From: a virus
DNA length: 53,526 nt
Direction: 5' to 3' (one strand)
IMG/VR virus record: IMGVR_UViG_3300028558_000005
Location: 1 to 53,526 of that record
Part shown: one piece after another, positions 1-53,526 of the stretch
Layout of the letters: each line of letters opens with the position of its first letter
Position numbering within the stretch: position 1 is the stretch's first letter
The notes under the pieces: generated by a model
What the model saw: the letters and a program-made list of their open reading frames with translations, nothing else
Database searches by the model: none
Told to the model about the DNA's origin: nothing
Program-made: the position numbers and the translations under genes

Positions 1-127
1 AAACACAGGGAGCAATCAGTCATGGTTAAGCCATTAGTCGCAGAGTACTCAACCGAGCATAAGAACTGGACCATCAAGGGGCAGACGTTCCCCTACAAGG
101 AGAAGCTCAGCGAAGCGGGCTGCTGGT
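1..127. repeat. Direct terminal repeat, left copy
   Basis: Bases 1-127 are identical to 53400-53526. The repeat holds the ribosome binding site and first 35 codons of the AAA ATPase gene, which continues only from the left copy. The simplest reading is a circular assembly with an overlap of 127 (inference), so the molecule is about 53,399 bp and is either circular or circularly permuted. Confidence 0.95.
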
Positions 128-1716
128 GGGACCGCAAGCTCAAAGTCTGGCACTTCGAGGGACTGGTAATGCCAATCGAAGTCCTTGAGTTGTGCGAGCT
201 GAGCAATCAGCCCGAAGGCGAAGAAGTCAAGGAAGATCACCCGGTAGAAGGGCACAACGAAGACTTGCCAGAAAACGCAAAGGGCGACAAGCCCAGCAAC
301 GTGAAGGTCAAGAAGGGCAACAAAGGCAAGGGCGACCAGCCGCCTCAGAATATGCAGGAGCTTGCCGAAGGGCAGGGGCAGGGTGCGGGGCAAGAGCAAG
401 GTGAAGGCGAGCAGGGTGAGCAAGGCGACGAGATGACTCAGGCCGAGCAAGACTTCATGGAAGCTATGCAGGAACTCGAGCAGATTGCGCGTGAGGGCAA
501 CCCCGAGAACGAAGAGGACCAGCAAAAGTTCAAGGATGCCATGCAGAAAGCTGCCGAAGCTGCCCAGCGTGTCTCTGATGAGCGCAAAGAACAGCGCCAG
601 CAACAGGCCAGCAAGATGGCTACGACACTCGAGCTGATGCGTCAGTGGATACAGGATCACAGTGCAGTCAAGCGAGCAGCATTCGAGGGCGACAATGAGG
701 TAAGGAAGAAACAGGGCGAGCTTTCCGACAAGCACGACGAGATGAAACAGGCGATTGTCGAGTTCAGCAAGCTACAAGTCGCCGTGCAGAACGAAAAGCG
801 GCTCGAGCGGGCTGAAATGAAACAGCACGAGCGCTCTGAGCAGGAACGCCAGCGTCGTCACAATGCCCGCATGAAACACAGGGAGCGCATTAAGAACGAG
901 GTCAAGGCCGGGGCTGGCTTCGTTGCACCGAGCTGGTGGGGCACGATCTGCATGTATCTGCTCAAGGGCATGGCTCGTCCTGTTGTCAATGTTGTAGGAC
1001 CGACTGGCAACGGCAAGACACGCACCAGCAAGGAAGCGCTTGAGGCTATCTACGGCAAGGGCAACTTCGTAGTGGTTGACTGCACTGCCGAGACTGCTGT
1101 GATTGACCTGCTGGGCACGTATGAACTGACCCCGCAGGGTGAAGTGTGGCGCGATGGTAAGGTTACTCACGCTTTCCGCAACGGGCTGCCACTGCTCATC
1201 AATGAGTACGACGCACTGGACCCACGGGTCGGCATGGCTTTGCAGTCTGCCTTCCAGGACAAGTCAGACGGTGATGAGCGCTACGTCACCCTGCCCAACT
1301 CACGCGAAGAGGATCGGGTGTATCCGCAGGATGAGTGCCCCATCGTTCTAACTTCAAATACGTTCGGGCAAGGCCCGAACCGCCAGTATGTGGGCCGCAA
1401 CAAAATCGACAGTGCGAACCTGAACCGGATGAGCTTCATTGACACCCGCTACGAAAACATCGGCAAGATCGTGCAGTCTCACGGCTACAAGAAAGCCACC
1501 GGGGAGCGGCTCGAGAAGTGGTTCTTTGCCATGCACGAGAAAATCGAGAAAGAGTCACTACTGGTTGTGCTGTCACCACGCGACCTACTGCGTATGGCTC
1601 AGGCCATTGAGTGCTACGGCTGGGACTGGGAGACGACACTGCGCCAGGAGTTCTGGTCCCGCATGGACAGCACCAACCGTGAACTGTTGGGCGGCCCGAA
1701 GGATGGTGCAAAGTGA
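22..1716 (+). CDS. MoxR/CobS-like AAA+ ATPase
   Basis: 564 aa. Residues about 20-45 (K..L...G..WD...K.W) resemble the small DUF5710-type domain. Residues 60-300 are Gln/Glu/Lys-rich and probably coiled coil. The C-terminal half is an AAA+ module: Walker A GPTGNGKT (326-333), Walker B region LLINEYDALD (about 391-400), then a sensor-1-like LTSNTFG. This layout matches the CobS/MoxR group, which usually remodels targets together with a VWA-domain partner; a candidate partner lies three genes downstream. The start follows AGGGAGCAATCAGTC, and a perfect copy of the genome's 16-bp palindrome (53387-53402) lies just upstream once the molecule is circularised. Its substrate is unknown. Confidence 0.75.
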   Translation: MVKPLVAEYSTEHKNWTIKGQTFPYKEKLSEAGCWWDRKLKVWHFEGLVMPIEVLELCELSNQPEGEEVKEDHPVEGHNEDLPENAKGDKPSNVKVKKGNKGKGDQPPQNMQELAEGQGQGAGQEQGEGEQGEQGDEMTQAEQDFMEAMQELEQIAREGNPENEEDQQKFKDAMQKAAEAAQRVSDERKEQRQQQASKMATTLELMRQWIQDHSAVKRAAFEGDNEVRKKQGELSDKHDEMKQAIVEFSKLQVAVQNEKRLERAEMKQHERSEQERQRRHNARMKHRERIKNEVKAGAGFVAPSWWGTICMYLLKGMARPVVNVVGPTGNGKTRTSKEALEAIYGKGNFVVVDCTAETAVIDLLGTYELTPQGEVWRDGKVTHAFRNGLPLLINEYDALDPRVGMALQSAFQDKSDGDERYVTLPNSREEDRVYPQDECPIVLTSNTFGQGPNRQYVGRNKIDSANLNRMSFIDTRYENIGKIVQSHGYKKATGERLEKWFFAMHEKIEKESLLVVLSPRDLLRMAQAIECYGWDWETTLRQEFWSRMDSTNRELLGGPKDGAK

Positions 1717-1892
1717 TCACCTTTATTCTCGGTATTCTCACTGTGCTGGTTGGGGTTGCTGTCATGATTGCCCCATCGTTGCTCGCCGTTCCCAATCGTC
1801 TCACGCTGCGCTTCGGCATCGTGTTGTTCTGTTGCATAGTTGCTGGCGCTGCAATCGTCATATTCGGCGTAGCTGTGGCAGGTGCGAAATGA
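1713..1892 (+). CDS. Small two-helix membrane protein
   Basis: 59 aa from a GTG start that overlaps the stop of the ATPase gene by four bases. Two hydrophobic stretches (about residues 2-25 and 33-56) separated by a short basic turn (NRLTLR) indicate a hairpin inner-membrane protein. Its stop overlaps the next ATG. It belongs to no family I recognise; the coupled start and clear hydrophobic pattern make it a likely real gene. Confidence 0.6.
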   Translation: MITFILGILTVLVGVAVMIAPSLLAVPNRLTLRFGIVLFCCIVAGAAIVIFGVAVAGAK

Positions 1893-2125
1893 GAATCGAA
1901 ACCTTCACCGTGGTCGATGACGACACTGCTCAGGGTCTGTGCCGACTGGTTTTTCTGGATGTTCAGATTGTCTCACACGGCAAACTGGACCCGAAACGTC
2001 ACCGCCTCATCACAGCATGGTCATTGATTGACGACAAACGGGTCAATACGGCCTATCTGCTGAACTATCGTCCCATCGGACTGACTTTAGGGTATTTCCC
2101 AATGATGGAAGGGGTGCTCAAATGA
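1889..2125 (+). CDS. Hypothetical protein, 78 aa
   Basis: The ATG at 1889 overlaps the stop of the membrane-protein gene, and the stop overlaps the next start (ATGA). An upstream in-frame extension would read through two other genes and is rejected. It is a soluble mixed-charge protein with no recognised motif, translationally coupled in the ATPase operon. Confidence 0.6.
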   Translation: MRIETFTVVDDDTAQGLCRLVFLDVQIVSHGKLDPKRHRLITAWSLIDDKRVNTAYLLNYRPIGLTLGYFPMMEGVLK

Positions 2126-3222
2126 GCTACGGCGATGACCATCTGCCCAACGACCAACACAAGTACACCAGCCCCGACCAGCCGGACGCTCCCAAGCGTC
2201 CGGTACTGGAAACTCAAGACTACATCGGTCACGACAGAAAAAAGTGGCTGGGGGTTCAGCTCGATGTGGCTGACGTGGCAAAGTTCTACGCACCCGACAT
2301 GGAGCGCGGTGTTGACCGCTGGCCCTACAATGACCACGAGTGGGACTTCGCAGAAAAGAACGAGTACATCCCCTTCCGTATCAAGGGTGCGGCTGATGCA
2401 ATGAAAGCCATCGACACAGTTACATTCCCGAAGTCTATCAAGTTTCAAGCTGAGCACCACAGCCGCGAGCTGACCGACGTGTTTGATGAGGTAGCCCGCA
2501 AGATTGTGGTGCGTGACCAGCTAGTCGGGCGTGTAGACCGACGCAAGCACCTGGAGGTCGCGAAGGGGTTTGCTACTGGCAAGCTCGACATCGGGCACAT
2601 CCGTCCTTACGAGCGCAATCAGTTTGCCCAGGCGGAACTGCCCACCGTAGCAATTCTGGCCTCGGGTGCATGGGCTGAGAGTTGGCACGATAGCAACTAT
2701 ATTCCCAGAGTGCTCACGCTGACACTGGCAATCCAGTGGGCTTGCGAAGCGACGGGCCTCAAAGTGTGGTCCGGTCTGGTGCAGGGCAATGCCAGTATGG
2801 ATAGTGCCAGTGAGTACGCGGGCGCTCAGATGATCTACCGACTGAACAATCCGCTGACTCAGCAGCCTATCCGCAATTACATCGCCCTACTGCATCGCAG
2901 TCTGTTCCACTGGGGAGTTATGTGCGCTGAGGGTGCTGACGGCCCCGGTCTACTCAAGATGGCTCGCCTTGAGTACCCGGGCGAGCGTAGCATCAAGGAC
3001 GCGACCAGCTATGTCTACCACTGCTTTCCCAGCGTTGATGGTGGCTATGCAGTGCATCACGCTCGCACAACGTTCAACCCTGACATGATTATCGCTATTG
3101 GCAATATTCAAGATCGGGGCAAGGCTGACATCCAGATCGGTGCAGATGTCAAACTCAAGCTGGCTATTCACAAGATCGCTGAGCAAGCCCGCAACTTGAG
3201 AATAGGCCAGTACAATGGCTAA
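2122..3222 (+). CDS. Possible degenerate VWA-like partner of the AAA ATPase
   Basis: 366 aa. The central region reads AILASGAWAES, followed by a helix-rich stretch (LTLTLAIQWACEATGLKVW) and GLVQGN. This resembles the first strand and helix of CobT-type VWA domains, where an Asp-x-Ser-x-Ser metal site would be expected, but that site is not conserved here. Known CobS-like ATPases pair with VWA proteins, and this gene sits two genes downstream of one, which is the main support. The C-terminus is a basic alpha-helix. The assignment is inference; an unrelated phage protein is possible. Confidence 0.4.
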   Translation: MSYGDDHLPNDQHKYTSPDQPDAPKRPVLETQDYIGHDRKKWLGVQLDVADVAKFYAPDMERGVDRWPYNDHEWDFAEKNEYIPFRIKGAADAMKAIDTVTFPKSIKFQAEHHSRELTDVFDEVARKIVVRDQLVGRVDRRKHLEVAKGFATGKLDIGHIRPYERNQFAQAELPTVAILASGAWAESWHDSNYIPRVLTLTLAIQWACEATGLKVWSGLVQGNASMDSASEYAGAQMIYRLNNPLTQQPIRNYIALLHRSLFHWGVMCAEGADGPGLLKMARLEYPGERSIKDATSYVYHCFPSVDGGYAVHHARTTFNPDMIIAIGNIQDRGKADIQIGADVKLKLAIHKIAEQARNLRIGQYNG

Positions 3223-3769
3223 CATCATTCCGGTGGTGCTTCGCCAGAGTAAAAAAGTATACGTGCAGGGCTGGTTCGCAGAACCCGACGCTTACTGTCT
3301 GAGCGATGTCGAGCTTATCTGGGCGCTGAAACGCGCGGGTATCCAGTACGAACTACAGGGGGGCAACCAGCTCATTTTCAAGGGAGACAACTGGACAATT
3401 GTTCCCGAAGAGCACGAATGGGAGGGCGAGCGTCTCATTCTGTACCCTGTTGCGGAAGCCCTTACCTTGCTTGCAACTCGCTGGCAATACCTGATCGAAC
3501 TGAGCCGCGACGAGTGGAGGTACGACTACACGCTTGACTACTTCACCAGTCTGGTATCGACCCCGCTATGGCTACAGGGGCGCGTCACCCGCGAGCATCG
3601 CATCGTCACTATGTATCTGTGCACAACAAGCGCCAACGATCTGGTAGATGTCTTTCTGGTAGATGTCTTTACCGACGAGGACACCTATCGCTTTTGCTTT
3701 GTGGGGGGGCTGAGCCATGAAACCGATGGTTCTGATACACGGAAACAAACCTGTTCAGGGCTGGATTAA
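3215..3769 (+). CDS. Hypothetical protein, first of a tandem paralogous pair
   Basis: 184 aa, overlapping the previous stop by 8 bases. It aligns by eye with the next protein: V(Y)VQGW near the N-terminus, then TPLWLQ, a YLCTT core and LVDVF, matching VQGW, TPFWLN, YVCAQ and LIEVY. That suggests a tandem duplication. A short internal repeat (VDVFLVDVF) lies near the C-terminus. The 3' end overlaps the next gene by about 50 bases. No function is recognised. Confidence 0.55.
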   Translation: MANIIPVVLRQSKKVYVQGWFAEPDAYCLSDVELIWALKRAGIQYELQGGNQLIFKGDNWTIVPEEHEWEGERLILYPVAEALTLLATRWQYLIELSRDEWRYDYTLDYFTSLVSTPLWLQGRVTREHRIVTMYLCTTSANDLVDVFLVDVFTDEDTYRFCFVGGLSHETDGSDTRKQTCSGLD

Positions 3770-4148
3770 CGACGGGATTCTGTACCTCGGCTTTCATGAA
3801 CTGCGAGAAGGGATTATAAGGGCTGCGCTGTCATATGTCATTGATGCGTTCGACGGTAGTGTAACGATCTGGGGAAAGACAGTACATCCAGTGCGACTTA
3901 ACTATGACGAGTACGAGATTGTCGTGTATCCGGCGAGGCCGTTCCTTGCGGTACACGACAGCAACTACGACTGGGTGATCACCGGCGCGTACCGGCAGTC
4001 AATCTGTGACACCCCGTTCTGGTTGAATGCGCATATGGTGAGCAAACAGCACTGCACGCAATTGTACGTGTGCGCTCAGGGTGATGAGCTGATTGAGGTC
4101 TACGACTCGATTCTGTGCGCCGAGAAAGTGCTGGTGCTGCCACAATGA
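3717..4148 (+). CDS. Hypothetical protein, second of a tandem paralogous pair
   Basis: 143 aa. It starts inside the 3' end of the preceding gene and ends with an ATGA overlap into the next. It shares the VQGW, TPFWLN and LYVCAQGDELIEVY pattern with its upstream neighbour, so the two are probably diverged duplicates. Mostly beta and aromatic-rich; no known domain is recognised. Confidence 0.55.
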   Translation: MKPMVLIHGNKPVQGWINDGILYLGFHELREGIIRAALSYVIDAFDGSVTIWGKTVHPVRLNYDEYEIVVYPARPFLAVHDSNYDWVITGAYRQSICDTPFWLNAHMVSKQHCTQLYVCAQGDELIEVYDSILCAEKVLVLPQ

Positions 4149-4711
4149 GCGACCTGAAAGTCTACGAGCTGACCACCTTCCAGCTCAGCACCAACAAAGG
4201 TTATGTCGCCGGGTTCAAGCGCGACGGCTCATCCAAGCATCTGTTTCCGCAGGAGTCAGTCGAGCTGATCCTCAACACCGCCAAGCGCAAATGGCACTGG
4301 GGTTATAACCATCTCTACTACACCGTAGAGACGACCTACGGCCCGGTGATGAGCGACGGCGTACACTTCTCACTGGGTGATGACACGGGCGAGCCTGTCA
4401 TGGGCTATCCCATCCTCAAAGCACACTGTCCCGACGGGTTCATGCAAACCGCCTACGACTACGTGCTCCCGGCCCCCGCCGCTATGTGGCAGCACCACAG
4501 CGCTACCGAAGTGTGGCCCATGTCAATGCGCGTCGAGGCTGAGTGCGAGTTTTACAACATGCGCATCGAGTACAACCTGCTCAAACACGCCAACGATGAG
4601 CTTGAGATGGTTTCGTTATACGTGTGGCGCAATCTCTCCATTGACTGCATTCTGCTCGATGCTCTGAACGGCTCACAGATGGAAGATCGGGTCGGCATCA
4701 TCGAGACATGA
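4145..4711 (+). CDS. Hypothetical protein, last gene of the ATPase operon
   Basis: 189 aa from the ATG at 4145, which overlaps the previous stop (ATGA); the in-frame upstream extension is rejected. It is rich in Trp, Tyr and His, with a central LPAPAAMWQHHSATEVWPM segment. Its end may resemble the preceding pair (LYVWRN...DCILLD). It is followed by the hairpin at 4731-4795, which may end the transcript. Confidence 0.5.
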   Translation: MSDLKVYELTTFQLSTNKGYVAGFKRDGSSKHLFPQESVELILNTAKRKWHWGYNHLYYTVETTYGPVMSDGVHFSLGDDTGEPVMGYPILKAHCPDGFMQTAYDYVLPAPAAMWQHHSATEVWPMSMRVEAECEFYNMRIEYNLLKHANDELEMVSLYVWRNLSIDCILLDALNGSQMEDRVGIIET

Positions 4712-4730
4712 TTCTACGCTAGAAAATTCG

Positions 4731-4795
4731 GCTGGTGCGTCGGTAGTTATCTAACATGATAACTTGTACCTCTTTCCAACTACCGACGCACCAGC
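4731..4795. repeat. GGTACAAGT hairpin element, copy 1
   Basis: An 18-bp perfect inverted repeat (4731-4748 with 4778-4795; GCTGGTGCGTCGGTAGTT and its complement) encloses a smaller GTTATC/GATAAC stem and, on the minus strand, GGTACAAGTTATCATG. The same core occurs in the gaps at 9062, 14642, 21072 and 51475. No T-tract follows, so a simple terminator is less likely than a shared regulatory or mobile element. Confidence 0.7.
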
Positions 4796-4796
4796 A

Positions 4797-4829
4797 CGCT
4801 GGAATATCGTACTTTTAGATTATCAGAAC
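4797..4829 (+). promoter_or_regulatory. Shared ACGCTGG - TTATCAGAA block
   Basis: ACGCTGGAATA followed by a T-rich tract and ATTATCAGAA recurs at 21110-21144 and 51513-51546, in each case after a GGTACAAGT element and before a promoter. Probably an activator site or upstream promoter element (inference). Confidence 0.5.
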
Positions 4830-4855
4830 CAAAAGTAGCAGTTTTGAGGAAAAAC

Positions 4856-4883
4856 TTGACAGGTACGCCAATATGCTTATACT
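4856..4883 (+). promoter_or_regulatory. Sigma70-type promoter for the HNH gene
   Basis: TTGACA (4856-4861), a 16-base spacer and TATACT (4878-4883). The 27 bases at 4869-4895 are identical to 51639-51665, where another TTGACA lies at the same distance, so the promoter is duplicated in the genome. Confidence 0.75.
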
Positions 4884-4921
4884 GGTGTGTAGTTACGAAG
4901 TCAAGCACACGGAGCAGGGTC

Positions 4922-5251
4922 ATGAATATCCCATTAGACGAGCAACTCATTAAGCGGTTTACAGCAAAAGTACAGTACCACACTGAGCCAAACGGGTGTG
5001 ACATCTGGGTAGCCAGCACAGACCGCTACGGTTACGGCAAGTTCAGCGGCAAGGGCAAGACTTTGAAGGCCCATCAGGTTGGCTATGCTATCAAGTATGG
5101 CAGCCACGACCAGGCGTTACTTCGTCACACTTGCAACAACCCGAAGTGTGTTAATCCTGACCACCTGATCCCCGGCACTGCTGAGGAGAACTTCAAGGAC
5201 ATCGTAGCCGCTGGTCATTGCAAGCTCAAGTCATTCAAGGGGGCCAAGTAA
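4922..5251 (+). CDS. HNH homing-type endonuclease (HNH_3 family)
   Basis: 109 aa. It has the compact layout of free-standing phage HNH_3 enzymes: a C.IW....DRYGYG strand, KAHQVGYA, then HTCNNPKCVNPDHL, then GTAEEN and a DI helix. These residues form the zinc and metal catalytic core of the family, which nicks or cuts DNA and spreads by homing. The ATG at 4922 follows GGAGCAGGGTC and was chosen over an upstream extension through the promoter. It has its own promoter. Confidence 0.85.
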   Translation: MNIPLDEQLIKRFTAKVQYHTEPNGCDIWVASTDRYGYGKFSGKGKTLKAHQVGYAIKYGSHDQALLRHTCNNPKCVNPDHLIPGTAEENFKDIVAAGHCKLKSFKGAK

Positions 5252-5256
5252 ACAGC

Positions 5257-5523
5257 ATGATTAATCAACTTGAGATGGTCGAGCAGATTTTAGCGGGTGC
5301 AGATGAGTACCGTCAGGCAGCCAAAGTGCTCAGTCTGATTGGTGATGACACTGTGCAAGTGTTTGCTGAGCAGTGTATCGACTATGCCGACTGCAATGAG
5401 CAGGGAGCCGAGTGGCTTATGGACCTGACCCGCTACGAGTACGAAGTCTGGTACTACGTCACTATCGAGCACGTCAATTACGGCGCGGCTTGCTACTACG
5501 CCAAACGCATCGGAAGGAGATAA
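5257..5523 (+). CDS. Hypothetical protein, 88 aa
   Basis: The ATG at 5257 is five bases after the HNH stop. The protein is acidic and helical with Tyr-rich ends (YEYEVWYYV, ACYYAKRIGRR). The ribosome binding site is within AAGGGGGCCAAG. No family is recognised. Confidence 0.5.
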   Translation: MINQLEMVEQILAGADEYRQAAKVLSLIGDDTVQVFAEQCIDYADCNEQGAEWLMDLTRYEYEVWYYVTIEHVNYGAACYYAKRIGRR

Positions 5524-5525
5524 TC

Positions 5526-5747
5526 ATGACTATCCACTGCCCGATATGCGGCAAGCCCATGACAGTTGACGGCGTAGTGACCATGCCGCGCTCTGGCAGG
5601 ACGTACACCCAGCTCACCTGCGATACAAAAGACTGCGCAGCATGGAAATGCACCACCAGCGATCTAAGTGTTTTATCTGGCGACTTTGTACGCCAGTGGA
5701 GCTTTGAAGTCAGGTTCGATACACAGACAGGAGCACCTATCGGATAA
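5526..5747 (+). CDS. Small zinc-ribbon protein
   Basis: 73 aa from the ATG at 5526 after GGAAGGAGATAATC. CPICGKP near the N-terminus and CDTKDC (about residues 32-37) form a C2-C2-type zinc ribbon. Such proteins in phages often act as adaptors or DNA-binding modules, but nothing specific can be assigned here. Confidence 0.6.
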   Translation: MTIHCPICGKPMTVDGVVTMPRSGRTYTQLTCDTKDCAAWKCTTSDLSVLSGDFVRQWSFEVRFDTQTGAPIG

Positions 5748-5841
5748 TTTTATAGCCATATTCAAACTCAACCGTTATAGTGTTGTTATGGGGTAGTGGT
5801 TATAGTCATAGACCCCACACGAGACACTGAGCACAGGAGCA
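5748..5841 (+). promoter_or_regulatory. Intergenic region with GTTATAGT direct repeats
   Basis: GTTATAGT occurs at 5774-5781 and 5799-5806, 25 bp apart, in an AT-rich stretch before the annealing-protein gene. TATAGT resembles a -10 box, but no good -35 is visible. Probably a promoter or operator region. Confidence 0.35.
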
Positions 5842-6873
5842 ATGAGCGTGACAGATCAGGGAATGGTAAAGCACGAAGTAAAGATTGGCTACCAGCCGAA
5901 GCTCGGCAGACCGCAACTCAAGACGCGGTGTGCCGATTTAGCAATCACCTGCCAGCCGGGAAGCGTTGAGGAGAAGTCACTGGTTGAGAGTATGTTCAAT
6001 TATCTCTCAACTGAACTGGGCGGGCAGTACCGTTCAATGTGGATTGCCAGCATCAAAGCTGGCGATCGTGAGCAAAAATGGGGAACAGGAGAAAGTATTT
6101 ACGTGAAACATCCAGCAGATGACAAACCCAAGCCAGCCGATGACCGCAAAGCGCCACCTGCCACAAGTGCCGCGAACCCGTTCACTCGTGAGCAATGGGG
6201 CGAATGGGCAAAGCCGTGGGTAGTACTGGGCTACGACCCCGTACAGGAAATCCCCGAGATTTTGAGCACTGCCCAGAAAGCACGAGGCGGCGAGAGCTTC
6301 ACCCGTGTCTCACAGTGGGACAGCTCACTCGAAGAAGCCAGTGCAGTGATGAGCGCTTACCACAGCTCAGCAGTCAGCGACCATGAATCAGCGATAAACG
6401 ACGAGCGTGACACGTCGCCAGCCCGCCCACCAGTACAACCACAAGCCCCACCCTCATCCCGTGAACCCTATGAGGGTCTGAGCATCGAGGACAAGCGCAA
6501 CGCCATCCGTATTGACTACACCATCCGTATCGGCAAAAAGGACTATCTGCAAGTGATGGGGCGCGTCCTGCTCTTCAGGCTCGACCACCCGGTTCAGAGC
6601 GGCTGGGCGATTGAGACTGAGCTGTCGCAGTTTGACCCGGCGGCGGGCTGGGCGCTCAGTCGCGCAGTGGTGCGGGATGATCTGGGTCGTGTCGTTGCCA
6701 GCGGGCACGGACTGTGTACGCTCAAGGGTGCAGCCCAGGCGCAGGGTCGCTATATCGAGAAGTCGGAGACAACTGCCATCGGACGGGCACTTGCTATCGC
6801 AGGTTACGGAAGCGACGATTCTTTGGAGGATGACGCTAGCTTTATTGCAGATTCTCCGGTGGATCGCAACTAA
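5842..6873 (+). CDS. Putative Rad52/Erf-like single-strand annealing protein
   Basis: 343 aa. The C-terminal part (about 215-330) carries IRIDYTIRIGKKDYL, a VLLFRLDHP.GW.IETE segment, and finally the pattern YIEKSETTAIGRALAIAGYG. The last pattern (Y.E.AET.AIGRAL..GYG) is typical of phage Erf/Sak-type annealing proteins and related DUFs. The middle (105-210) is Pro/Ser-rich linker. The start follows CACAGGAGCA. A role in phage recombination or replication is inference; the N-terminal 100 residues are unrecognised. Confidence 0.5.
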   Translation: MSVTDQGMVKHEVKIGYQPKLGRPQLKTRCADLAITCQPGSVEEKSLVESMFNYLSTELGGQYRSMWIASIKAGDREQKWGTGESIYVKHPADDKPKPADDRKAPPATSAANPFTREQWGEWAKPWVVLGYDPVQEIPEILSTAQKARGGESFTRVSQWDSSLEEASAVMSAYHSSAVSDHESAINDERDTSPARPPVQPQAPPSSREPYEGLSIEDKRNAIRIDYTIRIGKKDYLQVMGRVLLFRLDHPVQSGWAIETELSQFDPAAGWALSRAVVRDDLGRVVASGHGLCTLKGAAQAQGRYIEKSETTAIGRALAIAGYGSDDSLEDDASFIADSPVDRN

Positions 6874-7493
6874 TGTCTAATCTTCGCCATTGCTCCCGAT
6901 GCGGTAATGAGTACCCAGCCACACTGGAATACTTTTATCACGTTAGCCCACGCACTCGCAAAGATGAGCTATCGAGCTGGTGTAAGCATTGCGTGAGTGA
7001 AGCCGGGAAACTCAGTCGCAGTAAACACGCTGACAAGGCAAAGGTGAGAGCCAAGAAATATGCAGTAGAGCATCGAGAGCAAGTTAACGCCAACGCCCGC
7101 GAATATGTCAAACGCAATCCTGAAAAGCGCAAAGAAACTATGCGGGCTTACAGCGAGACACATCGAGAGCAAGAGCGGGAAAAGAAGCGACGATGGCGAG
7201 CAAATAATCCAGAGAAGCATCGTGCCGAAAAAGAGCGCCGTCGGGCTTGGAAGCTCAACGCCGAGGGCGAATATACTGCCGATGACATTAAGGCTCAGTA
7301 CAGTCGTCAGAAAGGAAAATGTTATTGGTGCAATGTCAAGCTAAACAACAAATACCACGTCGATCATATTGTCCCACTGTCTCGCGGCGGGTCAAACCGT
7401 CCTGACAATATCGTTTGCGCTTGCCCTCACTGTAACGACTCTCGCGGAGCCAAGCTGCCGCATGAGTGGGTACAGGGCGGCAAACTTCTATAA
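6873..7493 (+). CDS. HNH endonuclease with N-terminal zinc finger
   Basis: 206 aa, TAATG overlap with the upstream gene. An N-terminal CSRCGNEYP...CKHC zinc ribbon and a basic coiled region (40-140, K/R/E-rich) lead to a C-terminal HNH core: CYWC, then HVDHIVPLSRGG, N, and CPHCNDSRG. It ends KLPHEW..GGKLL, almost the same as the HNH protein at 38456-39055, so the two are paralogues. Probably a free-standing homing endonuclease beside the annealing gene. Confidence 0.85.
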   Translation: MSNLRHCSRCGNEYPATLEYFYHVSPRTRKDELSSWCKHCVSEAGKLSRSKHADKAKVRAKKYAVEHREQVNANAREYVKRNPEKRKETMRAYSETHREQEREKKRRWRANNPEKHRAEKERRRAWKLNAEGEYTADDIKAQYSRQKGKCYWCNVKLNNKYHVDHIVPLSRGGSNRPDNIVCACPHCNDSRGAKLPHEWVQGGKLL

Positions 7494-7520
7494 TCTAGTT
7501 CACACAAGGAGAAGGGTCAA

Positions 7521-7838
7521 ATGGGTCAAGATAAGCCGCAGTTGAATAAGAAGTACACCAAACGTGAGTGGCTGGAAATCCGCCAGCGCATCTATCTGGG
7601 GCGCGTCGGAATGCTCGCCTCTATTGCAGAGGAGCGCGAGATGCACGCCGAGAACTCTGAGCGCATCATGGCTGAGCTGACCAGCAAGCCGCCCGACCTC
7701 GAGGGAGTTATGACTGCTATGGCACTGCAAGCCGGGTTCCAGTTCATTACCATGAAAGCCAAAGCGTGTATGGCAGCCATCGAAGAGGACCACGAAGAGT
7801 TCAAGGAAAGAGGCATCATATGGAAAATGACGGAATAA
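7521..7838 (+). CDS. Hypothetical protein, 105 aa
   Basis: The ATG follows ACAAGGAGAAGGGTCAA, one of the clearest copies of the genome's GGGTCA leader. The protein is helical and Met-rich with no recognised domain. Its end overlaps the next gene by 19 bases. Confidence 0.6.
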   Translation: MGQDKPQLNKKYTKREWLEIRQRIYLGRVGMLASIAEEREMHAENSERIMAELTSKPPDLEGVMTAMALQAGFQFITMKAKACMAAIEEDHEEFKERGIIWKMTE

Positions 7839-8578
7839 TCATTCGAGACATGACCGAAGCCGAGGCTCGGCAGAGTGTCGTTGATGTGAACAAACAGGGT
7901 GAAGAGCTGCGCCGGATGCTGTGGGACACCTACGAGCGCAATGCTCATCTGGCGCTGGGCTATGATAGCTGGCGGGCAATGGCGGGGGCCGAGTTCAAAA
8001 TGGGTCAGACCGCCGCCTATTACACACTCAACGCTGCCCGGGTTGAGCGCGGCATCGCCAACCTGCCCGACACCGAACCGACTTTTTCACAGTTGTGTAA
8101 AGATTTGCCCGAGTCAGTCTTTCGCCCCCTGATGGGTGTCGATGACCCGCTCGAGCAACGAGTGATCCTGCAACTGGCCTGGTCAGTAGCCAAAGGGGTC
8201 AAGAGTGGTGTGCCTACTCAGGCGCTCATCGAAGAAGCGAAGGGGGTTGTGGCTGACATCAAACTGACCGAAGGCGGCGTAGACATCGGTGACGGTCAGT
8301 GGACCGCAGCCGAGGAGAGTGTCCGCGCCAACTGGACAGCACGTCAGGCTGCTCACATCAAACGCAAGATGGGTGAAGAGCCGCCGCCAGCTCAGAAAGA
8401 CGACCAGCAGCAACTGATGGATATGCTCATCAGGCACGCCAGTGTCCGCATCGTGAGCACCAACGGGCGCAACGTCACGCTGATGCTCGAGCTGGACAAA
8501 GATGCCAAGACTGCCAGCAAGCTATGGCGCGAAGCCGCCCAGGGTCTATTTATCGACCTGTACAGAGACAAGGAGTAA
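7820..8578 (+). CDS. Hypothetical helical protein, possible DNA-binding
   Basis: 252 aa from the ATG at 7820 (GGAAAGAGGCATC upstream). Residues about 30-75 (LWDTYERNAHLALGYDSWRA, then MGQTAAYYTLNAA) look like a winged or HTH segment as seen in some plasmid and ParB-neighbour proteins, but the match is weak. The middle is acidic, and residues 190-215 are basic and Gln-rich. A one-mismatch copy of the 16-bp palindrome lies inside the gene (8085-8100). Confidence 0.4.
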   Translation: MENDGIIIRDMTEAEARQSVVDVNKQGEELRRMLWDTYERNAHLALGYDSWRAMAGAEFKMGQTAAYYTLNAARVERGIANLPDTEPTFSQLCKDLPESVFRPLMGVDDPLEQRVILQLAWSVAKGVKSGVPTQALIEEAKGVVADIKLTEGGVDIGDGQWTAAEESVRANWTARQAAHIKRKMGEEPPPAQKDDQQQLMDMLIRHASVRIVSTNGRNVTLMLELDKDAKTASKLWREAAQGLFIDLYRDKE

Positions 8579-8584
8579 GGGTCA

Positions 8585-9049
8585 ATGACAACAGTTACGG
8601 TCACTCACGTTCTGGACCACATCAAGCAACACCTCAAAGCGGCTCTCGAAGCCTGTGACGACAGTGACTACGACGAGGCTGAGGATCGTCACATCGTTGC
8701 CACTGCACTGTTTGATCTGTTGGATCACAGACTTAACGACACAGAGCTTGAGCGCTGGAAAGAACTTGACGCGCGCTATCGTGCGCTTGACGCGGACCTC
8801 ACTGCACAGCAAGAGCGCGAAGACGAGATCAATGATACCGAGCGCATCAACGAGGATGAGCAGTTGGTCCAGCAGTATCTCAGAGTAGCCTACCAGCAGA
8901 ATAACATGGCGGGTGTCAGCCTTCAATGGTCTGACGATGAAGAACTGTGGAGCATCGAACCGAAGGGCATTATGGCTGGCAGGAACCTGGATGAGGTTGA
9001 GCAGTTTTTGACGAGCGAGCTGGCCCGCTTTGAGGCCGAGAAACAATAG
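8585..9049 (+). CDS. Acidic hypothetical protein, 154 aa
   Basis: The start follows AAGGAGTAAGGGTCA. The sequence is strongly acidic and helical (runs of D/E around 25-35 and 70-90). No motif points to a function; a DNA-mimic or inhibitor role would be speculation. Confidence 0.5.
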   Translation: MTTVTVTHVLDHIKQHLKAALEACDDSDYDEAEDRHIVATALFDLLDHRLNDTELERWKELDARYRALDADLTAQQEREDEINDTERINEDEQLVQQYLRVAYQQNNMAGVSLQWSDDEELWSIEPKGIMAGRNLDEVEQFLTSELARFEAEKQ

Positions 9050-9061
9050 ATAAACCGCCGC

Positions 9062-9137
9062 AGGTGCGTTGGAAGGGGTGCGACTGGTACAAGTTATCAT
9101 GCACCCCACCTATCGACGCACCTACCCCTGTCCTACG
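9062..9137. repeat. GGTACAAGT hairpin element, copy 2
   Basis: Nested stems: AGGTGCGT (9062-9069) with ACGCACCT (9116-9123), and GGGGTGC (9075-9081) with GCACCCC (9101-9107). The loop contains GGTACAAGTTATCATG (9086-9101). Bases 9114-9137 are an exact 24-base inverted copy of 14604-14627 in element copy 3, so the units are related by sequence and not only by fold. Confidence 0.65.
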
Positions 9138-9164
9138 AGACGTTTTTAGAGGAGGGTCAAGATC

Positions 9165-9263
9165 ATGAACGAACTACAGTTCACCGTCGTTTTTCTGGCA
9201 GCCATCATTGTGGCGGCGTTAGCGCTTCACATGATTATCGAGTGCAACCGCACAGAGGAGTAA
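9165..9263 (+). CDS. Very small membrane protein, 32 aa
   Basis: The ATG at 9165 follows AGAGGAGGGTCAAGATC, a strong ribosome binding site with the GGGTCA leader. About 18 hydrophobic residues (VVFLAAIIVAALALHMII) form one membrane helix, and the C-terminus is short and charged. The leader and tight spacing to the next gene support it. Confidence 0.55.
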   Translation: MNELQFTVVFLAAIIVAALALHMIIECNRTEE

Positions 9264-9269
9264 GGGTCA

Positions 9270-9509
9270 ATGATACTCACCCCGGGTGAACGCCAGAAAG
9301 TGATAGCCGCTGCCGTGCTGTACGTCGAGAAGCGCGACAATGTGCAGCTCGATGACTGCGCCTGGACTCACGAGCACTACGACACCGGAATATTCACCGT
9401 TGTCGTGGCTGACAGTTGCCAGCCGCAGTCTACCGTTTTGCTGCGCGAGGAGTTTAGCTCAGCCGATGAGGCGCTGGCCTTCTTTGCTGGGCAGGAGCGA
9501 CTGTTGTGA
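9270..9509 (+). CDS. Hypothetical protein, 79 aa
   Basis: The start follows GAGGAGTAAGGGTCA. It is a small acidic alpha/beta protein of no recognised family, and its stop overlaps the GTG start of the next gene. Confidence 0.5.
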   Translation: MILTPGERQKVIAAAVLYVEKRDNVQLDDCAWTHEHYDTGIFTVVVADSCQPQSTVLLREEFSSADEALAFFAGQERLL

Positions 9510-9736
9510 GCGATTCCACAACTGTGAAACAAGAGCAAGAACCAGAGTTCCTGCCCGATGACGGGTTCGAGCGGTTCTGGGGCAAAGTTTATGAACGCAG
9601 ATACGGCCCTGACTGGCGCAAGGACAAAGTGTGCGGGCAGGACGGCTATCTGTGCGCATTCTGTTCAGGCAAGATCACGAAGGAAAGTTGGAGCAAATCC
9701 AACGTAGACCATAGAGGGGAACACAAAGATGAGTGA
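9506..9736 (+). CDS. Truncated HNH-like protein
   Basis: 76 aa from a GTG overlapping the previous stop. The C-terminus has DGYLCAFC, then SNVDHRGEH, which resembles the first half of an HNH core (Cys pair, then DH), but the protein ends before the second Cys pair and the final His/Asn helix. It may be a decayed homing endonuclease or a small zinc protein. A one-mismatch 16-bp palindrome lies at 9514-9529, over its first codons. Confidence 0.4.
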   Translation: MSDSTTVKQEQEPEFLPDDGFERFWGKVYERRYGPDWRKDKVCGQDGYLCAFCSGKITKESWSKSNVDHRGEHKDE

Positions 9737-10259
9737 TTTTTACATTCTCGACACTGAGCACAATCCCGTTCCAGTGGATGATGTTCTCGACTGGGCACGC
9801 TGGTTCGAGAATATCGAGAACCGCATCGTGCGCCGAACACTGTTAGATGATGGTAAGCTGGTCAGCACCGTGTTTCTGGGCATAGGTGACGGTGAGCTGT
9901 TTGAGACGATGGTGTTTGAGGACGACGGGACCGGAAAGTCTCTGTTTGAGTTGCGTGGCGCGACGTGGCAGGAAGCGCTGGAAATGCACGAGCAAGCTAT
10001 CCAGTGGGCACTTGACTATGAGTCACCAAAGCCGCGCGGCTTCGCCAAGATGTCACCCGAAGCGCGTCGTGCTATTGCCAGCAAGGGCGGCAAGCAGTCT
10101 CATGCGCTGGGCAAGGCGCATAAGTTCACATCACAGGAAGCCAGTGACGCGGGCAAGATCGGCGGGGCTTCACTGTCGAAGGACCGGGAGCACATGCGCG
10201 AGATTGCAAGACTGGGGCAGATCGCTCGTAAAGCCAACAGGGAGAAACAAAATGGGTAA
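9729..10259 (+). CDS. Conserved phage protein with KGG-type C-terminus
   Basis: 176 aa. The N-terminal half (YILDTEHNPVPVDDVLDWAR, then VSTVFLGIG..LFETMVF and TWQEALEMHE) matches a widespread small phage protein family of unknown function. The C-terminus (about 105-160) has KMSPEARRAIASKGGKQSH and GKIGGASLS, like the KGG motif of general stress protein repeats. No reaction is known for the family. It overlaps the previous gene by 8 bases. Confidence 0.6.
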   Translation: MSDFYILDTEHNPVPVDDVLDWARWFENIENRIVRRTLLDDGKLVSTVFLGIGDGELFETMVFEDDGTGKSLFELRGATWQEALEMHEQAIQWALDYESPKPRGFAKMSPEARRAIASKGGKQSHALGKAHKFTSQEASDAGKIGGASLSKDREHMREIARLGQIARKANREKQNG

Positions 10260-10488
10260 CAAGCTCACGCTCGAACTGGCAATATGGCCCACTGACGGCT
10301 CGTTGAGACTGACCGCCCGGAATGAGCATTACGGCTATTCTGCACAGTGGATACTCGATGAGGATGGCGATGTCTGTCGAACTGTAGAGGGCAAGCCCAC
10401 CGGGCTTCGTGTTGACAATCTTGCCAATGATCTCACTGAACTGTTCGAGCTACTAAACGCCGGGGAGACTGATGATGGACAAGCGTGA
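10252..10488 (+). CDS. Hypothetical protein, 78 aa
   Basis: The ATG at 10252 overlaps the upstream stop and follows AGGGAGAAACAA. Small beta-rich acidic protein (WPTDGSLRLTARNEHYGY, then WILDEDG). Not recognised. Confidence 0.5.
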   Translation: MGNKLTLELAIWPTDGSLRLTARNEHYGYSAQWILDEDGDVCRTVEGKPTGLRVDNLANDLTELFELLNAGETDDGQA

Positions 10489-10699
10489 CCTTCGCAAAGA
10501 ATCGGCGCAGCTCAGTGACAACGTGCATAGTGCGATGCAAGCGCCTGACGGTATCGCGTTGCACGTATCAGCGTTCTATCTGGGCGTGGCGATGGGCATT
10601 CTGGATGAGGCAGTCAAACAACTGGCAGAGGCTGAGTACGTACAGGATCGCGCCAGTGAACTCGAGAAGTTGATCGAAGAGCTAGCCGATAAGATGTAA
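10472..10699 (+). CDS. Small helical protein before a terminator
   Basis: 75 aa, starting at ATGATG (10472 or 10475) after CGGGGAGACTG and overlapping the previous gene by 17 bases. Mostly amphipathic helix with an EKLIEELADKM end. It is the last gene before the terminator at 10703-10740. Confidence 0.5.
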   Translation: MMDKRDLRKESAQLSDNVHSAMQAPDGIALHVSAFYLGVAMGILDEAVKQLAEAEYVQDRASELEKLIEELADKM

Positions 10700-10702
10700 T
10701 AG

Positions 10703-10740
10703 CAAAGGGCCGACGATAACAATCTACCGTCGGCCCTTTG
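10703..10740 (+). terminator. Strong stem-loop terminator
   Basis: A 13-bp perfect stem (CAAAGGGCCGACG at 10703-10715 and its complement at 10728-10740) with a 12-base loop follows the stop at 10699. No long T-tract comes after it, but position and stem strength fit transcript termination. Confidence 0.75.
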
Positions 10741-10982
10741 CCGGAAACTGAACACAAGGAGCGAGGGTCAAGGTCGCTCTTGAAACGACTATACCACAGG
10801 ACGTTGCACGATGTCAACTTGCGCGGTACAATCTCAGTTGTTCAATAAAAACCGTCTGGCGGCGGTTATTGCTATAGTTGGCGACTGACCTATGTAGGTC
10901 AATCCCTCATCCCTAACCAACTAGGGGAGCCGCCAGCTCGGAGAGATTGTCTACATAGGTCAGTTTGCGTTAAGGAGTCGGT
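10741..10982 (+). other. Structured leader with orphan start signal and crossing inverted repeats
   Basis: This 242-base gap contains AAGGAGCGAGGGTCAAG, a copy of the genome's translation leader, now within a small hairpin (GAGCGA 10759-10764 with TCGCTC 10774-10779) and followed only by a 22-codon TTG ORF (10780-10848). Beyond it, ACTGACCTATGTAG (10884-10897) pairs with 10951-10964, and CTGGCGGC (10856-10863) pairs with 10929-10936. These two pairings cross, so they could form a pseudoknot. Inner hairpins are GACCTA/TAGGTC (10887-10900) and CCCTA/TAGGG (10911-10926). TGCTATAGT (10870-10878) could be an extended -10 box. Confidence 0.5.
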
Positions 10983-11564
10983 ATGGTCACAATTGAGCAT
11001 GAGCACGGCTTAATTCACCTCGGCATAGATGCCGAACACGCATTTAAGTTATCCGATTTGGTGTCCGTTGAGGTGCGCCAGCCAATCCCAAGAGAAGCCC
11101 TTAACAATATGTTGGTGGCGGGCGAAATATATGCTTACAAGAATCTAGTAAGCATTGTTGACTTGAGAATATTAAAGGACGCGGCGCTAGCAGAAATATA
11201 TCAAGAGTTGACCTGGATAGACCCTACCGGATCGACAATCGGCGCGGTTAGACGTGAGATTGCCCGACGATTCGACGGATGGGTGTATCTGCTCAAGTCG
11301 CCAACCGGGTACTGGAAAATAGGAAAGTCAGTCGATCCAGACAATCGAATCAAAACTTTTGGCGTGCTACTCCCGTTTGAAGTCGAGTATCAGCACCTTA
11401 TTCCGTGCGACGGCTATACACAAGCCGAGCAAGTTCTCCACCAACGCTATAACAGCAAACGAGGAAACGGCGAGTGGTTTGCGTTGAGTGACAAAGAAGT
11501 CGAAGAGATTGAGGACATCTACTTTATTCAAAGCGGTCAGTGCTATGGGCGCAATATGCCATGA
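10983..11564 (+). CDS. GIY-YIG-like (T5orf172/MUG113-type) endonuclease-domain protein
   Basis: 193 aa. The C-terminal half (about 100-185) reads GWVYLLKSPTGYWKIGKS.DPDNRIK, then AEQVLHQRYNSKR, then GEWF, the pattern of the T5orf172/MUG113 branch of GIY-YIG nucleases (VY.L, KIG.s..p..R, E..lH..f...r..GEWF). The N-terminal 95 residues are unrecognised and may recognise DNA. It follows the structured region at 10741-10982, which could be its target or leader. SD is AAGGAG at 10972-10977. Confidence 0.7.
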   Translation: MVTIEHEHGLIHLGIDAEHAFKLSDLVSVEVRQPIPREALNNMLVAGEIYAYKNLVSIVDLRILKDAALAEIYQELTWIDPTGSTIGAVRREIARRFDGWVYLLKSPTGYWKIGKSVDPDNRIKTFGVLLPFEVEYQHLIPCDGYTQAEQVLHQRYNSKRGNGEWFALSDKEVEEIEDIYFIQSGQCYGRNMP

Positions 11565-12388
11565 GTACCACGCTAGATTATTCACTCCGATCTGCAATGA
11601 GTGAGCTTTACAAGGAAGATCGATGGGGTGTTCTCACTTTGCTCATACTGCACGCCAATGGCTTAAACCGTTGCTGGCCCAGCATGAAACAAATTGCCCG
11701 CGAGCTGGACATTTGCCTTGCCAGCGCAACCCGCGCCAAACAATGGCTCGTCGAGCACAATGCGGTCACACTGGTCCCATACAACAAACGGGTTGGCGAC
11801 GAACTAGACCTGCCGCGCCGTCAGCACGTTTATCAACTTACCGGGACTGTATCAGTCAACAATAAGGCGATCCCCTATCTGTACCAACAACAAGTAACTT
11901 CAAAATCTGAAGTTCTGCCGGATGAAATTTCACCCGATAGAATTTCTACGCCAGATAGCACTAAGTATTATCCAGAAGAGAATACAAGTAAATCAACAGA
12001 TACAGAAAACTCTATAGCGCAGGGCGCTGCACTTGGTCCAATTGTCATTTACAAACCATCACCAAAGGCCAGCGAGCGATCACAACCAGAGCAATACAAC
12101 GACTTGTTTGAGAAGATACGATTGCACTGCTTTGAGGATGACCACAGCAAAGCCACAGGTAAGCGGGTCGGTCCTGTAGCCAAAGCGATACTGGCTGACT
12201 TTCCAAAGCTCAGCGTCAGCGAGTTTGAGGAGTTCATACACTGGTGGAAAGTGACCAAGAACATCGAGCTACCGAAGGGTGAGACATCATTACCCAGTGC
12301 TATCGGTCAGTGGAAGAACCGCGAGAACGCTCGCTCAGCGCGTGACGATACTGTGATGGGCAAGCCGCCAGAGAGGAGGGTTAAGTGA
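11561..12388 (+). CDS. Helix-turn-helix replication initiator / replisome organiser
   Basis: 275 aa; ATG at 11561 overlaps the previous stop (ATGA). Residues 15-65 (RWGVLTLLILHAN, then CWPSMKQIARELDICLASATRAK) form the winged HTH typical of phage replication organisers: Trp-Pro-Ser, then a helix, then a recognition helix. A low-complexity linker (110-165) leads to a C-terminal helical domain (SVSEFEEFIHWWKVTKNIELP) like those that contact helicase loaders. The DnaC-like loader lies just downstream. Probably opens the phage origin; the origin itself is not identified. Confidence 0.65.
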   Translation: MSTTLDYSLRSAMSELYKEDRWGVLTLLILHANGLNRCWPSMKQIARELDICLASATRAKQWLVEHNAVTLVPYNKRVGDELDLPRRQHVYQLTGTVSVNNKAIPYLYQQQVTSKSEVLPDEISPDRISTPDSTKYYPEENTSKSTDTENSIAQGAALGPIVIYKPSPKASERSQPEQYNDLFEKIRLHCFEDDHSKATGKRVGPVAKAILADFPKLSVSEFEEFIHWWKVTKNIELPKGETSLPSAIGQWKNRENARSARDDTVMGKPPERRVK

Positions 12389-12534
12389 AACACCGCACCA
12401 GACTTAAGGGGCTGCGACTTTATAAGGTACTGCTCAAGCGAGCAGACCGTCATCGCTTGAAACGAGCGGTACGCATTCAGGATGAGCGACGGATAGGTCA
12501 ACGTCCACACTACGATCCGTGGGAATGGGATTAG
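12385..12534 (+). CDS. Small basic protein, 49 aa
   Basis: GTG start at 12385 after GAGAGGAGGGTTAA, overlapping the initiator stop by four bases. Very Arg/Lys-rich (about 17 of 49), ending HYDPWEWD. It fits the initiator-loader operon with 13 bases before the next ATG. Nucleic-acid binding is plausible but only inferred. Confidence 0.55.
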   Translation: MKHRTRLKGLRLYKVLLKRADRHRLKRAVRIQDERRIGQRPHYDPWEWD

Positions 12535-12547
12535 AGGAGAAGGGTCA

Positions 12548-13447
12548 ATGATAGATAAACAGATTGCCGACTTTCAACGTAAAGCTGAGCAAGAGCGCGA
12601 TCAGGTACGAAGCCAAGTCTGGACGCGGGAAAGTGTCGCTTTCGAGCTGCAACGCAGAATCAATGCCGAGTACGCGAAGCAACGAGAGCTGCAACCAGAG
12701 GCGCTGGTCTGCCCACATTGCGGCGGGATGGGCTGGGTTACACTGGATATAGACATGCATCACCCCAACCCGCATCTCGCCTATTATTTCGGTAAGGCAT
12801 TCCCCTGCCCGTGTTCTGAGAACGTGAGAGCTGGTCGGCAAATGGACAGGTTCGAGCTGAGCTATTCACTGCCCGAGGATCACAAAGCCTACACGCTGGA
12901 TGTATGGCGCAATATGCCCGAGCGTATCATCGCGGGCAAAGAGCTGGGGCTGGCTGCCGTTGAGCAGTACATTCAGACCATGTGTACTTACGGGGATTCT
13001 GGCAAAGAAAAGCCGTGGCTGGTGTTCAGTGGTGAACCCGGCAAGGGCAAGACTTCACTGGCGTGCGCTCTGGCAATGGCGCTGATTGCTGAGAATAACA
13101 TCGTGCAGTGGACTGACTTCAACCAGTTTATTGATGACGTACAGAGCACCTACAGCGATGATCAGGGACCCGCTCGTGCTGACCTGATTAATGTTGCCCA
13201 AACAGTGCCCGTCCTGTTCCTTGACGATCTGGGTGATGTCAAGCGCACCACACCCGTCTCTGATGACAAGCGCGACATTCTGTACAGCGTCTTGAGACAC
13301 CGAACCACCAAGTTGCTGCCGACTGTCATCACCACCAATCTGAGTAAGGAGCAGTTCGAGTTCCAGTTCGGTGAACGCATCAGCAGTCGAGTGCGCGATC
13401 TGAGCACCTGGATCACCGTGTCCGGTCTACAGTTCAGGGAGAAATAA
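12548..13447 (+). CDS. DnaC/IstB-like helicase loader
   Basis: 299 aa after GAGGAGAAGGGTCA. A Cys cluster (CPHCGG at 55-60 and CPC at 87-89) forms an N-terminal zinc ribbon, as in DnaI/DnaC-type loaders. The AAA+ core has Walker A GEPGKGKT (162-169), Walker B VLFLDDLG (222-229), sensor-1 TTN (262-264) and a conserved SR near 280. The family loads the replicative helicase onto origin DNA, and the adjacent HTH initiator supports this role. No phage helicase is present, so the host helicase is the likely client. Confidence 0.85.
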   Translation: MIDKQIADFQRKAEQERDQVRSQVWTRESVAFELQRRINAEYAKQRELQPEALVCPHCGGMGWVTLDIDMHHPNPHLAYYFGKAFPCPCSENVRAGRQMDRFELSYSLPEDHKAYTLDVWRNMPERIIAGKELGLAAVEQYIQTMCTYGDSGKEKPWLVFSGEPGKGKTSLACALAMALIAENNIVQWTDFNQFIDDVQSTYSDDQGPARADLINVAQTVPVLFLDDLGDVKRTTPVSDDKRDILYSVLRHRTTKLLPTVITTNLSKEQFEFQFGERISSRVRDLSTWITVSGLQFREK

Positions 13448-13450
13448 GCA

Positions 13451-13735
13451 ATGGAAAAACTTCACATCTACGCTCAGGTTATGTGGCACACCGAAGCCTA
13501 CATTATTGGCGACAGAGAAGCGCTCACTGCCCTGCGCGACGCTATTGACGCTGCGCTGACTGACAATCACGCTCAATTGGAGAGTTCAACGCGGGACGGC
13601 GAGGGTTACGAGGTCATCGTGCAAGTTCTGCCCACGGCAGATCATTTGTGGAGTACGCTAGCCCTGCCTTACACTGATGAGATAGCCCGTCGCACAAATG
13701 AGCGCACTGTATACCCATCAGACATAACCAAATAG
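13451..13735 (+). CDS. Conserved small phage protein, 94 aa
   Basis: Starts three bases after the loader stop (GGGAGAAATAAGCA). The pattern VMWHTEAYIIGDREALTALRDAID...DGEGYEVIVQVL...LPYT resembles a small protein found in several unrelated phages; its function is unknown. It is followed at once by a perfect 16-bp palindrome. Confidence 0.55.
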   Translation: MEKLHIYAQVMWHTEAYIIGDREALTALRDAIDAALTDNHAQLESSTRDGEGYEVIVQVLPTADHLWSTLALPYTDEIARRTNERTVYPSDITK

Positions 13736-13751
13736 TTTCACAACTGTGAAA
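13736..13751. promoter_or_regulatory. 16-bp palindromic operator-like site (perfect)
   Basis: TTTCACAACTGTGAAA, directly followed by AGGAG and the ATG at 13762. One of six perfect copies. It could bind a repressor as DNA or fold as an RNA hairpin next to the ribosome binding site. Confidence 0.75.
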
Positions 13752-13761
13752 AGGAGTCAGC

Positions 13762-14016
13762 ATGAAAACCTGTCTTGAGATTATCCGGGTCGGTCTTGAC
13801 ATTGTACGCATGAAACTTGAGGAGATTTATCTCGAGTTTTTCGCGCTCAAACTCTATTGGCTGGGGCTGCACCTGCGCATGATCGGTCTGACCCGCGAAC
13901 AACGGCGAGACATGATACTGCGTGACATCGTAAAGCGCGTTGAGACAATGCGCAGACTGAACCCGCAGGAAGCCAACACGATGATCAAAGAAAAGAAGCT
14001 GGAGAAGTATCTATGA
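13762..14016 (+). CDS. Basic hypothetical protein, 84 aa
   Basis: Preceded by the palindrome fused to AAGGAG. Helical, with a hydrophobic and aromatic stretch (LEFFALKLYWLGLHLRMIGL) that could sit on or in the membrane, then a basic C-terminus rich in Lys/Arg. Not recognised. Confidence 0.5.
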   Translation: MKTCLEIIRVGLDIVRMKLEEIYLEFFALKLYWLGLHLRMIGLTREQRRDMILRDIVKRVETMRRLNPQEANTMIKEKKLEKYL

Positions 14017-14312
14017 GCGACGAACTCGACGTTAGCGTGGTGCTGCATTACACCCGTGAGGCTGCGATGCAAGTCTTGTGCGATATGATGAGCGACACCA
14101 GCGAGGAGTGCTGGTGCGCTGGCTGGATGAGCAACACCGAGGAGAACTTGCCCGAAGCCTGTCGAGAGATTGTCGCGGGCGAAGGGCTGGGGGTCTGGGG
14201 TATGCAACCCGTTAACCGTGAGGATGCTTTTATGATGTGCGCCATCGCTGACAAACTGGGGCACTGGGTAGACATGGACGGGAATCCCTATGTGCCGGAG
14301 TGTGATAAATGA
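14013..14312 (+). CDS. Acidic hypothetical protein, 99 aa
   Basis: ATGA overlap with the previous gene. The central ECWCAGW and a Met/Asp-rich remainder resemble small phage proteins of the type that begin with a helix and carry W.aGW. No function is assigned. Confidence 0.5.
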   Translation: MSDELDVSVVLHYTREAAMQVLCDMMSDTSEECWCAGWMSNTEENLPEACREIVAGEGLGVWGMQPVNREDAFMMCAIADKLGHWVDMDGNPYVPECDK

Positions 14313-14524
14313 AACAGGTAATGGCAATCACAATCGACAGTGAGGTAACTCACGCCCTCAAGGATGACAAGCTCACACTGTGCGGAATGCGGCCTCTCAA
14401 ATGGAAAGCACTTCCCGGCAGTGCAATCACCTGCCCGAAGTGCCGCGAGATACTTGAGGTCCGCAAAGTTCCGGCGCTCGAAGTGCCCGGGCGAATGCAC
14501 GCACGGGTATCTCGCCCGCACTGA
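14309..14524 (+). CDS. Small zinc-ribbon-like protein
   Basis: 71 aa, overlapping the previous stop by four bases. LTLCGM (Cys near 25) and ITCPKCREIL (Cys at 42 and 45) suggest a partial zinc ribbon. The basic C-terminus ends RVSRPH. A weak hairpin (AACCC/GGGTT, about 14537-14551) follows. Confidence 0.45.
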   Translation: MKQVMAITIDSEVTHALKDDKLTLCGMRPLKWKALPGSAITCPKCREILEVRKVPALEVPGRMHARVSRPH

Positions 14525-14603
14525 TCCTGGACTGTAACCCCTAAAGGGTTGGCGCTGGTCAAACAGTGGGAGCGTGAAGAGCAAGACGATACGCAAAATC
14601 AAT

Positions 14604-14671
14604 CGTAGGACAGGGGTAGGTGCGTCGGAACGGGTGTAACATATACAAGTAGTCATGTTGTTCCCGTTCCG
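14604..14671. repeat. GGTACAAGT-type hairpin element, copy 3
   Basis: CGGAACGGG (14626-14634) pairs with CCCGTTCCG (14663-14671). The loop holds TATACAAGTAGTCATG, a variant of the GGTACAAGTTATCATG core. Its left 24 bases (14604-14627) are an exact inverted copy of 9114-9137. Confidence 0.6.
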
Positions 14672-14701
14672 TTGAACCACGCCGTTATTTTGAGAGGTTA
14701 T

Positions 14702-15049
14702 ATGGCTGACGAGATAACAACCTTTGAGGGTGCTCTTAAATACATTGACGAGCACGAGGCTATCATTGCCAAGTGCTATGTAGACAAGCGCGAGTATGCT
14801 GTCTCTCTGGTAGAGATATTCAGGCGGATTAATCCTGAGTATGAGGACGCGAATTACAGCGTCGAGAAGCAAATCCTCGTCGCCGCTGTCAATAACTTTG
14901 TGTACAAGAACAAGCAGGAGAACGAGCAAACGACATTCTGGTTAGCTCACACCGAGGCACAAATAAGGAATTTGGAGAAACTTAAGCACGTCACAAAGCG
15001 CAATGAGCGCAAAGCACTGATTGACGAAAGGCTGAAAAATGGTTCCTGA
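14702..15049 (+). CDS. Hypothetical helical protein, 115 aa
   Basis: The ATG at 14702 follows GAGAGGTTAT; an upstream in-frame start would run into the hairpin element. Charged alpha-helical protein (KQENEQTTFWLAHTEAQIRN, basic end). Codon use is slightly more AT-rich than its neighbours. Not recognised. Confidence 0.5.
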   Translation: MADEITTFEGALKYIDEHEAIIAKCYVDKREYAVSLVEIFRRINPEYEDANYSVEKQILVAAVNNFVYKNKQENEQTTFWLAHTEAQIRNLEKLKHVTKRNERKALIDERLKNGS

Positions 15050-15347
15050 TTCAGACTACAACGTTATGAGTGATCCTATCCGGCCTCACCTGATTGCAGC
15101 CGCAGTTGGTGAGATGAGAAAGCACCCCACCTGGCTGCCTGCTCACGCACTGAGAACGGTAGCCCGCAAGTCTCTGCGTTTTCGAGTTTACTGTGGCGCA
15201 CACACCAACCAGCAACTGCTCGCGCTGGCACAGGAGATAATCGATGCAAAGTTCACCAGCCGTCGCCCCATCCACGCAACCCACGTGCGATTACAATGGC
15301 CTGAGATGCCTGAGCTGTCATCGAATAGCAACGATCCGAATCAGTAA
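15039..15347 (+). CDS. Hypothetical protein, 102 aa
   Basis: Starts inside the previous gene (ATG 15039; 15066 is an alternative). Basic N-terminal two-thirds (WLPAHALRTVARKSLRFRV), then a Pro/Ser tail. The 3' third overlaps the next gene in another frame, so the tail may be shaped by that overlap. Confidence 0.4.
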   Translation: MVPDSDYNVMSDPIRPHLIAAAVGEMRKHPTWLPAHALRTVARKSLRFRVYCGAHTNQQLLALAQEIIDAKFTSRRPIHATHVRLQWPEMPELSSNSNDPNQ

Positions 15348-15447
15348 TCGATACGAACGTTCTGGCCCGCTTATCTTTTGCACGCACTGTGGAGCGGGCT
15401 GGTCTGAATATACAGGAATGAGGGTCTACGATGGGACAAAGCGCTGA
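15244..15447 (+). CDS. Small zinc-ribbon protein
   Basis: 67 aa, ATG after AGGAGATAATCG. CLSCHR (Cys 22 and 25) and CTHCGAGW (Cys 46 and 49) form a clear C2-C2 zinc ribbon like those in transcription or primase-associated small proteins. It overlaps the upstream gene by 104 bases, but the motif and ribosome site favour it being real. Confidence 0.5.
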   Translation: MQSSPAVAPSTQPTCDYNGLRCLSCHRIATIRISNRYERSGPLIFCTHCGAGWSEYTGMRVYDGTKR

Positions 15448-15817
15448 TCGTATCCTGTTCATTGATGAGCAGGGACGCGAGCTATGGATGTCATCACTTG
15501 AGTACGCATGGGAAACACTGCGACTACAACTTGCATCCGACATCCCAGTGCTCGAGCGGGAATACCAGTTCTATCCCAAGCGCAAGTGGCGACTGGACAA
15601 AGCATGGGTAGATCAAAAAATCTACATCGAACTACAGGGCGGCACATGGACGCGCGGCGGGCACAGTCGGGGTGCAGGACAGACGCGAGACTGCGAGAAG
15701 CTCAATATGCTGACACTGATGGGCTGGCGAGGCTTACTGCTGACCACTGATATGTTGCACGGCGATCCCGACCTGCACTTTTCACAGTTGAGAAAATTGT
15801 TGGAGTTGGACGAATGA
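15431..15817 (+). CDS. REase-fold phage nuclease (VRR-NUC/Vsr-like)
   Basis: 128 aa. The core YPKRKWRLDKAWVDQKIYIE places Asp and Glu as expected for a PD-(D/E)xK site (D..., then E.QGG). GTWTRGGHSRGAG, DCEKLN and GWRGLLLTTDML follow, a pattern seen in small phage nucleases of the replication module that may resolve branched DNA. The family role is inference. A one-mismatch palindrome (15780-15795) lies at its 3' end, 18 bases before the next start. Confidence 0.65.
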   Translation: MGQSADRILFIDEQGRELWMSSLEYAWETLRLQLASDIPVLEREYQFYPKRKWRLDKAWVDQKIYIELQGGTWTRGGHSRGAGQTRDCEKLNMLTLMGWRGLLLTTDMLHGDPDLHFSQLRKLLELDE

Positions 15818-16140
15818 GCGCTGAACAGATCAATGACTTGCCGCTGACCGAAGAGGATTTTAATTGTTTCGTGTGGGAGCTGGCGCAGTCGGTACGCGAA
15901 TGCCTACTCTCAATTTCAATGTCGAACCAGCGTCGTGATTTTAAGATGAACAACCTTAGATCGTTCCCGGTGTTTGTGACCGTCTACAAAGATATTAACT
16001 ATTGGTCAATATCAGTGTGTCGCAACAACCCCGGCGACTATTGCGATCTATTTGCTCAAGAGCTGAGCACAACACCCGAAGCGGCCTACGAAAAAGTCAT
16101 CAGCGTATTACAAGAGGCATTCTATGTCGAGACACCGTAG
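15814..16140 (+). CDS. Hypothetical protein, 108 aa
   Basis: ATGA overlap with the nuclease gene. Mixed alpha/beta (FPVFVTVYKDINYWSISVCR strand pair), acidic start. Not recognised. The end overlaps the next gene by 17 bases. Confidence 0.5.
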   Translation: MSAEQINDLPLTEEDFNCFVWELAQSVRECLLSISMSNQRRDFKMNNLRSFPVFVTVYKDINYWSISVCRNNPGDYCDLFAQELSTTPEAAYEKVISVLQEAFYVETP

Positions 16141-16522
16141 TTTCATCACCGAGGGTCCGCCGTGGGAGATTTACGTCAAGTTCAGGGCATGGGTCTTCGA
16201 GCACCGAACTCACCCGCAAGCCTTCTCGTTCGGTGTTCAGGTGATGCAACGCCAGGACAAAGCCTGGACACTGCACCGCTTTCGCCATCATTGGAACACG
16301 CTCATCATCGAGCGGCTGGTGCGGCATGAGCGCGACACCAATGCGGTCATCATCACGACCAGTGCTGAGCTTGAACACATGGAAGGGATTGACCCCCGCG
16401 TCATCACTGCCGTCAAAAGTCTTGAGGATGCCGAGGCCGAGATGACGAGCCAGCTAGCTTATGACGATCAGACGTTGGGCGAACAGATACCCGTTAAGAA
16501 AGCCGACAGTATCTTGTGGTAG
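16124..16522 (+). CDS. Hypothetical protein, 132 aa
   Basis: SD is ACAAGAGGCATTCT. Aromatic and His-rich N-terminal half (FRHHWNTLIIERLVRHER), acidic C-terminal helix. Not recognised. Confidence 0.45.
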   Translation: MSRHRSFITEGPPWEIYVKFRAWVFEHRTHPQAFSFGVQVMQRQDKAWTLHRFRHHWNTLIIERLVRHERDTNAVIITTSAELEHMEGIDPRVITAVKSLEDAEAEMTSQLAYDDQTLGEQIPVKKADSILW

Positions 16523-16590
16523 TCGCGCCTATTGACAAAGCGTAAAATTAACACACTTTAACTTTGACTATTGCGGGGGCACTGCCCTTT

Positions 16591-17367
16591 ATGTCTTCTC
16601 AGTTCTGGGATGTAGCGACAAAAGCCACTACCGTATTATTGCCAATCCTCACTTTACTTGTGGGTTTTTTAGGTTATAGATTGAATGCGATGGTTGCAGT
16701 GCGCGACTCAGATCGCAAAGATCATGAGGCATTGCAGCAACGGGTCGAGTTTTGGCGCAATGACAACGACAAGCTGACAGCACAACTCGAGACGATCAGG
16801 AAAGATCACCAGGACCTCAACACGTCATATGTGGCGCTGAGCACCATGCACAATGAGACACGCAGCCAGCTCGAGACTGAGCAAGCGCATGGTCGCAGCA
16901 TGGGCGAGGATTTGGCCCGCAAAGCTGAACAGATCACCAACTTGCAATCGAACGTTGACAAACAGACCGCAGCATTGACGACGGCGACAGGCACAATCGA
17001 CACCTTGCATCACGCACTCGAGCAGGAACGAATTGCTGCCGATGCCAACATTACCAGAGTAAACAACGACAGCCTGGAACAGCAAAGACTCTTGCAAAAC
17101 CAAATCGACAACCTGACCAAGGAAATAGCAGCAGCCAAACAGGAAATCGCTGACCTGCGTAAGCAGATGGGTGAGCTTGACTCGCTTAACCAGAACTTCT
17201 CGCGTCAGATACTTGCTCTCGAAAAAGAGCGCGACGAGAAGAACCAGCAGATCGCTACCCTCATCACCGAGCGGGATGAGGCTCGCCGTGAGCTAGCAGG
17301 GTTTAAGACATCTCCCAAGCCAGTGGACCCCGGCGCTGAGCTGCGAGTAATTGCCGTCCCGCAATAG
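16591..17367 (+). CDS. Membrane-anchored long coiled-coil protein
   Basis: 258 aa from the ATG at 16591 (a TTG at 16564 is possible). One N-terminal helix (about 12-32, TTVLLPILTLLVGFLGYRL) anchors it with a basic loop after. Residues 35-235 are almost unbroken heptad-like coiled coil rich in Gln, Glu, Asp and Lys, as in SMC- or cytoskeleton-associated proteins. It lies just before the ParM-like operon and its terminator, so a structural or anchoring role in DNA positioning is an attractive but unproven idea. Confidence 0.6.
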   Translation: MSSQFWDVATKATTVLLPILTLLVGFLGYRLNAMVAVRDSDRKDHEALQQRVEFWRNDNDKLTAQLETIRKDHQDLNTSYVALSTMHNETRSQLETEQAHGRSMGEDLARKAEQITNLQSNVDKQTAALTTATGTIDTLHHALEQERIAADANITRVNNDSLEQQRLLQNQIDNLTKEIAAAKQEIADLRKQMGELDSLNQNFSRQILALEKERDEKNQQIATLITERDEARRELAGFKTSPKPVDPGAELRVIAVPQ

Positions 17368-17399
17368 TTAGTCTGTACGTACAATGTCCCAGCCGATAG

Positions 17400-17423
17400 C
17401 CGCGCCATTTGAGCGCGGTTTTT
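17400..17423 (+). terminator. Rho-independent terminator
   Basis: Stem CCGCGC (17400-17405) and GCGCGG (17413-17418) with a 7-base loop, followed by TTTTT. It separates the coiled-coil gene from the partition operon. Confidence 0.8.
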
Positions 17424-17444
17424 GTTGTCAGCAGCCTGCACTTT

Positions 17445-17500
17445 TTGACAATTAAGGACCGTCGTTGTACAATGTGTACTCACAATGTTAGTACAATGAT
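17445..17500 (+). promoter_or_regulatory. parC-like repeats overlapping the parM promoter
   Basis: TTGACA (17445-17450), 17 bases, TACAAT (17468-17473) is a near-consensus promoter. Its -10 lies inside GTACAATG, which repeats at 17491-17498, with a related CACAATG at 17481-17487; another GTACAATG is at 17379-17386. In known ParMRC systems ParR binds repeats that form the centromere and repress the promoter, and this layout is the same. The sharing of ACAATG with the iterons at 47817-47880 is notable. Confidence 0.65.
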
Positions 17501-17515
17501 TGAAAGGGTCAAGAC

Positions 17516-18517
17516 ATGGTTACGCAAGCACCCCACTACGTCGCTATCGTTGCGGGCAACGGTTACACCAAAGCTCGCAGTGGAAACAAGCGCAAAACTT
17601 TTTCCAGTGTGATTGCTCCCGAGCAGGGCGGTATCAAGTTCGATGGATTGAAGGGGTCCACCGACTTCGTGATGTCATACGCTGGACAGCGCTTCGCCAT
17701 CGGTGATAGCGCGTACAGCTTGAGCCAGATACAGACAGTCCGCATGGACCGCTCACGCATCTGCACGCCGTTCTATAAACAGCTATTTATCGCTGCGCTC
17801 ATCAGTGTCGTGCCAGAGGGCGGTGAGATTGTAGCAGTCATCACGCTGCCTTTGCAGTGGTATGACAAGCGTGAAGAGATTAAGGCTTTCCTCAAGGAGA
17901 GCTACGAGGTCAAGATTGCTGGCAAGACTATCGTGTACGACGTGACAGATGTGCGAGCAGTGCCAGAGGGTTTCGGCGTGCTGTGCTTCAACATGATTGA
18001 CGACAACGGGGTGATTGTTGATGAGACTTTCGGTCAGCGGCCCGTGGGTGTCATCGAAATCGGTACGGGTACAACCGATCTGAGCTTCTTTGACGGCCTC
18101 AAGATTAATCGAGCTAAGTCAGCGGGTCTACCACACGGGCTGGGAGAAGTGTGGATGGGTATTGGTGCTGACATCTCCAGTCGCATCGGGCGCGATCTCG
18201 AGCTGCACGAGGTAGACCGGATTATCAGGGATGGTGGGTTCTTCGATATGGGCGAGTGGGTTGAGATCGCACCGTATGTGGATATTCACATGCCGTCACT
18301 GGCTGACTACACGCAAGGTCAAGTTGGCCTACGCTGGGGAGATCGGGGCCGAGAGGCCAGCGTAATACTTGTAGCGGGCGGCGGCTGCACACCGTTGTAT
18401 GATTACTTTGATTATCCTCACGCTATCAAGTCGCCCAAGCCGTGGATGACAGATATGGAAGGTATCTATCGTTACTTGCTCTTCAAGCGGGCAATGGAGT
18501 TGCAGCAAAGGAAGTAA
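17516..18517 (+). CDS. parM: ParM/Alp-like actin-family ATPase
   Basis: 333 aa after AAAGGGTCAAGAC. Actin-fold motifs: phosphate-1 region VAIVAGNGYTK (9-19), phosphate-2 VIEIGTGTTDLSFF (about 179-192) and adenosine motif VILVAGGG (283-290). This order is typical of ParM, StbA and Alp proteins, which form filaments that push or carry plasmid or phage DNA. The usual Asp of the first motif (LD.G) is replaced by Val, and the second has Glu in place of Asp, so filament dynamics may differ. The following gene encodes a ParR-like adaptor, and centromere-like repeats precede it. Confidence 0.8.
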   Translation: MVTQAPHYVAIVAGNGYTKARSGNKRKTFSSVIAPEQGGIKFDGLKGSTDFVMSYAGQRFAIGDSAYSLSQIQTVRMDRSRICTPFYKQLFIAALISVVPEGGEIVAVITLPLQWYDKREEIKAFLKESYEVKIAGKTIVYDVTDVRAVPEGFGVLCFNMIDDNGVIVDETFGQRPVGVIEIGTGTTDLSFFDGLKINRAKSAGLPHGLGEVWMGIGADISSRIGRDLELHEVDRIIRDGGFFDMGEWVEIAPYVDIHMPSLADYTQGQVGLRWGDRGREASVILVAGGGCTPLYDYFDYPHAIKSPKPWMTDMEGIYRYLLFKRAMELQQRK

Positions 18518-18520
18518 GCG

Positions 18521-18748
18521 ATGAGCGAAGAGATGGACCGTTTCACTTTTCGTCTGGGTGAGGGACCACGAGATAAGCGGGTCCGTCAGTGGATACAGGG
18601 GTTGCTCGATGATGATGTGAACGCCAGCGAAAAGATCAAGGAGATACTCGATGCTCACTCTCGTGGCGTAGTCATGGTGCAGCAAATGGATGCCACGCAA
18701 CAGCCGCTCAGCGAAACAGCCCGGTCAATGTTCGATTTTGGTGACTAG
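18521..18748 (+). CDS. ParR-like ribbon-helix-helix adaptor
   Basis: 75 aa, three bases after the actin gene, a typical ParM-ParR spacing. Strand RFTFRLGEG, then helix RDKRVRQWIQGLLDDD, then NASEKIKEILDAH matches the ribbon-helix-helix N-domain of ParR. The tail (about 45-75) is flexible and could bind filament ends, as in ParR. It probably binds the GTACAATG repeats upstream of parM. Confidence 0.65.
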   Translation: MSEEMDRFTFRLGEGPRDKRVRQWIQGLLDDDVNASEKIKEILDAHSRGVVMVQQMDATQQPLSETARSMFDFGD

Positions 18749-18759
18749 AGGGGTACACA

Positions 18760-19314
18760 ATGGGTCAGGTCGTTCTCAACACAAAGAAGTTAGCGCGGGA
18801 TGCCCGTCAGATGCTAGACAGCGCCAATGCGCATTTGCTGGCGACGGGTGTCAAAAACCTGAACGCTTATCTGTACGCTGCAATGGCACGCGGCGCACTG
18901 GAAAGCGCCATGAGCATTCTGGAGATGACCGCTGACGATGAGACTGGTGTCTACCGTCAGTTGTCGCAGCTCGATGCCGAAGCGGTGACGCTGTGCAGCA
19001 AGTTCGAGGCGATGTTCGACATTCGCAGCAAACAGTCTGAACCCGTGTCCGTTGTCAAGCTAGCACCCCAGCCTACCCCGGAGGGCAACGGTCACGTTCG
19101 TAGCTACAAACTGCAACCGCACACCGGGCAATTACTATCAGGAAGTGACCACAGTCACCGTTTGACAGCCAGCGAGCGACTGGAAATCTGGCAGCACTTC
19201 CAGGAGCACCCCAATCCAAGTCGCTCGCAAGTGTTAGAGGTTGCAGTATTGTACAAATGTACTGAGGATACCGTCAGGCGCTGGATTGAGAATCATCCTG
19301 GTGAACACGAATAA
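18760..19314 (+). CDS. HTH protein of the partition operon
   Basis: 184 aa, SD GAGGGGTACACA. The N-terminal 100 residues are helical with alanines, and a linker follows. Residues 130-180 (LTASERLEIWQHFQEHP, then QVLEVAVLYKCTEDTVRRWI) are a DNA-binding helix-turn-helix similar to transposase or Terminase-small-type HTH. Its place after ParR suggests a regulatory or DNA-bridging role. Confidence 0.5.
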   Translation: MGQVVLNTKKLARDARQMLDSANAHLLATGVKNLNAYLYAAMARGALESAMSILEMTADDETGVYRQLSQLDAEAVTLCSKFEAMFDIRSKQSEPVSVVKLAPQPTPEGNGHVRSYKLQPHTGQLLSGSDHSHRLTASERLEIWQHFQEHPNPSRSQVLEVAVLYKCTEDTVRRWIENHPGEHE

Positions 19315-19323
19315 CGTCTAATC

Positions 19324-19339
19324 TTTCACAACTGTGAAA
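19324..19339. promoter_or_regulatory. 16-bp palindromic site (perfect)
   Basis: TTTCACAACTGTGAAA, followed directly by AGGGAGAAGGGTCAAC and the ATG at 19356. Same placement next to the ribosome binding site as at 13736. Confidence 0.75.
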
Positions 19340-19355
19340 AGGGAGAAGGGTCAAC

Positions 19356-20192
19356 ATGAGTTCCGTAAAACAATTCCGCAAGTTCGCACTGGCTATCGTC
19401 ACAATGGAAATCCCCGAAGCGTTGCTACCGCCTTCGCTGCGAGCCGAAGCGGAAGGCATGATGATGCAAGTTTCACTGGGCAGACCTGCCACCTGGGCTG
19501 TCGATAAAGACTGGCGTTATCGCAAGTTCGAGTACGTCAACCCGGGGCAGACATTCGAGTACGAGGTCCACCTGTGGATAGACAGCGGGCGCACTGATGA
19601 GCAGATATTCGAGATTCTGCGCGAGAAGGTACTGGACAGCATCACGATCCCTGACTACATCGGTGATGGCCTTGAGTACCCATCCATGACCCCTGATGAC
19701 TATATCGCTGATGGTGATGCATGGGACCCAGAGACAATGGGCGAACCTAACATCAATCCAGACGATCCCGGTGAGGTTGTCAACGTCAACCCGAACACTC
19801 GTCTTTATGGCACACTGGACCCCGAGGGTCGCTTTGCCATCTCAAACGAGAGTGTTGTCTTTGCGCGGCCTGACCTGAGCGACAGGGACGTGCCGCTGGG
19901 TCGGTGCTGTCACTGCAACGAGAACGAAGCTGACCATATCATTCTGTTGCCGTACCGCGCTCCGGTTGACGGTACAGGCTGGGGCTGCCACAACTGCGAT
20001 GCGCCGTGCGACGGTGCTATCAGTGTGGTGTGCACTGAGTGTCTTGAGCCGTATGAGGTTAGCACCCTCAAGGACATGGCGCTGACTGTGTGCGTGGGCT
20101 TTCCGGCTGACAATGTGCGCGTCGTCAAATCAGCAGTGATAGACCGTCCCTACTGGCACATCGACAGCAACTGGGGTCCAGTGGAGGACTAG
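19356..20192 (+). CDS. Protein with C-terminal zinc cluster, 278 aa
   Basis: N-terminal 100 residues alpha/beta, an acidic Asp/Pro-rich linker (105-155), then CCHCNEN (about 185), CHNCDAPC (213) and CTEC (228), a multi-Cys zinc cluster. Function not recognised. Two regulatory signals, the palindrome and GGGTCA, precede it. Confidence 0.5.
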   Translation: MSSVKQFRKFALAIVTMEIPEALLPPSLRAEAEGMMMQVSLGRPATWAVDKDWRYRKFEYVNPGQTFEYEVHLWIDSGRTDEQIFEILREKVLDSITIPDYIGDGLEYPSMTPDDYIADGDAWDPETMGEPNINPDDPGEVVNVNPNTRLYGTLDPEGRFAISNESVVFARPDLSDRDVPLGRCCHCNENEADHIILLPYRAPVDGTGWGCHNCDAPCDGAISVVCTECLEPYEVSTLKDMALTVCVGFPADNVRVVKSAVIDRPYWHIDSNWGPVED

Positions 20193-20921
20193 ATGAGCAA
20201 CGCACGCTGGCAAGCACAGTTTAACTATAGTTGGCCCGAAAACAACTTCCGCACTGTCGGCTGGTTCATGTCGAAAGAACTGGCTAACGCCACCCTGATG
20301 GCGCTGGCAGAAGCGCACTTTCCGGGGCAGTGGCACTGGAACACTGAACAAGATCAACTGTCATTAGACGATCCCGGCAAATCCATGTATAACATGGGCT
20401 GGATGCTGGAGCGCAATCCACTGGCTTCTGGTATGTACACCGCCTATCTGTTCGATCTGGATGACACACTGATCGAGGGCTTTGTCGCGCCGCCCCAGCC
20501 TTACTCCCGTGTTCAGGTGCTGCCGGGTCGTGTTGCCACACTCTCCTATCTGATGACGAAAGAGCGGCGCATCGGCATTGTTACCAATCAGGGCAACATC
20601 GCCTTCGGTTATCAGACCGAGCAGGAAGCATTGAGTAAGTTCCGTGAAGTCTATCATGTGCTGGGGCTGGACATGACAGATCACCCGCTGCACTTTTGTT
20701 TTAGCGACACGCGCTCCAAAATACCGCGCTATAGCAGCATTGAGGATGCCAGTCGCAGGAAGCCGTCCGGTAAGATGATCCGCGAAGTCATGGTGAAGCT
20801 GAGCATCGAAAACGGCTTATCAGTGCTGTACTGCGGCGACAGAAAAGAGGATAGACTCGCCGCCGAGGACGCGGGCGTTGACTTTATCGACACTGACGTT
20901 TTTCCCTGGTTGACTGAATAG
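20193..20921 (+). CDS. HAD-superfamily phosphatase with extra N-terminal domain
   Basis: 242 aa. From residue 82 it is a HAD-IIIA-type phosphatase: FDLDDTLIEG (87-96, nucleophile Asp88), IVTNQGN (motif II), a Lys in RRKPSGKM, and YCGDRKEDRLAAEDAGV (motif IV). The subclass includes polynucleotide 3'-phosphatases and histidinol- or heptose-phosphate phosphatases; here end-processing of DNA or RNA is plausible but unproven. The N-terminal 80 residues are unrecognised. It is the last gene of the rightward cluster. Confidence 0.75.
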   Translation: MSNARWQAQFNYSWPENNFRTVGWFMSKELANATLMALAEAHFPGQWHWNTEQDQLSLDDPGKSMYNMGWMLERNPLASGMYTAYLFDLDDTLIEGFVAPPQPYSRVQVLPGRVATLSYLMTKERRIGIVTNQGNIAFGYQTEQEALSKFREVYHVLGLDMTDHPLHFCFSDTRSKIPRYSSIEDASRRKPSGKMIREVMVKLSIENGLSVLYCGDRKEDRLAAEDAGVDFIDTDVFPWLTE

Positions 20922-20992
20922 CAAAACAGTCGTATCCTGTTCATATCGTTGGATATGACAATAAGCCAACCGTACCTTCCTTTTTCCCCCTG

Positions 20993-21028
20993 AAAACCCA
21001 CTGCCTAAACCCGGTGGGTTTTCGTTTT
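20993..21028 (+). terminator. Rho-independent terminator
   Basis: AAAACCCAC (20993-21001) pairs with GTGGGTTTT (21014-21022), followed by CGTTTTTC. It ends the rightward transcript 72 bases after the HAD gene. The A/T flanks would also let it work on the minus strand. Confidence 0.8.
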
Positions 21029-21071
21029 TCACTGCTCGTTTTCGTCACCAATTCATGCGACAACACTCAAT

Positions 21072-21144
21072 GGTACAAGTAGACCTCAAATTTGCTTACG
21101 TCAACTGGTGACGCTGGATTACGCGGTTTTCATATTATCAGAAT
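21072..21144 (+). promoter_or_regulatory. GGTACAAGT element, copy 4, with shared upstream block
   Basis: GGTACAAGT (21072-21080) is followed by ACGCTGGATTA (about 21110-21120) and CATATTATCAGAA. Part order matches 51475-51546. The GACGCACC hairpin arm is degenerate here. Confidence 0.5.
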
Positions 21145-21163
21145 AAAACAGGCGTGCTATAAT
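21135..21163 (+). promoter_or_regulatory. Promoter for tRNA-Asn
   Basis: Extended -10 TGCTATAAT (hexamer 21158-21163) with a 17-base spacer to TTATCA (21135-21140), which lies in the shared TTATCAGAA block and may serve as -35. Transcription would start about 50 bases before the tRNA. Confidence 0.65.
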
Positions 21164-21221
21164 AGTCTTAGCGTCGAAAGTCGTGATGGTTTCCAGGTCC
21201 GAAACTTGGATAGGCGCGCAT

Positions 21222-21294
21222 TGCCTCGTAGCTCAACTGGGAGAGCGCTGCACTGTTAATGCGGTGGTTGCTGGTCCGAATCCAGCCGAGGCAG
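21222..21294 (+). tRNA. tRNA-Asn (GTT)
   Basis: Acceptor TGCCTCG (21222-21228) pairs with CGAGGCA (21287-21293); D stem GCTC/GAGC; anticodon stem CTGCA/TGCGG around CTGTTAA with GTT at 21255-21257; T stem GCTGG/CCAGC with loop TCCGAAT; discriminator G. All four arms are complete and no CCA is encoded. It ends one base before the stop codon of the converging late operon. Confidence 0.93.
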
Positions 21295-21453
21295 CTACTT
21301 TTCGGGCGGTTTGCGCCATGTCCATTTGCCGTTCTGCTTCCAGTACTGTCCGACGAGGGCAGACTTGCCGCCCTCAAAGAACCCCGCCGCAAAGCGCAGC
21401 GCCCAGTAGATTACAAGCGCCACGAGTACACCGCCGACACACCAGATTATCAT
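21295..21453 (-). CDS. Small single-helix membrane protein
   Basis: 52 aa; ATG at 21453 after GAGGGTGAA. An N-terminal membrane helix (VCWIIM-like start, VGGVLVALVIYWALRFAAGF) is followed by a basic soluble tail (YWKQNGKWTWRKPPEK). As the last gene after holin and lysin it could be a lysis accessory such as a spanin or second holin; this is inference from position. Confidence 0.6.
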   Translation of the reverse strand: MIIWCVGGVLVALVIYWALRFAAGFFEGGKSALVGQYWKQNGKWTWRKPPEK

Positions 21454-21460
21454 TTCACCC

Positions 21461-22729
21461 TCACAGCGTTAGATTGTGGACAGTCCAGCTGGCTTCGGGA
21501 TATGCCCCGGTCCCATCGAGCACCCAAGCCATACACGGCACACCAGCCGCTCGCATCACCTGGTAAGCGTGATTGACAGCCTGTGCAGTGATGACCCCCG
21601 GTGCAACCGGACCTATCTCAGTCCCGATGAGCGGCTTGCCCCACGTCTTCCAGTACGCTATCTCTGGCGCGAAGTCTGAGCCGTCATCGTCCAACCAGTA
21701 GGCGTGCAGCCCAATCCAGTCGGCAGCACGGATGGCATTGATGGCCCCTGCCGCGAAGTCTTTTTCAGCCATTCTCACATTGGTAATTCCTACCCCCGGA
21801 GAAAGCGCAGGAAAGCCTAATTTACAGCCGGGAAGGGCTGCCCGGTACTGAGTTGCCACTTGCATCCACCACGACGCAAATTCCGCCCCGTTTGCCCATG
21901 CGTTATTCCAGCCTTCACCGATGACGTTCGGCTCATTGTGTATCTGAATAATCAGGGCAGTTGTGCCCAGTGCCCGCGCATAATCTACCAGGTTTGGTAG
22001 GGTTTGATTTATGAAGTCTTGCGGGTTCTTTGTGGGGATACCGTGCTGGTCAGCACGGAAGGCAAAGCCCGTAATATCACAGTTGTGAAAAGCCGGAATA
22101 GCAGTTGCGGCCTGACCCTGTGCCCATGCAATAATAAACACGTTTCGCACGCCATTGCGCCTGATGAGGTCAAGCTCAGCACTACTGGGCGACCAGCCGC
22201 CCGCGTTGGCCCCGACCCCACGCACGGTGGGGTCTAACAGGTTGCCAGTCGAGGCGGGAGGGGTTGGCTGGGGCACTGGCGTGCTGTCATTGACGGGTAC
22301 TGTCAAGTCACCGGCGATCCACCACGCCTGATTGCTGGCAAGCTCAAACCAGTTGTGCCCGTCAGCTAGCACATTGTGACCACCCATGACCTGTACCGTG
22401 ATACCGGGGGCAAGCTGCGATACAACCTTGTAAGACAACCCCGGCCCGTTGCGCACGTTGAGAGTTCCGGTAGTACGCACTTTCTCAGTGTTAACGCCTG
22501 TCGGCATCGGTGGCGGTGTGCCTACGCTGAGCAACTGCACGTTCGGGGCAGACGGGTCGCCCGACCAGATATAGCCTACATGAGGCACGGTCATGTGCAG
22601 CCACGCGTTAAAGGTGAACGTATCGACGGTAGCTTGCTCGCCCTGCATGAGATAAGCCCCGACGTAGGTAGAACCGTCGGGGCCATCGTGAATACTCAGA
22701 GCATGATGAATACCCTGCACCGTTGCCAT
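21461..22729 (-). CDS. Endolysin: SH3b domain plus GH-A-type glycosidase
   Basis: 422 aa; its ATG overlaps the holin stop. Residues 1-75 are a fibre-like module. Residues 87-145 are a bacterial SH3b domain (TLNVRNGPGLSYKVVSQL, then WWIAGDL) that binds wall polymers. After a Pro/Thr linker, residues 165-422 form a TIM-barrel glycosidase with an acid/base IHNEPN (Glu266) and a likely nucleophile in LIGTEIG (Glu371), the clan GH-A layout. No amidase or lysozyme domain is present. A one-mismatch palindrome lies inside (22075-22090). Probably degrades the host wall or sheath polysaccharide. Confidence 0.75.
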   Translation of the reverse strand: MATVQGIHHALSIHDGPDGSTYVGAYLMQGEQATVDTFTFNAWLHMTVPHVGYIWSGDPSAPNVQLLSVGTPPPMPTGVNTEKVRTTGTLNVRNGPGLSYKVVSQLAPGITVQVMGGHNVLADGHNWFELASNQAWWIAGDLTVPVNDSTPVPQPTPPASTGNLLDPTVRGVGANAGGWSPSSAELDLIRRNGVRNVFIIAWAQGQAATAIPAFHNCDITGFAFRADQHGIPTKNPQDFINQTLPNLVDYARALGTTALIIQIHNEPNVIGEGWNNAWANGAEFASWWMQVATQYRAALPGCKLGFPALSPGVGITNVRMAEKDFAAGAINAIRAADWIGLHAYWLDDDGSDFAPEIAYWKTWGKPLIGTEIGPVAPGVITAQAVNHAYQVMRAAGVPCMAWVLDGTGAYPEASWTVHNLTL

Positions 22730-23130
22730 CAGGCGGCGGGCTTGATCTGAGCTAACCGGGCGTTGACTTCGGCAATCTGAGCATGATACAACGCCAGACT
22801 GTTTTTGCGCTCATCTTTGACAAACTGCGCCTTGAGGAACAGGGTATGCTGGATTTGCCCGCCGATCCATGCTGAAATAAAGGCGAATATCACAGCAAAC
22901 TCAGGTTGGTATCTGGCCCAGAAATCAGGGGTCACAAAGTGAATAAGCGCCCACGAGGCAGCGCTGAGCACCAGACCGATAACGAACTCGGCGGCAGCCT
23001 TTTGTGTATCAGTGAGCTTGGCCCACCATGATCCTGCCGGGAGTTTGTCGAGAAAATTAGAGATGATCCAGTTGAGGGCAGCCGGGCTGCCCAGAAACAC
23101 GATAAAGCCCACGATTGTACTGAGGTCCAT
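22729..23130 (-). CDS. Holin-like membrane protein
   Basis: 133 aa after AAGGAGCAATCTT. Three hydrophobic segments (about 4-24, 47-67 and 75-95) and a charged helical C-terminus (FVKDERKNSLALYHAQIAEV) fit a class I-type or phi29-like holin. It lies next to the lysin with a TGATG junction. The assignment rests on topology and neighbourhood. Confidence 0.65.
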   Translation of the reverse strand: MDLSTIVGFIVFLGSPAALNWIISNFLDKLPAGSWWAKLTDTQKAAAEFVIGLVLSAASWALIHFVTPDFWARYQPEFAVIFAFISAWIGGQIQHTLFLKAQFVKDERKNSLALYHAQIAEVNARLAQIKPAA

Positions 23131-23159
23131 AAGATTGCTCCTTAGCGCTTATTACGCGA

Positions 23160-23537
23160 TTAAAGTACCGCGTGTACACAAACCGGCTGAATATTCGCCG
23201 GATAGATACCAAACCAAACTTGTCCCTGACCGATAGGCGCGTTGCTGAATTTCCATTCGACCAGCGGCTGTCCGTTCTGGACATACATCTCGACTATCAT
23301 GCAGTACAGCACTGGCGTTGCTGTCGGGCGCTTTGTGGGCGTAGCTGTTGGCGTGCTTGTTTTCGTCGGCACGAGGGTGCGTGTAGGCGTGGCAGTGTCG
23401 TGGTGGTAATACAAGGCTTGCAGTGCAGCACCGGGCGGCGTGGGTATGCCGCGCTGAGCCGCTAACGACTGCGTGCTTACCAACGCAAGCAAGGCGGCGA
23501 ATAACAGAAGTGAGATCAGAATTAAAGACTTTCGCAT
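23160..23537 (-). CDS. Secreted protein with Thr/Pro-rich linker
   Basis: 125 aa after AGGAGGTTCT. Signal peptide MRKSLILISLLLFAALLALV with a likely cleavage after SLA-A. Residues about 50-75 are TP/TPT-type repeats, then a beta domain (VEMYVQNGQPLVEWKFSNAP) with two Cys. Such TPT linkers are very common in Chloroflexota exported proteins. A surface or lysis role is possible; the function is unknown. Confidence 0.6.
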   Translation of the reverse strand: MRKSLILISLLLFAALLALVSTQSLAAQRGIPTPPGAALQALYYHHDTATPTRTLVPTKTSTPTATPTKRPTATPVLYCMIVEMYVQNGQPLVEWKFSNAPIGQGQVWFGIYPANIQPVCVHAVL

Positions 23538-23545
23538 AGAACCTC

Positions 23546-25024
23546 CTACGAAAAAAATAACCCGGTAATCGCATGTTGACCATTGCCAATGAAGGCCGTG
23601 TTTGTTGTACTGCTAGCCTGTTCCATACCCTGTATAAAATGATACCCTATTCCGCCGTTAGCCCCTGCAAATAAATTGCTAGGGTCCAGCGTAGAAAACA
23701 GGACGCCTCTGACGGAACTCGCACCGACGTTCAGTGCCTCGGCAAACAGGACGGGCGCTTGACCGGTAGCCGCATCCAGATTTAAGCCACCAAATGCCGT
23801 TGCGGAACTGGCAGTCTGAGCGCCGACAGATTTTTGGAAGGCCATAACATCCTCAACGAACCCTATCATAACCTCGGCACGATTGGCGATGCTGTTGTGG
23901 TCGGGTATCCATGTATTAATGCTGCTGCCCGCCCACGAAGCCGTTGTGTCAGTAACAGTAATGGCTCGTTGTACCCGATTGTAGTAATTCCATAGATTGC
24001 GGGCCGTGATGCTATCCATCATGATGGTGGCAGTTCCGTTGGCGTTTCCGCTGGTATGAGCGCTACCCAGATACCGCCACGTCGGATCGCTGGTCAACAC
24101 ATAAATGCCATCCTGCAAAGACAGCGCCGCCGCTCTCGCCAGGCCTGTTTGGCTGGCTGTATTCGCCAGAAAGTTACTGACAAACGCGCCGCCTGCTGCG
24201 CTGTTCGTGCCGTCTGAGTTCAGGAGCGTGAGTGTCGTGCCAGTAGTAGCGCCAACGCGCCATGTACCCAGACCGGGATTACCCGCCGCGCCGCTCTGAT
24301 ACAGATTGACTTGCTGACCTACGTTGGCAGAGATGCCAGCTAATGTACTGGTAACAACCATCGGGCTAGCGTTAGTCACGTTGGTCACGGTGGCAGTGTT
24401 GCGAGTATTCCAGGCAATCATTCTGAGGGCTAGCACACCGCCGCCCGTGTTGACGATAAAGATGTCAATATCCGTCGCGGGCGGCAATCTGAACGTTGTG
24501 GACTGCGTTAGATTGCCTGTTGCGTTAGCGGTCATAGTGATCTGCGTGGCGCTGTCAATGCTCTGGATGGTTGCCGTGCCGGGGATACCACTTGCGCCAA
24601 TGAGCATACCGACAATAAGCTGTGATGTATCGGTCAGGGCTGTGATTGTCGCCTGTCCACTAACAATAGTTCCGCTCTGACTCTGACTGACCGGGATAGC
24701 GAGTTCGGAGAAGGGTATCTGATCCCATGTTGATCCGTTGTAAATGCCGATCAGATTGCCTTTATACTGAGTAAAATAAATTATCGATGCAGTAGTGGTA
24801 GTTTCGGGAACCGGCACACCCGAAACCAGCGTCAGCCGCCCCTGACAGATACTCGGGAAGCTGGTATTCAGTGCCCAGGTGTCCAGCGAAATTTCGGCTT
24901 GATTCTGCGCAATCAGGTTGCTGCCCTGCTGGGTCTGTTGAACAGTCTCCAAATCTTTAATGCGCGATAGAATGTCGTTGGGCACACGCGCCCGATCTAC
25001 CGGACTTATCCACTTTGAAGTCAT
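23546..25024 (-). CDS. Minor tail / fibre protein
   Basis: 492 aa, overlapping the previous stop. Helical N-terminus (ILSRIKDLETVQQTQQGSN), then TTTASIIYFTQYKGNLIGIY and repeated beta modules (ITALTDTSQLIVGMLI; TNASPMVVTSTLAGI, related to the FCCH-like domain of the major tail protein). Two-thirds along, a trimer-like helical stretch, then a Gly/Ala-rich end. Probably tail-tip or receptor-binding; the ligand is unknown. Confidence 0.6.
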   Translation of the reverse strand: MTSKWISPVDRARVPNDILSRIKDLETVQQTQQGSNLIAQNQAEISLDTWALNTSFPSICQGRLTLVSGVPVPETTTTASIIYFTQYKGNLIGIYNGSTWDQIPFSELAIPVSQSQSGTIVSGQATITALTDTSQLIVGMLIGASGIPGTATIQSIDSATQITMTANATGNLTQSTTFRLPPATDIDIFIVNTGGGVLALRMIAWNTRNTATVTNVTNASPMVVTSTLAGISANVGQQVNLYQSGAAGNPGLGTWRVGATTGTTLTLLNSDGTNSAAGGAFVSNFLANTASQTGLARAAALSLQDGIYVLTSDPTWRYLGSAHTSGNANGTATIMMDSITARNLWNYYNRVQRAITVTDTTASWAGSSINTWIPDHNSIANRAEVMIGFVEDVMAFQKSVGAQTASSATAFGGLNLDAATGQAPVLFAEALNVGASSVRGVLFSTLDPSNLFAGANGGIGYHFIQGMEQASSTTNTAFIGNGQHAITGLFFS

Positions 25025-26118
25025 TGTAGCACCCCCGCCATCTTGGCCTGATTGGTCAGCTCGTTGTATTCGACGGCTGTAATGCGAATTGTACCATTAA
25101 TTCCTACGCCGCCGTTCGAGAACCCGACGTAATCATTCTGCACAATGAACGTGTTGCCGCACACGGCGAAGCTAAAGTTGTTCCCCGCGTCTAGCAGCGT
25201 CGGGGCAAAAGTCTTGACGAAGTTTAACGGTAGCTGGGCCAGGAACGCATCGCTCATACTCTGAATGACTGGCTGGGCTGATTGCGCCTGACCGCTAAAC
25301 ACTTGCTTGATAGCCAGAATACCTTGCTGGCTGATCAAAGTCTCGTTGCGACTGGTGGCGTTGACGCGTGTGTTAATCGTAGGTGCATCATTGACCCCGT
25401 ACACCGCATTGTAAACAGTGCCTTGCTCAGTATACATGGGGCTGGCGCTCATCAGATTGGCGTTGCTGAGCACAACACCGCTGTTTACGCCTTTTTTGAG
25501 ATACCAGTTAGCTTGCAGGACGAGCCGATTGCCGCTGGTAATCTGAGGGGTGATGTCCCAGTCGCAGTTAAACTGCTGGGCCAGCTTTTGAATCTCATCA
25601 AAAGCAGTCGTGGTGATGTCTCGACTGGCTCCGACACCACTCAGGTCGATATTGCCGGGTTGGATAGGAATGCCGCCCCATTCCAACTGAGCGCGGCTGA
25701 TGATGAGACTGAACGTCGAGCCGGGGCCTCCTACCGAGATATGCTCGTTGTAAAGCGGACGATAGGCCAGAATCTGCTCGGCACTGTAAGCGGTGATTGT
25801 AACCTTGCCGTACTCCCATGACTGCGGTGGCAGAATAACGCCAACCCACGGGGGTAGCACGCCGTTTGTTGTGCCATCGGCATTAACACTCGGTTTGTGG
25901 GTGGCAACGATAAAATTCCCGTATTGGAAGTTCGCCAGCGTACACTTGGGGTTGATTGCTCCGGTCAGCGGGTCAAACACCGGAAATGTGAACTGCAAGC
26001 GGCCCACTGCCGGAGCTGTCTGATTGAGTACCCACGAGCGCACTGTCGGCACGTCTATCTCGCTGATGGGGCTGCCCAGCGGGTTGAATATCTGTACTCG
26101 AGAATAGCCAGCCGCCAT
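25021..26118 (-). CDS. Tail-associated (Tal/gp37-like) baseplate protein
   Basis: 365 aa. The opening (VQIFNPLGSPISEID, then VRSWVLNQTAPAVGRLQFTF) and the later ITAYSAEQILAYRPLY and AFDEIQKLAQQFNCDWDI match siphovirus gp37-like/Tal proteins that form the tail-tip hub. It ends in a hydrolase-free beta domain. It follows the Dit-type gene as usual. Confidence 0.65.
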   Translation of the reverse strand: MAAGYSRVQIFNPLGSPISEIDVPTVRSWVLNQTAPAVGRLQFTFPVFDPLTGAINPKCTLANFQYGNFIVATHKPSVNADGTTNGVLPPWVGVILPPQSWEYGKVTITAYSAEQILAYRPLYNEHISVGGPGSTFSLIISRAQLEWGGIPIQPGNIDLSGVGASRDITTTAFDEIQKLAQQFNCDWDITPQITSGNRLVLQANWYLKKGVNSGVVLSNANLMSASPMYTEQGTVYNAVYGVNDAPTINTRVNATSRNETLISQQGILAIKQVFSGQAQSAQPVIQSMSDAFLAQLPLNFVKTFAPTLLDAGNNFSFAVCGNTFIVQNDYVGFSNGGVGINGTIRITAVEYNELTNQAKMAGVLQ

Positions 26119-28316
26119 TAGAACCCCCGATCATTCCACGACATCGCAATCGTGATATTGGCAATGCCCGTGTCGTCTATCTGATAGACGTTATTACCCG
26201 GCTGGAGCGTTAACCAGTCGTTGCGGGTAGTGCTGAGTGTCAACGCGCCAATAGCGTTGCTGCCATCGTCGTAGGTGATAGTCTTTTTGTCGCAGTCTAC
26301 CGTCAGCACCCGGTTGAGCGCCATAGGCCATTGCAGAATGATGTAATCACCTGTGGTCGTGTTGGTGATGGTTGCATTCAGATAATATGCACTGTTTTCA
26401 GAGTTGAGCGCCACAACTGGTGTCAGGGTGTTGTCCAGAGCCAGCGTTACCGTGTCGCCCTGTAAGTCAGCCTCGTTGCCAACGGTGGTGCTAAACGGCG
26501 TGGCTGCTATTGTGCCGATCAGGGCCAACCGAATGTTTTTGTAAGTGCCCGACAGGGAGACAGCATTATGCGTGATGCTGGTCCAGGTGTTCAGACTGAC
26601 CGGCTTGACTTCATTCCAGACCGAACTCCAGGCCGAACTGCTGATTGATTTCTGTAGACCGGCAATCAGGGGCCACGCCGTGCCGATGAGCAGTCGTTTC
26701 GAGCCGCTCATCGAGACAGTGGTGATCCCCGTCGGGTGATAGAACGACCACAACAGGGTCGCCGTTTCCGCTTTCCAGATGTTGGCTTGCAAGTAGTTCA
26801 ACAGGGTCAAGCCCAGCTCAGATGAGGGATTCGCCAGCGCTGTCTGGTTGCCCGTGTAAACGTAAGACTGCTGGCCCGTGCTGACAGCCACACTACCCAC
26901 CCAGGCGGCGGGTCGATTGCTGGTCGTATCGAAAAACTGGGTTTGCACCCACGAGGTGTTGGTACTGTTGTGTAAGTCGAGTAATGGCTGCTGAGTGTTG
27001 TCCGTCGTAAACGGCGAACCTGCGCTGTTACCGTATAACAGGTAGATGTCATGCTCGAGCCATGTTATCGCAACGCCAGCGGCGTGGGATGCGAAGCTCG
27101 TGCCCTTCTGAGCACGCGAGCAGCTTGTGATCTGATACGTCACAAGATTGACGTTGGCGGGCGTAAACGCAAAGGCTTCATTCTCGACAAGAAACACGCT
27201 GTTGCGTGCAGTCTTGAGGGCTGTCAGTGCAGCCAGATTGGTCGAGTTTTTGGTGAACGCTACCGTTACTGCCGTGCCGCTGTTAGGTAGTGCTGTCAGC
27301 AGAACGCCAGCCTGACCCGCCTGCCAGTTCTGAGCGACCCAGATTTTGGTGCTGGATGTGTTGGGGCTGTCCACCCACACGTTGACCAGCGAGCCGTCTA
27401 CCTGTACGGCGATGTCAGCACCGTTGGCGAGCATTTTGGATTGCGTAATTACTGCGGCGGTCAGATGTGAAGCAGCCGAGGTCCCACCGATACCGCGCGT
27501 CACTCCGGTCAGTGAGGTTCCGCCCGTGTTGCCCGTCCAGCTAATCTGCTCAGTGTCAACAATCCCAAAGCCCGCATTCGGCAAGCCACCACCGACGGCA
27601 ACGTTAATAGGAATGGTCGTCACGCTGTTATTGATGGGGCCGTTTAGCTGGTTGCTCACCCCTGCGGCAGTTACCAGGGCACTGGTGTTCAGCCCGCCGT
27701 TCGTCACATCAATCGAATAGTTGTTCAGTGCATTGGCGACACGATTGTAAACAGGATTCCAGCGCGAATAGGCAAACTGTCCGGTGCGAGCTGTCGTCGG
27801 GGTAATGGTAAACGACGGACGGGCGAACACTGTGTTAATGTTATTGAAAGTCTTGGTTTGAGCTGTGCCAGTGATGGCCCACGAACTCGTCGTGGCGCTC
27901 ACTGCACTCCACACGGGTTCAGTAATCGCGAGCGTGATCAGGAAGCCTGTCAGCCCGGTTGGAGCTTGCGGATCAGTGGTCAGTCGAGCCGGAAAGCCTG
28001 TGAGCTGGTAGGGGGTGTTGGCGTTGTCAGTGTCCCAGGCGACCAGCGTATGCGGCTGGAAGTCAAGCACTGAGAACCAGCCCTTAAGCTGATCGCGCAG
28101 CGCTGACAGTCCAGTCGCGCCCGTCGGTATGGTAATCTCGAAAGTGATCTGATGAGGGGGCAGTACCATGCCCGACAGATACGGGAAATATTCAGCCCGA
28201 TCAGCGTAGACGGCCTGTGAAGTCAGATCAAAGCGAGCACTTGGCAGCATGATTGCCGTGTAATTCGTTCCGTCGTTGATGTTGTGACCGTTCCACGTTT
28301 TGATGAGTAGATTCAT
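26118..28316 (-). CDS. Distal tail (Dit-like) protein, extended
   Basis: 732 aa. The N-terminal 160 residues (LIKTWNGHNINDGTNY, then GMVLPPHQITFEITIP, then LRDQLKGWF) fit phage distal tail proteins. The rest is a string of beta domains, including a module near 210-300 with TTIPINVAVGGGLP and a carbohydrate-binding-like C-terminus (SWNDRGF). It sits between the tape measure and Tal-like genes. The large extension suggests added adhesion modules. Confidence 0.7.
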   Translation of the reverse strand: MNLLIKTWNGHNINDGTNYTAIMLPSARFDLTSQAVYADRAEYFPYLSGMVLPPHQITFEITIPTGATGLSALRDQLKGWFSVLDFQPHTLVAWDTDNANTPYQLTGFPARLTTDPQAPTGLTGFLITLAITEPVWSAVSATTSSWAITGTAQTKTFNNINTVFARPSFTITPTTARTGQFAYSRWNPVYNRVANALNNYSIDVTNGGLNTSALVTAAGVSNQLNGPINNSVTTIPINVAVGGGLPNAGFGIVDTEQISWTGNTGGTSLTGVTRGIGGTSAASHLTAAVITQSKMLANGADIAVQVDGSLVNVWVDSPNTSSTKIWVAQNWQAGQAGVLLTALPNSGTAVTVAFTKNSTNLAALTALKTARNSVFLVENEAFAFTPANVNLVTYQITSCSRAQKGTSFASHAAGVAITWLEHDIYLLYGNSAGSPFTTDNTQQPLLDLHNSTNTSWVQTQFFDTTSNRPAAWVGSVAVSTGQQSYVYTGNQTALANPSSELGLTLLNYLQANIWKAETATLLWSFYHPTGITTVSMSGSKRLLIGTAWPLIAGLQKSISSSAWSSVWNEVKPVSLNTWTSITHNAVSLSGTYKNIRLALIGTIAATPFSTTVGNEADLQGDTVTLALDNTLTPVVALNSENSAYYLNATITNTTTGDYIILQWPMALNRVLTVDCDKKTITYDDGSNAIGALTLSTTRNDWLTLQPGNNVYQIDDTGIANITIAMSWNDRGF

Positions 28317-28318
28317 AG

Positions 28319-30502
28319 TTAACTCGATCTGTATAGTTGCAATTGCTGAGCAGCGTTGGAAGTCTGCGCCTGATAGGTAGGCGAACCGAAGTAATACTGG
28401 TTAATGCTGCTATTGTGACTATCGTTGCTGGTTGCACTGCCGATGGCACTGCTCACCATCGCTGGCCCCAATGTCTTTATGGCACTGACGGGCAAACCCA
28501 TGCCATTTTGGATACCCACTCGCATGCCACGCATAACGTTCATGCCCATCTCAGCAAAGACTTTGGAAGGCGAGCCAATGCCCAGTGCCTTCAGTCCAGC
28601 GCTAATTGCACCATGCGCTGCGTCGATAACAGCCTTTGCCACAGCGCCGGCATTATCCACAATACCCTTTACGATGCCTTTAATAATGTTTTCACCCATT
28701 GTGATAAACTGCTTCACTACGTCGTCAACCTTCCCGGCGGCTCCAGTGATAGCAGTGTTAACGCCCGTTTTGATGTCGTCAACCTTTGCTGCGATACCCG
28801 CTCCGATGCTGTCAACAATAGCGTTGCCCTGCGTAATGAATTTACTGAGTAGCAAGCCAACTGCGTTCACTCCAGCCTGTACCCCTGTCGTGATATTCGT
28901 GCCAATCTGATCCGTTTCTTTGTTGATACCCAGCACGATGCTCGATATGATGACTTGACCCATTGTCATAAAGCCCGAAATGAAATTCGACGCGCTGGTT
29001 AGCGCAGAGTTAAAGGCCGTACCGAGCACCACTCCGATGGCACTACCCGCCGTATTAATGCTAGTTTTTATTTGCGAGACAACCCCGTTAAATATCGTAG
29101 GCAGTGTGTTCCATGCGGTCTGCACACCGCTGGCAATATTGGCGACATTCTGTCCGAACGTAACCGCATTCTGCACAAAGTCACCGACACTTTTGAGAAA
29201 TGCCGGAATGCCCTTGACGAAGTTAGCGACCCCGTTGGCGAAGTCATTGATACTCTGGATTGTCTTAGGGTCTACGCCAGCCCCGGCAAGCGCTGAGTCA
29301 AGTGCATCGAGCGGCTTCGTACCATTAGCGATCTGCGTGATAAAGTTGCCGACTGCCGTGCCAACCACCGTCAGGGCTGGCCCCATGACATTCGTCAAAA
29401 AGCTGGTCAGTTTGGGCAGCACCTGATCCATCACCGGACCAATTGCCGTACCAATCGCGTCGATGCCCGGAATGAGCGCATTGCCGATCTGATCCTGAAT
29501 ATCTTCCCACTTGTTTTGTAGCAACTGCCACGGACCAAGCCCCGCTTCGGCAGCAGCCTCGGCGCTGCCGCCCACGGCTTTGGTTAGTGCATCGAGAATC
29601 ATCGTTTGCGCTTTGGCGGCCTGACCGTGCGCAGCCATGTACTGCACCGACTTGAGCTGCTCTGCGTCAAACAGTTTAAATTGCGTGTTAAGTCTACCGA
29701 TGCCACTCTCCGGCTGGGAGATGGCTCTCGCCACGAGCTGAGCGGCCTGTGGCAGGTCAACCCCCATACGTGTCGCAAGATCGGCGGTTGCTTGCATCGC
29801 CTGTGGAAATACATCTTTGCCGATCTTACCCATCTGGACCATGTAAGTTTCAGCGGCGACATACTGGTCCTGCGAGAAAAGTGTCTTGGTGGACATATGT
29901 GCCGCCAGTGCCGTTAGCTGGTCGATGGTCATGTTAACAACCGGGGCTTCGGCGGCGGCGCTATCTACCCACACTTTCTGAGCGGCTGTACCCGCCGCGA
30001 GTTGAGCGTTGAGCTTACCCAGTTGCTCACCCTTCATTTGGAGACTGACCTGCGTAGCCTTGCTCGTCTTGCCCATCAGTGAGTCTTTCTCGTTCTGATT
30101 GGCAATCGAAGTGCTGAGTTTGTCGATCTGGCCCTGTAGTTTGGTGGCGGCTTTGCCTGACAACTCAGTGGTTGTGGCCCAGTGTCCGCCTGATTGGGTG
30201 GCTGCATCAGCAGTGTCGCCCGTTGACTTCAAGGCAGCATTAAGCTGGGCCAGCGCTTTATCGTGTCTGTCAGCGGCGTTCAGGCTGTCGCCAATAAAGC
30301 TCTGTAAGGCGCTGGAAGCCCCGGAGATAGCACTCAACGCAGTCGTGACAAACGCCGTCGTAAAGCCAGCGGCAACCCCGGAGAGTACACTCTGGAGTCC
30401 GTTGCCTTGCGACTGCATTTCGTCAAGCTCACTGTTGGCGGCTTGCAGCGTTGACGTACCATCGTCATTCACTGTGAGCTGCCCGACTACATCAAAGTCC
30501 AC
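28319..30502 (-). CDS. Tape measure protein
   Basis: 727 aa from a GTG at 30502. Long helical protein with repeated AGVNAVGLLLSKFITQG-like units and hydrophobic membrane-active segments (IVSQIKTSINTAG), and a C-terminal IGSPSKVFAEMG motif seen in many tape measures (GSPSK.f...G). It sets tail length, here about 100 nm if 1.5 angstrom per residue holds, and is produced with the frameshifted chaperone encoded just upstream. Confidence 0.9.
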   Translation of the reverse strand: MDFDVVGQLTVNDDGTSTLQAANSELDEMQSQGNGLQSVLSGVAAGFTTAFVTTALSAISGASSALQSFIGDSLNAADRHDKALAQLNAALKSTGDTADAATQSGGHWATTTELSGKAATKLQGQIDKLSTSIANQNEKDSLMGKTSKATQVSLQMKGEQLGKLNAQLAAGTAAQKVWVDSAAAEAPVVNMTIDQLTALAAHMSTKTLFSQDQYVAAETYMVQMGKIGKDVFPQAMQATADLATRMGVDLPQAAQLVARAISQPESGIGRLNTQFKLFDAEQLKSVQYMAAHGQAAKAQTMILDALTKAVGGSAEAAAEAGLGPWQLLQNKWEDIQDQIGNALIPGIDAIGTAIGPVMDQVLPKLTSFLTNVMGPALTVVGTAVGNFITQIANGTKPLDALDSALAGAGVDPKTIQSINDFANGVANFVKGIPAFLKSVGDFVQNAVTFGQNVANIASGVQTAWNTLPTIFNGVVSQIKTSINTAGSAIGVVLGTAFNSALTSASNFISGFMTMGQVIISSIVLGINKETDQIGTNITTGVQAGVNAVGLLLSKFITQGNAIVDSIGAGIAAKVDDIKTGVNTAITGAAGKVDDVVKQFITMGENIIKGIVKGIVDNAGAVAKAVIDAAHGAISAGLKALGIGSPSKVFAEMGMNVMRGMRVGIQNGMGLPVSAIKTLGPAMVSSAIGSATSNDSHNSSINQYYFGSPTYQAQTSNAAQQLQLYRSS

Positions 30503-30504
30503 GG

Positions 30505-31067
30505 TTACTTCTTTCTCGCTCTGCGTGCTACCGCTTCGTTGTGCTCTGCCTCAAGATTGTGAAGGGAGAGCGCCATAAGTACGTCGGTCAATGTCCAGTC
30601 CTCGGGATTGACGGCTATTCCGTACTCTTGCCAGAGGAGTCGGTGGACGGTGTATCTGGCGTATCCGTCGGGGAGTTCGTCTGATTGTCCGTTGCGGTAG
30701 AGGACGAGCCGTCGCTCCCAGTCTCCGTCTGGTCCTCCGTCAAGTTTTTTGGTATCAGACTGTTTAGCGCCTGAATAATCGCTAACCCATCGAACATGGG
30801 CAACTGTTTAAACTCGTCCACCGTGATCTCGGTCATAATCGAGAATAGCGGCGCAATCTGATCGACCACTTTGTCGAGCATCGGCTGGGGCAAACCCATG
30901 ATACCCTCAGCCGCTTTCTCGTTGACCTCAGCCGCCTTGCTGAGTGATTGCAGCCCGGGTAATGCTTGCATGAACACCGCAAGATCGCTCACCGATGGGT
31001 CATGTACGAGCAGCCGCTCCTTGTTGCTGAGAATAACCTCAATCGCCCTACGCTTCGGCAGATTCAT
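30505..31067 (-). CDS. Tail assembly chaperone, -1 frameshift product (gpGT-like)
   Basis: The 0-frame gene (30615-31067) slips at the heptamer at 30744-30750 to the -1 frame, which is open from 30744 to the TAA at 30505, ending three bases before the tape-measure start. The fused product is 187 aa: 108 from frame 0, 79 from frame -1. The -1 part (RYTVHRLLWQEYGIAVNPED, then LTDVLMALSL) looks like the conserved W-E-Y-G C-terminus of tail chaperones, whereas the 0-frame tail is low-complexity Ser/Thr/Asp. The start MNLPKRRAIEV was chosen for the AGGAAG site. Confidence 0.8.
30615..31067 (-). CDS. Tail assembly chaperone, 0-frame product (gpG-like)
   Basis: 150 aa; ATG at 31067 after CTGAGGAAGTCG, overlapping the upstream gene by 20 bases. 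The helical core (SVSDLAVFMQALPG, then PMLDKVVDQIAPLFSIMTE, ITVDEFKQLPM) is the usual gpG-like domain, and the last 40 residues are Ser/Thr/Asp-rich. The longer in-frame extension upstream lies within the preceding gene and is rejected. Confidence 0.8.
   Translation of the reverse strand: MNLPKRRAIEVILSNKERLLVHDPSVSDLAVFMQALPGLQSLSKAAEVNEKAAEGIMGLPQPMLDKVVDQIAPLFSIMTEITVDEFKQLPMFDGLAIIQALNSLIPKNLTEDQTETGSDGSSSTATDNQTNSPTDTPDTPSTDSSGKSTE
30744..30750 (-). promoter_or_regulatory. -1 ribosomal frameshift slippery heptamer
   Basis: On the minus strand the codons CCA AAA AAC contain A AAA AAC, a classic -1 slippery heptamer in the right phase. It lies at the only point where the 0 and -1 reading frames of the chaperone can join. 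Confidence 0.8.
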
Positions 31068-31275
31068 CGACTTCCTCAGTTTCATCAGGTTCTGGCGCTG
31101 TATCTTGCGTATCGGACTGGACATAAGGCTCCTCTGATTTTGCCATGCCGTAGTAGCCCTGCATGGTTGCAACGACCAGCTTGGCTAACTGCTCGTCATC
31201 CAGATCGGTGTCATTCAAGTCCATAGCGGGAAGGCCCTGATAAAAATACCCGTGGCCCGTGTAGATGTATTTCAT
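31048..31275 (-). CDS. Small acidic tail-module protein
   Basis: 75 aa; MKYIYTGHGYFYQGLPAMDL start after GGAGACACG, directly downstream of a perfect palindrome. The second half is Glu/Asp-rich and ends inside the chaperone gene. The N-terminus resembles small phage proteins placed between major tail protein and chaperone. Function unknown. Confidence 0.55.
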   Translation of the reverse strand: MKYIYTGHGYFYQGLPAMDLNDTDLDDEQLAKLVVATMQGYYGMAKSEEPYVQSDTQDTAPEPDETEEVDESAEA

Positions 31276-31285
31276 CGTGTCTCCT

Positions 31286-31301
31286 TTTCACAACTGTGAA
31301 A
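31286..31301. promoter_or_regulatory. 16-bp palindromic site (perfect)
   Basis: TTTCACAACTGTGAAA in the gap between the major tail protein and the 75-aa gene. On the minus strand it runs directly into AGGAGACACG and the ATG at 31275. Confidence 0.75.
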
Positions 31302-31302
31302 A

Positions 31303-32523
31303 CTACGGAAGGGCGCTCACGCCGTTGATGACGATCATTTTGAACTGGTTAGCAAGACTGCCAGTATCGTAGCGGCTGGATAGTTTCAGCGAAACACTCG
31401 CCGCGCCTTCTTTGCTGCCCCACTCTTCGGGATCGTCAGTGAGAATACCCGCGAAGTCAATTTCGCACGAGCTTGTGCCGCTGGTTTGCTTAAGCTGGAT
31501 AACTTGACCCGTGCCGTTCGCCATGCTGTTATTGACCAGTGCCTTGACCTGTGCGTTGAGCAGGAGTTCGAGCGTCAGGTCTACTGACACTTTGTCCCAG
31601 CTATAGGCGACAGGCTGCAAGCTGTCAGCCCCGTAGATGGGCTTCAAGCCGTTGCTATAGTCAATTTGCCAGCTCAGCAGTGCATTAGGCACTGAGGTTG
31701 TGCCGGGGGTAACTCCCGCCGGGTCAATCGCCAGCGTCATACCGGGAGTGATAATGGCGTTCACAGTCCTGTCGGCCAGCGCGGGTGTCTCGACTTGCGT
31801 GTAGGTTCCAGTGCCCGCGCCCACGCCGTTGCCTGTCGAGCCAGTCAGCGAGAAAGTGCTTGCGCCTGTCTTGGTGATGGTCCACTCGCCGTTGGCTGCG
31901 GTATTGACGAGATGCCCGGAGATAACTACCTGCGAACCTGTAACCATGCTGGCAGGTAGGGCTACGCTCGTTGTAATGACAATTGGCGTGGCGTTGGTGC
32001 TGCTGGCGATATTCGCTGGATTGAACAGGTTGAAGCCCTTGCCAAAGCCGCTGATTGACACGTCCCACTGTTTTTCGGCCTCGCCCTTGATAGTCAGCTT
32101 TTGCGACAGATTGCCGTAGTACTGCACGGTTGCAATGTCATAGGCGTACTCAAGCGTGAAGGGGGTCAGACTGTTGACAGCAGTCGTCGGTGACAGGAAT
32201 GTGTATGTGTAGGGACCGCCACCCGTGGGGGTGACTGCCTGAATAGTGTTGAACGCCGCAAACAGCATCTCCTCGTAGGTAGCGTACTCCCAGTCTACCT
32301 GCCAGTTAACCCCCTGCGCCAGCACGTTCGAGTTGTAGAACTGAGCAAGCCCGCCCCGGTCTTCGTCGTAACCCGTGCTTTTAAACATGGGCTTGAAAGA
32401 CGGGTACGGCTTGACAGCCATCCACTTTGCGGTAGCGACGACAGGAGTACCCCAGGTGGTTTCCTGCCCCGATTGAACTTTGAAAAGCCTTTTGGTATAA
32501 GTCGAAGGCAGAACCCCAGGCAT
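31303..32523 (-). CDS. Major tail protein with inserted FCCH-like domain
   Basis: 406 aa. KVQSGQETTWGTPVVATAKW and later EYATYEEMLFAAF, ending SLKLSSRYDTG, fit phage tail-tube proteins. Residues about 175-243 are an inserted module (TNATPIVITT, then GHLVNTAANGEWTITK, GNGVGAGTGTY) also found in the tail terminator. Upstream of the chaperone and tape measure genes, the standard place for the tube protein. SD AAGGAGATATGCG. Confidence 0.8.
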   Translation of the reverse strand: MPGVLPSTYTKRLFKVQSGQETTWGTPVVATAKWMAVKPYPSFKPMFKSTGYDEDRGGLAQFYNSNVLAQGVNWQVDWEYATYEEMLFAAFNTIQAVTPTGGGPYTYTFLSPTTAVNSLTPFTLEYAYDIATVQYYGNLSQKLTIKGEAEKQWDVSISGFGKGFNLFNPANIASSTNATPIVITTSVALPASMVTGSQVVISGHLVNTAANGEWTITKTGASTFSLTGSTGNGVGAGTGTYTQVETPALADRTVNAIITPGMTLAIDPAGVTPGTTSVPNALLSWQIDYSNGLKPIYGADSLQPVAYSWDKVSVDLTLELLLNAQVKALVNNSMANGTGQVIQLKQTSGTSSCEIDFAGILTDDPEEWGSKEGAASVSLKLSSRYDTGSLANQFKMIVINGVSALP

Positions 32524-32534
32524 CGCATATCTCC

Positions 32535-33245
32535 TTAACTACGAATAGTTGTAACGTACATTTCACGTAAGACACTGGCGAAACTTAGTGCCAGAAACAT
32601 TGTGCTCCCATACTGATAGGGCACAATCTTGTATTGCTTCAAAACAAAATCGACAACGTGATCTACCATGTCATCCGGCTGGGTCAGGATTGCACTGCCC
32701 GAGCCGCTGGTATAAGTGCCGTTGCCCGCTGAACTGTTTAAACTAAAGTTTAAGTAATCGATGACCGTCACGATCCACGGGCCATTGGCGGCGGTGTTGC
32801 CCAGTACGCCGTTCACTGTAACTGCATCACCCGTGTTATAGCGGTGCGGTGTCGCCGTGGTGATGACAATTGGGCTGGCGTTTGTAGCCCCGGTAATTAT
32901 CTTGGCGGGTGCGCTCAGTCTGACATGCTGCGCAAAAGTCTGGGTAATCGCATCACCCCAGTCGTACAGATTCTCAATGCCGTACTTGAGGTCCGTGTTG
33001 GCTTCGATGCGAGCGACCAGCAGCACGATATTGGGTGCGCTGACTCTGAACTGCTGACCTGCCGAAATAGGGATACCCAGCGGGCCACCGTAGCTCTCGA
33101 TGAGAATAGCGGGCAGCGAGATGCTGGAAATATCACTGGGCTGGAACGGTTCCGCTTGCAGGATGTAGGGTATCTGCGCCCCGGGCTGGGTCGCTGAAAC
33201 TGCTATATCGACCATGCGAATCGCGTTCTGGTTGAGCTTACTCAT
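32535..33245 (-). CDS. Tail terminator/completion-like protein with FCCH-like insert
   Basis: 236 aa. Two halves (about 1-118 and 187-236) could be a tail completion fold; between them residues 120-186 (TNASPIVITT, NGVLGNTAANGPWIVTV, GNGTYTSGSG) are the same domain as in the major tail protein. ATG at 33245 overlaps the upstream small gene by 8 bases. Assigned by position between connector and major tail genes. Confidence 0.55.
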   Translation of the reverse strand: MSKLNQNAIRMVDIAVSATQPGAQIPYILQAEPFQPSDISSISLPAILIESYGGPLGIPISAGQQFRVSAPNIVLLVARIEANTDLKYGIENLYDWGDAITQTFAQHVRLSAPAKIITGATNASPIVITTATPHRYNTGDAVTVNGVLGNTAANGPWIVTVIDYLNFSLNSSAGNGTYTSGSGSAILTQPDDMVDHVVDFVLKQYKIVPYQYGSTMFLALSFASVLREMYVTTIRS

Positions 33246-33414
33246 CGTCGCCCTTTAAAAATATCGGCTCATCAGTCATCGGACACGTTGCCCACCAGCG
33301 GCACTCTTCACCGTCAATTGTCTCCGGCGGGTCAATCTCGCTTACTTCGAGATGATCATGGAAGTTGTTACAACGCGGACACTCGTCTATATCCACATAA
33401 TCGCCGTCAGTCAT
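33238..33414 (-). CDS. Mini zinc protein with WW-CP motif
   Basis: 58 aa. ECPRCNNFHDH, then CRWWATCPMTDEP. The second motif matches the 64-aa protein at 48508-48702 (WQWWGLCPITSEP), so the two are paralogues. Four Cys could bind zinc. Its ATG at 33414 lies 9 bases below the connector stop; SD AGGGGCGAAGC. Confidence 0.6.
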   Translation of the reverse strand: MTDGDYVDIDECPRCNNFHDHLEVSEIDPPETIDGEECRWWATCPMTDEPIFLKGDDE

Positions 33415-33423
33415 GCTTCGCCC

Positions 33424-34104
33424 CTAGTCGTATACGGGTCGCCAGTTTGTGAACTGCCGCTGGATGTCTTGAGGCCAGATCATCGGTACGGTCATCTGAC
33501 CAAACGGGCCATTGACCACTCTGCCGATGGGAGCCTCGCGCAACTTGTACAGGTAGGCAGCCATACGCGCCACCAGGTTCGTGAGACTGTCGGGGATTGT
33601 GGCGAAGCCCCCGGTGTATGTCCACTTGACCAGGACCTGCCCCTGCGCTGCTGGATACTGCCACGGTGTCGGTTTGAAGAGCACGCGCCAACTTTCGGGT
33701 CGGGTGTGAGTTGTCGTGGGTGACGGCAAGACAATCAGGTTGGGGTCAATCGTCAGGTCAACCCATGTCGTTGAGCCGCAATAGATGTTCAGTATCTGAG
33801 CTGCGGTCACTGCTGTCACCGGACCCCGCTCACGAGCGAAGCCCCATATCCAGCCGTTGCTGTCTACAAACGGCGCGAACATCTGCACCAGCGTTTCGGT
33901 CTGCTGATCGAAGTCGCTCGAGCACTCACGCTCGAGCATGGCCTCGGCTTGTAGTAAGCACTCGTCAACGATCTCCTGATCAGGCGTGCCCTGAACTGCC
34001 CCGTTAAACACTGTGGGGTTGTTCGGGTCGGTACGCTGACCCTGTATGTATTGCAGCAGGTAGTTATAGCTGCAATATTTCCCATCTTGCGGGACAAATG
34101 GCAC
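33424..34104 (-). CDS. Head-tail connector (gp6-like)
   Basis: 226 aa. DQEIVDECLLQAEAMLEREC, then GPVTAVTAAQ and a C-terminal DSLTNLVARMAAYLYKLREA follow the helical layout of gp6/gp15-type adaptor proteins that sit under the portal. It follows the capsid genes and precedes the tail terminator. Confidence 0.65.
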   Translation of the reverse strand: MPFVPQDGKYCSYNYLLQYIQGQRTDPNNPTVFNGAVQGTPDQEIVDECLLQAEAMLERECSSDFDQQTETLVQMFAPFVDSNGWIWGFARERGPVTAVTAAQILNIYCGSTTWVDLTIDPNLIVLPSPTTTHTRPESWRVLFKPTPWQYPAAQGQVLVKWTYTGGFATIPDSLTNLVARMAAYLYKLREAPIGRVVNGPFGQMTVPMIWPQDIQRQFTNWRPVYD

Positions 34105-34107
34105 GGC

Positions 34108-34635
34108 TTACTTGCCCTTCCTGGATTTCGTCGTAGAGGTCGTTGTTTCGTCGTCTGTGTCTACTTGTACCACTTCACTATCCTGCGACGCACCAGCCCC
34201 GTTGTTTGCGTCGGTTTCGGGGTCGCCATTGTCGGCAGTCGTGTACAGAATGTCACCGCTATTTCGGTCAGCCACAAAAGCGGTTACATCCACTTCGGCT
34301 GCAACATTCTGAGCGTGCTGCACAGCCGCATCGTAGTCATCAAAGCTGCCCACGAAACTGGACGGCTCACCGTTCTTGTAACGATGCACCTGATACTGTG
34401 CGCTGAGGACTGGCTCGACAGCGGTAGCGACTGGTGTGTCTTCGCCCACGGTGATCTCTGGTAGCTTGTTTGCCACGTCCAGATCAGTGTCGGTGGCGTA
34501 AGTGTCAAAGCCGTCATCACGCTGCAACTCAAAACGCCAGTTGCTCCCCTGGTGCTCGATGCCCTTAACGTGATAATTCGGGGCGGTCCCGAAGTTCAAC
34601 ACGTCATCGACTTGAATATCCTCTGGTCTGATCAT
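34108..34635 (-). CDS. Hypothetical head-module protein, 175 aa
   Basis: The ATG at 34635 (MIRPEDIQVDDVL) follows GGGAGATAGCAGC. A longer upstream frame passes through the capsid 3' end and is rejected. The N-terminal SH3-like segment (VDDVLNFGTAPNYHVKGIEH) and acidic tail with a basic end (TTSTTKSRKGK) suggest a small head-completion or decoration protein; not firmly recognised. Confidence 0.45.
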   Translation of the reverse strand: MIRPEDIQVDDVLNFGTAPNYHVKGIEHQGSNWRFELQRDDGFDTYATDTDLDVANKLPEITVGEDTPVATAVEPVLSAQYQVHRYKNGEPSSFVGSFDDYDAAVQHAQNVAAEVDVTAFVADRNSGDILYTTADNGDPETDANNGAGASQDSEVVQVDTDDETTTSTTKSRKGK

Positions 34636-34650
34636 GCTGCTATCTCCCAC

Positions 34651-34678
34651 TGAGGGGCACGGTATGTCGTGCCCCTCA
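34651..34678 (-). terminator. Strong hairpin after the major capsid gene
   Basis: TGAGGGGCACG (34651-34661) pairs with CGTGCCCCTCA (34668-34678). No T-tract follows on the minus strand, so it may act as a partial terminator or mRNA 3' stabiliser that raises capsid expression over downstream genes. Confidence 0.5.
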
Positions 34679-34694
34679 TCACATAAGCGTTCGG

Positions 34695-36287
34695 TTAGGA
34701 GTCTACGCGAGCACCGACAATTGCCGACTGTGCGTTGGGCCAGTAGCACTTGAGGGTTTCGTTGTAGAACACGTCGTAAGGGAAGCTCCGGTCAGTGCGG
34801 CCCAGCTCGAAGTAGGTGTAAGGAATTGGCACGTCAAGTGCAAATGCCTTGCCCACGCGAGAATAGGGCAGTGTTTCCGGTGGAACGTCTTCGCTCAGGA
34901 ACATGAACACGCCATCCGGGCAGTAGGGATGCGCCCAGACTTCGATGCTCTGTTGCATGTTGATCATGCTGCTGGTGAACTTATTCACGTAGCCACCGAC
35001 GTACAGACCGCCCACAATGTTGTTGCGGTTCTGATACACGTCGAGACGGAACTGGTTGTTGTTGCCAGCACTGGCGATCTTGTTTGCCAGCGAGACAATG
35101 CTGTTCGCTGAGCAGATGATCAGACTGGGGCTGGTGTGGTTGTTTACCCACTGGCTTTGCAGGATGCTGTCAAACTCGGCAATACCTGTCGCATTGACAG
35201 TCAGTCCGAAGCCGCCCAGGTCCTTGACGATACGGGGGGTTGCACCGCTGGCGGTCAAGTCAACGCCGTAGATCGTGTTTTTGTTCAGCCAGCTAAACAC
35301 ACCCTCGAACATATTGCTGTTCACCGTTGCATCGGCAGCGGGTGGAATGGGCTGCGTGTTCGCCGGGATGCCCTTGATCTGGACGTGGTTCACAGTCACG
35401 AAAGTCTGACCTGTTGGCACGACAATCGGGTCGCCCAGTGTCGTCAGGAACGAGCCAGAACCGTCCTTAAAGGCATAAGCGAGCTTGGTGTTCGGGTCGC
35501 ACAGGAACAACGCGGCAGCCGTGTGTCCAGCGCCAGCCACAGCGTTCGCATAGACCTTGTAGCCCAGCGCGCCGGGAACATAGGGCCAGCTCACGTCAAG
35601 GTAGTCAGCCGTGGCAGCACCGACACTGATGTCAGCGAAAGCGGTGCTCAGTGCAGTCTCACCCGTGTTGCTGTTTGAAGTGGCGTTGGTGAGTGTGCCC
35701 TGTCCAGTGATTGCCGTCACAGCCACCGACCAGGTTGCGTTCGAGAAAGTGCCCGCCGTGTGCAACGTTGAGGCATTGCCAGTGACGGTGGGAACACCCA
35801 GCGCCGCACGGTTGCCGAATAGCACCTGATACTCTTCGAGCCGCATCAACGCACTGAGGGCCATCATCGTGTCAAGGTTCATGGCGTTATCCCAGCCCTG
35901 AGCCTGAACGATGGCTTCAAACTGGACACCGCCGTTAATTGACTGCGAGATATAGTCAGCCAGAATGGTCGTGGCTGATTCAGTGGTGGTCGGGCCGTTT
36001 GCGCCGTTAGCAGTACCAAAGCTGCCCGCCGCACCGAAGTTGAACGAGCCATAGCCTAACTGCATACGCCATTGCGCCTGGGCAGCACCCATCTGCGGGG
36101 TGTCTGTGGGCATACGCTTGCGCAGTCCGGCAAAGAAGGGTTGCAGCCATTTGGCCTGTGGCTCCAGATTGATACCCAGAAAGCCCGCGCTGGTGGTAAG
36201 TGCCTTGCGCAGCTCAGTCGGGTTGTTGGAGAGCTGGTTTGTCGGCAGTCCCGACAGTTGGGCCAGCAATTGCATTTCGTTGTTCAT
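34695..36287 (-). CDS. Major capsid protein with Ig/FN3-like insertion
   Basis: 530 aa, longer than many HK97-fold capsids. ESATTILADYISQSINGGVQ and AMNLDTMMALSALMRLEEYQ match encapsidation-family core helices; the C-terminal third (PYSRVGKAFALDVPIPYTYF) is the usual P-domain end. Residues about 178-295 (WSVAVTAITGQG, then LDVSWPYVPGALGYKVYAN) look like a fibronectin type III-like or Ig-like insert, which would be surface-exposed. Identity is supported by position after the protease-scaffold gene. Confidence 0.8.
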   Translation of the reverse strand: MNNEMQLLAQLSGLPTNQLSNNPTELRKALTTSAGFLGINLEPQAKWLQPFFAGLRKRMPTDTPQMGAAQAQWRMQLGYGSFNFGAAGSFGTANGANGPTTTESATTILADYISQSINGGVQFEAIVQAQGWDNAMNLDTMMALSALMRLEEYQVLFGNRAALGVPTVTGNASTLHTAGTFSNATWSVAVTAITGQGTLTNATSNSNTGETALSTAFADISVGAATADYLDVSWPYVPGALGYKVYANAVAGAGHTAAALFLCDPNTKLAYAFKDGSGSFLTTLGDPIVVPTGQTFVTVNHVQIKGIPANTQPIPPAADATVNSNMFEGVFSWLNKNTIYGVDLTASGATPRIVKDLGGFGLTVNATGIAEFDSILQSQWVNNHTSPSLIICSANSIVSLANKIASAGNNNQFRLDVYQNRNNIVGGLYVGGYVNKFTSSMINMQQSIEVWAHPYCPDGVFMFLSEDVPPETLPYSRVGKAFALDVPIPYTYFELGRTDRSFPYDVFYNETLKCYWPNAQSAIVGARVDS

Positions 36288-36299
36288 TGCTTAGTTCCT

Positions 36300-36315
36300 T
36301 TTCACAACTGTGAAA
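36300..36315. promoter_or_regulatory. 16-bp palindromic site (perfect)
   Basis: TTTCACAACTGTGAAA between the protease-scaffold and capsid genes. On the minus strand it is followed by AGGAACTAAGCA and the capsid ATG. Confidence 0.75.
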
Positions 36316-36317
36316 GA

Positions 36318-38345
36318 CTACTGCTGAGCATATGCCGGGTAAGCGGGCATAGTCTCAGGCAAGCTCGGTGTAAACGTATTCTGAGTGAGATAGCCCTTGC
36401 GCAGGGCCATGTTGGTGAAATCCGATTGTCCCTCACGCAGCGCCTGACCACGGGCCAGTTCGCGCAGTGCGGTGATGTCGGGCCGTTCTGGATTGAGCAC
36501 ACGAGCCGCTGCCACAACGTCACCCGTCTCGAGCAACTTGCGCAGGGCCGGGTGCATTTCCGGCTCGGCAGGTGCGGCTGGCACTGGCATCACGTTGGCG
36601 AGGGGCTGCAACATTTTCTGGATAGGTGCGCCGGGATTGACGATGCTCGACACAATCTGAGTCAACTGGCTCAGTTGCTTGGTCAGGTTGTCGATTTGCT
36701 CATCACGCTTGTCCATTGTGGCTGGCGTGCTGGTGTCCGTTGTGGTGGTCGTGGCTGGCGTACTTGCGGTTGTCGCACCAGCTTTGTCCATCGTGGGGCC
36801 AGTCGTTGCAGTGCTGGGCACAGACTGAGTGGGCGCGCTCTGAGGCGTGCTCAGCGGCGTGCCGCTGGCTTCGCTCATCGGTGTGCTGCCCGAAGTGCCC
36901 GACAGACCGCCGCCTGTTGGGACGGATGGAGTGCTGGGCGTGAGTGCAGTTGCCAGCGTAACGCTGGGTGTGCCGCTCATGGCAGCCTTGCCGACAGTTG
37001 TGTCGGTGTAGCCCTGCTGTGAGCCAGTTGGCGGGGTAGGATTGCTCGTTCCGGTGTCAACACTGCTGGTGGTCGTGGCGCTCGAAACATTGCCCATAAG
37101 TTGCATTAGCAAATCGCGGGCTGCGTTGGGGTCTTTGCCGATCTGGTCTACGGCAACATTAATCCCTTGCATGAGTTGAGATACCAGGCCGCCCAGGTCC
37201 ACACCCTTCTCAAGTGTTGGTAACATTTTAGGAGCCTCAACTTTCATTATCTGTCGTTTCGTCGCGTCGTAGTAGTAGTCTCCACCCCGGATCAATCGCG
37301 CTTGCTTGGCAAGGCGATGGCCCAGGATGCTACGCTCGCGCAGTTCGTACCCGTGCAAATCCTGACCGCTGTTATACTTGGCAATCGCGGTATCGAGCCG
37401 CTCCAAGTTGTCCATAGGCCAACGCAAGTTGGCAGGATCGCCCCAGTCGGCAGAGTTCTTCGAGTAACCGGGTCCGGTGTCAAGGGGTGCGCCTTCGCGT
37501 CGGTGAATACCGACACGCGCTCCGTAAGCCTTGAGCATTTCAATGGCCCGTTGTTCACTGTCGTGCTGCGCTTTGATCAGAGCCAGCAGATTATCCACAG
37601 CCGACTTCTCGACTGGTTCAGTGCGTGGTGAAGAGATGGGGAGCACCGCTCGTTGTTCTATCAGAGCAGGGTTGGGAGCGCCGGATGCCGGGGCTGCGAT
37701 CTCTTTGACAATCTCGCCCGATGGGACTGTTTCGACTGCGCCCGCGCCCTCTGGTACGTCTACCCCATCAATGATGGCGTTTGCGCCCTCGGCGGCAATC
37801 GCTGGATTCTCATCGGCTGCCGTCAGGCCGTAACCTACTTTTTCCATAATCTCGCTCCCGTCTGCCTTGATTAGTTTGAATTGCGCCGACGGCAAACATG
37901 GCGCATCAACATACGAAATTTCCTGTGGCTCGGCTGTATAAAAAATCTGCTGGCTCATTGGGTCGCGCCAGCGCTTAGCAGTGCCGCCGATGCTAAATCC
38001 GGTAAGCGTTCCGGTTCTGATTTTTTCCCACGTTGGATCGTCAGTGCAAACCGTTCCAATGTCGATAGCCTTGTCCATATCGTTGTAGTCGATAGCGATA
38101 GCCTTGCCCGCTGCAATTGGTTGGTGCATCTGTCTAATGTTGCCAAGACTTACACCTTCCGGCCCTAGAATTGCCGTTCGATCCATTGCGTCCTGGGACC
38201 ATTTTTGAAAGTTCGGTTTGCTCGTGTCGTAGTGCATCGTTTCCCGCGCCAAGTCTTTTTGTTGTGCGGTGGCACGACCCCAAACCTCATGAGTATTCAA
38301 ATCGACCTTTGTCAACTGGCAGAATAGTTCGAACCTATCATTCAT
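36318..38345 (-). CDS. Prohead protease fused to scaffold-like region
   Basis: 675 aa. The N-terminal 180 residues fit an XkdF-type prohead serine protease: IRQMHQPIAAGKAIA (catalytic His), LTGFSIGG (catalytic Ser), EISYVDAPCLP. Residues 180-400 are helical, 400-550 are Thr/Ser/Pro/Gly linker, and 550-620 has a coiled-coil (QIDNLTKQLSQLTQIVSSI). This is a protease-scaffold polyprotein of the kind processed during head maturation. Start at 38345 after GGAGATTATATC. Confidence 0.75.
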   Translation of the reverse strand: MNDRFELFCQLTKVDLNTHEVWGRATAQQKDLARETMHYDTSKPNFQKWSQDAMDRTAILGPEGVSLGNIRQMHQPIAAGKAIAIDYNDMDKAIDIGTVCTDDPTWEKIRTGTLTGFSIGGTAKRWRDPMSQQIFYTAEPQEISYVDAPCLPSAQFKLIKADGSEIMEKVGYGLTAADENPAIAAEGANAIIDGVDVPEGAGAVETVPSGEIVKEIAAPASGAPNPALIEQRAVLPISSPRTEPVEKSAVDNLLALIKAQHDSEQRAIEMLKAYGARVGIHRREGAPLDTGPGYSKNSADWGDPANLRWPMDNLERLDTAIAKYNSGQDLHGYELRERSILGHRLAKQARLIRGGDYYYDATKRQIMKVEAPKMLPTLEKGVDLGGLVSQLMQGINVAVDQIGKDPNAARDLLMQLMGNVSSATTTSSVDTGTSNPTPPTGSQQGYTDTTVGKAAMSGTPSVTLATALTPSTPSVPTGGGLSGTSGSTPMSEASGTPLSTPQSAPTQSVPSTATTGPTMDKAGATTASTPATTTTTDTSTPATMDKRDEQIDNLTKQLSQLTQIVSSIVNPGAPIQKMLQPLANVMPVPAAPAEPEMHPALRKLLETGDVVAAARVLNPERPDITALRELARGQALREGQSDFTNMALRKGYLTQNTFTPSLPETMPAYPAYAQQ

Positions 38346-38455
38346 GATATAATCTCCATGTGGGCTAGCGTCGCCTCATGAACGGCGCGAACGGCTAAAC
38401 CTTTGCAAGCCTGCCCACAACTTCGATAGCAAGGGGTAGCAAAGGTAATCTCCAA

Positions 38456-39055
38456 GTGACTTCTAAAATCTGTACCAAGTGCAATATTGAAAAACCGCTC
38501 ACTGAGTTCTCGAGCGACACTTCTCATCAAGACGGCTACCGTAGTCAATGTAAATGCTGCGTCGCTAATCGAGTTGCTGCGTGGCGCGAAGAGCACCCAG
38601 AGCTTGTCAAGGCGAGAAGCAAAGCGAGCCGTGCAAAATTTCACGACGAGCGTATCGAGCGTGACAGGAAATACTATACTGAGCACGGCGACAAACAGAA
38701 GGCACAAAAGCGCGAGTATTACCAAGAGCATCGCGCCGAAATTCTCAAACGTAATAACGATTGGGCTAAATCCAATCCAGAAGCTAAGAAAGCCGTTAAT
38801 CATCGCCGCCGCGCCCGCGAAATGGGCAACGAGGGTTCGTACACCGCCGATGACATAGAACGTCAACGCAAAGCTCAGCGCGGCAAGTGCTATTACTGTG
38901 GCAAAAAAGGCAAATTGACCATCGATCACATCATTCCGTTGGTGCGTGGTGGCACGAACTGGCCTTACAATATCGTACTGGCCTGTCCTCGTTGCAACAG
39001 CGGCAAGGGTGGCAAATTGCCCCACGAGTGGCCTGATGGCGGTAGGCTTCTGTGA
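38456..39055 (+). CDS. HNH endonuclease inserted in the late operon, antisense
   Basis: 199 aa from a GTG after AAAGGTAATCTCCAA. N-terminal CTKCNIEKPLTEF...CKCC ribbon, basic middle, then CYYC, TIDHIIPLVRGG, and CPRCNSGKGGKLPHEW..GGRLL. It shares its domain order and end with the HNH protein at 6873-7493. It is the only plus-strand gene inside the leftward head operon and sits between the gp10-like and protease genes, as expected of a homing element that avoided disrupting a gene. Confidence 0.85.
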   Translation: MTSKICTKCNIEKPLTEFSSDTSHQDGYRSQCKCCVANRVAAWREEHPELVKARSKASRAKFHDERIERDRKYYTEHGDKQKAQKREYYQEHRAEILKRNNDWAKSNPEAKKAVNHRRRAREMGNEGSYTADDIERQRKAQRGKCYYCGKKGKLTIDHIIPLVRGGTNWPYNIVLACPRCNSGKGGKLPHEWPDGGRLL

Positions 39056-39059
39056 TTTA

Positions 39060-39407
39060 TCAGCCATTGAAGTCCCTCACTCCGGCTTTAAAGCCGCGCT
39101 GCATTAAGTCTTGCAATTCTGCCCACTTACCGGGCCAGCCTTCCCACTTGCGCGTACCGTCGAGAATAAACGGCAGGTAGTACGTGCTGCCGAATGTAAT
39201 TGACTTGCCAAACTCTTCGACGTTCCATCCTGCCTTGTCAGCAGTCTGATACTGACGACGATCCCCCGATGGGGGCAGCGGCGGATACATAGCACGCTGT
39301 AAGCCCTGTCGAAAGTTAAAGCCCGCCGCATCCAGTCCAGCTTGCCAGCGTATTGCTGGTTGCTGCATCCACTGTTTGCGTGAGACTGCAATCGTAAAGT
39401 CAAACAC
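39060..39407 (-). CDS. gp10-like connector/tail component
   Basis: 115 aa from a GTG at 39407 overlapping the MuF-type stop. YPPLPPSG, then TADKAGWNVEEFGKSITFG and YLPFILDGTRKWEG resemble the HK97 gp10-like family (minor head-tail components with Y...leyGT....). Ordinarily such genes lie near connectors; here it lies before the protease. Confidence 0.5.
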   Translation of the reverse strand: MFDFTIAVSRKQWMQQPAIRWQAGLDAAGFNFRQGLQRAMYPPLPPSGDRRQYQTADKAGWNVEEFGKSITFGSTYYLPFILDGTRKWEGWPGKWAELQDLMQRGFKAGVRDFNG

Positions 39408-40447
39408 TACTGACCCAGCTTTCTGCGGCGCGGCACTCGTGAGGGCGGGACTGCAAACAGGTCAGCCGGGTTGGTGGGTTCATCCAGTGCGCCGATACCC
39501 ACGCCACCAACGCCACCGCTCGGTAATGATGGTATAGATGGGACACTGATGGGCTGCACCAGACTGGGCAGCGCCGGGGCGGGCGTGAGGTTGCGAGAAT
39601 CGAAAGCGCCCGCGTACACATTCGCCGGGGCTTCGGTAGGCTCATCAGGAGCTGCGCTCGCATACTCATCTGCACCGAATATCAACATTCCACCATCCTC
39701 AGTTGCTGGCACTGTGCCGCAACGACATCGAACGTGAGAGTTGTCCGGCGGCATCGGGTCGCCCACTTTGTAGGGGTTGCCCTGCGCCAGCGCGACACAG
39801 ATACTACAGGGCCAGTCGCCGTCCTCATCTGCCAGGTCCCAGTTCCAGTACTGCACTCCGAACTGGTGCATGATGTTGAGACTGACTTGAGAGGTAATGT
39901 ACGTGCTCTCGGTGCGTGCAATACTCTCGGCTCTCGACATCCCAAACTGTGGGCTAAGCTGGTCTATCAACTCTGGCAGACTGGCATCGGTGTTGTACCA
40001 GTCGTGGATGGCGCTCAGTACGTCTGTTTCGGTATCGCGCCCGATACTGGTGATCTTCCGGCCTGTTCTCAGTTGATAGGCTTCAAACAGTGAGGCGGGG
40101 TCTACAGGGGCAGGTCGCTTATTGCGCGTGAGCCAGAACTTGCTTTCTGTGTCGTATAGCTCAGTGACAACGGGCGTAAAAATGCTCTGTAGATCAACGC
40201 CAAAACTATTGATCCAGCTATCCCAGCTAGCATCAGTATTTTCCTTAAACAACTCGGTATCAAGGGCAAAATCATGTGCCTTTGCAATTCGCTTGCGCAG
40301 ATTGGCACGCCGCAGATCGCGCTTGAGCCATGCATAGCGACGTTGTAAAATGTTGTAAATAGCTGCCGCTGCGACGGGTTCAGTTCGATCCCGCACTGAC
40401 AGGAGTAGCTTGCGGCGCTGGGTCGCTCGCATGACTATCGCTGGCAT
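39407..40447 (-). CDS. MuF-type minor head protein
   Basis: 346 aa. Residues about 160-270: RAESIARTESTYITSQVSLN, WNWDLADEDGDWPCSIC, then PPDNSHVRCRCGTVPA, the hallmark of the phage Mu F-like domain (AR.E, C..C, H..CRC). These proteins are packed in the head and aid assembly or are ejected with DNA. The C-terminal 80 residues are Pro/Ala-rich. Its place after the portal is standard. Confidence 0.85.
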   Translation of the reverse strand: MPAIVMRATQRRKLLLSVRDRTEPVAAAAIYNILQRRYAWLKRDLRRANLRKRIAKAHDFALDTELFKENTDASWDSWINSFGVDLQSIFTPVVTELYDTESKFWLTRNKRPAPVDPASLFEAYQLRTGRKITSIGRDTETDVLSAIHDWYNTDASLPELIDQLSPQFGMSRAESIARTESTYITSQVSLNIMHQFGVQYWNWDLADEDGDWPCSICVALAQGNPYKVGDPMPPDNSHVRCRCGTVPATEDGGMLIFGADEYASAAPDEPTEAPANVYAGAFDSRNLTPAPALPSLVQPISVPSIPSLPSGGVGGVGIGALDEPTNPADLFAVPPSRVPRRRKLGQ

Positions 40448-40709
40448 TAGTCTCTACCTTGAGGCTGGCATCCATCTGATCGGCTAGCTTGCGCAGACTG
40501 TTGGCATAGCCGCGCACCAGCATCCAGATCATGATGGCATCGAATGTTGCTTTTAAGTCAATCCGGTTAATGTCAAACTGCTGGCGACGACCCAGCAGTG
40601 CTGGCGCGTTACCTGCCACCGTCTCAGCCAGCATCGTCAAACTGGCGTACTCATCATGAGTGCATTCAATCAGCACGTTGCCGTTGTCGCCGTAACCATA
40701 GCGTCTCAT
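40380..40709 (-). CDS. Hypothetical protein between portal and MuF
   Basis: 109 aa; ATGs overlap portal stop and its 3' end overlaps the MuF-type start by 68 bases. Helical with an acidic Ser/Ala C-terminus (SDSHASDPAPQATPVSAG). Not recognised; the portal overlap supports it. Confidence 0.5.
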   Translation of the reverse strand: MRRYGYGDNGNVLIECTHDEYASLTMLAETVAGNAPALLGRRQQFDINRIDLKATFDAIMIWMLVRGYANSLRKLADQMDASLKVETNASDSHASDPAPQATPVSAGSN

Positions 40710-43336
40710 GTTGCACTTCCTGTTAAATAATCCGGCGTGTAGGGGGCGATAATACGCTCATCCAGCAAGCGCTGAGCACACACGCGGGCTTTCTGCACTG
40801 CGGCATCCCCAACGAGGCGCTGGATGTCAGACCACACGCTCGCGTCGTTGATGCACTGCACAACTGCCATCAGCGCGTCATCCGACAGCGGCATATTCAC
40901 CCAGGCCTGACAGAACAGACTATCGCAGAACTGCTCGGCTCCTGTCGGGAAGCACAACCCGTTATCGAACAGAATAATCCGGCCCGGGTCGTCGGGATGC
41001 GTGCCGTAATTGTGATGATATCCCCGGTCAATCTGGCTGGTGATGTAGTCAAACACAGCGGCTCGTTCAATCCAGAAGGGTGCGTACTGGCTGACATCTT
41101 TGGGTGGCTGCATTCCCTGAGTGTAGTAGACAGCAGCCCCAGCCTCATTGTCAGCCCATGTGACATAGGCCACCGGGACCATCATAAAGCCCAGCGCCCT
41201 GTCAAGCAGATACGCCGCTTCCTCGCGTGGATACTGTGGCCCACCTATCCAGTCCTGCAATGCCTCTACCTCGTCGCCTTCCGGCTTCCATAGCGCTGCT
41301 TTGGGGGGCAGACCGCCGCCCGGGGTCATCGCTACAATCTCGACACCGTTGGCGTGGTTCAGATTGGGGAAGGGTAATGTAATCTCACGCGAGATAGGTG
41401 CGCCAAAGTAGTCATCGTCGTCGGGGCACACTCCACAATGCTTGTCAAGTTTCACACTTGTGAAAATAACCTTATCCGCCGGGCGGGTGCTCGGCGTGCT
41501 CACTGTACTCTCAACAGTCTCGACGGGCAGCTCGGCTGTTTGACCTTCGGCGTAATCGTTGAGCATGTCCACAATTGTCTCATTGTGCTCATGCAGTGAA
41601 TTAACCGGAGCGACTTTGGCGACGAGCTTTTTACCTGACGGAATTGAGATTGTCTTGCCGTCAAGCGTGCCGCTCTCCATTGCGTGACGGATAGCACTCT
41701 GTATCGTGTTAAAGTCTTGCCCACTGTGCTGCCCGCCGTCTTGCTCCATTGCCGTCTCGGGGCCAGCCGGGGGATTGTTACCGCCCTGTCCAGCACCGTT
41801 AAAAGCTGGAACAGCCAGCCCGTTCTGCACATCCATGCGCTCGATAACATACACGTTATTGCCCATAGCAATCAGGTGCATATTGGCGATGTTGTTCGGG
41901 TCGTTCGGATCACCGATGGGCTTCATTTTGAGCTGAGCTTGCGCATCGTTCATGGTCAGAACGCCGTGCGCCATGCCCTCGTACACGTCCTGCTTAAGCT
42001 GACCCGGGTCAATCTCTTCGATGGGATAAGCCAGATCGAATGTGACATCCGTTACACCGCAGCGCGTCAGCACATTATTGAACGGTGCTGCAATGAAAGC
42101 GCGAGCCGGATTAATCATGTTGCGCTGTAAGTCATCGAGCGAACCTTCTTTGAAGCCCTTGCCGCCCAGTCCCTGACCGGGCACGTCGCCGTACTCTGAG
42201 GGCGGGATACCTGCTGCGTGTAGCACATTCTGGACGGCTGTCTTGTACAGCGGCAGCGGGAAGTCAGGCTTCTTGGTAGGGATGTACTTTGTGCCGTCAG
42301 GAAACATCCTCAAGCGCATTCGCTCAGTAGCGGCGTTTGATGACATTCTGGCGTTGTAAGCGATTTCAGCGGCAAGGATGCTGGCTGGCGAGTTGTACTG
42401 CTTTTCAGGCAGCGTCATAAAGCCCTCGGGCATGTTGCCTGTCTTGTAGTGCCCCAGCTCGAAAGCGGTAATAGACACAATGAGCTGTATCCAGCTCCAC
42501 GCGTTCTCGATAAAGCTCTCGCCGTAAGGCGCATTCACCCGTGGGCTGGTTGGCGTGTACCAGATTTGATCCTGATCCCACCAGGCGAACGGGGTCCCTT
42601 TGATGATCTGGGTGAAAGCTGGAATTTTCGTCGGGACGGGCTTGTTTTGCTGTACCCGCAACTGAAACTGCTGTAACCACTGTTCTATCGTGCCAGCCGC
42701 CTGGTTTGCGCCGTTTTGCGTGACTGCCGGGTTGTGAGGCTTCGCATAGTAATTGTTGTAATATGCCTCAACGGATTCAGGGGCCGGGATGTGCCCGTAC
42801 TCGTCAATGATGACAAACAGGGTTGAGCCGTCCACATAATCCATCAGGTTAATTTGCCCGTTGCTGTCAGTGCCGAAGAACAGGGCCGGAGCATCGTAAA
42901 TCTTGCTGGACTTCAAAAAGCGGGTGAGCCACACTGAAAATGGGTCTTTGCGGTTGGGACTAACAGTCATCCAGCTAAACTCGTGGTTTTTCACTTCGTT
43001 GCCAGAGCTGTCTATCAGCCTGGGGCGAAAGCTCGTCATCGTGCGCCAGAACGTGCTGACAGGATTGGCGATCTCCGTCACGTTCATGTACGCCTCATAC
43101 AGTGCTGCGAAGCTCATCAGACCCCAGCCTGTGCGCGGATTGAGGCTCGAGTTCACGCTGATGGGATAATCAATACTGCGTGGCAGTTCCTGATCTCGTG
43201 GTGCATTCACCGGGCGAATGGGCCAGCCCGAGCCATAGGTCGCCTGAGTCCAGTTACGCGGCACGCCAAAATCCTGCCCGCCGCCGGATGCGAGTTTGTT
43301 GAGCATAGCAGAATTGGACATCCGGGCGACAGGCAT
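40706..43336 (-). CDS. Portal protein fused to a PI3/4-kinase-like domain
   Basis: 876 aa, about twice the size of HK97-type portals. Residues 1-530 have portal features (FAALYEAYMNVTEIANPVST, PEGFMTLPEKQY, YGDVPGQGLGGKGFKEGSL). After a linker (about 530-620), residues 640-830 match the bacterial PI3/4K-like (HipA/SCO1664-related) kinase pattern: ALWKP (Lys684), REEAAYLLDRALGFMMVPV (704-722), FDYITSQIDRGYHHN (D770, N776) and ILFDNGLCFP (D791). C634 and C637 lie just before. A palindrome (41450-41465) falls at residues about 624-629, the domain boundary. The kinase could modify head or host proteins or be carried in the virion (inference). Confidence 0.75.
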   Translation of the reverse strand: MPVARMSNSAMLNKLASGGGQDFGVPRNWTQATYGSGWPIRPVNAPRDQELPRSIDYPISVNSSLNPRTGWGLMSFAALYEAYMNVTEIANPVSTFWRTMTSFRPRLIDSSGNEVKNHEFSWMTVSPNRKDPFSVWLTRFLKSSKIYDAPALFFGTDSNGQINLMDYVDGSTLFVIIDEYGHIPAPESVEAYYNNYYAKPHNPAVTQNGANQAAGTIEQWLQQFQLRVQQNKPVPTKIPAFTQIIKGTPFAWWDQDQIWYTPTSPRVNAPYGESFIENAWSWIQLIVSITAFELGHYKTGNMPEGFMTLPEKQYNSPASILAAEIAYNARMSSNAATERMRLRMFPDGTKYIPTKKPDFPLPLYKTAVQNVLHAAGIPPSEYGDVPGQGLGGKGFKEGSLDDLQRNMINPARAFIAAPFNNVLTRCGVTDVTFDLAYPIEEIDPGQLKQDVYEGMAHGVLTMNDAQAQLKMKPIGDPNDPNNIANMHLIAMGNNVYVIERMDVQNGLAVPAFNGAGQGGNNPPAGPETAMEQDGGQHSGQDFNTIQSAIRHAMESGTLDGKTISIPSGKKLVAKVAPVNSLHEHNETIVDMLNDYAEGQTAELPVETVESTVSTPSTRPADKVIFTSVKLDKHCGVCPDDDDYFGAPISREITLPFPNLNHANGVEIVAMTPGGGLPPKAALWKPEGDEVEALQDWIGGPQYPREEAAYLLDRALGFMMVPVAYVTWADNEAGAAVYYTQGMQPPKDVSQYAPFWIERAAVFDYITSQIDRGYHHNYGTHPDDPGRIILFDNGLCFPTGAEQFCDSLFCQAWVNMPLSDDALMAVVQCINDASVWSDIQRLVGDAAVQKARVCAQRLLDERIIAPYTPDYLTGSAT
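41450..41465. promoter_or_regulatory. 16-bp palindromic site, variant, at the portal-kinase boundary
   Basis: TTTCACACTTGTGAAA. Both outer arms are perfect and two central bases differ from the consensus. Inside the portal coding sequence, exactly where the kinase region begins, which is unusual because perfect copies lie between genes. Confidence 0.55.
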
Positions 43337-43339
43337 AGT

Positions 43340-43597
43340 TTACTGTAGTCCTTGCTCGATGAGCGCACGGGGCAGCGGAGAGCCGCGTCCGGCAATGACG
43401 ATTTGCAGAAAGTAGCCGCGCTTTTGCAGATGGCTCTCGAGCGCGGCGTAAGTCTCCTCAGTTGTCTCAGGGTCGGCGGTGTACAGCAGTACAACCTTCG
43501 TCGCGTGGTTGTACTGCACTGTCACCAGCCCCTCCCCGGCGATGAGGGGCGTATCGTAGCCCTCACCGCGCAGTCGAGAGAACAGTTTGTTAAACAT
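43340..43597 (-). CDS. Hypothetical protein upstream of the portal
   Basis: 85 aa. Alpha/beta with TVQYNHATKVVLLYTADPET and a basic C-terminus. Three bases before the portal start, so co-translated. Not recognised. Confidence 0.5.
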   Translation of the reverse strand: MFNKLFSRLRGEGYDTPLIAGEGLVTVQYNHATKVVLLYTADPETTEETYAALESHLQKRGYFLQIVIAGRGSPLPRALIEQGLQ

Positions 43598-43600
43598 CAG

Positions 43601-44146
43601 TTAGGGCAGAATATAACCGAACACGTCAATCGAAGCAGTGGCAGCACCACCCTGCAAGATGGTCGTAATCACTGAGAACACGCCACTGGCGACACCCAGC
43701 TTGGCCCCGATCTTGGGGATCAGGATGGTGAACAGCGTGTTGCCCGTAAGTTCGGTGTGGGTTGCCGTTGCAATCACGTCGTTGTCAGTGCCCGCATTCC
43801 AGCCGAAGGCGAGACTGGCAGTAGTCAGACTGGTGCTGGCTTTGCGCACAACAACCCGGGTGATCACAACTCCGGTGATTCCCGCCGGAGCGGTGAACAG
43901 GTTCGTTTCAGGGGCCTGGTTGAGATTGACGAGATTGGTTGTGCTGAGCAGGTACTCCTGATTGCTCATCGCAGCTTCGGCTACGGCGGTGGCGACCTGC
44001 CGGGCAGAGCCGATGTCCGTTGCTGTCACGATAGCGCCGCTCGAATTAACACTGGCCCCGATGGTCGATTCGGGTCCACTGTTAACATCGTTCAGCGGGA
44101 TATACTTCTGGTTAGTCGGTAGATAAATCTTGTTCGCAAGTGGCAT
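43601..44146 (-). CDS. Possible virion decoration protein, 181 aa
   Basis: Small Ala/Thr/Val-rich beta protein (ITGVVITRVVVRKASTSLTT, then FGWNAGTDND), the composition typical of capsid decoration or fibre-head proteins. It lies between terminase and portal genes. Identification is by composition and place only. Confidence 0.4.
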   Translation of the reverse strand: MPLANKIYLPTNQKYIPLNDVNSGPESTIGASVNSSGAIVTATDIGSARQVATAVAEAAMSNQEYLLSTTNLVNLNQAPETNLFTAPAGITGVVITRVVVRKASTSLTTASLAFGWNAGTDNDVIATATHTELTGNTLFTILIPKIGAKLGVASGVFSVITTILQGGAATASIDVFGYILP

Positions 44147-44152
44147 GATAGT

Positions 44153-44590
44153 TTAACCTTTCGCTATTCCTGATAGATGGGATTGACCGTGCTGTCCGCC
44201 GCTCGTGTCCTGTATCTGCACTTTGTAGTAACGGTACGGGGCCGGGGCTGCGGTGTAAGTGCCTACGCCAGCGGCAGCGACTGTGGCGCTGTTCTGAACT
44301 GTCACCGCTGCGCTAAAGTCTGAATTGTTGTCTGCGAGCACTTTCCAGTTAATGCTCTGCGCGCCATTGTTCAGAATAGTATAAGAAACATTGGCGGCGT
44401 ACAGCGCATCGAGCGTGCTACCTGTCACATCAACGAAGCTGGCAGTGCTGGCCTGATCGACGGGTGTCACTGTCTGAGCATAGCGCCCGACGAGCAGACC
44501 GTATGAGCCAGAACCGTCGTTCAGCGGTGCAGCCGCAATCGGTGTAAGGCCGCCCTTACTGCCTGGAAAATTAACTGTCTGATTTGCCAT
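44153..44590 (-). CDS. Possible virion protein, 145 aa
   Basis: Ala/Thr/Gly-rich beta protein (VSYTILNNGAQSINWKV, YRYYKVQIQDTSGG) resembling Ig-like head decoration domains. SD TGAGGAGCGTTATTT. Upstream partner of the 181-aa gene. Function inferred from composition. Confidence 0.4.
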   Translation of the reverse strand: MANQTVNFPGSKGGLTPIAAAPLNDGSGSYGLLVGRYAQTVTPVDQASTASFVDVTGSTLDALYAANVSYTILNNGAQSINWKVLADNNSDFSAAVTVQNSATVAAAGVGTYTAAPAPYRYYKVQIQDTSGGQHGQSHLSGIAKG

Positions 44591-44658
44591 AAATAACGCT
44601 CCTCAAAGTGTTCATAGTGTGAAGAGATACCAGCAGGTTCACAAGGGCAAAATCTTGT

Positions 44659-46224
44659 CTATTTCACTCCTGTGAAAAACTTGTCGAGCTTATCAGGGTC
44701 GATGCCAGAGAGCCTGAGCAACTCCAAGATGGGCTCGCTCAATTGCTCGGTGCGTACTCTGTTGTCTGCGATGTCCTGAATAGCATCGAGTGACCAACCC
44801 TGATGAGTCTGGGCGTAGTAGCTCAAGCCTAGCGCGTCGGCGTAGTCAGTGCTGCGGCCTATGCGTGCTCGAATGTCGTCTTTAGATTCAACCTGTATTG
44901 AACCATTAGACGTGTACCACCACGTCGGGGCAGTCAGATCACCGATGAGCCTGTCATCAGGCGGCAACATCAGGTTAATTTCAAGGGCCGGGTCGAGCGC
45001 CTCTCGGATAGCCCACCACACAGCCGCTCTGAGATTGAAGAACCCGACTTTGCCGGAGACATCTTTTGCGTCTGACTTGCTCGAGACATTCACAGAGATA
45101 GCGTTGTAGCCCTGCTCGCTCAGTCGTGAGTACACGCCAGCCCCTACGCCGATAGTGTCAATTGCGATAGGCACTTTGCTGTCAACACGAGCAATCAGTG
45201 TATTGGCAGTCTGCATGAGGTCCTGTTTGGCGAAGCTCTCGAGGCTGACACACACCCGCCCGATTAGATGAGCAAATGCGGTGCGGTCCTCACCCATATA
45301 CGCTACGTCTACACCCCAGCTATCTTGACCGTCAAGCTGAACACCGGACGCTTCCCATTCTCGATAGCGCTCGTTTGCTTTTTCAATCCAGCCCAGCGGG
45401 ATGACCGCATTCTCATCGCTGTCCGCAAACTCACCCAACACACGGTTCTGAAAAACGGCTGAGTTAGCACCCCACTGCTCGCGGCGTTTGTCTACCCAGT
45501 CCTGATTAAAACGCCCGTTCGCAAGACATTCCTCTAAGGTAATGTGACGCGTCCACCAATCTGATAGCCCGGGCTTGTGGGCGTGAATCTCGTAGAACCT
45601 GCCGGACGGTTCTCCCGGTGTTGAGATAGCAAGCGCGTAGCCCGTGCCCGTTGAGAACGCGCCCTCGATTGCATCCCACATATCGACAGGGATTGACTTC
45701 GCCTCATCGAAGACGACCAGCATGATGGGAGCGTGTGCTCCCTCCATACTGCTGGGTTGATCCGAGGCCGCAGCAAAAGCGTATTGCTCGTAGTTATCAT
45801 GCTTGAGCTGAATAGAGCGTTGCAACAGTTCGTGCCCATCTTTGATGTCAAGCCCCAGCACTGACCAGTCAGCCGATCTCGCCCACTTGCGTATCTCGGG
45901 CCATGTGAACTGCGTGAGCTGCCGCCACGCACTGGCGGTGGTCAACACCTTCACTTCACTCTCAAAACAGCTTATTGCCCATAGCACTAAGCACGCGCTC
46001 ATGGCAGTCTTGCCAGCCCCGTGGGGTGCACGCACCGCGACCCGTTTATGGTTGACAAGCGCGAGCATGATCTCGCGTTGATAATCGGTTAGCTCAATGT
46101 GCAGCACATCACGGGCGAACTTATCGGGGCTTTTCTGATAGACTAATTTGCGTTCATGATAGACACTCGTGTTGGACTTGAGGCGGTGCGCCAGTGCCCG
46201 TGCGACTCTACTCTCGGTTGTCAT
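44659..46224 (-). CDS. terL: Terminase large subunit
   Basis: 521 aa from the ATG at 46224 (a GTG at 46233 adds three residues). ATPase: Walker A RAPHGAGKT (about 65-73), Walker B MLVVFDEAK (168-176), coupling motif ISTPGEPSG. Nuclease domain: GVDVAYMGEDRTA (Asp306), AIDTIGVGAGV and a late DYADALGLS. It packages DNA into proheads. It overlaps the RHH gene upstream. The palindrome-like site at 44662-44677 (two mismatches) encodes its last residues (FFTGVK). Confidence 0.95.
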   Translation of the reverse strand: MTTESRVARALAHRLKSNTSVYHERKLVYQKSPDKFARDVLHIELTDYQREIMLALVNHKRVAVRAPHGAGKTAMSACLVLWAISCFESEVKVLTTASAWRQLTQFTWPEIRKWARSADWSVLGLDIKDGHELLQRSIQLKHDNYEQYAFAAASDQPSSMEGAHAPIMLVVFDEAKSIPVDMWDAIEGAFSTGTGYALAISTPGEPSGRFYEIHAHKPGLSDWWTRHITLEECLANGRFNQDWVDKRREQWGANSAVFQNRVLGEFADSDENAVIPLGWIEKANERYREWEASGVQLDGQDSWGVDVAYMGEDRTAFAHLIGRVCVSLESFAKQDLMQTANTLIARVDSKVPIAIDTIGVGAGVYSRLSEQGYNAISVNVSSKSDAKDVSGKVGFFNLRAAVWWAIREALDPALEINLMLPPDDRLIGDLTAPTWWYTSNGSIQVESKDDIRARIGRSTDYADALGLSYYAQTHQGWSLDAIQDIADNRVRTEQLSEPILELLRLSGIDPDKLDKFFTGVK

Positions 46225-46432
46225 CAATAGCACTCAGTAACTGTTTAATGTCGAGAGTACCCTGAGTGGGTAGGGGATGCTCGCTGATGTCGCGCTTTCC
46301 TCTCCATACTGCTCGCATATAAGCACGCAAAGCATTACGGATAATCTGTGAGCGCTCACCGGACGTGAGGGTTCCCATGAACACGATCAGGTCGCGATCT
46401 TCTTCTTCACTCAGCCTAAACGGTATGTACAT
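46208..46432 (-). CDS. Ribbon-helix-helix regulator, first gene of late operon
   Basis: 74 aa from the ATG at 46432 (MYIPFRLSEEEDRDLIVFMG). Strand IPFRLSEEE, helix DLIVFMGTL, turn SGERSQIIRNALRAYMR give the RHH/CopG fold, which binds palindromic DNA as a dimer. A one-mismatch palindrome (46432-46447) touches its start codon and includes its weak ribosome site, so it is the best candidate for the palindrome-binding regulator and may control itself. A longer in-frame reading upstream is less likely. Confidence 0.6.
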   Translation of the reverse strand: MYIPFRLSEEEDRDLIVFMGTLTSGERSQIIRNALRAYMRAVWRGKRDISEHPLPTQGTLDIKQLLSAIDDNRE

Positions 46433-46447
46433 TTCACACCTGTGAAA
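46432..46447. promoter_or_regulatory. 16-bp palindromic site, one mismatch
   Basis: TTTCACACCTGTGAAA. Overlaps the last base of the RHH start codon and its AGGTG ribosome site. Within the divergent region between leftward late genes and the rightward small genes from 46595. Confidence 0.7.
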
Positions 46448-46594
46448 AAGGGATACAGGGGCAAGCCTGTATCCCCGAACCCAAACACCCCGGCAGTCGG
46501 TAAAGGAGGACCGTGCTGCCAAAAGTCAGTGTAACACTGGACAGGCTGAGCAGATTACGGCAAAATATTGTGCAAAGTACAAAGGAGGCGGGTC

Positions 46595-46756
46595 ATGAAA
46601 CAGCAACGCTACACAAGACGAGTGATGTTCAATTACCATTTATCTCTCATGCGTAAGTATTACAGGCGTGGGGAACTGCGAGCAGTCTGGAGTGAGTTCA
46701 CCTGGTTAGTATATCGGGTAATACTCCCGCCCATCAAGTTAAAGGATATGCAATGA
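46595..46756 (+). CDS. Small basic protein, 53 aa
   Basis: ATG at 46595 after AAAGGAGGCGGGTC, a strong ribosome site with the GGGTC leader. Very basic N-terminal half (QQRYTRRVMFNYH, RKYYRRG), hydrophobic middle (TWLVYRVILPP). Peripheral membrane or nucleic-acid binding is possible. Confidence 0.55.
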   Translation: MKQQRYTRRVMFNYHLSLMRKYYRRGELRAVWSEFTWLVYRVILPPIKLKDMQ

Positions 46757-46881
46757 GACGCGGAACCGACAGGTGGCTACTGGTCGCATTTATTCTGATT
46801 GCAATCAGCGGATTGCTGCATTTGCTCATCGCAATCGGTCAGACTATCAATCTATTGCAGAGCCATGGGATGATTAAATGA
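46753..46881 (+). CDS. Small membrane protein, 42 aa
   Basis: ATG at 46753 overlaps the stop of the previous gene. Basic start (MRRGTDRW), then one long hydrophobic helix (LLVAFILIAISGLLHLLIAI). Coupled translation supports it. Confidence 0.5.
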   Translation: MRRGTDRWLLVAFILIAISGLLHLLIAIGQTINLLQSHGMIK

Positions 46882-46903
46882 CACGCCGAAGCAAAGATAA
46901 GCG

Positions 46904-47089
46904 ATGAGCACAATACACTGGATAATCACCGGGGTCGTGCTGTTCGCTCTGTCAGTTGTTGTGTACGGCCTCGGCAGTTTGCGGTACATCAGTCGATGGC
47001 GAAAGCTGACAGGTGAGGATTATTTCATGGCAGGGATACATTGCTTCGCGCTGCTGGTCGGCTGCGCTGTTTTGCTATCAATGTGGTAG
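46904..47089 (+). CDS. Two-helix membrane protein, 61 aa
   Basis: Membrane helices at about 6-26 and 43-60, with a basic loop (RYISRWRKLTGEDYF) between. SD is weak (AGATAAGCG). Possible superinfection or envelope protein; not recognised. Confidence 0.5.
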   Translation: MSTIHWIITGVVLFALSVVVYGLGSLRYISRWRKLTGEDYFMAGIHCFALLVGCAVLLSMW

Positions 47090-47104
47090 GGGGGGGGTGA
47101 TTAA

Positions 47105-47332
47105 ATGAACGACGAACAACGAAAGTTGCTGATTGCACTCAACAAAGACAGCGAGACAGCTGCACCGTGGGGAAGCATCTATGGTGCTGGACATCCTCCA
47201 CTGACACAGCAATTTGATCCGGCAACATTTGACAGCCTCGTCACACTCGGGTTGTTGCAGATATGCCCTGACACTGACGGAGTAGAGTACGAGATCAGTG
47301 AAGCGGGAAAGGTAGCGGTTACAGATGAGTAA
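47105..47332 (+). CDS. Hypothetical protein, 75 aa
   Basis: After GGGGGGGTGATTAA. Small helical protein with a winged-helix-like profile (NDEQRKLLIALNKD, then LVTLGLLQICPDTDGVEYEI, SEAGKVAV), common to small MarR-like modules; DNA binding is possible. Confidence 0.45.
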   Translation: MNDEQRKLLIALNKDSETAAPWGSIYGAGHPPLTQQFDPATFDSLVTLGLLQICPDTDGVEYEISEAGKVAVTDE

Positions 47333-47585
47333 GTACATCTACGAGGTAATCGGTGAGTACAAAGAACATCACAGCGATGAGATTGACGGCGATACATTGG
47401 GATACTTCACTACGCTGAAAAAGGCACACGCAATGCTCGATGCTTATTTCAATGTCACATTGAAATGGGACAGGATGGAGTACTGGTACTCTGTGCTACC
47501 TGCTGAGCGTTACCATCATCACAGGACAGACAAGTATCATGCAGTGAGCATATTCAGACGGGCAACAAACAGACTGTGGACGTGA
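47325..47585 (+). CDS. Hypothetical protein, 86 aa
   Basis: Overlaps the previous gene by 8 bases. Aromatic and His-rich (YWYSVLPAERYHHH). Not recognised; last gene before the iteron region. Confidence 0.45.
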   Translation: MSKYIYEVIGEYKEHHSDEIDGDTLGYFTTLKKAHAMLDAYFNVTLKWDRMEYWYSVLPAERYHHHRTDKYHAVSIFRRATNRLWT

Positions 47586-47912
47586 GGGGCGACAGCAGTG
47601 TGTTACCCGGGGGAAATCGCGATGAGAGAGGGGAAAATGCGGATACGTGTGTGGAAGCATAGCTGCCCGCGACCACCACGCACCCACATAGCGTGAGGGG
47701 CGGGGTCTGCCACCACAACTGCTCGCAAATTATCATCACAACCACTACCCGCCAGCAATGTGATACTTATCACACTTTTGCTACTCATTTGATGATAATA
47801 GTTATTATCAGAAGTAATGTTATACATTGTTAACATGCTGATTGGTACGATGTATAACAATGTTGTACAATGTATAACAACAGGCAGGGGCGAGTAATGG
47901 AGATTGTATAAC
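47586..47912. other. Intergenic iteron and palindrome region (possible centromere, origin or operator)
   Basis: 327 bases without a gene. TGTGATACTTATCACA (47759-47774) fits the CRP-type consensus TGTGA-N6-TCACA. TGATAATAGTTATTATCA (47793-47810) is a perfect palindrome and includes the TTATCAGAA block. Then ATGTTATACATTGTTAACAT (47817-47836) and two TGTATAACAA (47851-47860, 47871-47880) with GTACAATG between. Related sequences recur inside the next gene. The left 160 bases are GC-rich and show nothing clear. Confidence 0.6.
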
Positions 47913-48248
47913 ATGGGGTCGAAGCTCATTGCGTTTAGACTGAACACCGAGACTGACGCAGATATACTGGGGCAGCTTGATGCGCTGGGTAGTGACAGTG
48001 CTCGCTGGATACGAGCGGTGCTACGCGGGGCTATCGTTTCGCAGGAAGCCGGGGGTGTTAACATTGTTATACAAAATCCACAGGCAGGGGGGGTATCTGA
48101 TGTTAACAATGTTATACAAGGCTTCGAGAAGCTCAGCAACGAGAGGCAGTATCCGTCGCACAGAATACCGCACAGGATAGGCGGAAAGCAATCGAGTGGT
48201 ACAAGTACACCAGAGGCCAGTGAGCCGACGTACAGTGACGATTTTTGA
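47913..48248 (+). CDS. RHH DNA-binding protein surrounded by iterons
   Basis: 111 aa from the ATG at 47913 with GGAG ten bases upstream; a TTG at 47904 is too close to that site. KLIAFRLNTETDADILGQLD, then SARWIRAVLRGAI is a strand-helix-helix of the ribbon-helix-helix type, as in ParR/CopG proteins. Two 19-base iterons (48056-48074, 48101-48119; TGTTAACAWTGTTATACAA) lie inside the gene and encode VNIVIQ and VNNVIQ. The tail is unstructured. It probably binds the iterons, as a second partition or copy-control regulator. Confidence 0.55.
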   Translation: MGSKLIAFRLNTETDADILGQLDALGSDSARWIRAVLRGAIVSQEAGGVNIVIQNPQAGGVSDVNNVIQGFEKLSNERQYPSHRIPHRIGGKQSSGTSTPEASEPTYSDDF

Positions 48249-48293
48249 CGGCGGGCATGATGAGATTATTTCGTTTGCATACAACGCAAAAGA

Positions 48294-48515
48294 CTATCCG
48301 CCCTGTTTCCCTTGCCAGTTTTCGTTCTGTATCTGCTCGCACTCATCTGCGACAGCACGCATCGCTTTGAGCACGCAATCTGCCTCTGTCCGCCAGTCTC
48401 GCAATAGCTCACCCCACGTCACATCAGAACCGCTCTCTGGAAATGCTCTGGCATACGCTTTCCTGTGAATCTCGTAATAAATCTCTGCCAGTCTCATAAT
48501 TTGTTCTTCACTCAT
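48294..48515 (-). CDS. Hypothetical protein, 73 aa
   Basis: Helical acidic protein (RLAEIYYEIHRKAYARAF, WGELLRDWRTEADCVLKAM). Its start overlaps the upstream mini zinc gene by 8 bases. Convergent with the RHH gene. Not recognised. Confidence 0.5.
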   Translation of the reverse strand: MSEEQIMRLAEIYYEIHRKAYARAFPESGSDVTWGELLRDWRTEADCVLKAMRAVADECEQIQNENWQGKQGG

Positions 48516-48702
48516 CGTTTGCCTCGTCTTTCGTGTCGCTCATCAGGACTGGCTCGCTGGTTATTGGGCACAATCCCCACCACTGCCACAGTACACCGTC
48601 ATCGTCTTCGATAGCTCGCCTTGTGAACTTTCTGAACGTCATCTCGTGATCCTGACCGCAGCGAGCACAATGATAGACCATCGTCGTGTACGTTTCGTTC
48701 AT
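48508..48702 (-). CDS. Mini zinc protein with WW-CP motif, paralogue
   Basis: 64 aa. HCARCGQDHEM, then WQWWGLCPITSEP. The second half matches the 58-aa protein at 33238-33414. Cys2 plus Cys and His may bind zinc. The start at 48702 lacks a clear SD, but the paralogy supports coding. Confidence 0.6.
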   Translation of the reverse strand: MNETYTTMVYHCARCGQDHEMTFRKFTRRAIEDDDGVLWQWWGLCPITSEPVLMSDTKDEANDE

Positions 48703-48718
48703 TGTGTGTTACTTTGCC

Positions 48719-48916
48719 TCACTTGATCCTGTAATGTTTTCTGACTTCGCTCTCGACAATCTGCGCAGCCTGTTTGAGTAACTGAACAGCCGTCAATAAT
48801 GCAGGTGTCGCTGGTAGTGTGTCTGTCTCGATCAGGTAGCTGAGCTGCACGGGTCCGTCCTTGAGGACATCCAGTGCGCTCAGGACGTGTTTTGTCTCGA
48901 CTGCTCGTTTACTCAT
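48719..48916 (-). CDS. Hypothetical protein, 65 aa
   Basis: ATG at 48916 overlaps the upstream stop (TGATG); a longer in-frame reading is rejected. Amphipathic helices (TPALLTAVQLLKQAAQIVE). Not recognised. Confidence 0.5.
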   Translation of the reverse strand: MSKRAVETKHVLSALDVLKDGPVQLSYLIETDTLPATPALLTAVQLLKQAAQIVESEVRKHYRIK

Positions 48917-49206
48917 CACAGCACCAGCACTACCATTCGATTGTTGTTCTGCGACCAGTCTACGCCAACGCCATCCGCTGCGTCCCAGCCGCGTACCAGA
49001 AAACCATGCTGTTTGCGCTCGACATATACATCGCAAGTTCCATTGGGATACGGCAGTACGCTGTAAATCAGATTGATGTAGTTCCCATCAATTGCCCACG
49101 GCACACAATAGCCCCTCTCACCAATCGCCATGTCAGCCAGTTTGCGCCCCACCAGTTGGGACCAACTGATATTGCCAGTGTTATATCGTATCGTCCACGT
49201 CATCAC
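48916..49206 (-). CDS. Hypothetical protein, 96 aa
   Basis: Starts inside the 3' end of the small-terminase gene. Beta-rich (WTIRYNTGNISWSQLVG, VYVERKQHGFLVRGWD). Not recognised. Confidence 0.5.
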   Translation of the reverse strand: MMTWTIRYNTGNISWSQLVGRKLADMAIGERGYCVPWAIDGNYINLIYSVLPYPNGTCDVYVERKQHGFLVRGWDAADGVGVDWSQNNNRMVVLVL

Positions 49207-49810
49207 TCAGTACCTCCGCATCAATCATGATCTGCCCGCCACTCAGCTCACCAATCAGTCCGTTGAAACTACTCCGCACGTCCAGCCCGTTGCTGATACA
49301 GGCCTGGGCCAGCGCCAGTGTCAGTCGCCACAGAATGCTGGGGGTCATCTGGGCTGCATCCAGCAGCGCCAACTGGTTGGGTTCTACTACCACAATCAGC
49401 CGGTCTGCCCAGTGCTCCGGGTCGCGCCGCTTCAGGAACTCGAGCGCTGCTCGCCAGTCGCCCTGATGATGCGTGACTGTATTGAGCTGGGTCGTGCTCA
49501 CCCAGTTGTAGGGTTCCTGTGACCCGTCCTTGTTGCGTTTGAGCTTAGTCTCGGTGCGCGTTTTGGTCGTAACCGTTGTCTCGTCGTAGGGAGCCATTGC
49601 CCTGCGTATGACGACGTTCGCCCCGATCTTCGCGTCTGCCATTGCTTTGTTGACTTTTGCGCCGAAGTCAGGGTACTTGTTGCACCAGTTGGTAAATGTG
49701 TTGCGAGAAAAGCCCAGCTTCAAACTCACGTCCTCAATCAGTGCCCCGGTGCTCAGCAGTTGGCAAATCTCATCGGCTAGCTTTTCGGTATACTTTGTGC
49801 GTGCTGTCAT
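49181..49810 (-). CDS. Terminase small subunit (HTH type)
   Basis: 209 aa after AAGGAGCAAGGA. EKLADEICQLLSTGALIED, then KLGFSRNTFTNWCNKYPDF is the N-terminal HTH of terminase small subunits that recognise packaging sites. A central KRRDPEHWADRL helix is typical of the family. It is separated from the large subunit by 3 kb of oppositely transcribed genes, and is downstream of the glycosyltransferase and ParB-like genes. A palindrome half-site (GTGAAAAGGAG) touches its ribosome site. Confidence 0.7.
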   Translation of the reverse strand: MTARTKYTEKLADEICQLLSTGALIEDVSLKLGFSRNTFTNWCNKYPDFGAKVNKAMADAKIGANVVIRRAMAPYDETTVTTKTRTETKLKRNKDGSQEPYNWVSTTQLNTVTHHQGDWRAALEFLKRRDPEHWADRLIVVVEPNQLALLDAAQMTPSILWRLTLALAQACISNGLDVRSSFNGLIGELSGGQIMIDAEVLSDDVDDTI

Positions 49811-49846
49811 TCCTTGCTCCTTTTCACACGTTCCTTACGTGCTGGT

Positions 49847-49862
49847 TTTCACAACTGTGAAA
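49847..49862. promoter_or_regulatory. 16-bp palindromic site (perfect)
   Basis: TTTCACAACTGTGAAA between the glycosyltransferase stop and the small terminase start. A second half-site, TTTTCACAC (49821-49829), lies closer to the terminase gene. Confidence 0.75.
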
Positions 49863-49864
49863 AG

Positions 49865-50758
49865 TTACTTATCGTTATCCTTGCGATACTTCCTGACCAT
49901 CTTTTTAACCTCATCTGACTTGATAGGCTTGATCTGCTTAAGCTCCATGCCCATCTCGTCCACCTGTTCAAACTGCGACCAGTCGATGTCAGTTCGGCGT
50001 ATCAGTGGGGTGTCGAATTTACGCCACGCGTCCTTCACCACATGCTGCGGCCTGTGAAATCTGCGTTTGGTCTCGACTACGCCAGGCCACATACGCTCGA
50101 GTGCTTTTGCCATGTGCAGTCTGCCGTCGCCTTTGTACAGCTGGTCAGTGTTGCCGCCCTTCATGGTCATCGTCGTCGCCTTGTCGATCAGATAGGCGTT
50201 AATCAGCACCGTGCAATAGCCCCCGGCGAGCGCCTGTAAACACAGGTCGGTATCTTCATTGTATCTGCCGCGCCACGGGTATGGAATGCTGTTGTCGATC
50301 AGGGCGCACGAGTACACATGACAGTTCAGAAAGAAGGGCGGAAACTTAGATCCGTTTGGCAAAAACACTTCGTAGTTCAAGCCCGATACAGCGATGTTGG
50401 TGTAACGGTCAGTAAAGTCTTCGGCAACCTTGAGCGCAATGCCTGAATTGACTGGAATGCGCTTCCCGTTGTACCTGCGCTTGATATTTTGAATGTTGTC
50501 ATCAACCTGCCAGTGCCGCGCCGCCCCTTGCTCGATGGCGTGCTGTTTAATCCAGTTGCGGGCCGGAATGCTGCCCTGCCCCAGATTGCTGAACGGCAGC
50601 ACGAGAACATGTTCAGCGCCATAATGCTTGCTGTACTGATCGGCCTCCTGCGGTTCAACGACCAGCTTAAAGTCTACCCCGTCCTTGAGCAGAAAGCGGG
50701 CTGTCAGATTGTGCTCGTAGCGCCCCTTGCTGGGCACATACACTGGATACTTAGGCAT
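49865..50758 (-). CDS. TET-associated-type glycosyltransferase (predicted DNA-base modifier)
   Basis: 297 aa. The opening VYVPSKGRYEHNLTARFL and the acidic motif HWQVDDNIQNIKRR (DDN at 86-88), then YNEDTDLCLQAL (about 166-177) fit the GT-A fold of the TAGT family, which was described from phage clusters that glycosylate oxidised DNA bases. The overlap with the ParB-like gene and closeness to the small terminase match those clusters. No TET/JBP oxygenase or hydroxymethyl-pyrimidine synthase is visible here, so the acceptor base is unknown. Confidence 0.75.
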   Translation of the reverse strand: MPKYPVYVPSKGRYEHNLTARFLLKDGVDFKLVVEPQEADQYSKHYGAEHVLVLPFSNLGQGSIPARNWIKQHAIEQGAARHWQVDDNIQNIKRRYNGKRIPVNSGIALKVAEDFTDRYTNIAVSGLNYEVFLPNGSKFPPFFLNCHVYSCALIDNSIPYPWRGRYNEDTDLCLQALAGGYCTVLINAYLIDKATTMTMKGGNTDQLYKGDGRLHMAKALERMWPGVVETKRRFHRPQHVVKDAWRKFDTPLIRRTDIDWSQFEQVDEMGMELKQIKPIKSDEVKKMVRKYRKDNDK

Positions 50759-51398
50759 TGTCGAATCTCACACTCGCCAGGTCATCGTGCTCTCGACTGG
50801 GATACCACACCGACCAGCTGCGATCTTTCCCGGCTGGTTGCTGTATGTGGTCTGCATCCATAAGCGCCAGCAGTTTTTGCCGATCCTCAGCATTCCTGAA
50901 ACTAACCACCAGCTTAATGGGGGTTTCGCCGCTGGTATACTCCGGTAGTCCCACCCACTCGGCGGCCTCATCGAAGTCAGCGATCTCCCCCGCCGGGCGC
51001 GTCACCATCACCAGATTCGCCAGCATCAGCTCATCGAAGCCCGTGCCCAGCAGTTCACCCGCCTCACTGATTTCTTTGAGGAGTTCAGTTAGCGCCCTGT
51101 CGTCGTTCTCTGACAGGTGCGAGATTTCATTGTCGCCCGCCAGCACTTTGTAGGCTGCGGGTGAGTCTGATTCTATGTTCAGTCTGACGACCTCCGCTTC
51201 GGTGATGCCGACCCGCATGGCTGCCAGCCGGACCCCGTGTCCTGCCAGCACTGTCCCGTCCTTAGCAATCACTATCGGTCTATACAGGCCGTGCTCCCTG
51301 ATCATCTGCTCGATGTGCAAGAGCTGATCTTCCGGGTGTTGCTTGTAATTGCGCGGGTGTGGCTTGAGTTCTATCAGTTTAACTAGCTCGGTTTTCAT
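50751..51398 (-). CDS. ParB-like nuclease-domain protein
   Basis: 215 aa after GAGGGGTCA. LIELKPHPRNYKQHPEDQL, REHGLYRPIVI, VLAGHGVRLAAMRVG (GHG at 53-55) are the ParB/Srx-type N-domain, which in phages often accompanies DNA-modification or terminase genes and binds nucleotide. Residues 80-215 are a different domain (AEWVGLPEY, SFRNAEDRQKLLALMD, SWSVWYPSRE). No ParA gene is present, so a classical chromosome-type partition role is unlikely. Confidence 0.75.
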   Translation of the reverse strand: MKTELVKLIELKPHPRNYKQHPEDQLLHIEQMIREHGLYRPIVIAKDGTVLAGHGVRLAAMRVGITEAEVVRLNIESDSPAAYKVLAGDNEISHLSENDDRALTELLKEISEAGELLGTGFDELMLANLVMVTRPAGEIADFDEAAEWVGLPEYTSGETPIKLVVSFRNAEDRQKLLALMDADHIQQPAGKDRSWSVWYPSREHDDLASVRFDNA

Positions 51399-51696
51399 TG
51401 ACCCCTCACATATGCGGCATAAATTGTGTTTATGGCTGCTAAATTCTCGTAGGTTCGTTGTTGGATACTCAACTGGTACAAGTATACGATGTTTTTATTT
51501 GCGACGCACCAAAACGCTGGAATACGCTGTTTTTATATTATCAGAACTGAACACCAGTTCTACCAGTCTCATGTGGAGTATTTGTGGCAGGTATGCTATT
51601 CTACGAGCAATATGTAGCTAGACTATTGACATACAGCGCAATATGCTTATACTGGTGTGTAGTTAGTCAGTTCAGTCAAACACAAGCGAGGGTCAA
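51399..51696. other. Divergent regulatory gap with GGTACAAGT element, copy 5
   Basis: About 298 bases separate the leftward ParB-like gene and the rightward 51697 gene. GGTACAAGTATACGATG starts at 51475, CGACGCACC is at 51502-51510, ACGCTGGAATACG from 51514 and ATTATCAGAA at 51537-51546. The 51547-51625 stretch shows no clear motif. Confidence 0.6.
51626..51653 (+). promoter_or_regulatory. Sigma70-type promoter for the 51697 operon
   Basis: TTGACA (51626-51631), 16 bases, TATACT (51648-51653). The 27 bases 51639-51665 are identical to 4869-4895. Confidence 0.75.
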
Positions 51697-51933
51697 ATGT
51701 CCAGCAACATCCACAAGCGCGTACTACCAGTCGGAACCCGTGTCAAGCTCACCCACAACACCTCTATCTTTTTCAAGGGCGAGACGGGTGTCATCGTTGA
51801 GGACAACTGCTTTACCAGCACCGTGCGCATTGACGGCATGAACCTGTGGGTGTTCCGCAGTGAGATTGCAGTAACTCGCCAGCCCAGGCGCGGTCAAGGC
51901 GCTGCCCGTCTACCATTCTACACGATGCGCTAA
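51697..51933 (+). CDS. Small SH3/KOW-like protein, 78 aa
   Basis: After AGCGAGGGTCAA. VGTRVKLTHNTSIFFKGETG, then VRIDG and VFRSEIAV look like a short beta-barrel (SH3/KOW-like) as found in small RNA- or ribosome-binding proteins. First gene of an early operon; basic C-terminus. Confidence 0.55.
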   Translation: MSSNIHKRVLPVGTRVKLTHNTSIFFKGETGVIVEDNCFTSTVRIDGMNLWVFRSEIAVTRQPRRGQGAARLPFYTMR

Positions 51934-51943
51934 GGAGACTAGC

Positions 51944-52159
51944 ATGAGAACCGAAGTATTACGCAGGACTGTCATCATCCACCACAAGTTATTCAACATC
52001 CACGAGACAAAATACGGTGTCTGGTTTGCTGACTTCAAAGGACCATCAGGCAACCAGTATTACGTGCAGGGTGCAAGCTATCAAGACTTACTCAACCAGA
52101 TCGAAGTCAGTTACAAAGCACATCTCCTGCGCCGCCGTCTGGCGGCTCGGGAGGTCTAG
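51944..52159 (+). CDS. Hypothetical basic protein, 71 aa
   Basis: SD AAGGAGACTAGC. Beta N-terminal part (VIIHHKLFNIHETKYGVWF), helical basic end. Not recognised. Confidence 0.5.
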   Translation: MRTEVLRRTVIIHHKLFNIHETKYGVWFADFKGPSGNQYYVQGASYQDLLNQIEVSYKAHLLRRRLAAREV

Positions 52160-52160
52160 C

Positions 52161-52550
52161 ATGAACCGCATTACCGACATTGATGAGCAATTAGAGGAGC
52201 TGGGGCTGCGAGTGGCAGCCCTAGAAACCCAAATGCGTAACTTGCAGCGTGAAAAATTCACGCTTGAGCGAGAGGCATTGGAGCAAAAGAAACTCAAGAA
52301 ACTCTCGAAACTCAGCTACAATGCCCAGCTCGCGTTGTTCAACATGCGCAAGGGCTGGTGGATCGGCGCATATGGACGCTACGAGGGCAAAGGTTCGCCC
52401 TACGAAGCGGTCAACAAACAGACTGTTGCCAATCTGCGCGAAGGCGGCTATATCGCCTACGAAGAAGGCCCGCTGGAAAAGCCCTATTTTGGGCGCGACA
52501 CTTTACTCACCGACAAGGGGCGCACCTGCCCCCTGCCTAAGTTCGACTAG
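52161..52550 (+). CDS. Coiled-coil plus winged-helix-like protein
   Basis: 129 aa from the ATG at 52161 (GGGAGGTCTAGC). Residues 5-55 are a strong coiled coil (EELGLRVAALETQMRNLQRE). Residues 60-125 (QTVANLREGGYIAYEE, TLLTDKG) look like a small winged-helix, so DNA binding is plausible. Confidence 0.5.
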   Translation: MNRITDIDEQLEELGLRVAALETQMRNLQREKFTLEREALEQKKLKKLSKLSYNAQLALFNMRKGWWIGAYGRYEGKGSPYEAVNKQTVANLREGGYIAYEEGPLEKPYFGRDTLLTDKGRTCPLPKFD

Positions 52551-52573
52551 TCTACACAGGGAGATAGGGTCAA

Positions 52574-52801
52574 ATGTTTACAATCATTTCGGCGGTTTTT
52601 AATCTGCAACCCGGTGACGCGTTCATCGTGCTGCACAACTGCGGTGAGTTGTACCGCTCAGTCGAGTTTAGCAACGTCTACAAGTTGCCGGGGGTGCTGG
52701 ATGCACCCGTTAGTCGCAAGCGTCTGGCTGACCAGCTTCCGCTGCGCCTGTATCTGTCCAATGACTTTATCGCCAAGTACGCCAAGTTGCAGGAGAACTA
52801 A
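52574..52801 (+). CDS. Hypothetical protein, 75 aa
   Basis: After CAGGGAGATAGGGTCAA, a full copy of the GGGTCA leader. Beta-rich (FNLQPGDAFIVLHNCGELYR). Not recognised. Confidence 0.5.
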   Translation: MFTIISAVFNLQPGDAFIVLHNCGELYRSVEFSNVYKLPGVLDAPVSRKRLADQLPLRLYLSNDFIAKYAKLQEN

Positions 52802-52802
52802 C

Positions 52803-52997
52803 ATGCTGTACATTCTGATAGCTACCGTATTCACCGTGCTTGTCTGGTTGTCGATGCGCAACTTCACCCGCAGTCTGAACAAGCTGCACTGCCTCAATGA
52901 GCACTGGGGCGACCTCAACACCCAGCACAGCGTCCAGCCCGATGACGAGTACGCTGATGTATTACGCTTCAACGGCGTAGAAAGTGATAAGTCGTGA
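52803..52997 (+). CDS. Single-helix membrane protein, 64 aa
   Basis: ATG at 52803 after GCAGGAGAACTAAC. One N-terminal helix (LYILIATVFTVLVWLSM), acidic cytoplasmic or external tail. Overlaps the next gene by 4 bases. Confidence 0.5.
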   Translation: MLYILIATVFTVLVWLSMRNFTRSLNKLHCLNEHWGDLNTQHSVQPDDEYADVLRFNGVESDKS

Positions 52998-53383
52998 CTA
53001 AAGTAACCGAAGCAATCTGGGCCGTCGTAGAGAAAATGCAGAACGACCCCGCCCTGCATATCTACGTCAATGACCACGGCTGGCCCGAACTGGACGGCGT
53101 GGAATTACGCTGGGGCATCGTCAATGAACTGATGACAGAGCCCGACGCTGTTATCAAGTACTCTCAGAAAGACGATGCTTACACACTGACCGCTTACGGC
53201 AAGAACCTGCCTGAACCCGGTCACAAGCAATCGTCAGTTACTGCCAATCTGTACGTCGGGGTCGGGGCTGAGGGGCGCGACAAGAAAGAACAGCTCGACG
53301 CGCTCTTCAACCAGTTCGGTGGCGGCAGCGCAGTCGTCAGGGGTCTGTTAGACGGGTCACTCGAAATCAAAGCGAAGCGTTAG
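52994..53383 (+). CDS. Hypothetical protein, 129 aa
   Basis: GTG start at 52994 overlapping the previous stop. Mixed alpha/beta, with an ending of helical, charged sequence (LDALFNQFGGGSAVVRGLLD). Last gene before the palindrome and the circular junction. Not recognised. Confidence 0.5.
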   Translation: MTKVTEAIWAVVEKMQNDPALHIYVNDHGWPELDGVELRWGIVNELMTEPDAVIKYSQKDDAYTLTAYGKNLPEPGHKQSSVTANLYVGVGAEGRDKKEQLDALFNQFGGGSAVVRGLLDGSLEIKAKR

Positions 53384-53386
53384 TCT

Positions 53387-53402
53387 TTTCACAGTTGTGA
53401 AA
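53387..53402. promoter_or_regulatory. 16-bp palindromic site (perfect), next to the circular junction
   Basis: TTTCACAGTTGTGAAA (the complement orientation of the consensus). On the closed circle it lies 19 bases upstream of the AAA ATPase ATG, just before CACAGGGAGC. Confidence 0.75.
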
Positions 53403-53526
53403 CACAGGGAGCAATCAGTCATGGTTAAGCCATTAGTCGCAGAGTACTCAACCGAGCATAAGAACTGGACCATCAAGGGGCAGACGTTCCCCTACAAGGA
53501 GAAGCTCAGCGAAGCGGGCTGCTGGT
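53400..53526. repeat. Direct terminal repeat, right copy
   Basis: Identical to 1-127. It carries the first 106 bases of a second copy of the AAA ATPase gene from 53421, truncated by the contig end and not a separate gene. Confidence 0.95.

Follow-up and report, generated by a model that had tools for sequence, protein, structure and literature searches.

A portal protein with a C-terminal kinase-like domain is encoded on the minus strand at positions 40706..43336 of the window, that is, of the whole stretch of DNA analyzed, a 53,526-base virus record. The fusion gene is an uninterrupted open reading frame of 876 amino acids that runs from an ATG at 43336 to a stop codon at 40708-40706; a sequence-only reading of the same DNA had its coordinates and length right and left the strand unstated. 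The protein is divided into three regions, all on the minus strand: a portal core (residues 47-479; 41900..43198), a linker (residues ~480-637; 41426..41899), and a PI4K-II/Fam20C-like kinase domain (residues ~638-870; 40727..41425). The linker has low pLDDT and little order in the model; relatives have DUF5661 and/or a 2H phosphoesterase domain at this position.

The neighboring head genes are also on the minus strand. Upstream of the portal gene is the large terminase (44659..46233; PHROG_2, E 2.3e-40), which is syntenic in relatives. Downstream lie a MuF/SPP1 gp7-like minor head protein (39407..40447; PHROG_115, E 7e-14; TIGR01641), a probable head maturation protease/scaffold (36318..38345; PHROG_9427, E 1.6e-7; XkdF-like PF14550, E 7e-4), and a probable major capsid protein (34695..36287). 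The last is inferred from position and synteny, and its match is to PHROG_13692, a family without known function. The order terminase-portal-MuF-protease, by which a portal gene can be recognized, is present in the window and is kept in relatives as far as their contigs extend.

Residues 47-479 are a phage portal both by profile (PHROG_2662, E 3.3e-17) and by fold. Foldseek searches with the full-length AlphaFold model return the solved portals of phage 812, HK97, T5, HFTV1, and GTA (best E 1.4e-12, phage 812); the model is weak as a whole (overall pLDDT 55) and is relied on for the portal core only. Relatives pass the PF04860 portal cut-off (e.g., 52.7 vs 39.1 bits in L027). The idea that a KHCGVC motif preceding the kinase domain is left over from MuF was dropped, as it has no profile support.

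The assignment of residues ~638-870 as kinase-like lies far beyond chance on four kinds of evidence (TIGR03843, PF00454, PDB profile, and Foldseek matches). Taken alone, the window protein has one meaningful kinase match, to TIGR03843 (SCO1664; E 6.8e-8). The score of 32.4 bits (E 5.5e-8) in the search with homologues does not reach the curated cut-off of 172.4 bits, and the window domain has no match to PF00454 at E 0.1. Of 14 homologues, 13 match NCBIfam TIGR03843 (best E 1.6e-12) and 10 match PF00454 PI3_PI4_kinase (best E 2.9e-6). The PF00454 bit scores obtained fall just below the gathering score (26.9 bits for the L018 domain vs a cut-off of 27.1), and the best member may sit at the cut-off. 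When the family profile is compared with all PDB sequences, PI4K-IIbeta ranks at the top (E 8e-5), followed by FAM20A, FAM20C, FAM20B, and PI4K-IIalpha. An AlphaFold model of residues 626-876, built with 14 sequences, has a pLDDT of 88.3 and a pTM of 0.88, and Foldseek ranks human PI4K-IIalpha first against it (E 1.7e-7, probability 1.00), then PI4K-IIbeta and Fam20C. By profile and model, therefore, the region is a kinase-like fold of the PI4K-II/Fam20C type, with catalysis inferred. The fusion of portal and kinase proposed from the letters alone is borne out, the structure prediction suggested at that time having returned a kinase-like fold. So is the proposed kinship to SCO1664 and to PI3/4-kinases, supported by TIGR03843 and PF00454, with one refinement: HipA is only a distant match (Foldseek rank 44, E 0.014 vs 1.7e-7 for PI4K-II), the nearest fold being that of the type II PI4-kinases and then Fam20C. 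As to a HipB-type antitoxin, an adjoining protein of 109 aa gives no more than a weak match to a repressor (E 0.08).

Proximity to the type II PI4-kinases raises the possibility that the domain phosphorylates a phosphoinositide, or another lipid or small molecule, at the host membrane during entry. PI4K-IIalpha/beta are the nearest solved fold, the DRG loop agrees with the type II enzymes, and the DNGLxFP motif matches them as well. The fold family, however, also holds protein and sugar kinases (e.g., Fam20C and Fam20B), and so the fold does not give the substrate. The palmitoylated cysteine motif CCPCC is a feature of type II PI4-kinases, and it was not found in the 876-aa sequence. The host is unknown, and phosphatidylinositol is missing from most bacteria. 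A lipid or small-molecule substrate is therefore improbable, and that the substrate is a protein rather than a lipid is inferred as the somewhat likelier case.

The motifs quoted in the sequence-only reading, K684 in ALWKP, REEAAYLLDRALGF, DYITSQIDRGYHHN, and ILFDNGLCFP, are all present in the protein, and the catalytic set is intact, as had been supposed. The presumed ATP-binding lysine of ALWKP is Lys684 (41285..41287, minus strand), and the helix-C-type glutamate of REEAAY is Glu706 (41219..41221, minus strand), located in model helix 77-90. The catalytic loop Asp770-Arg771-...-Asn776 (DRGYHHN) lies at 41009..41029 and the presumed metal-binding Asp791 of FDNGLCFP at 40964..40966, both on the minus strand. 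Lys684, Glu706, Asp770, Arg771, Asn776, Asp791, and Asn792 are invariant in an alignment of 14 sequences with 38-77% identity to the window, on which the claim of invariance rests; four loci found later, Lys684 included, carry the same catalytic motifs. The Gly after DR, previously regarded as a departure from the usual Lys, is no defect: human type II PI4-kinases have it too, and the PI4K-IIbeta segment in the profile alignment reads DRGNDNW. The real oddity is one added loop residue: the Asp-to-Asn spacing is +6 (Asp770 to Asn776) in 5/18 sequences (window, L002, L006, L019, and L020), and most family members have the canonical +5 (DRHxGN and similar). On sequence grounds, this extra residue is the only point at which activity might be reduced.

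The longer loop in the window protein and four relatives, together with the lack of activity data, leaves some room for a pseudoenzyme, a kinase fold retained as an extension of the portal crown that contacts protein or DNA. Yet none of the catalytic residues varies even in sequences only ~38% identical to the window, and the spacing is canonical in most members, so that a purely structural domain is a poor prospect. Catalytic activity is inferred to be probable.

Pattern scans of IMG/VR yielded 18 non-identical sequences, window included, and portal and kinase are joined in a single polypeptide in 16 of them (the window and 15 others, which answers the earlier suggestion to look for the same fusion elsewhere). 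The two exceptions are L048, described below, and L018, which is truncated at the 5' end of the sequence; in L018 (3-1547), ~515 aa without a convincing Pfam match precede the kinase domain, possibly another cargo module. The number of independent lineages is below 18, since L002 is almost the same virus as the window, and the part that L043 and L044 have in common is 96% identical. An assembly or frame artifact joining two genes, which the sequence-only reading had named as a way to fail, could find support only in the kinase-only frame of L048. It is ruled out for practical purposes because portal and kinase are also joined in contigs that were assembled separately and whose portals diverge, in proteins 30-45% identical to the window protein, and the frame is open throughout. 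Identity is higher in the kinase domain than in the portal core in 67/77 pairs (mean 46% vs 39%), and the two identities correlate across pairs (rho 0.74), although the 77 pairs are not mutually independent. Purifying constraint on the kinase domain is demonstrated.

Variation between near-identical genomes also bears on selection. On either side of one island (L002 5208-6272), L002 and the window agree base for base, for 5,210 bases ahead of it and 5,317 bases behind it. The island comprises the portal gene from codon 740 to the stop and an HNH endonuclease gene inserted on the opposite strand (L002 5611-6240, minus strand). The corresponding C-lobe segment of the window (residues 740-876; 40709..41119, minus strand) is replaced in L002 by a 59%-identical allele; 80/135 residues are identical, with a dN of 0.39 and a dS of ~2.0 (near saturation). 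Both alleles retain intact catalytic motifs, an argument that the domain is under selection. The island looks like the outcome of homing with co-conversion of flanks. Strain mixing in assembly could yield the same pattern, and both alleles would exist regardless. A second HNH endonuclease gene (window 38456-39055, plus strand), opposite to the head genes, is found in both the window and L002.

In the relatives, the kinase shares the end of the portal with other enzymes. Three portals (L017:3355-6561, L019:3310-6534, and L020:2175-5726) have a 2H phosphoesterase domain, above Pfam cut-offs, between portal and kinase; the L019 portal also has a weak match to the anti-CBASS protein Acb1 (E 0.11). 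At L048:3708-6732, the portal ends in an ADP-ribosyltransferase (ART; PF03496, E 1.2e-29), and the kinase follows immediately as a separate 280-aa gene that overlaps the end of the portal gene. Across portal and kinase, L043 and L044 share 96% identity, and beyond that point their terminal modules differ: in L044, a MuF domain fused to the portal-kinase, and in L043, an unknown module (6739-7623) that starts near GGPGSGNFGHAGRPGQVGGS at the position of the L044 MuF. The portal of Arthrobacter phage Mufasa8 is laid out as portal-NUDIX-MuF. Judged from these layouts, modular exchange of enzyme domains at the portal C-terminal locus is established, and the window protein has both marks of a portal-effector, an enzyme domain C-terminal to the portal and modular exchange in relatives. 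A separate oddity of the head genes is found at L006:6804-8369, where the MuF protein has a probable intein (PF14890, E 1.3e-8) at a Cys-rich motif, with a nuclease-like ORF (7527-8249) on the strand opposite to the MuF gene.

The C-termini of portal proteins make up a crown that faces the capsid interior (PMC8703570), so the kinase domain should lie inside the head. The placement at the head vertex proposed earlier thus requires an amendment, to the inner side rather than the outer vertex. With a complete kinase domain at each portal C-terminus, about twelve copies would be present per head, beside MuF and the packaged DNA, and their location inside the head is inferred with considerable confidence. 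Probably, then, these phages build a phosphate-transferring enzyme into every particle, although activity is inferred.

The favored explanation, with a rough probability of 0.55, is a virion-borne kinase effector delivered to the host; its catalysis, substrate, and delivery are all inferred. The kinase would be carried in the particle, possibly released by a head-protease cut, and would enter with the DNA or just ahead of it; as infection begins, it would phosphorylate some target in the host, probably a protein. An effector role is the likeliest because portals of the lineage also bear 2H phosphoesterase, ART, or MuF modules. The portal ring normally remains in the head, and delivery would therefore need cleavage; no cleavage site has been shown, biochemical and virion data are lacking, and delivery into the host is an inference that stands at even odds. 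The extra residue between Asp770 and Asn776 in the window catalytic loop also counts against this explanation, and a constrained, retained domain fits a role in head assembly equally well, with no target gene identified.

That role is the main rival to the effector reading: a kinase that works within the procapsid on head proteins (portal, MuF, scaffold/protease, or capsid protein), is never delivered, and might, for instance, set the timing of maturation or packaging. It would account for a domain that is always joined to the portal or directly adjoining it within conserved MuF-protease-capsid synteny, that is conserved more strongly than the portal, and that is kept in every sampled member (in a sample chosen for having it). 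However, the related portals of Polewnik and Mufasa8, which occur with MuF and lack a kinase match, presumably assemble; the L048 domain is detached from its portal; and the neighboring 2H and ART modules are effector types in the literature (PMC9503650, PMC5512222). An assembly kinase is thus unlikely, though it cannot be set aside. The broadest form of the effector reading, a widespread phage lineage with a portal that bears some twelve PI4K-II-like kinases on its inner side, delivered into the host as phosphorylating effectors, and a C-terminus that serves as an exchangeable cargo site (kinase, 2H phosphoesterase, or ART), remains tentative and somewhat doubtful.

By fusing enzymes to head proteins, phages are known to bring activities into the cell as soon as infection starts. 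In published surveys, PBECR, 2H, InPase, NUDIX, and ART domains occur as fusions to portal or MuF proteins and are interpreted as effectors that are packaged and then injected (PMC5512222; PMC9503650). The window protein resembles these fusions in having an enzyme on a portal head protein whose relatives bear 2H and ART, and differs in that the enzyme is a PI4K-II/Fam20C-like kinase; the locus fits the portal-cargo theme with a new enzyme class. A text search of the literature, which leaves most subscription journals uncovered, did not find a portal fused to such a kinase. Portal-fused enzymes are a known theme, and no report of a PI4K-II/Fam20C-like kinase in that position could be found. Remote structural matches in BFVD to A0A6J5S481 (annotated portal) and A0A6B9L6W7 (annotated ADP-ribosyltransferase of Mycobacterium phage Onyinye) mean that unrecognized relatives may already be deposited.

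Four other groups of kinases invite comparison. Human PI4K-IIalpha/beta provide the top fold match (E 1.7e-7) and the top PDB profile match and share the DR...N loop and DNG motif, whereas the phage domain has only ~20% identity to them, is smaller and portal-fused, and lacks the palmitoylation motif. The SCO1664 family (TIGR03843) is matched significantly by 13/14 phage members, but the phage domain scores 32 bits against a 172-bit cut-off, and SCO1664 itself is a protein of actinobacterial cells with a link to mycothiol genes (PMC4255298). 'Gratiaviridae' phages encode a HipA-like kinase that is likewise atypical and lies within the portal-capsid gene block, but as a HipA-related stand-alone gene unfused to the portal (PMC8008677). 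The kinases of polyvalent proteins also occur within multidomain phage proteins, but belong to the Ser/Thr/Tyr kinase superfamily and themselves lack the C-terminal subdomain (PMC5512222), in contrast to the window domain with its PI4K-II-like C-lobe. If active, the phage enzyme would give a defined kinase copy number in each particle, a directly testable mechanism of host takeover or assembly, and a phage branch of a kinase superfamily whose SCO1664 members lack known function.

The domain was sought in 50,697 phage and 72,556 plasmid records without a convincing find, and two scans of bacterial and archaeal genomes gave only 14-residue chance matches, in Thorarchaeota; no host or prophage is identified as a result. 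The window terminase is closest to those of Actinoplanes and Streptomyces phages, at ~45% identity, a resemblance too slight to point to a host. PADLOC gave no match. Elsewhere in the window, a TET-associated glycosyltransferase gene (49865-50758, minus strand; PF20691, E 4e-47) suggests, by homology, that the phage DNA is hypermodified.
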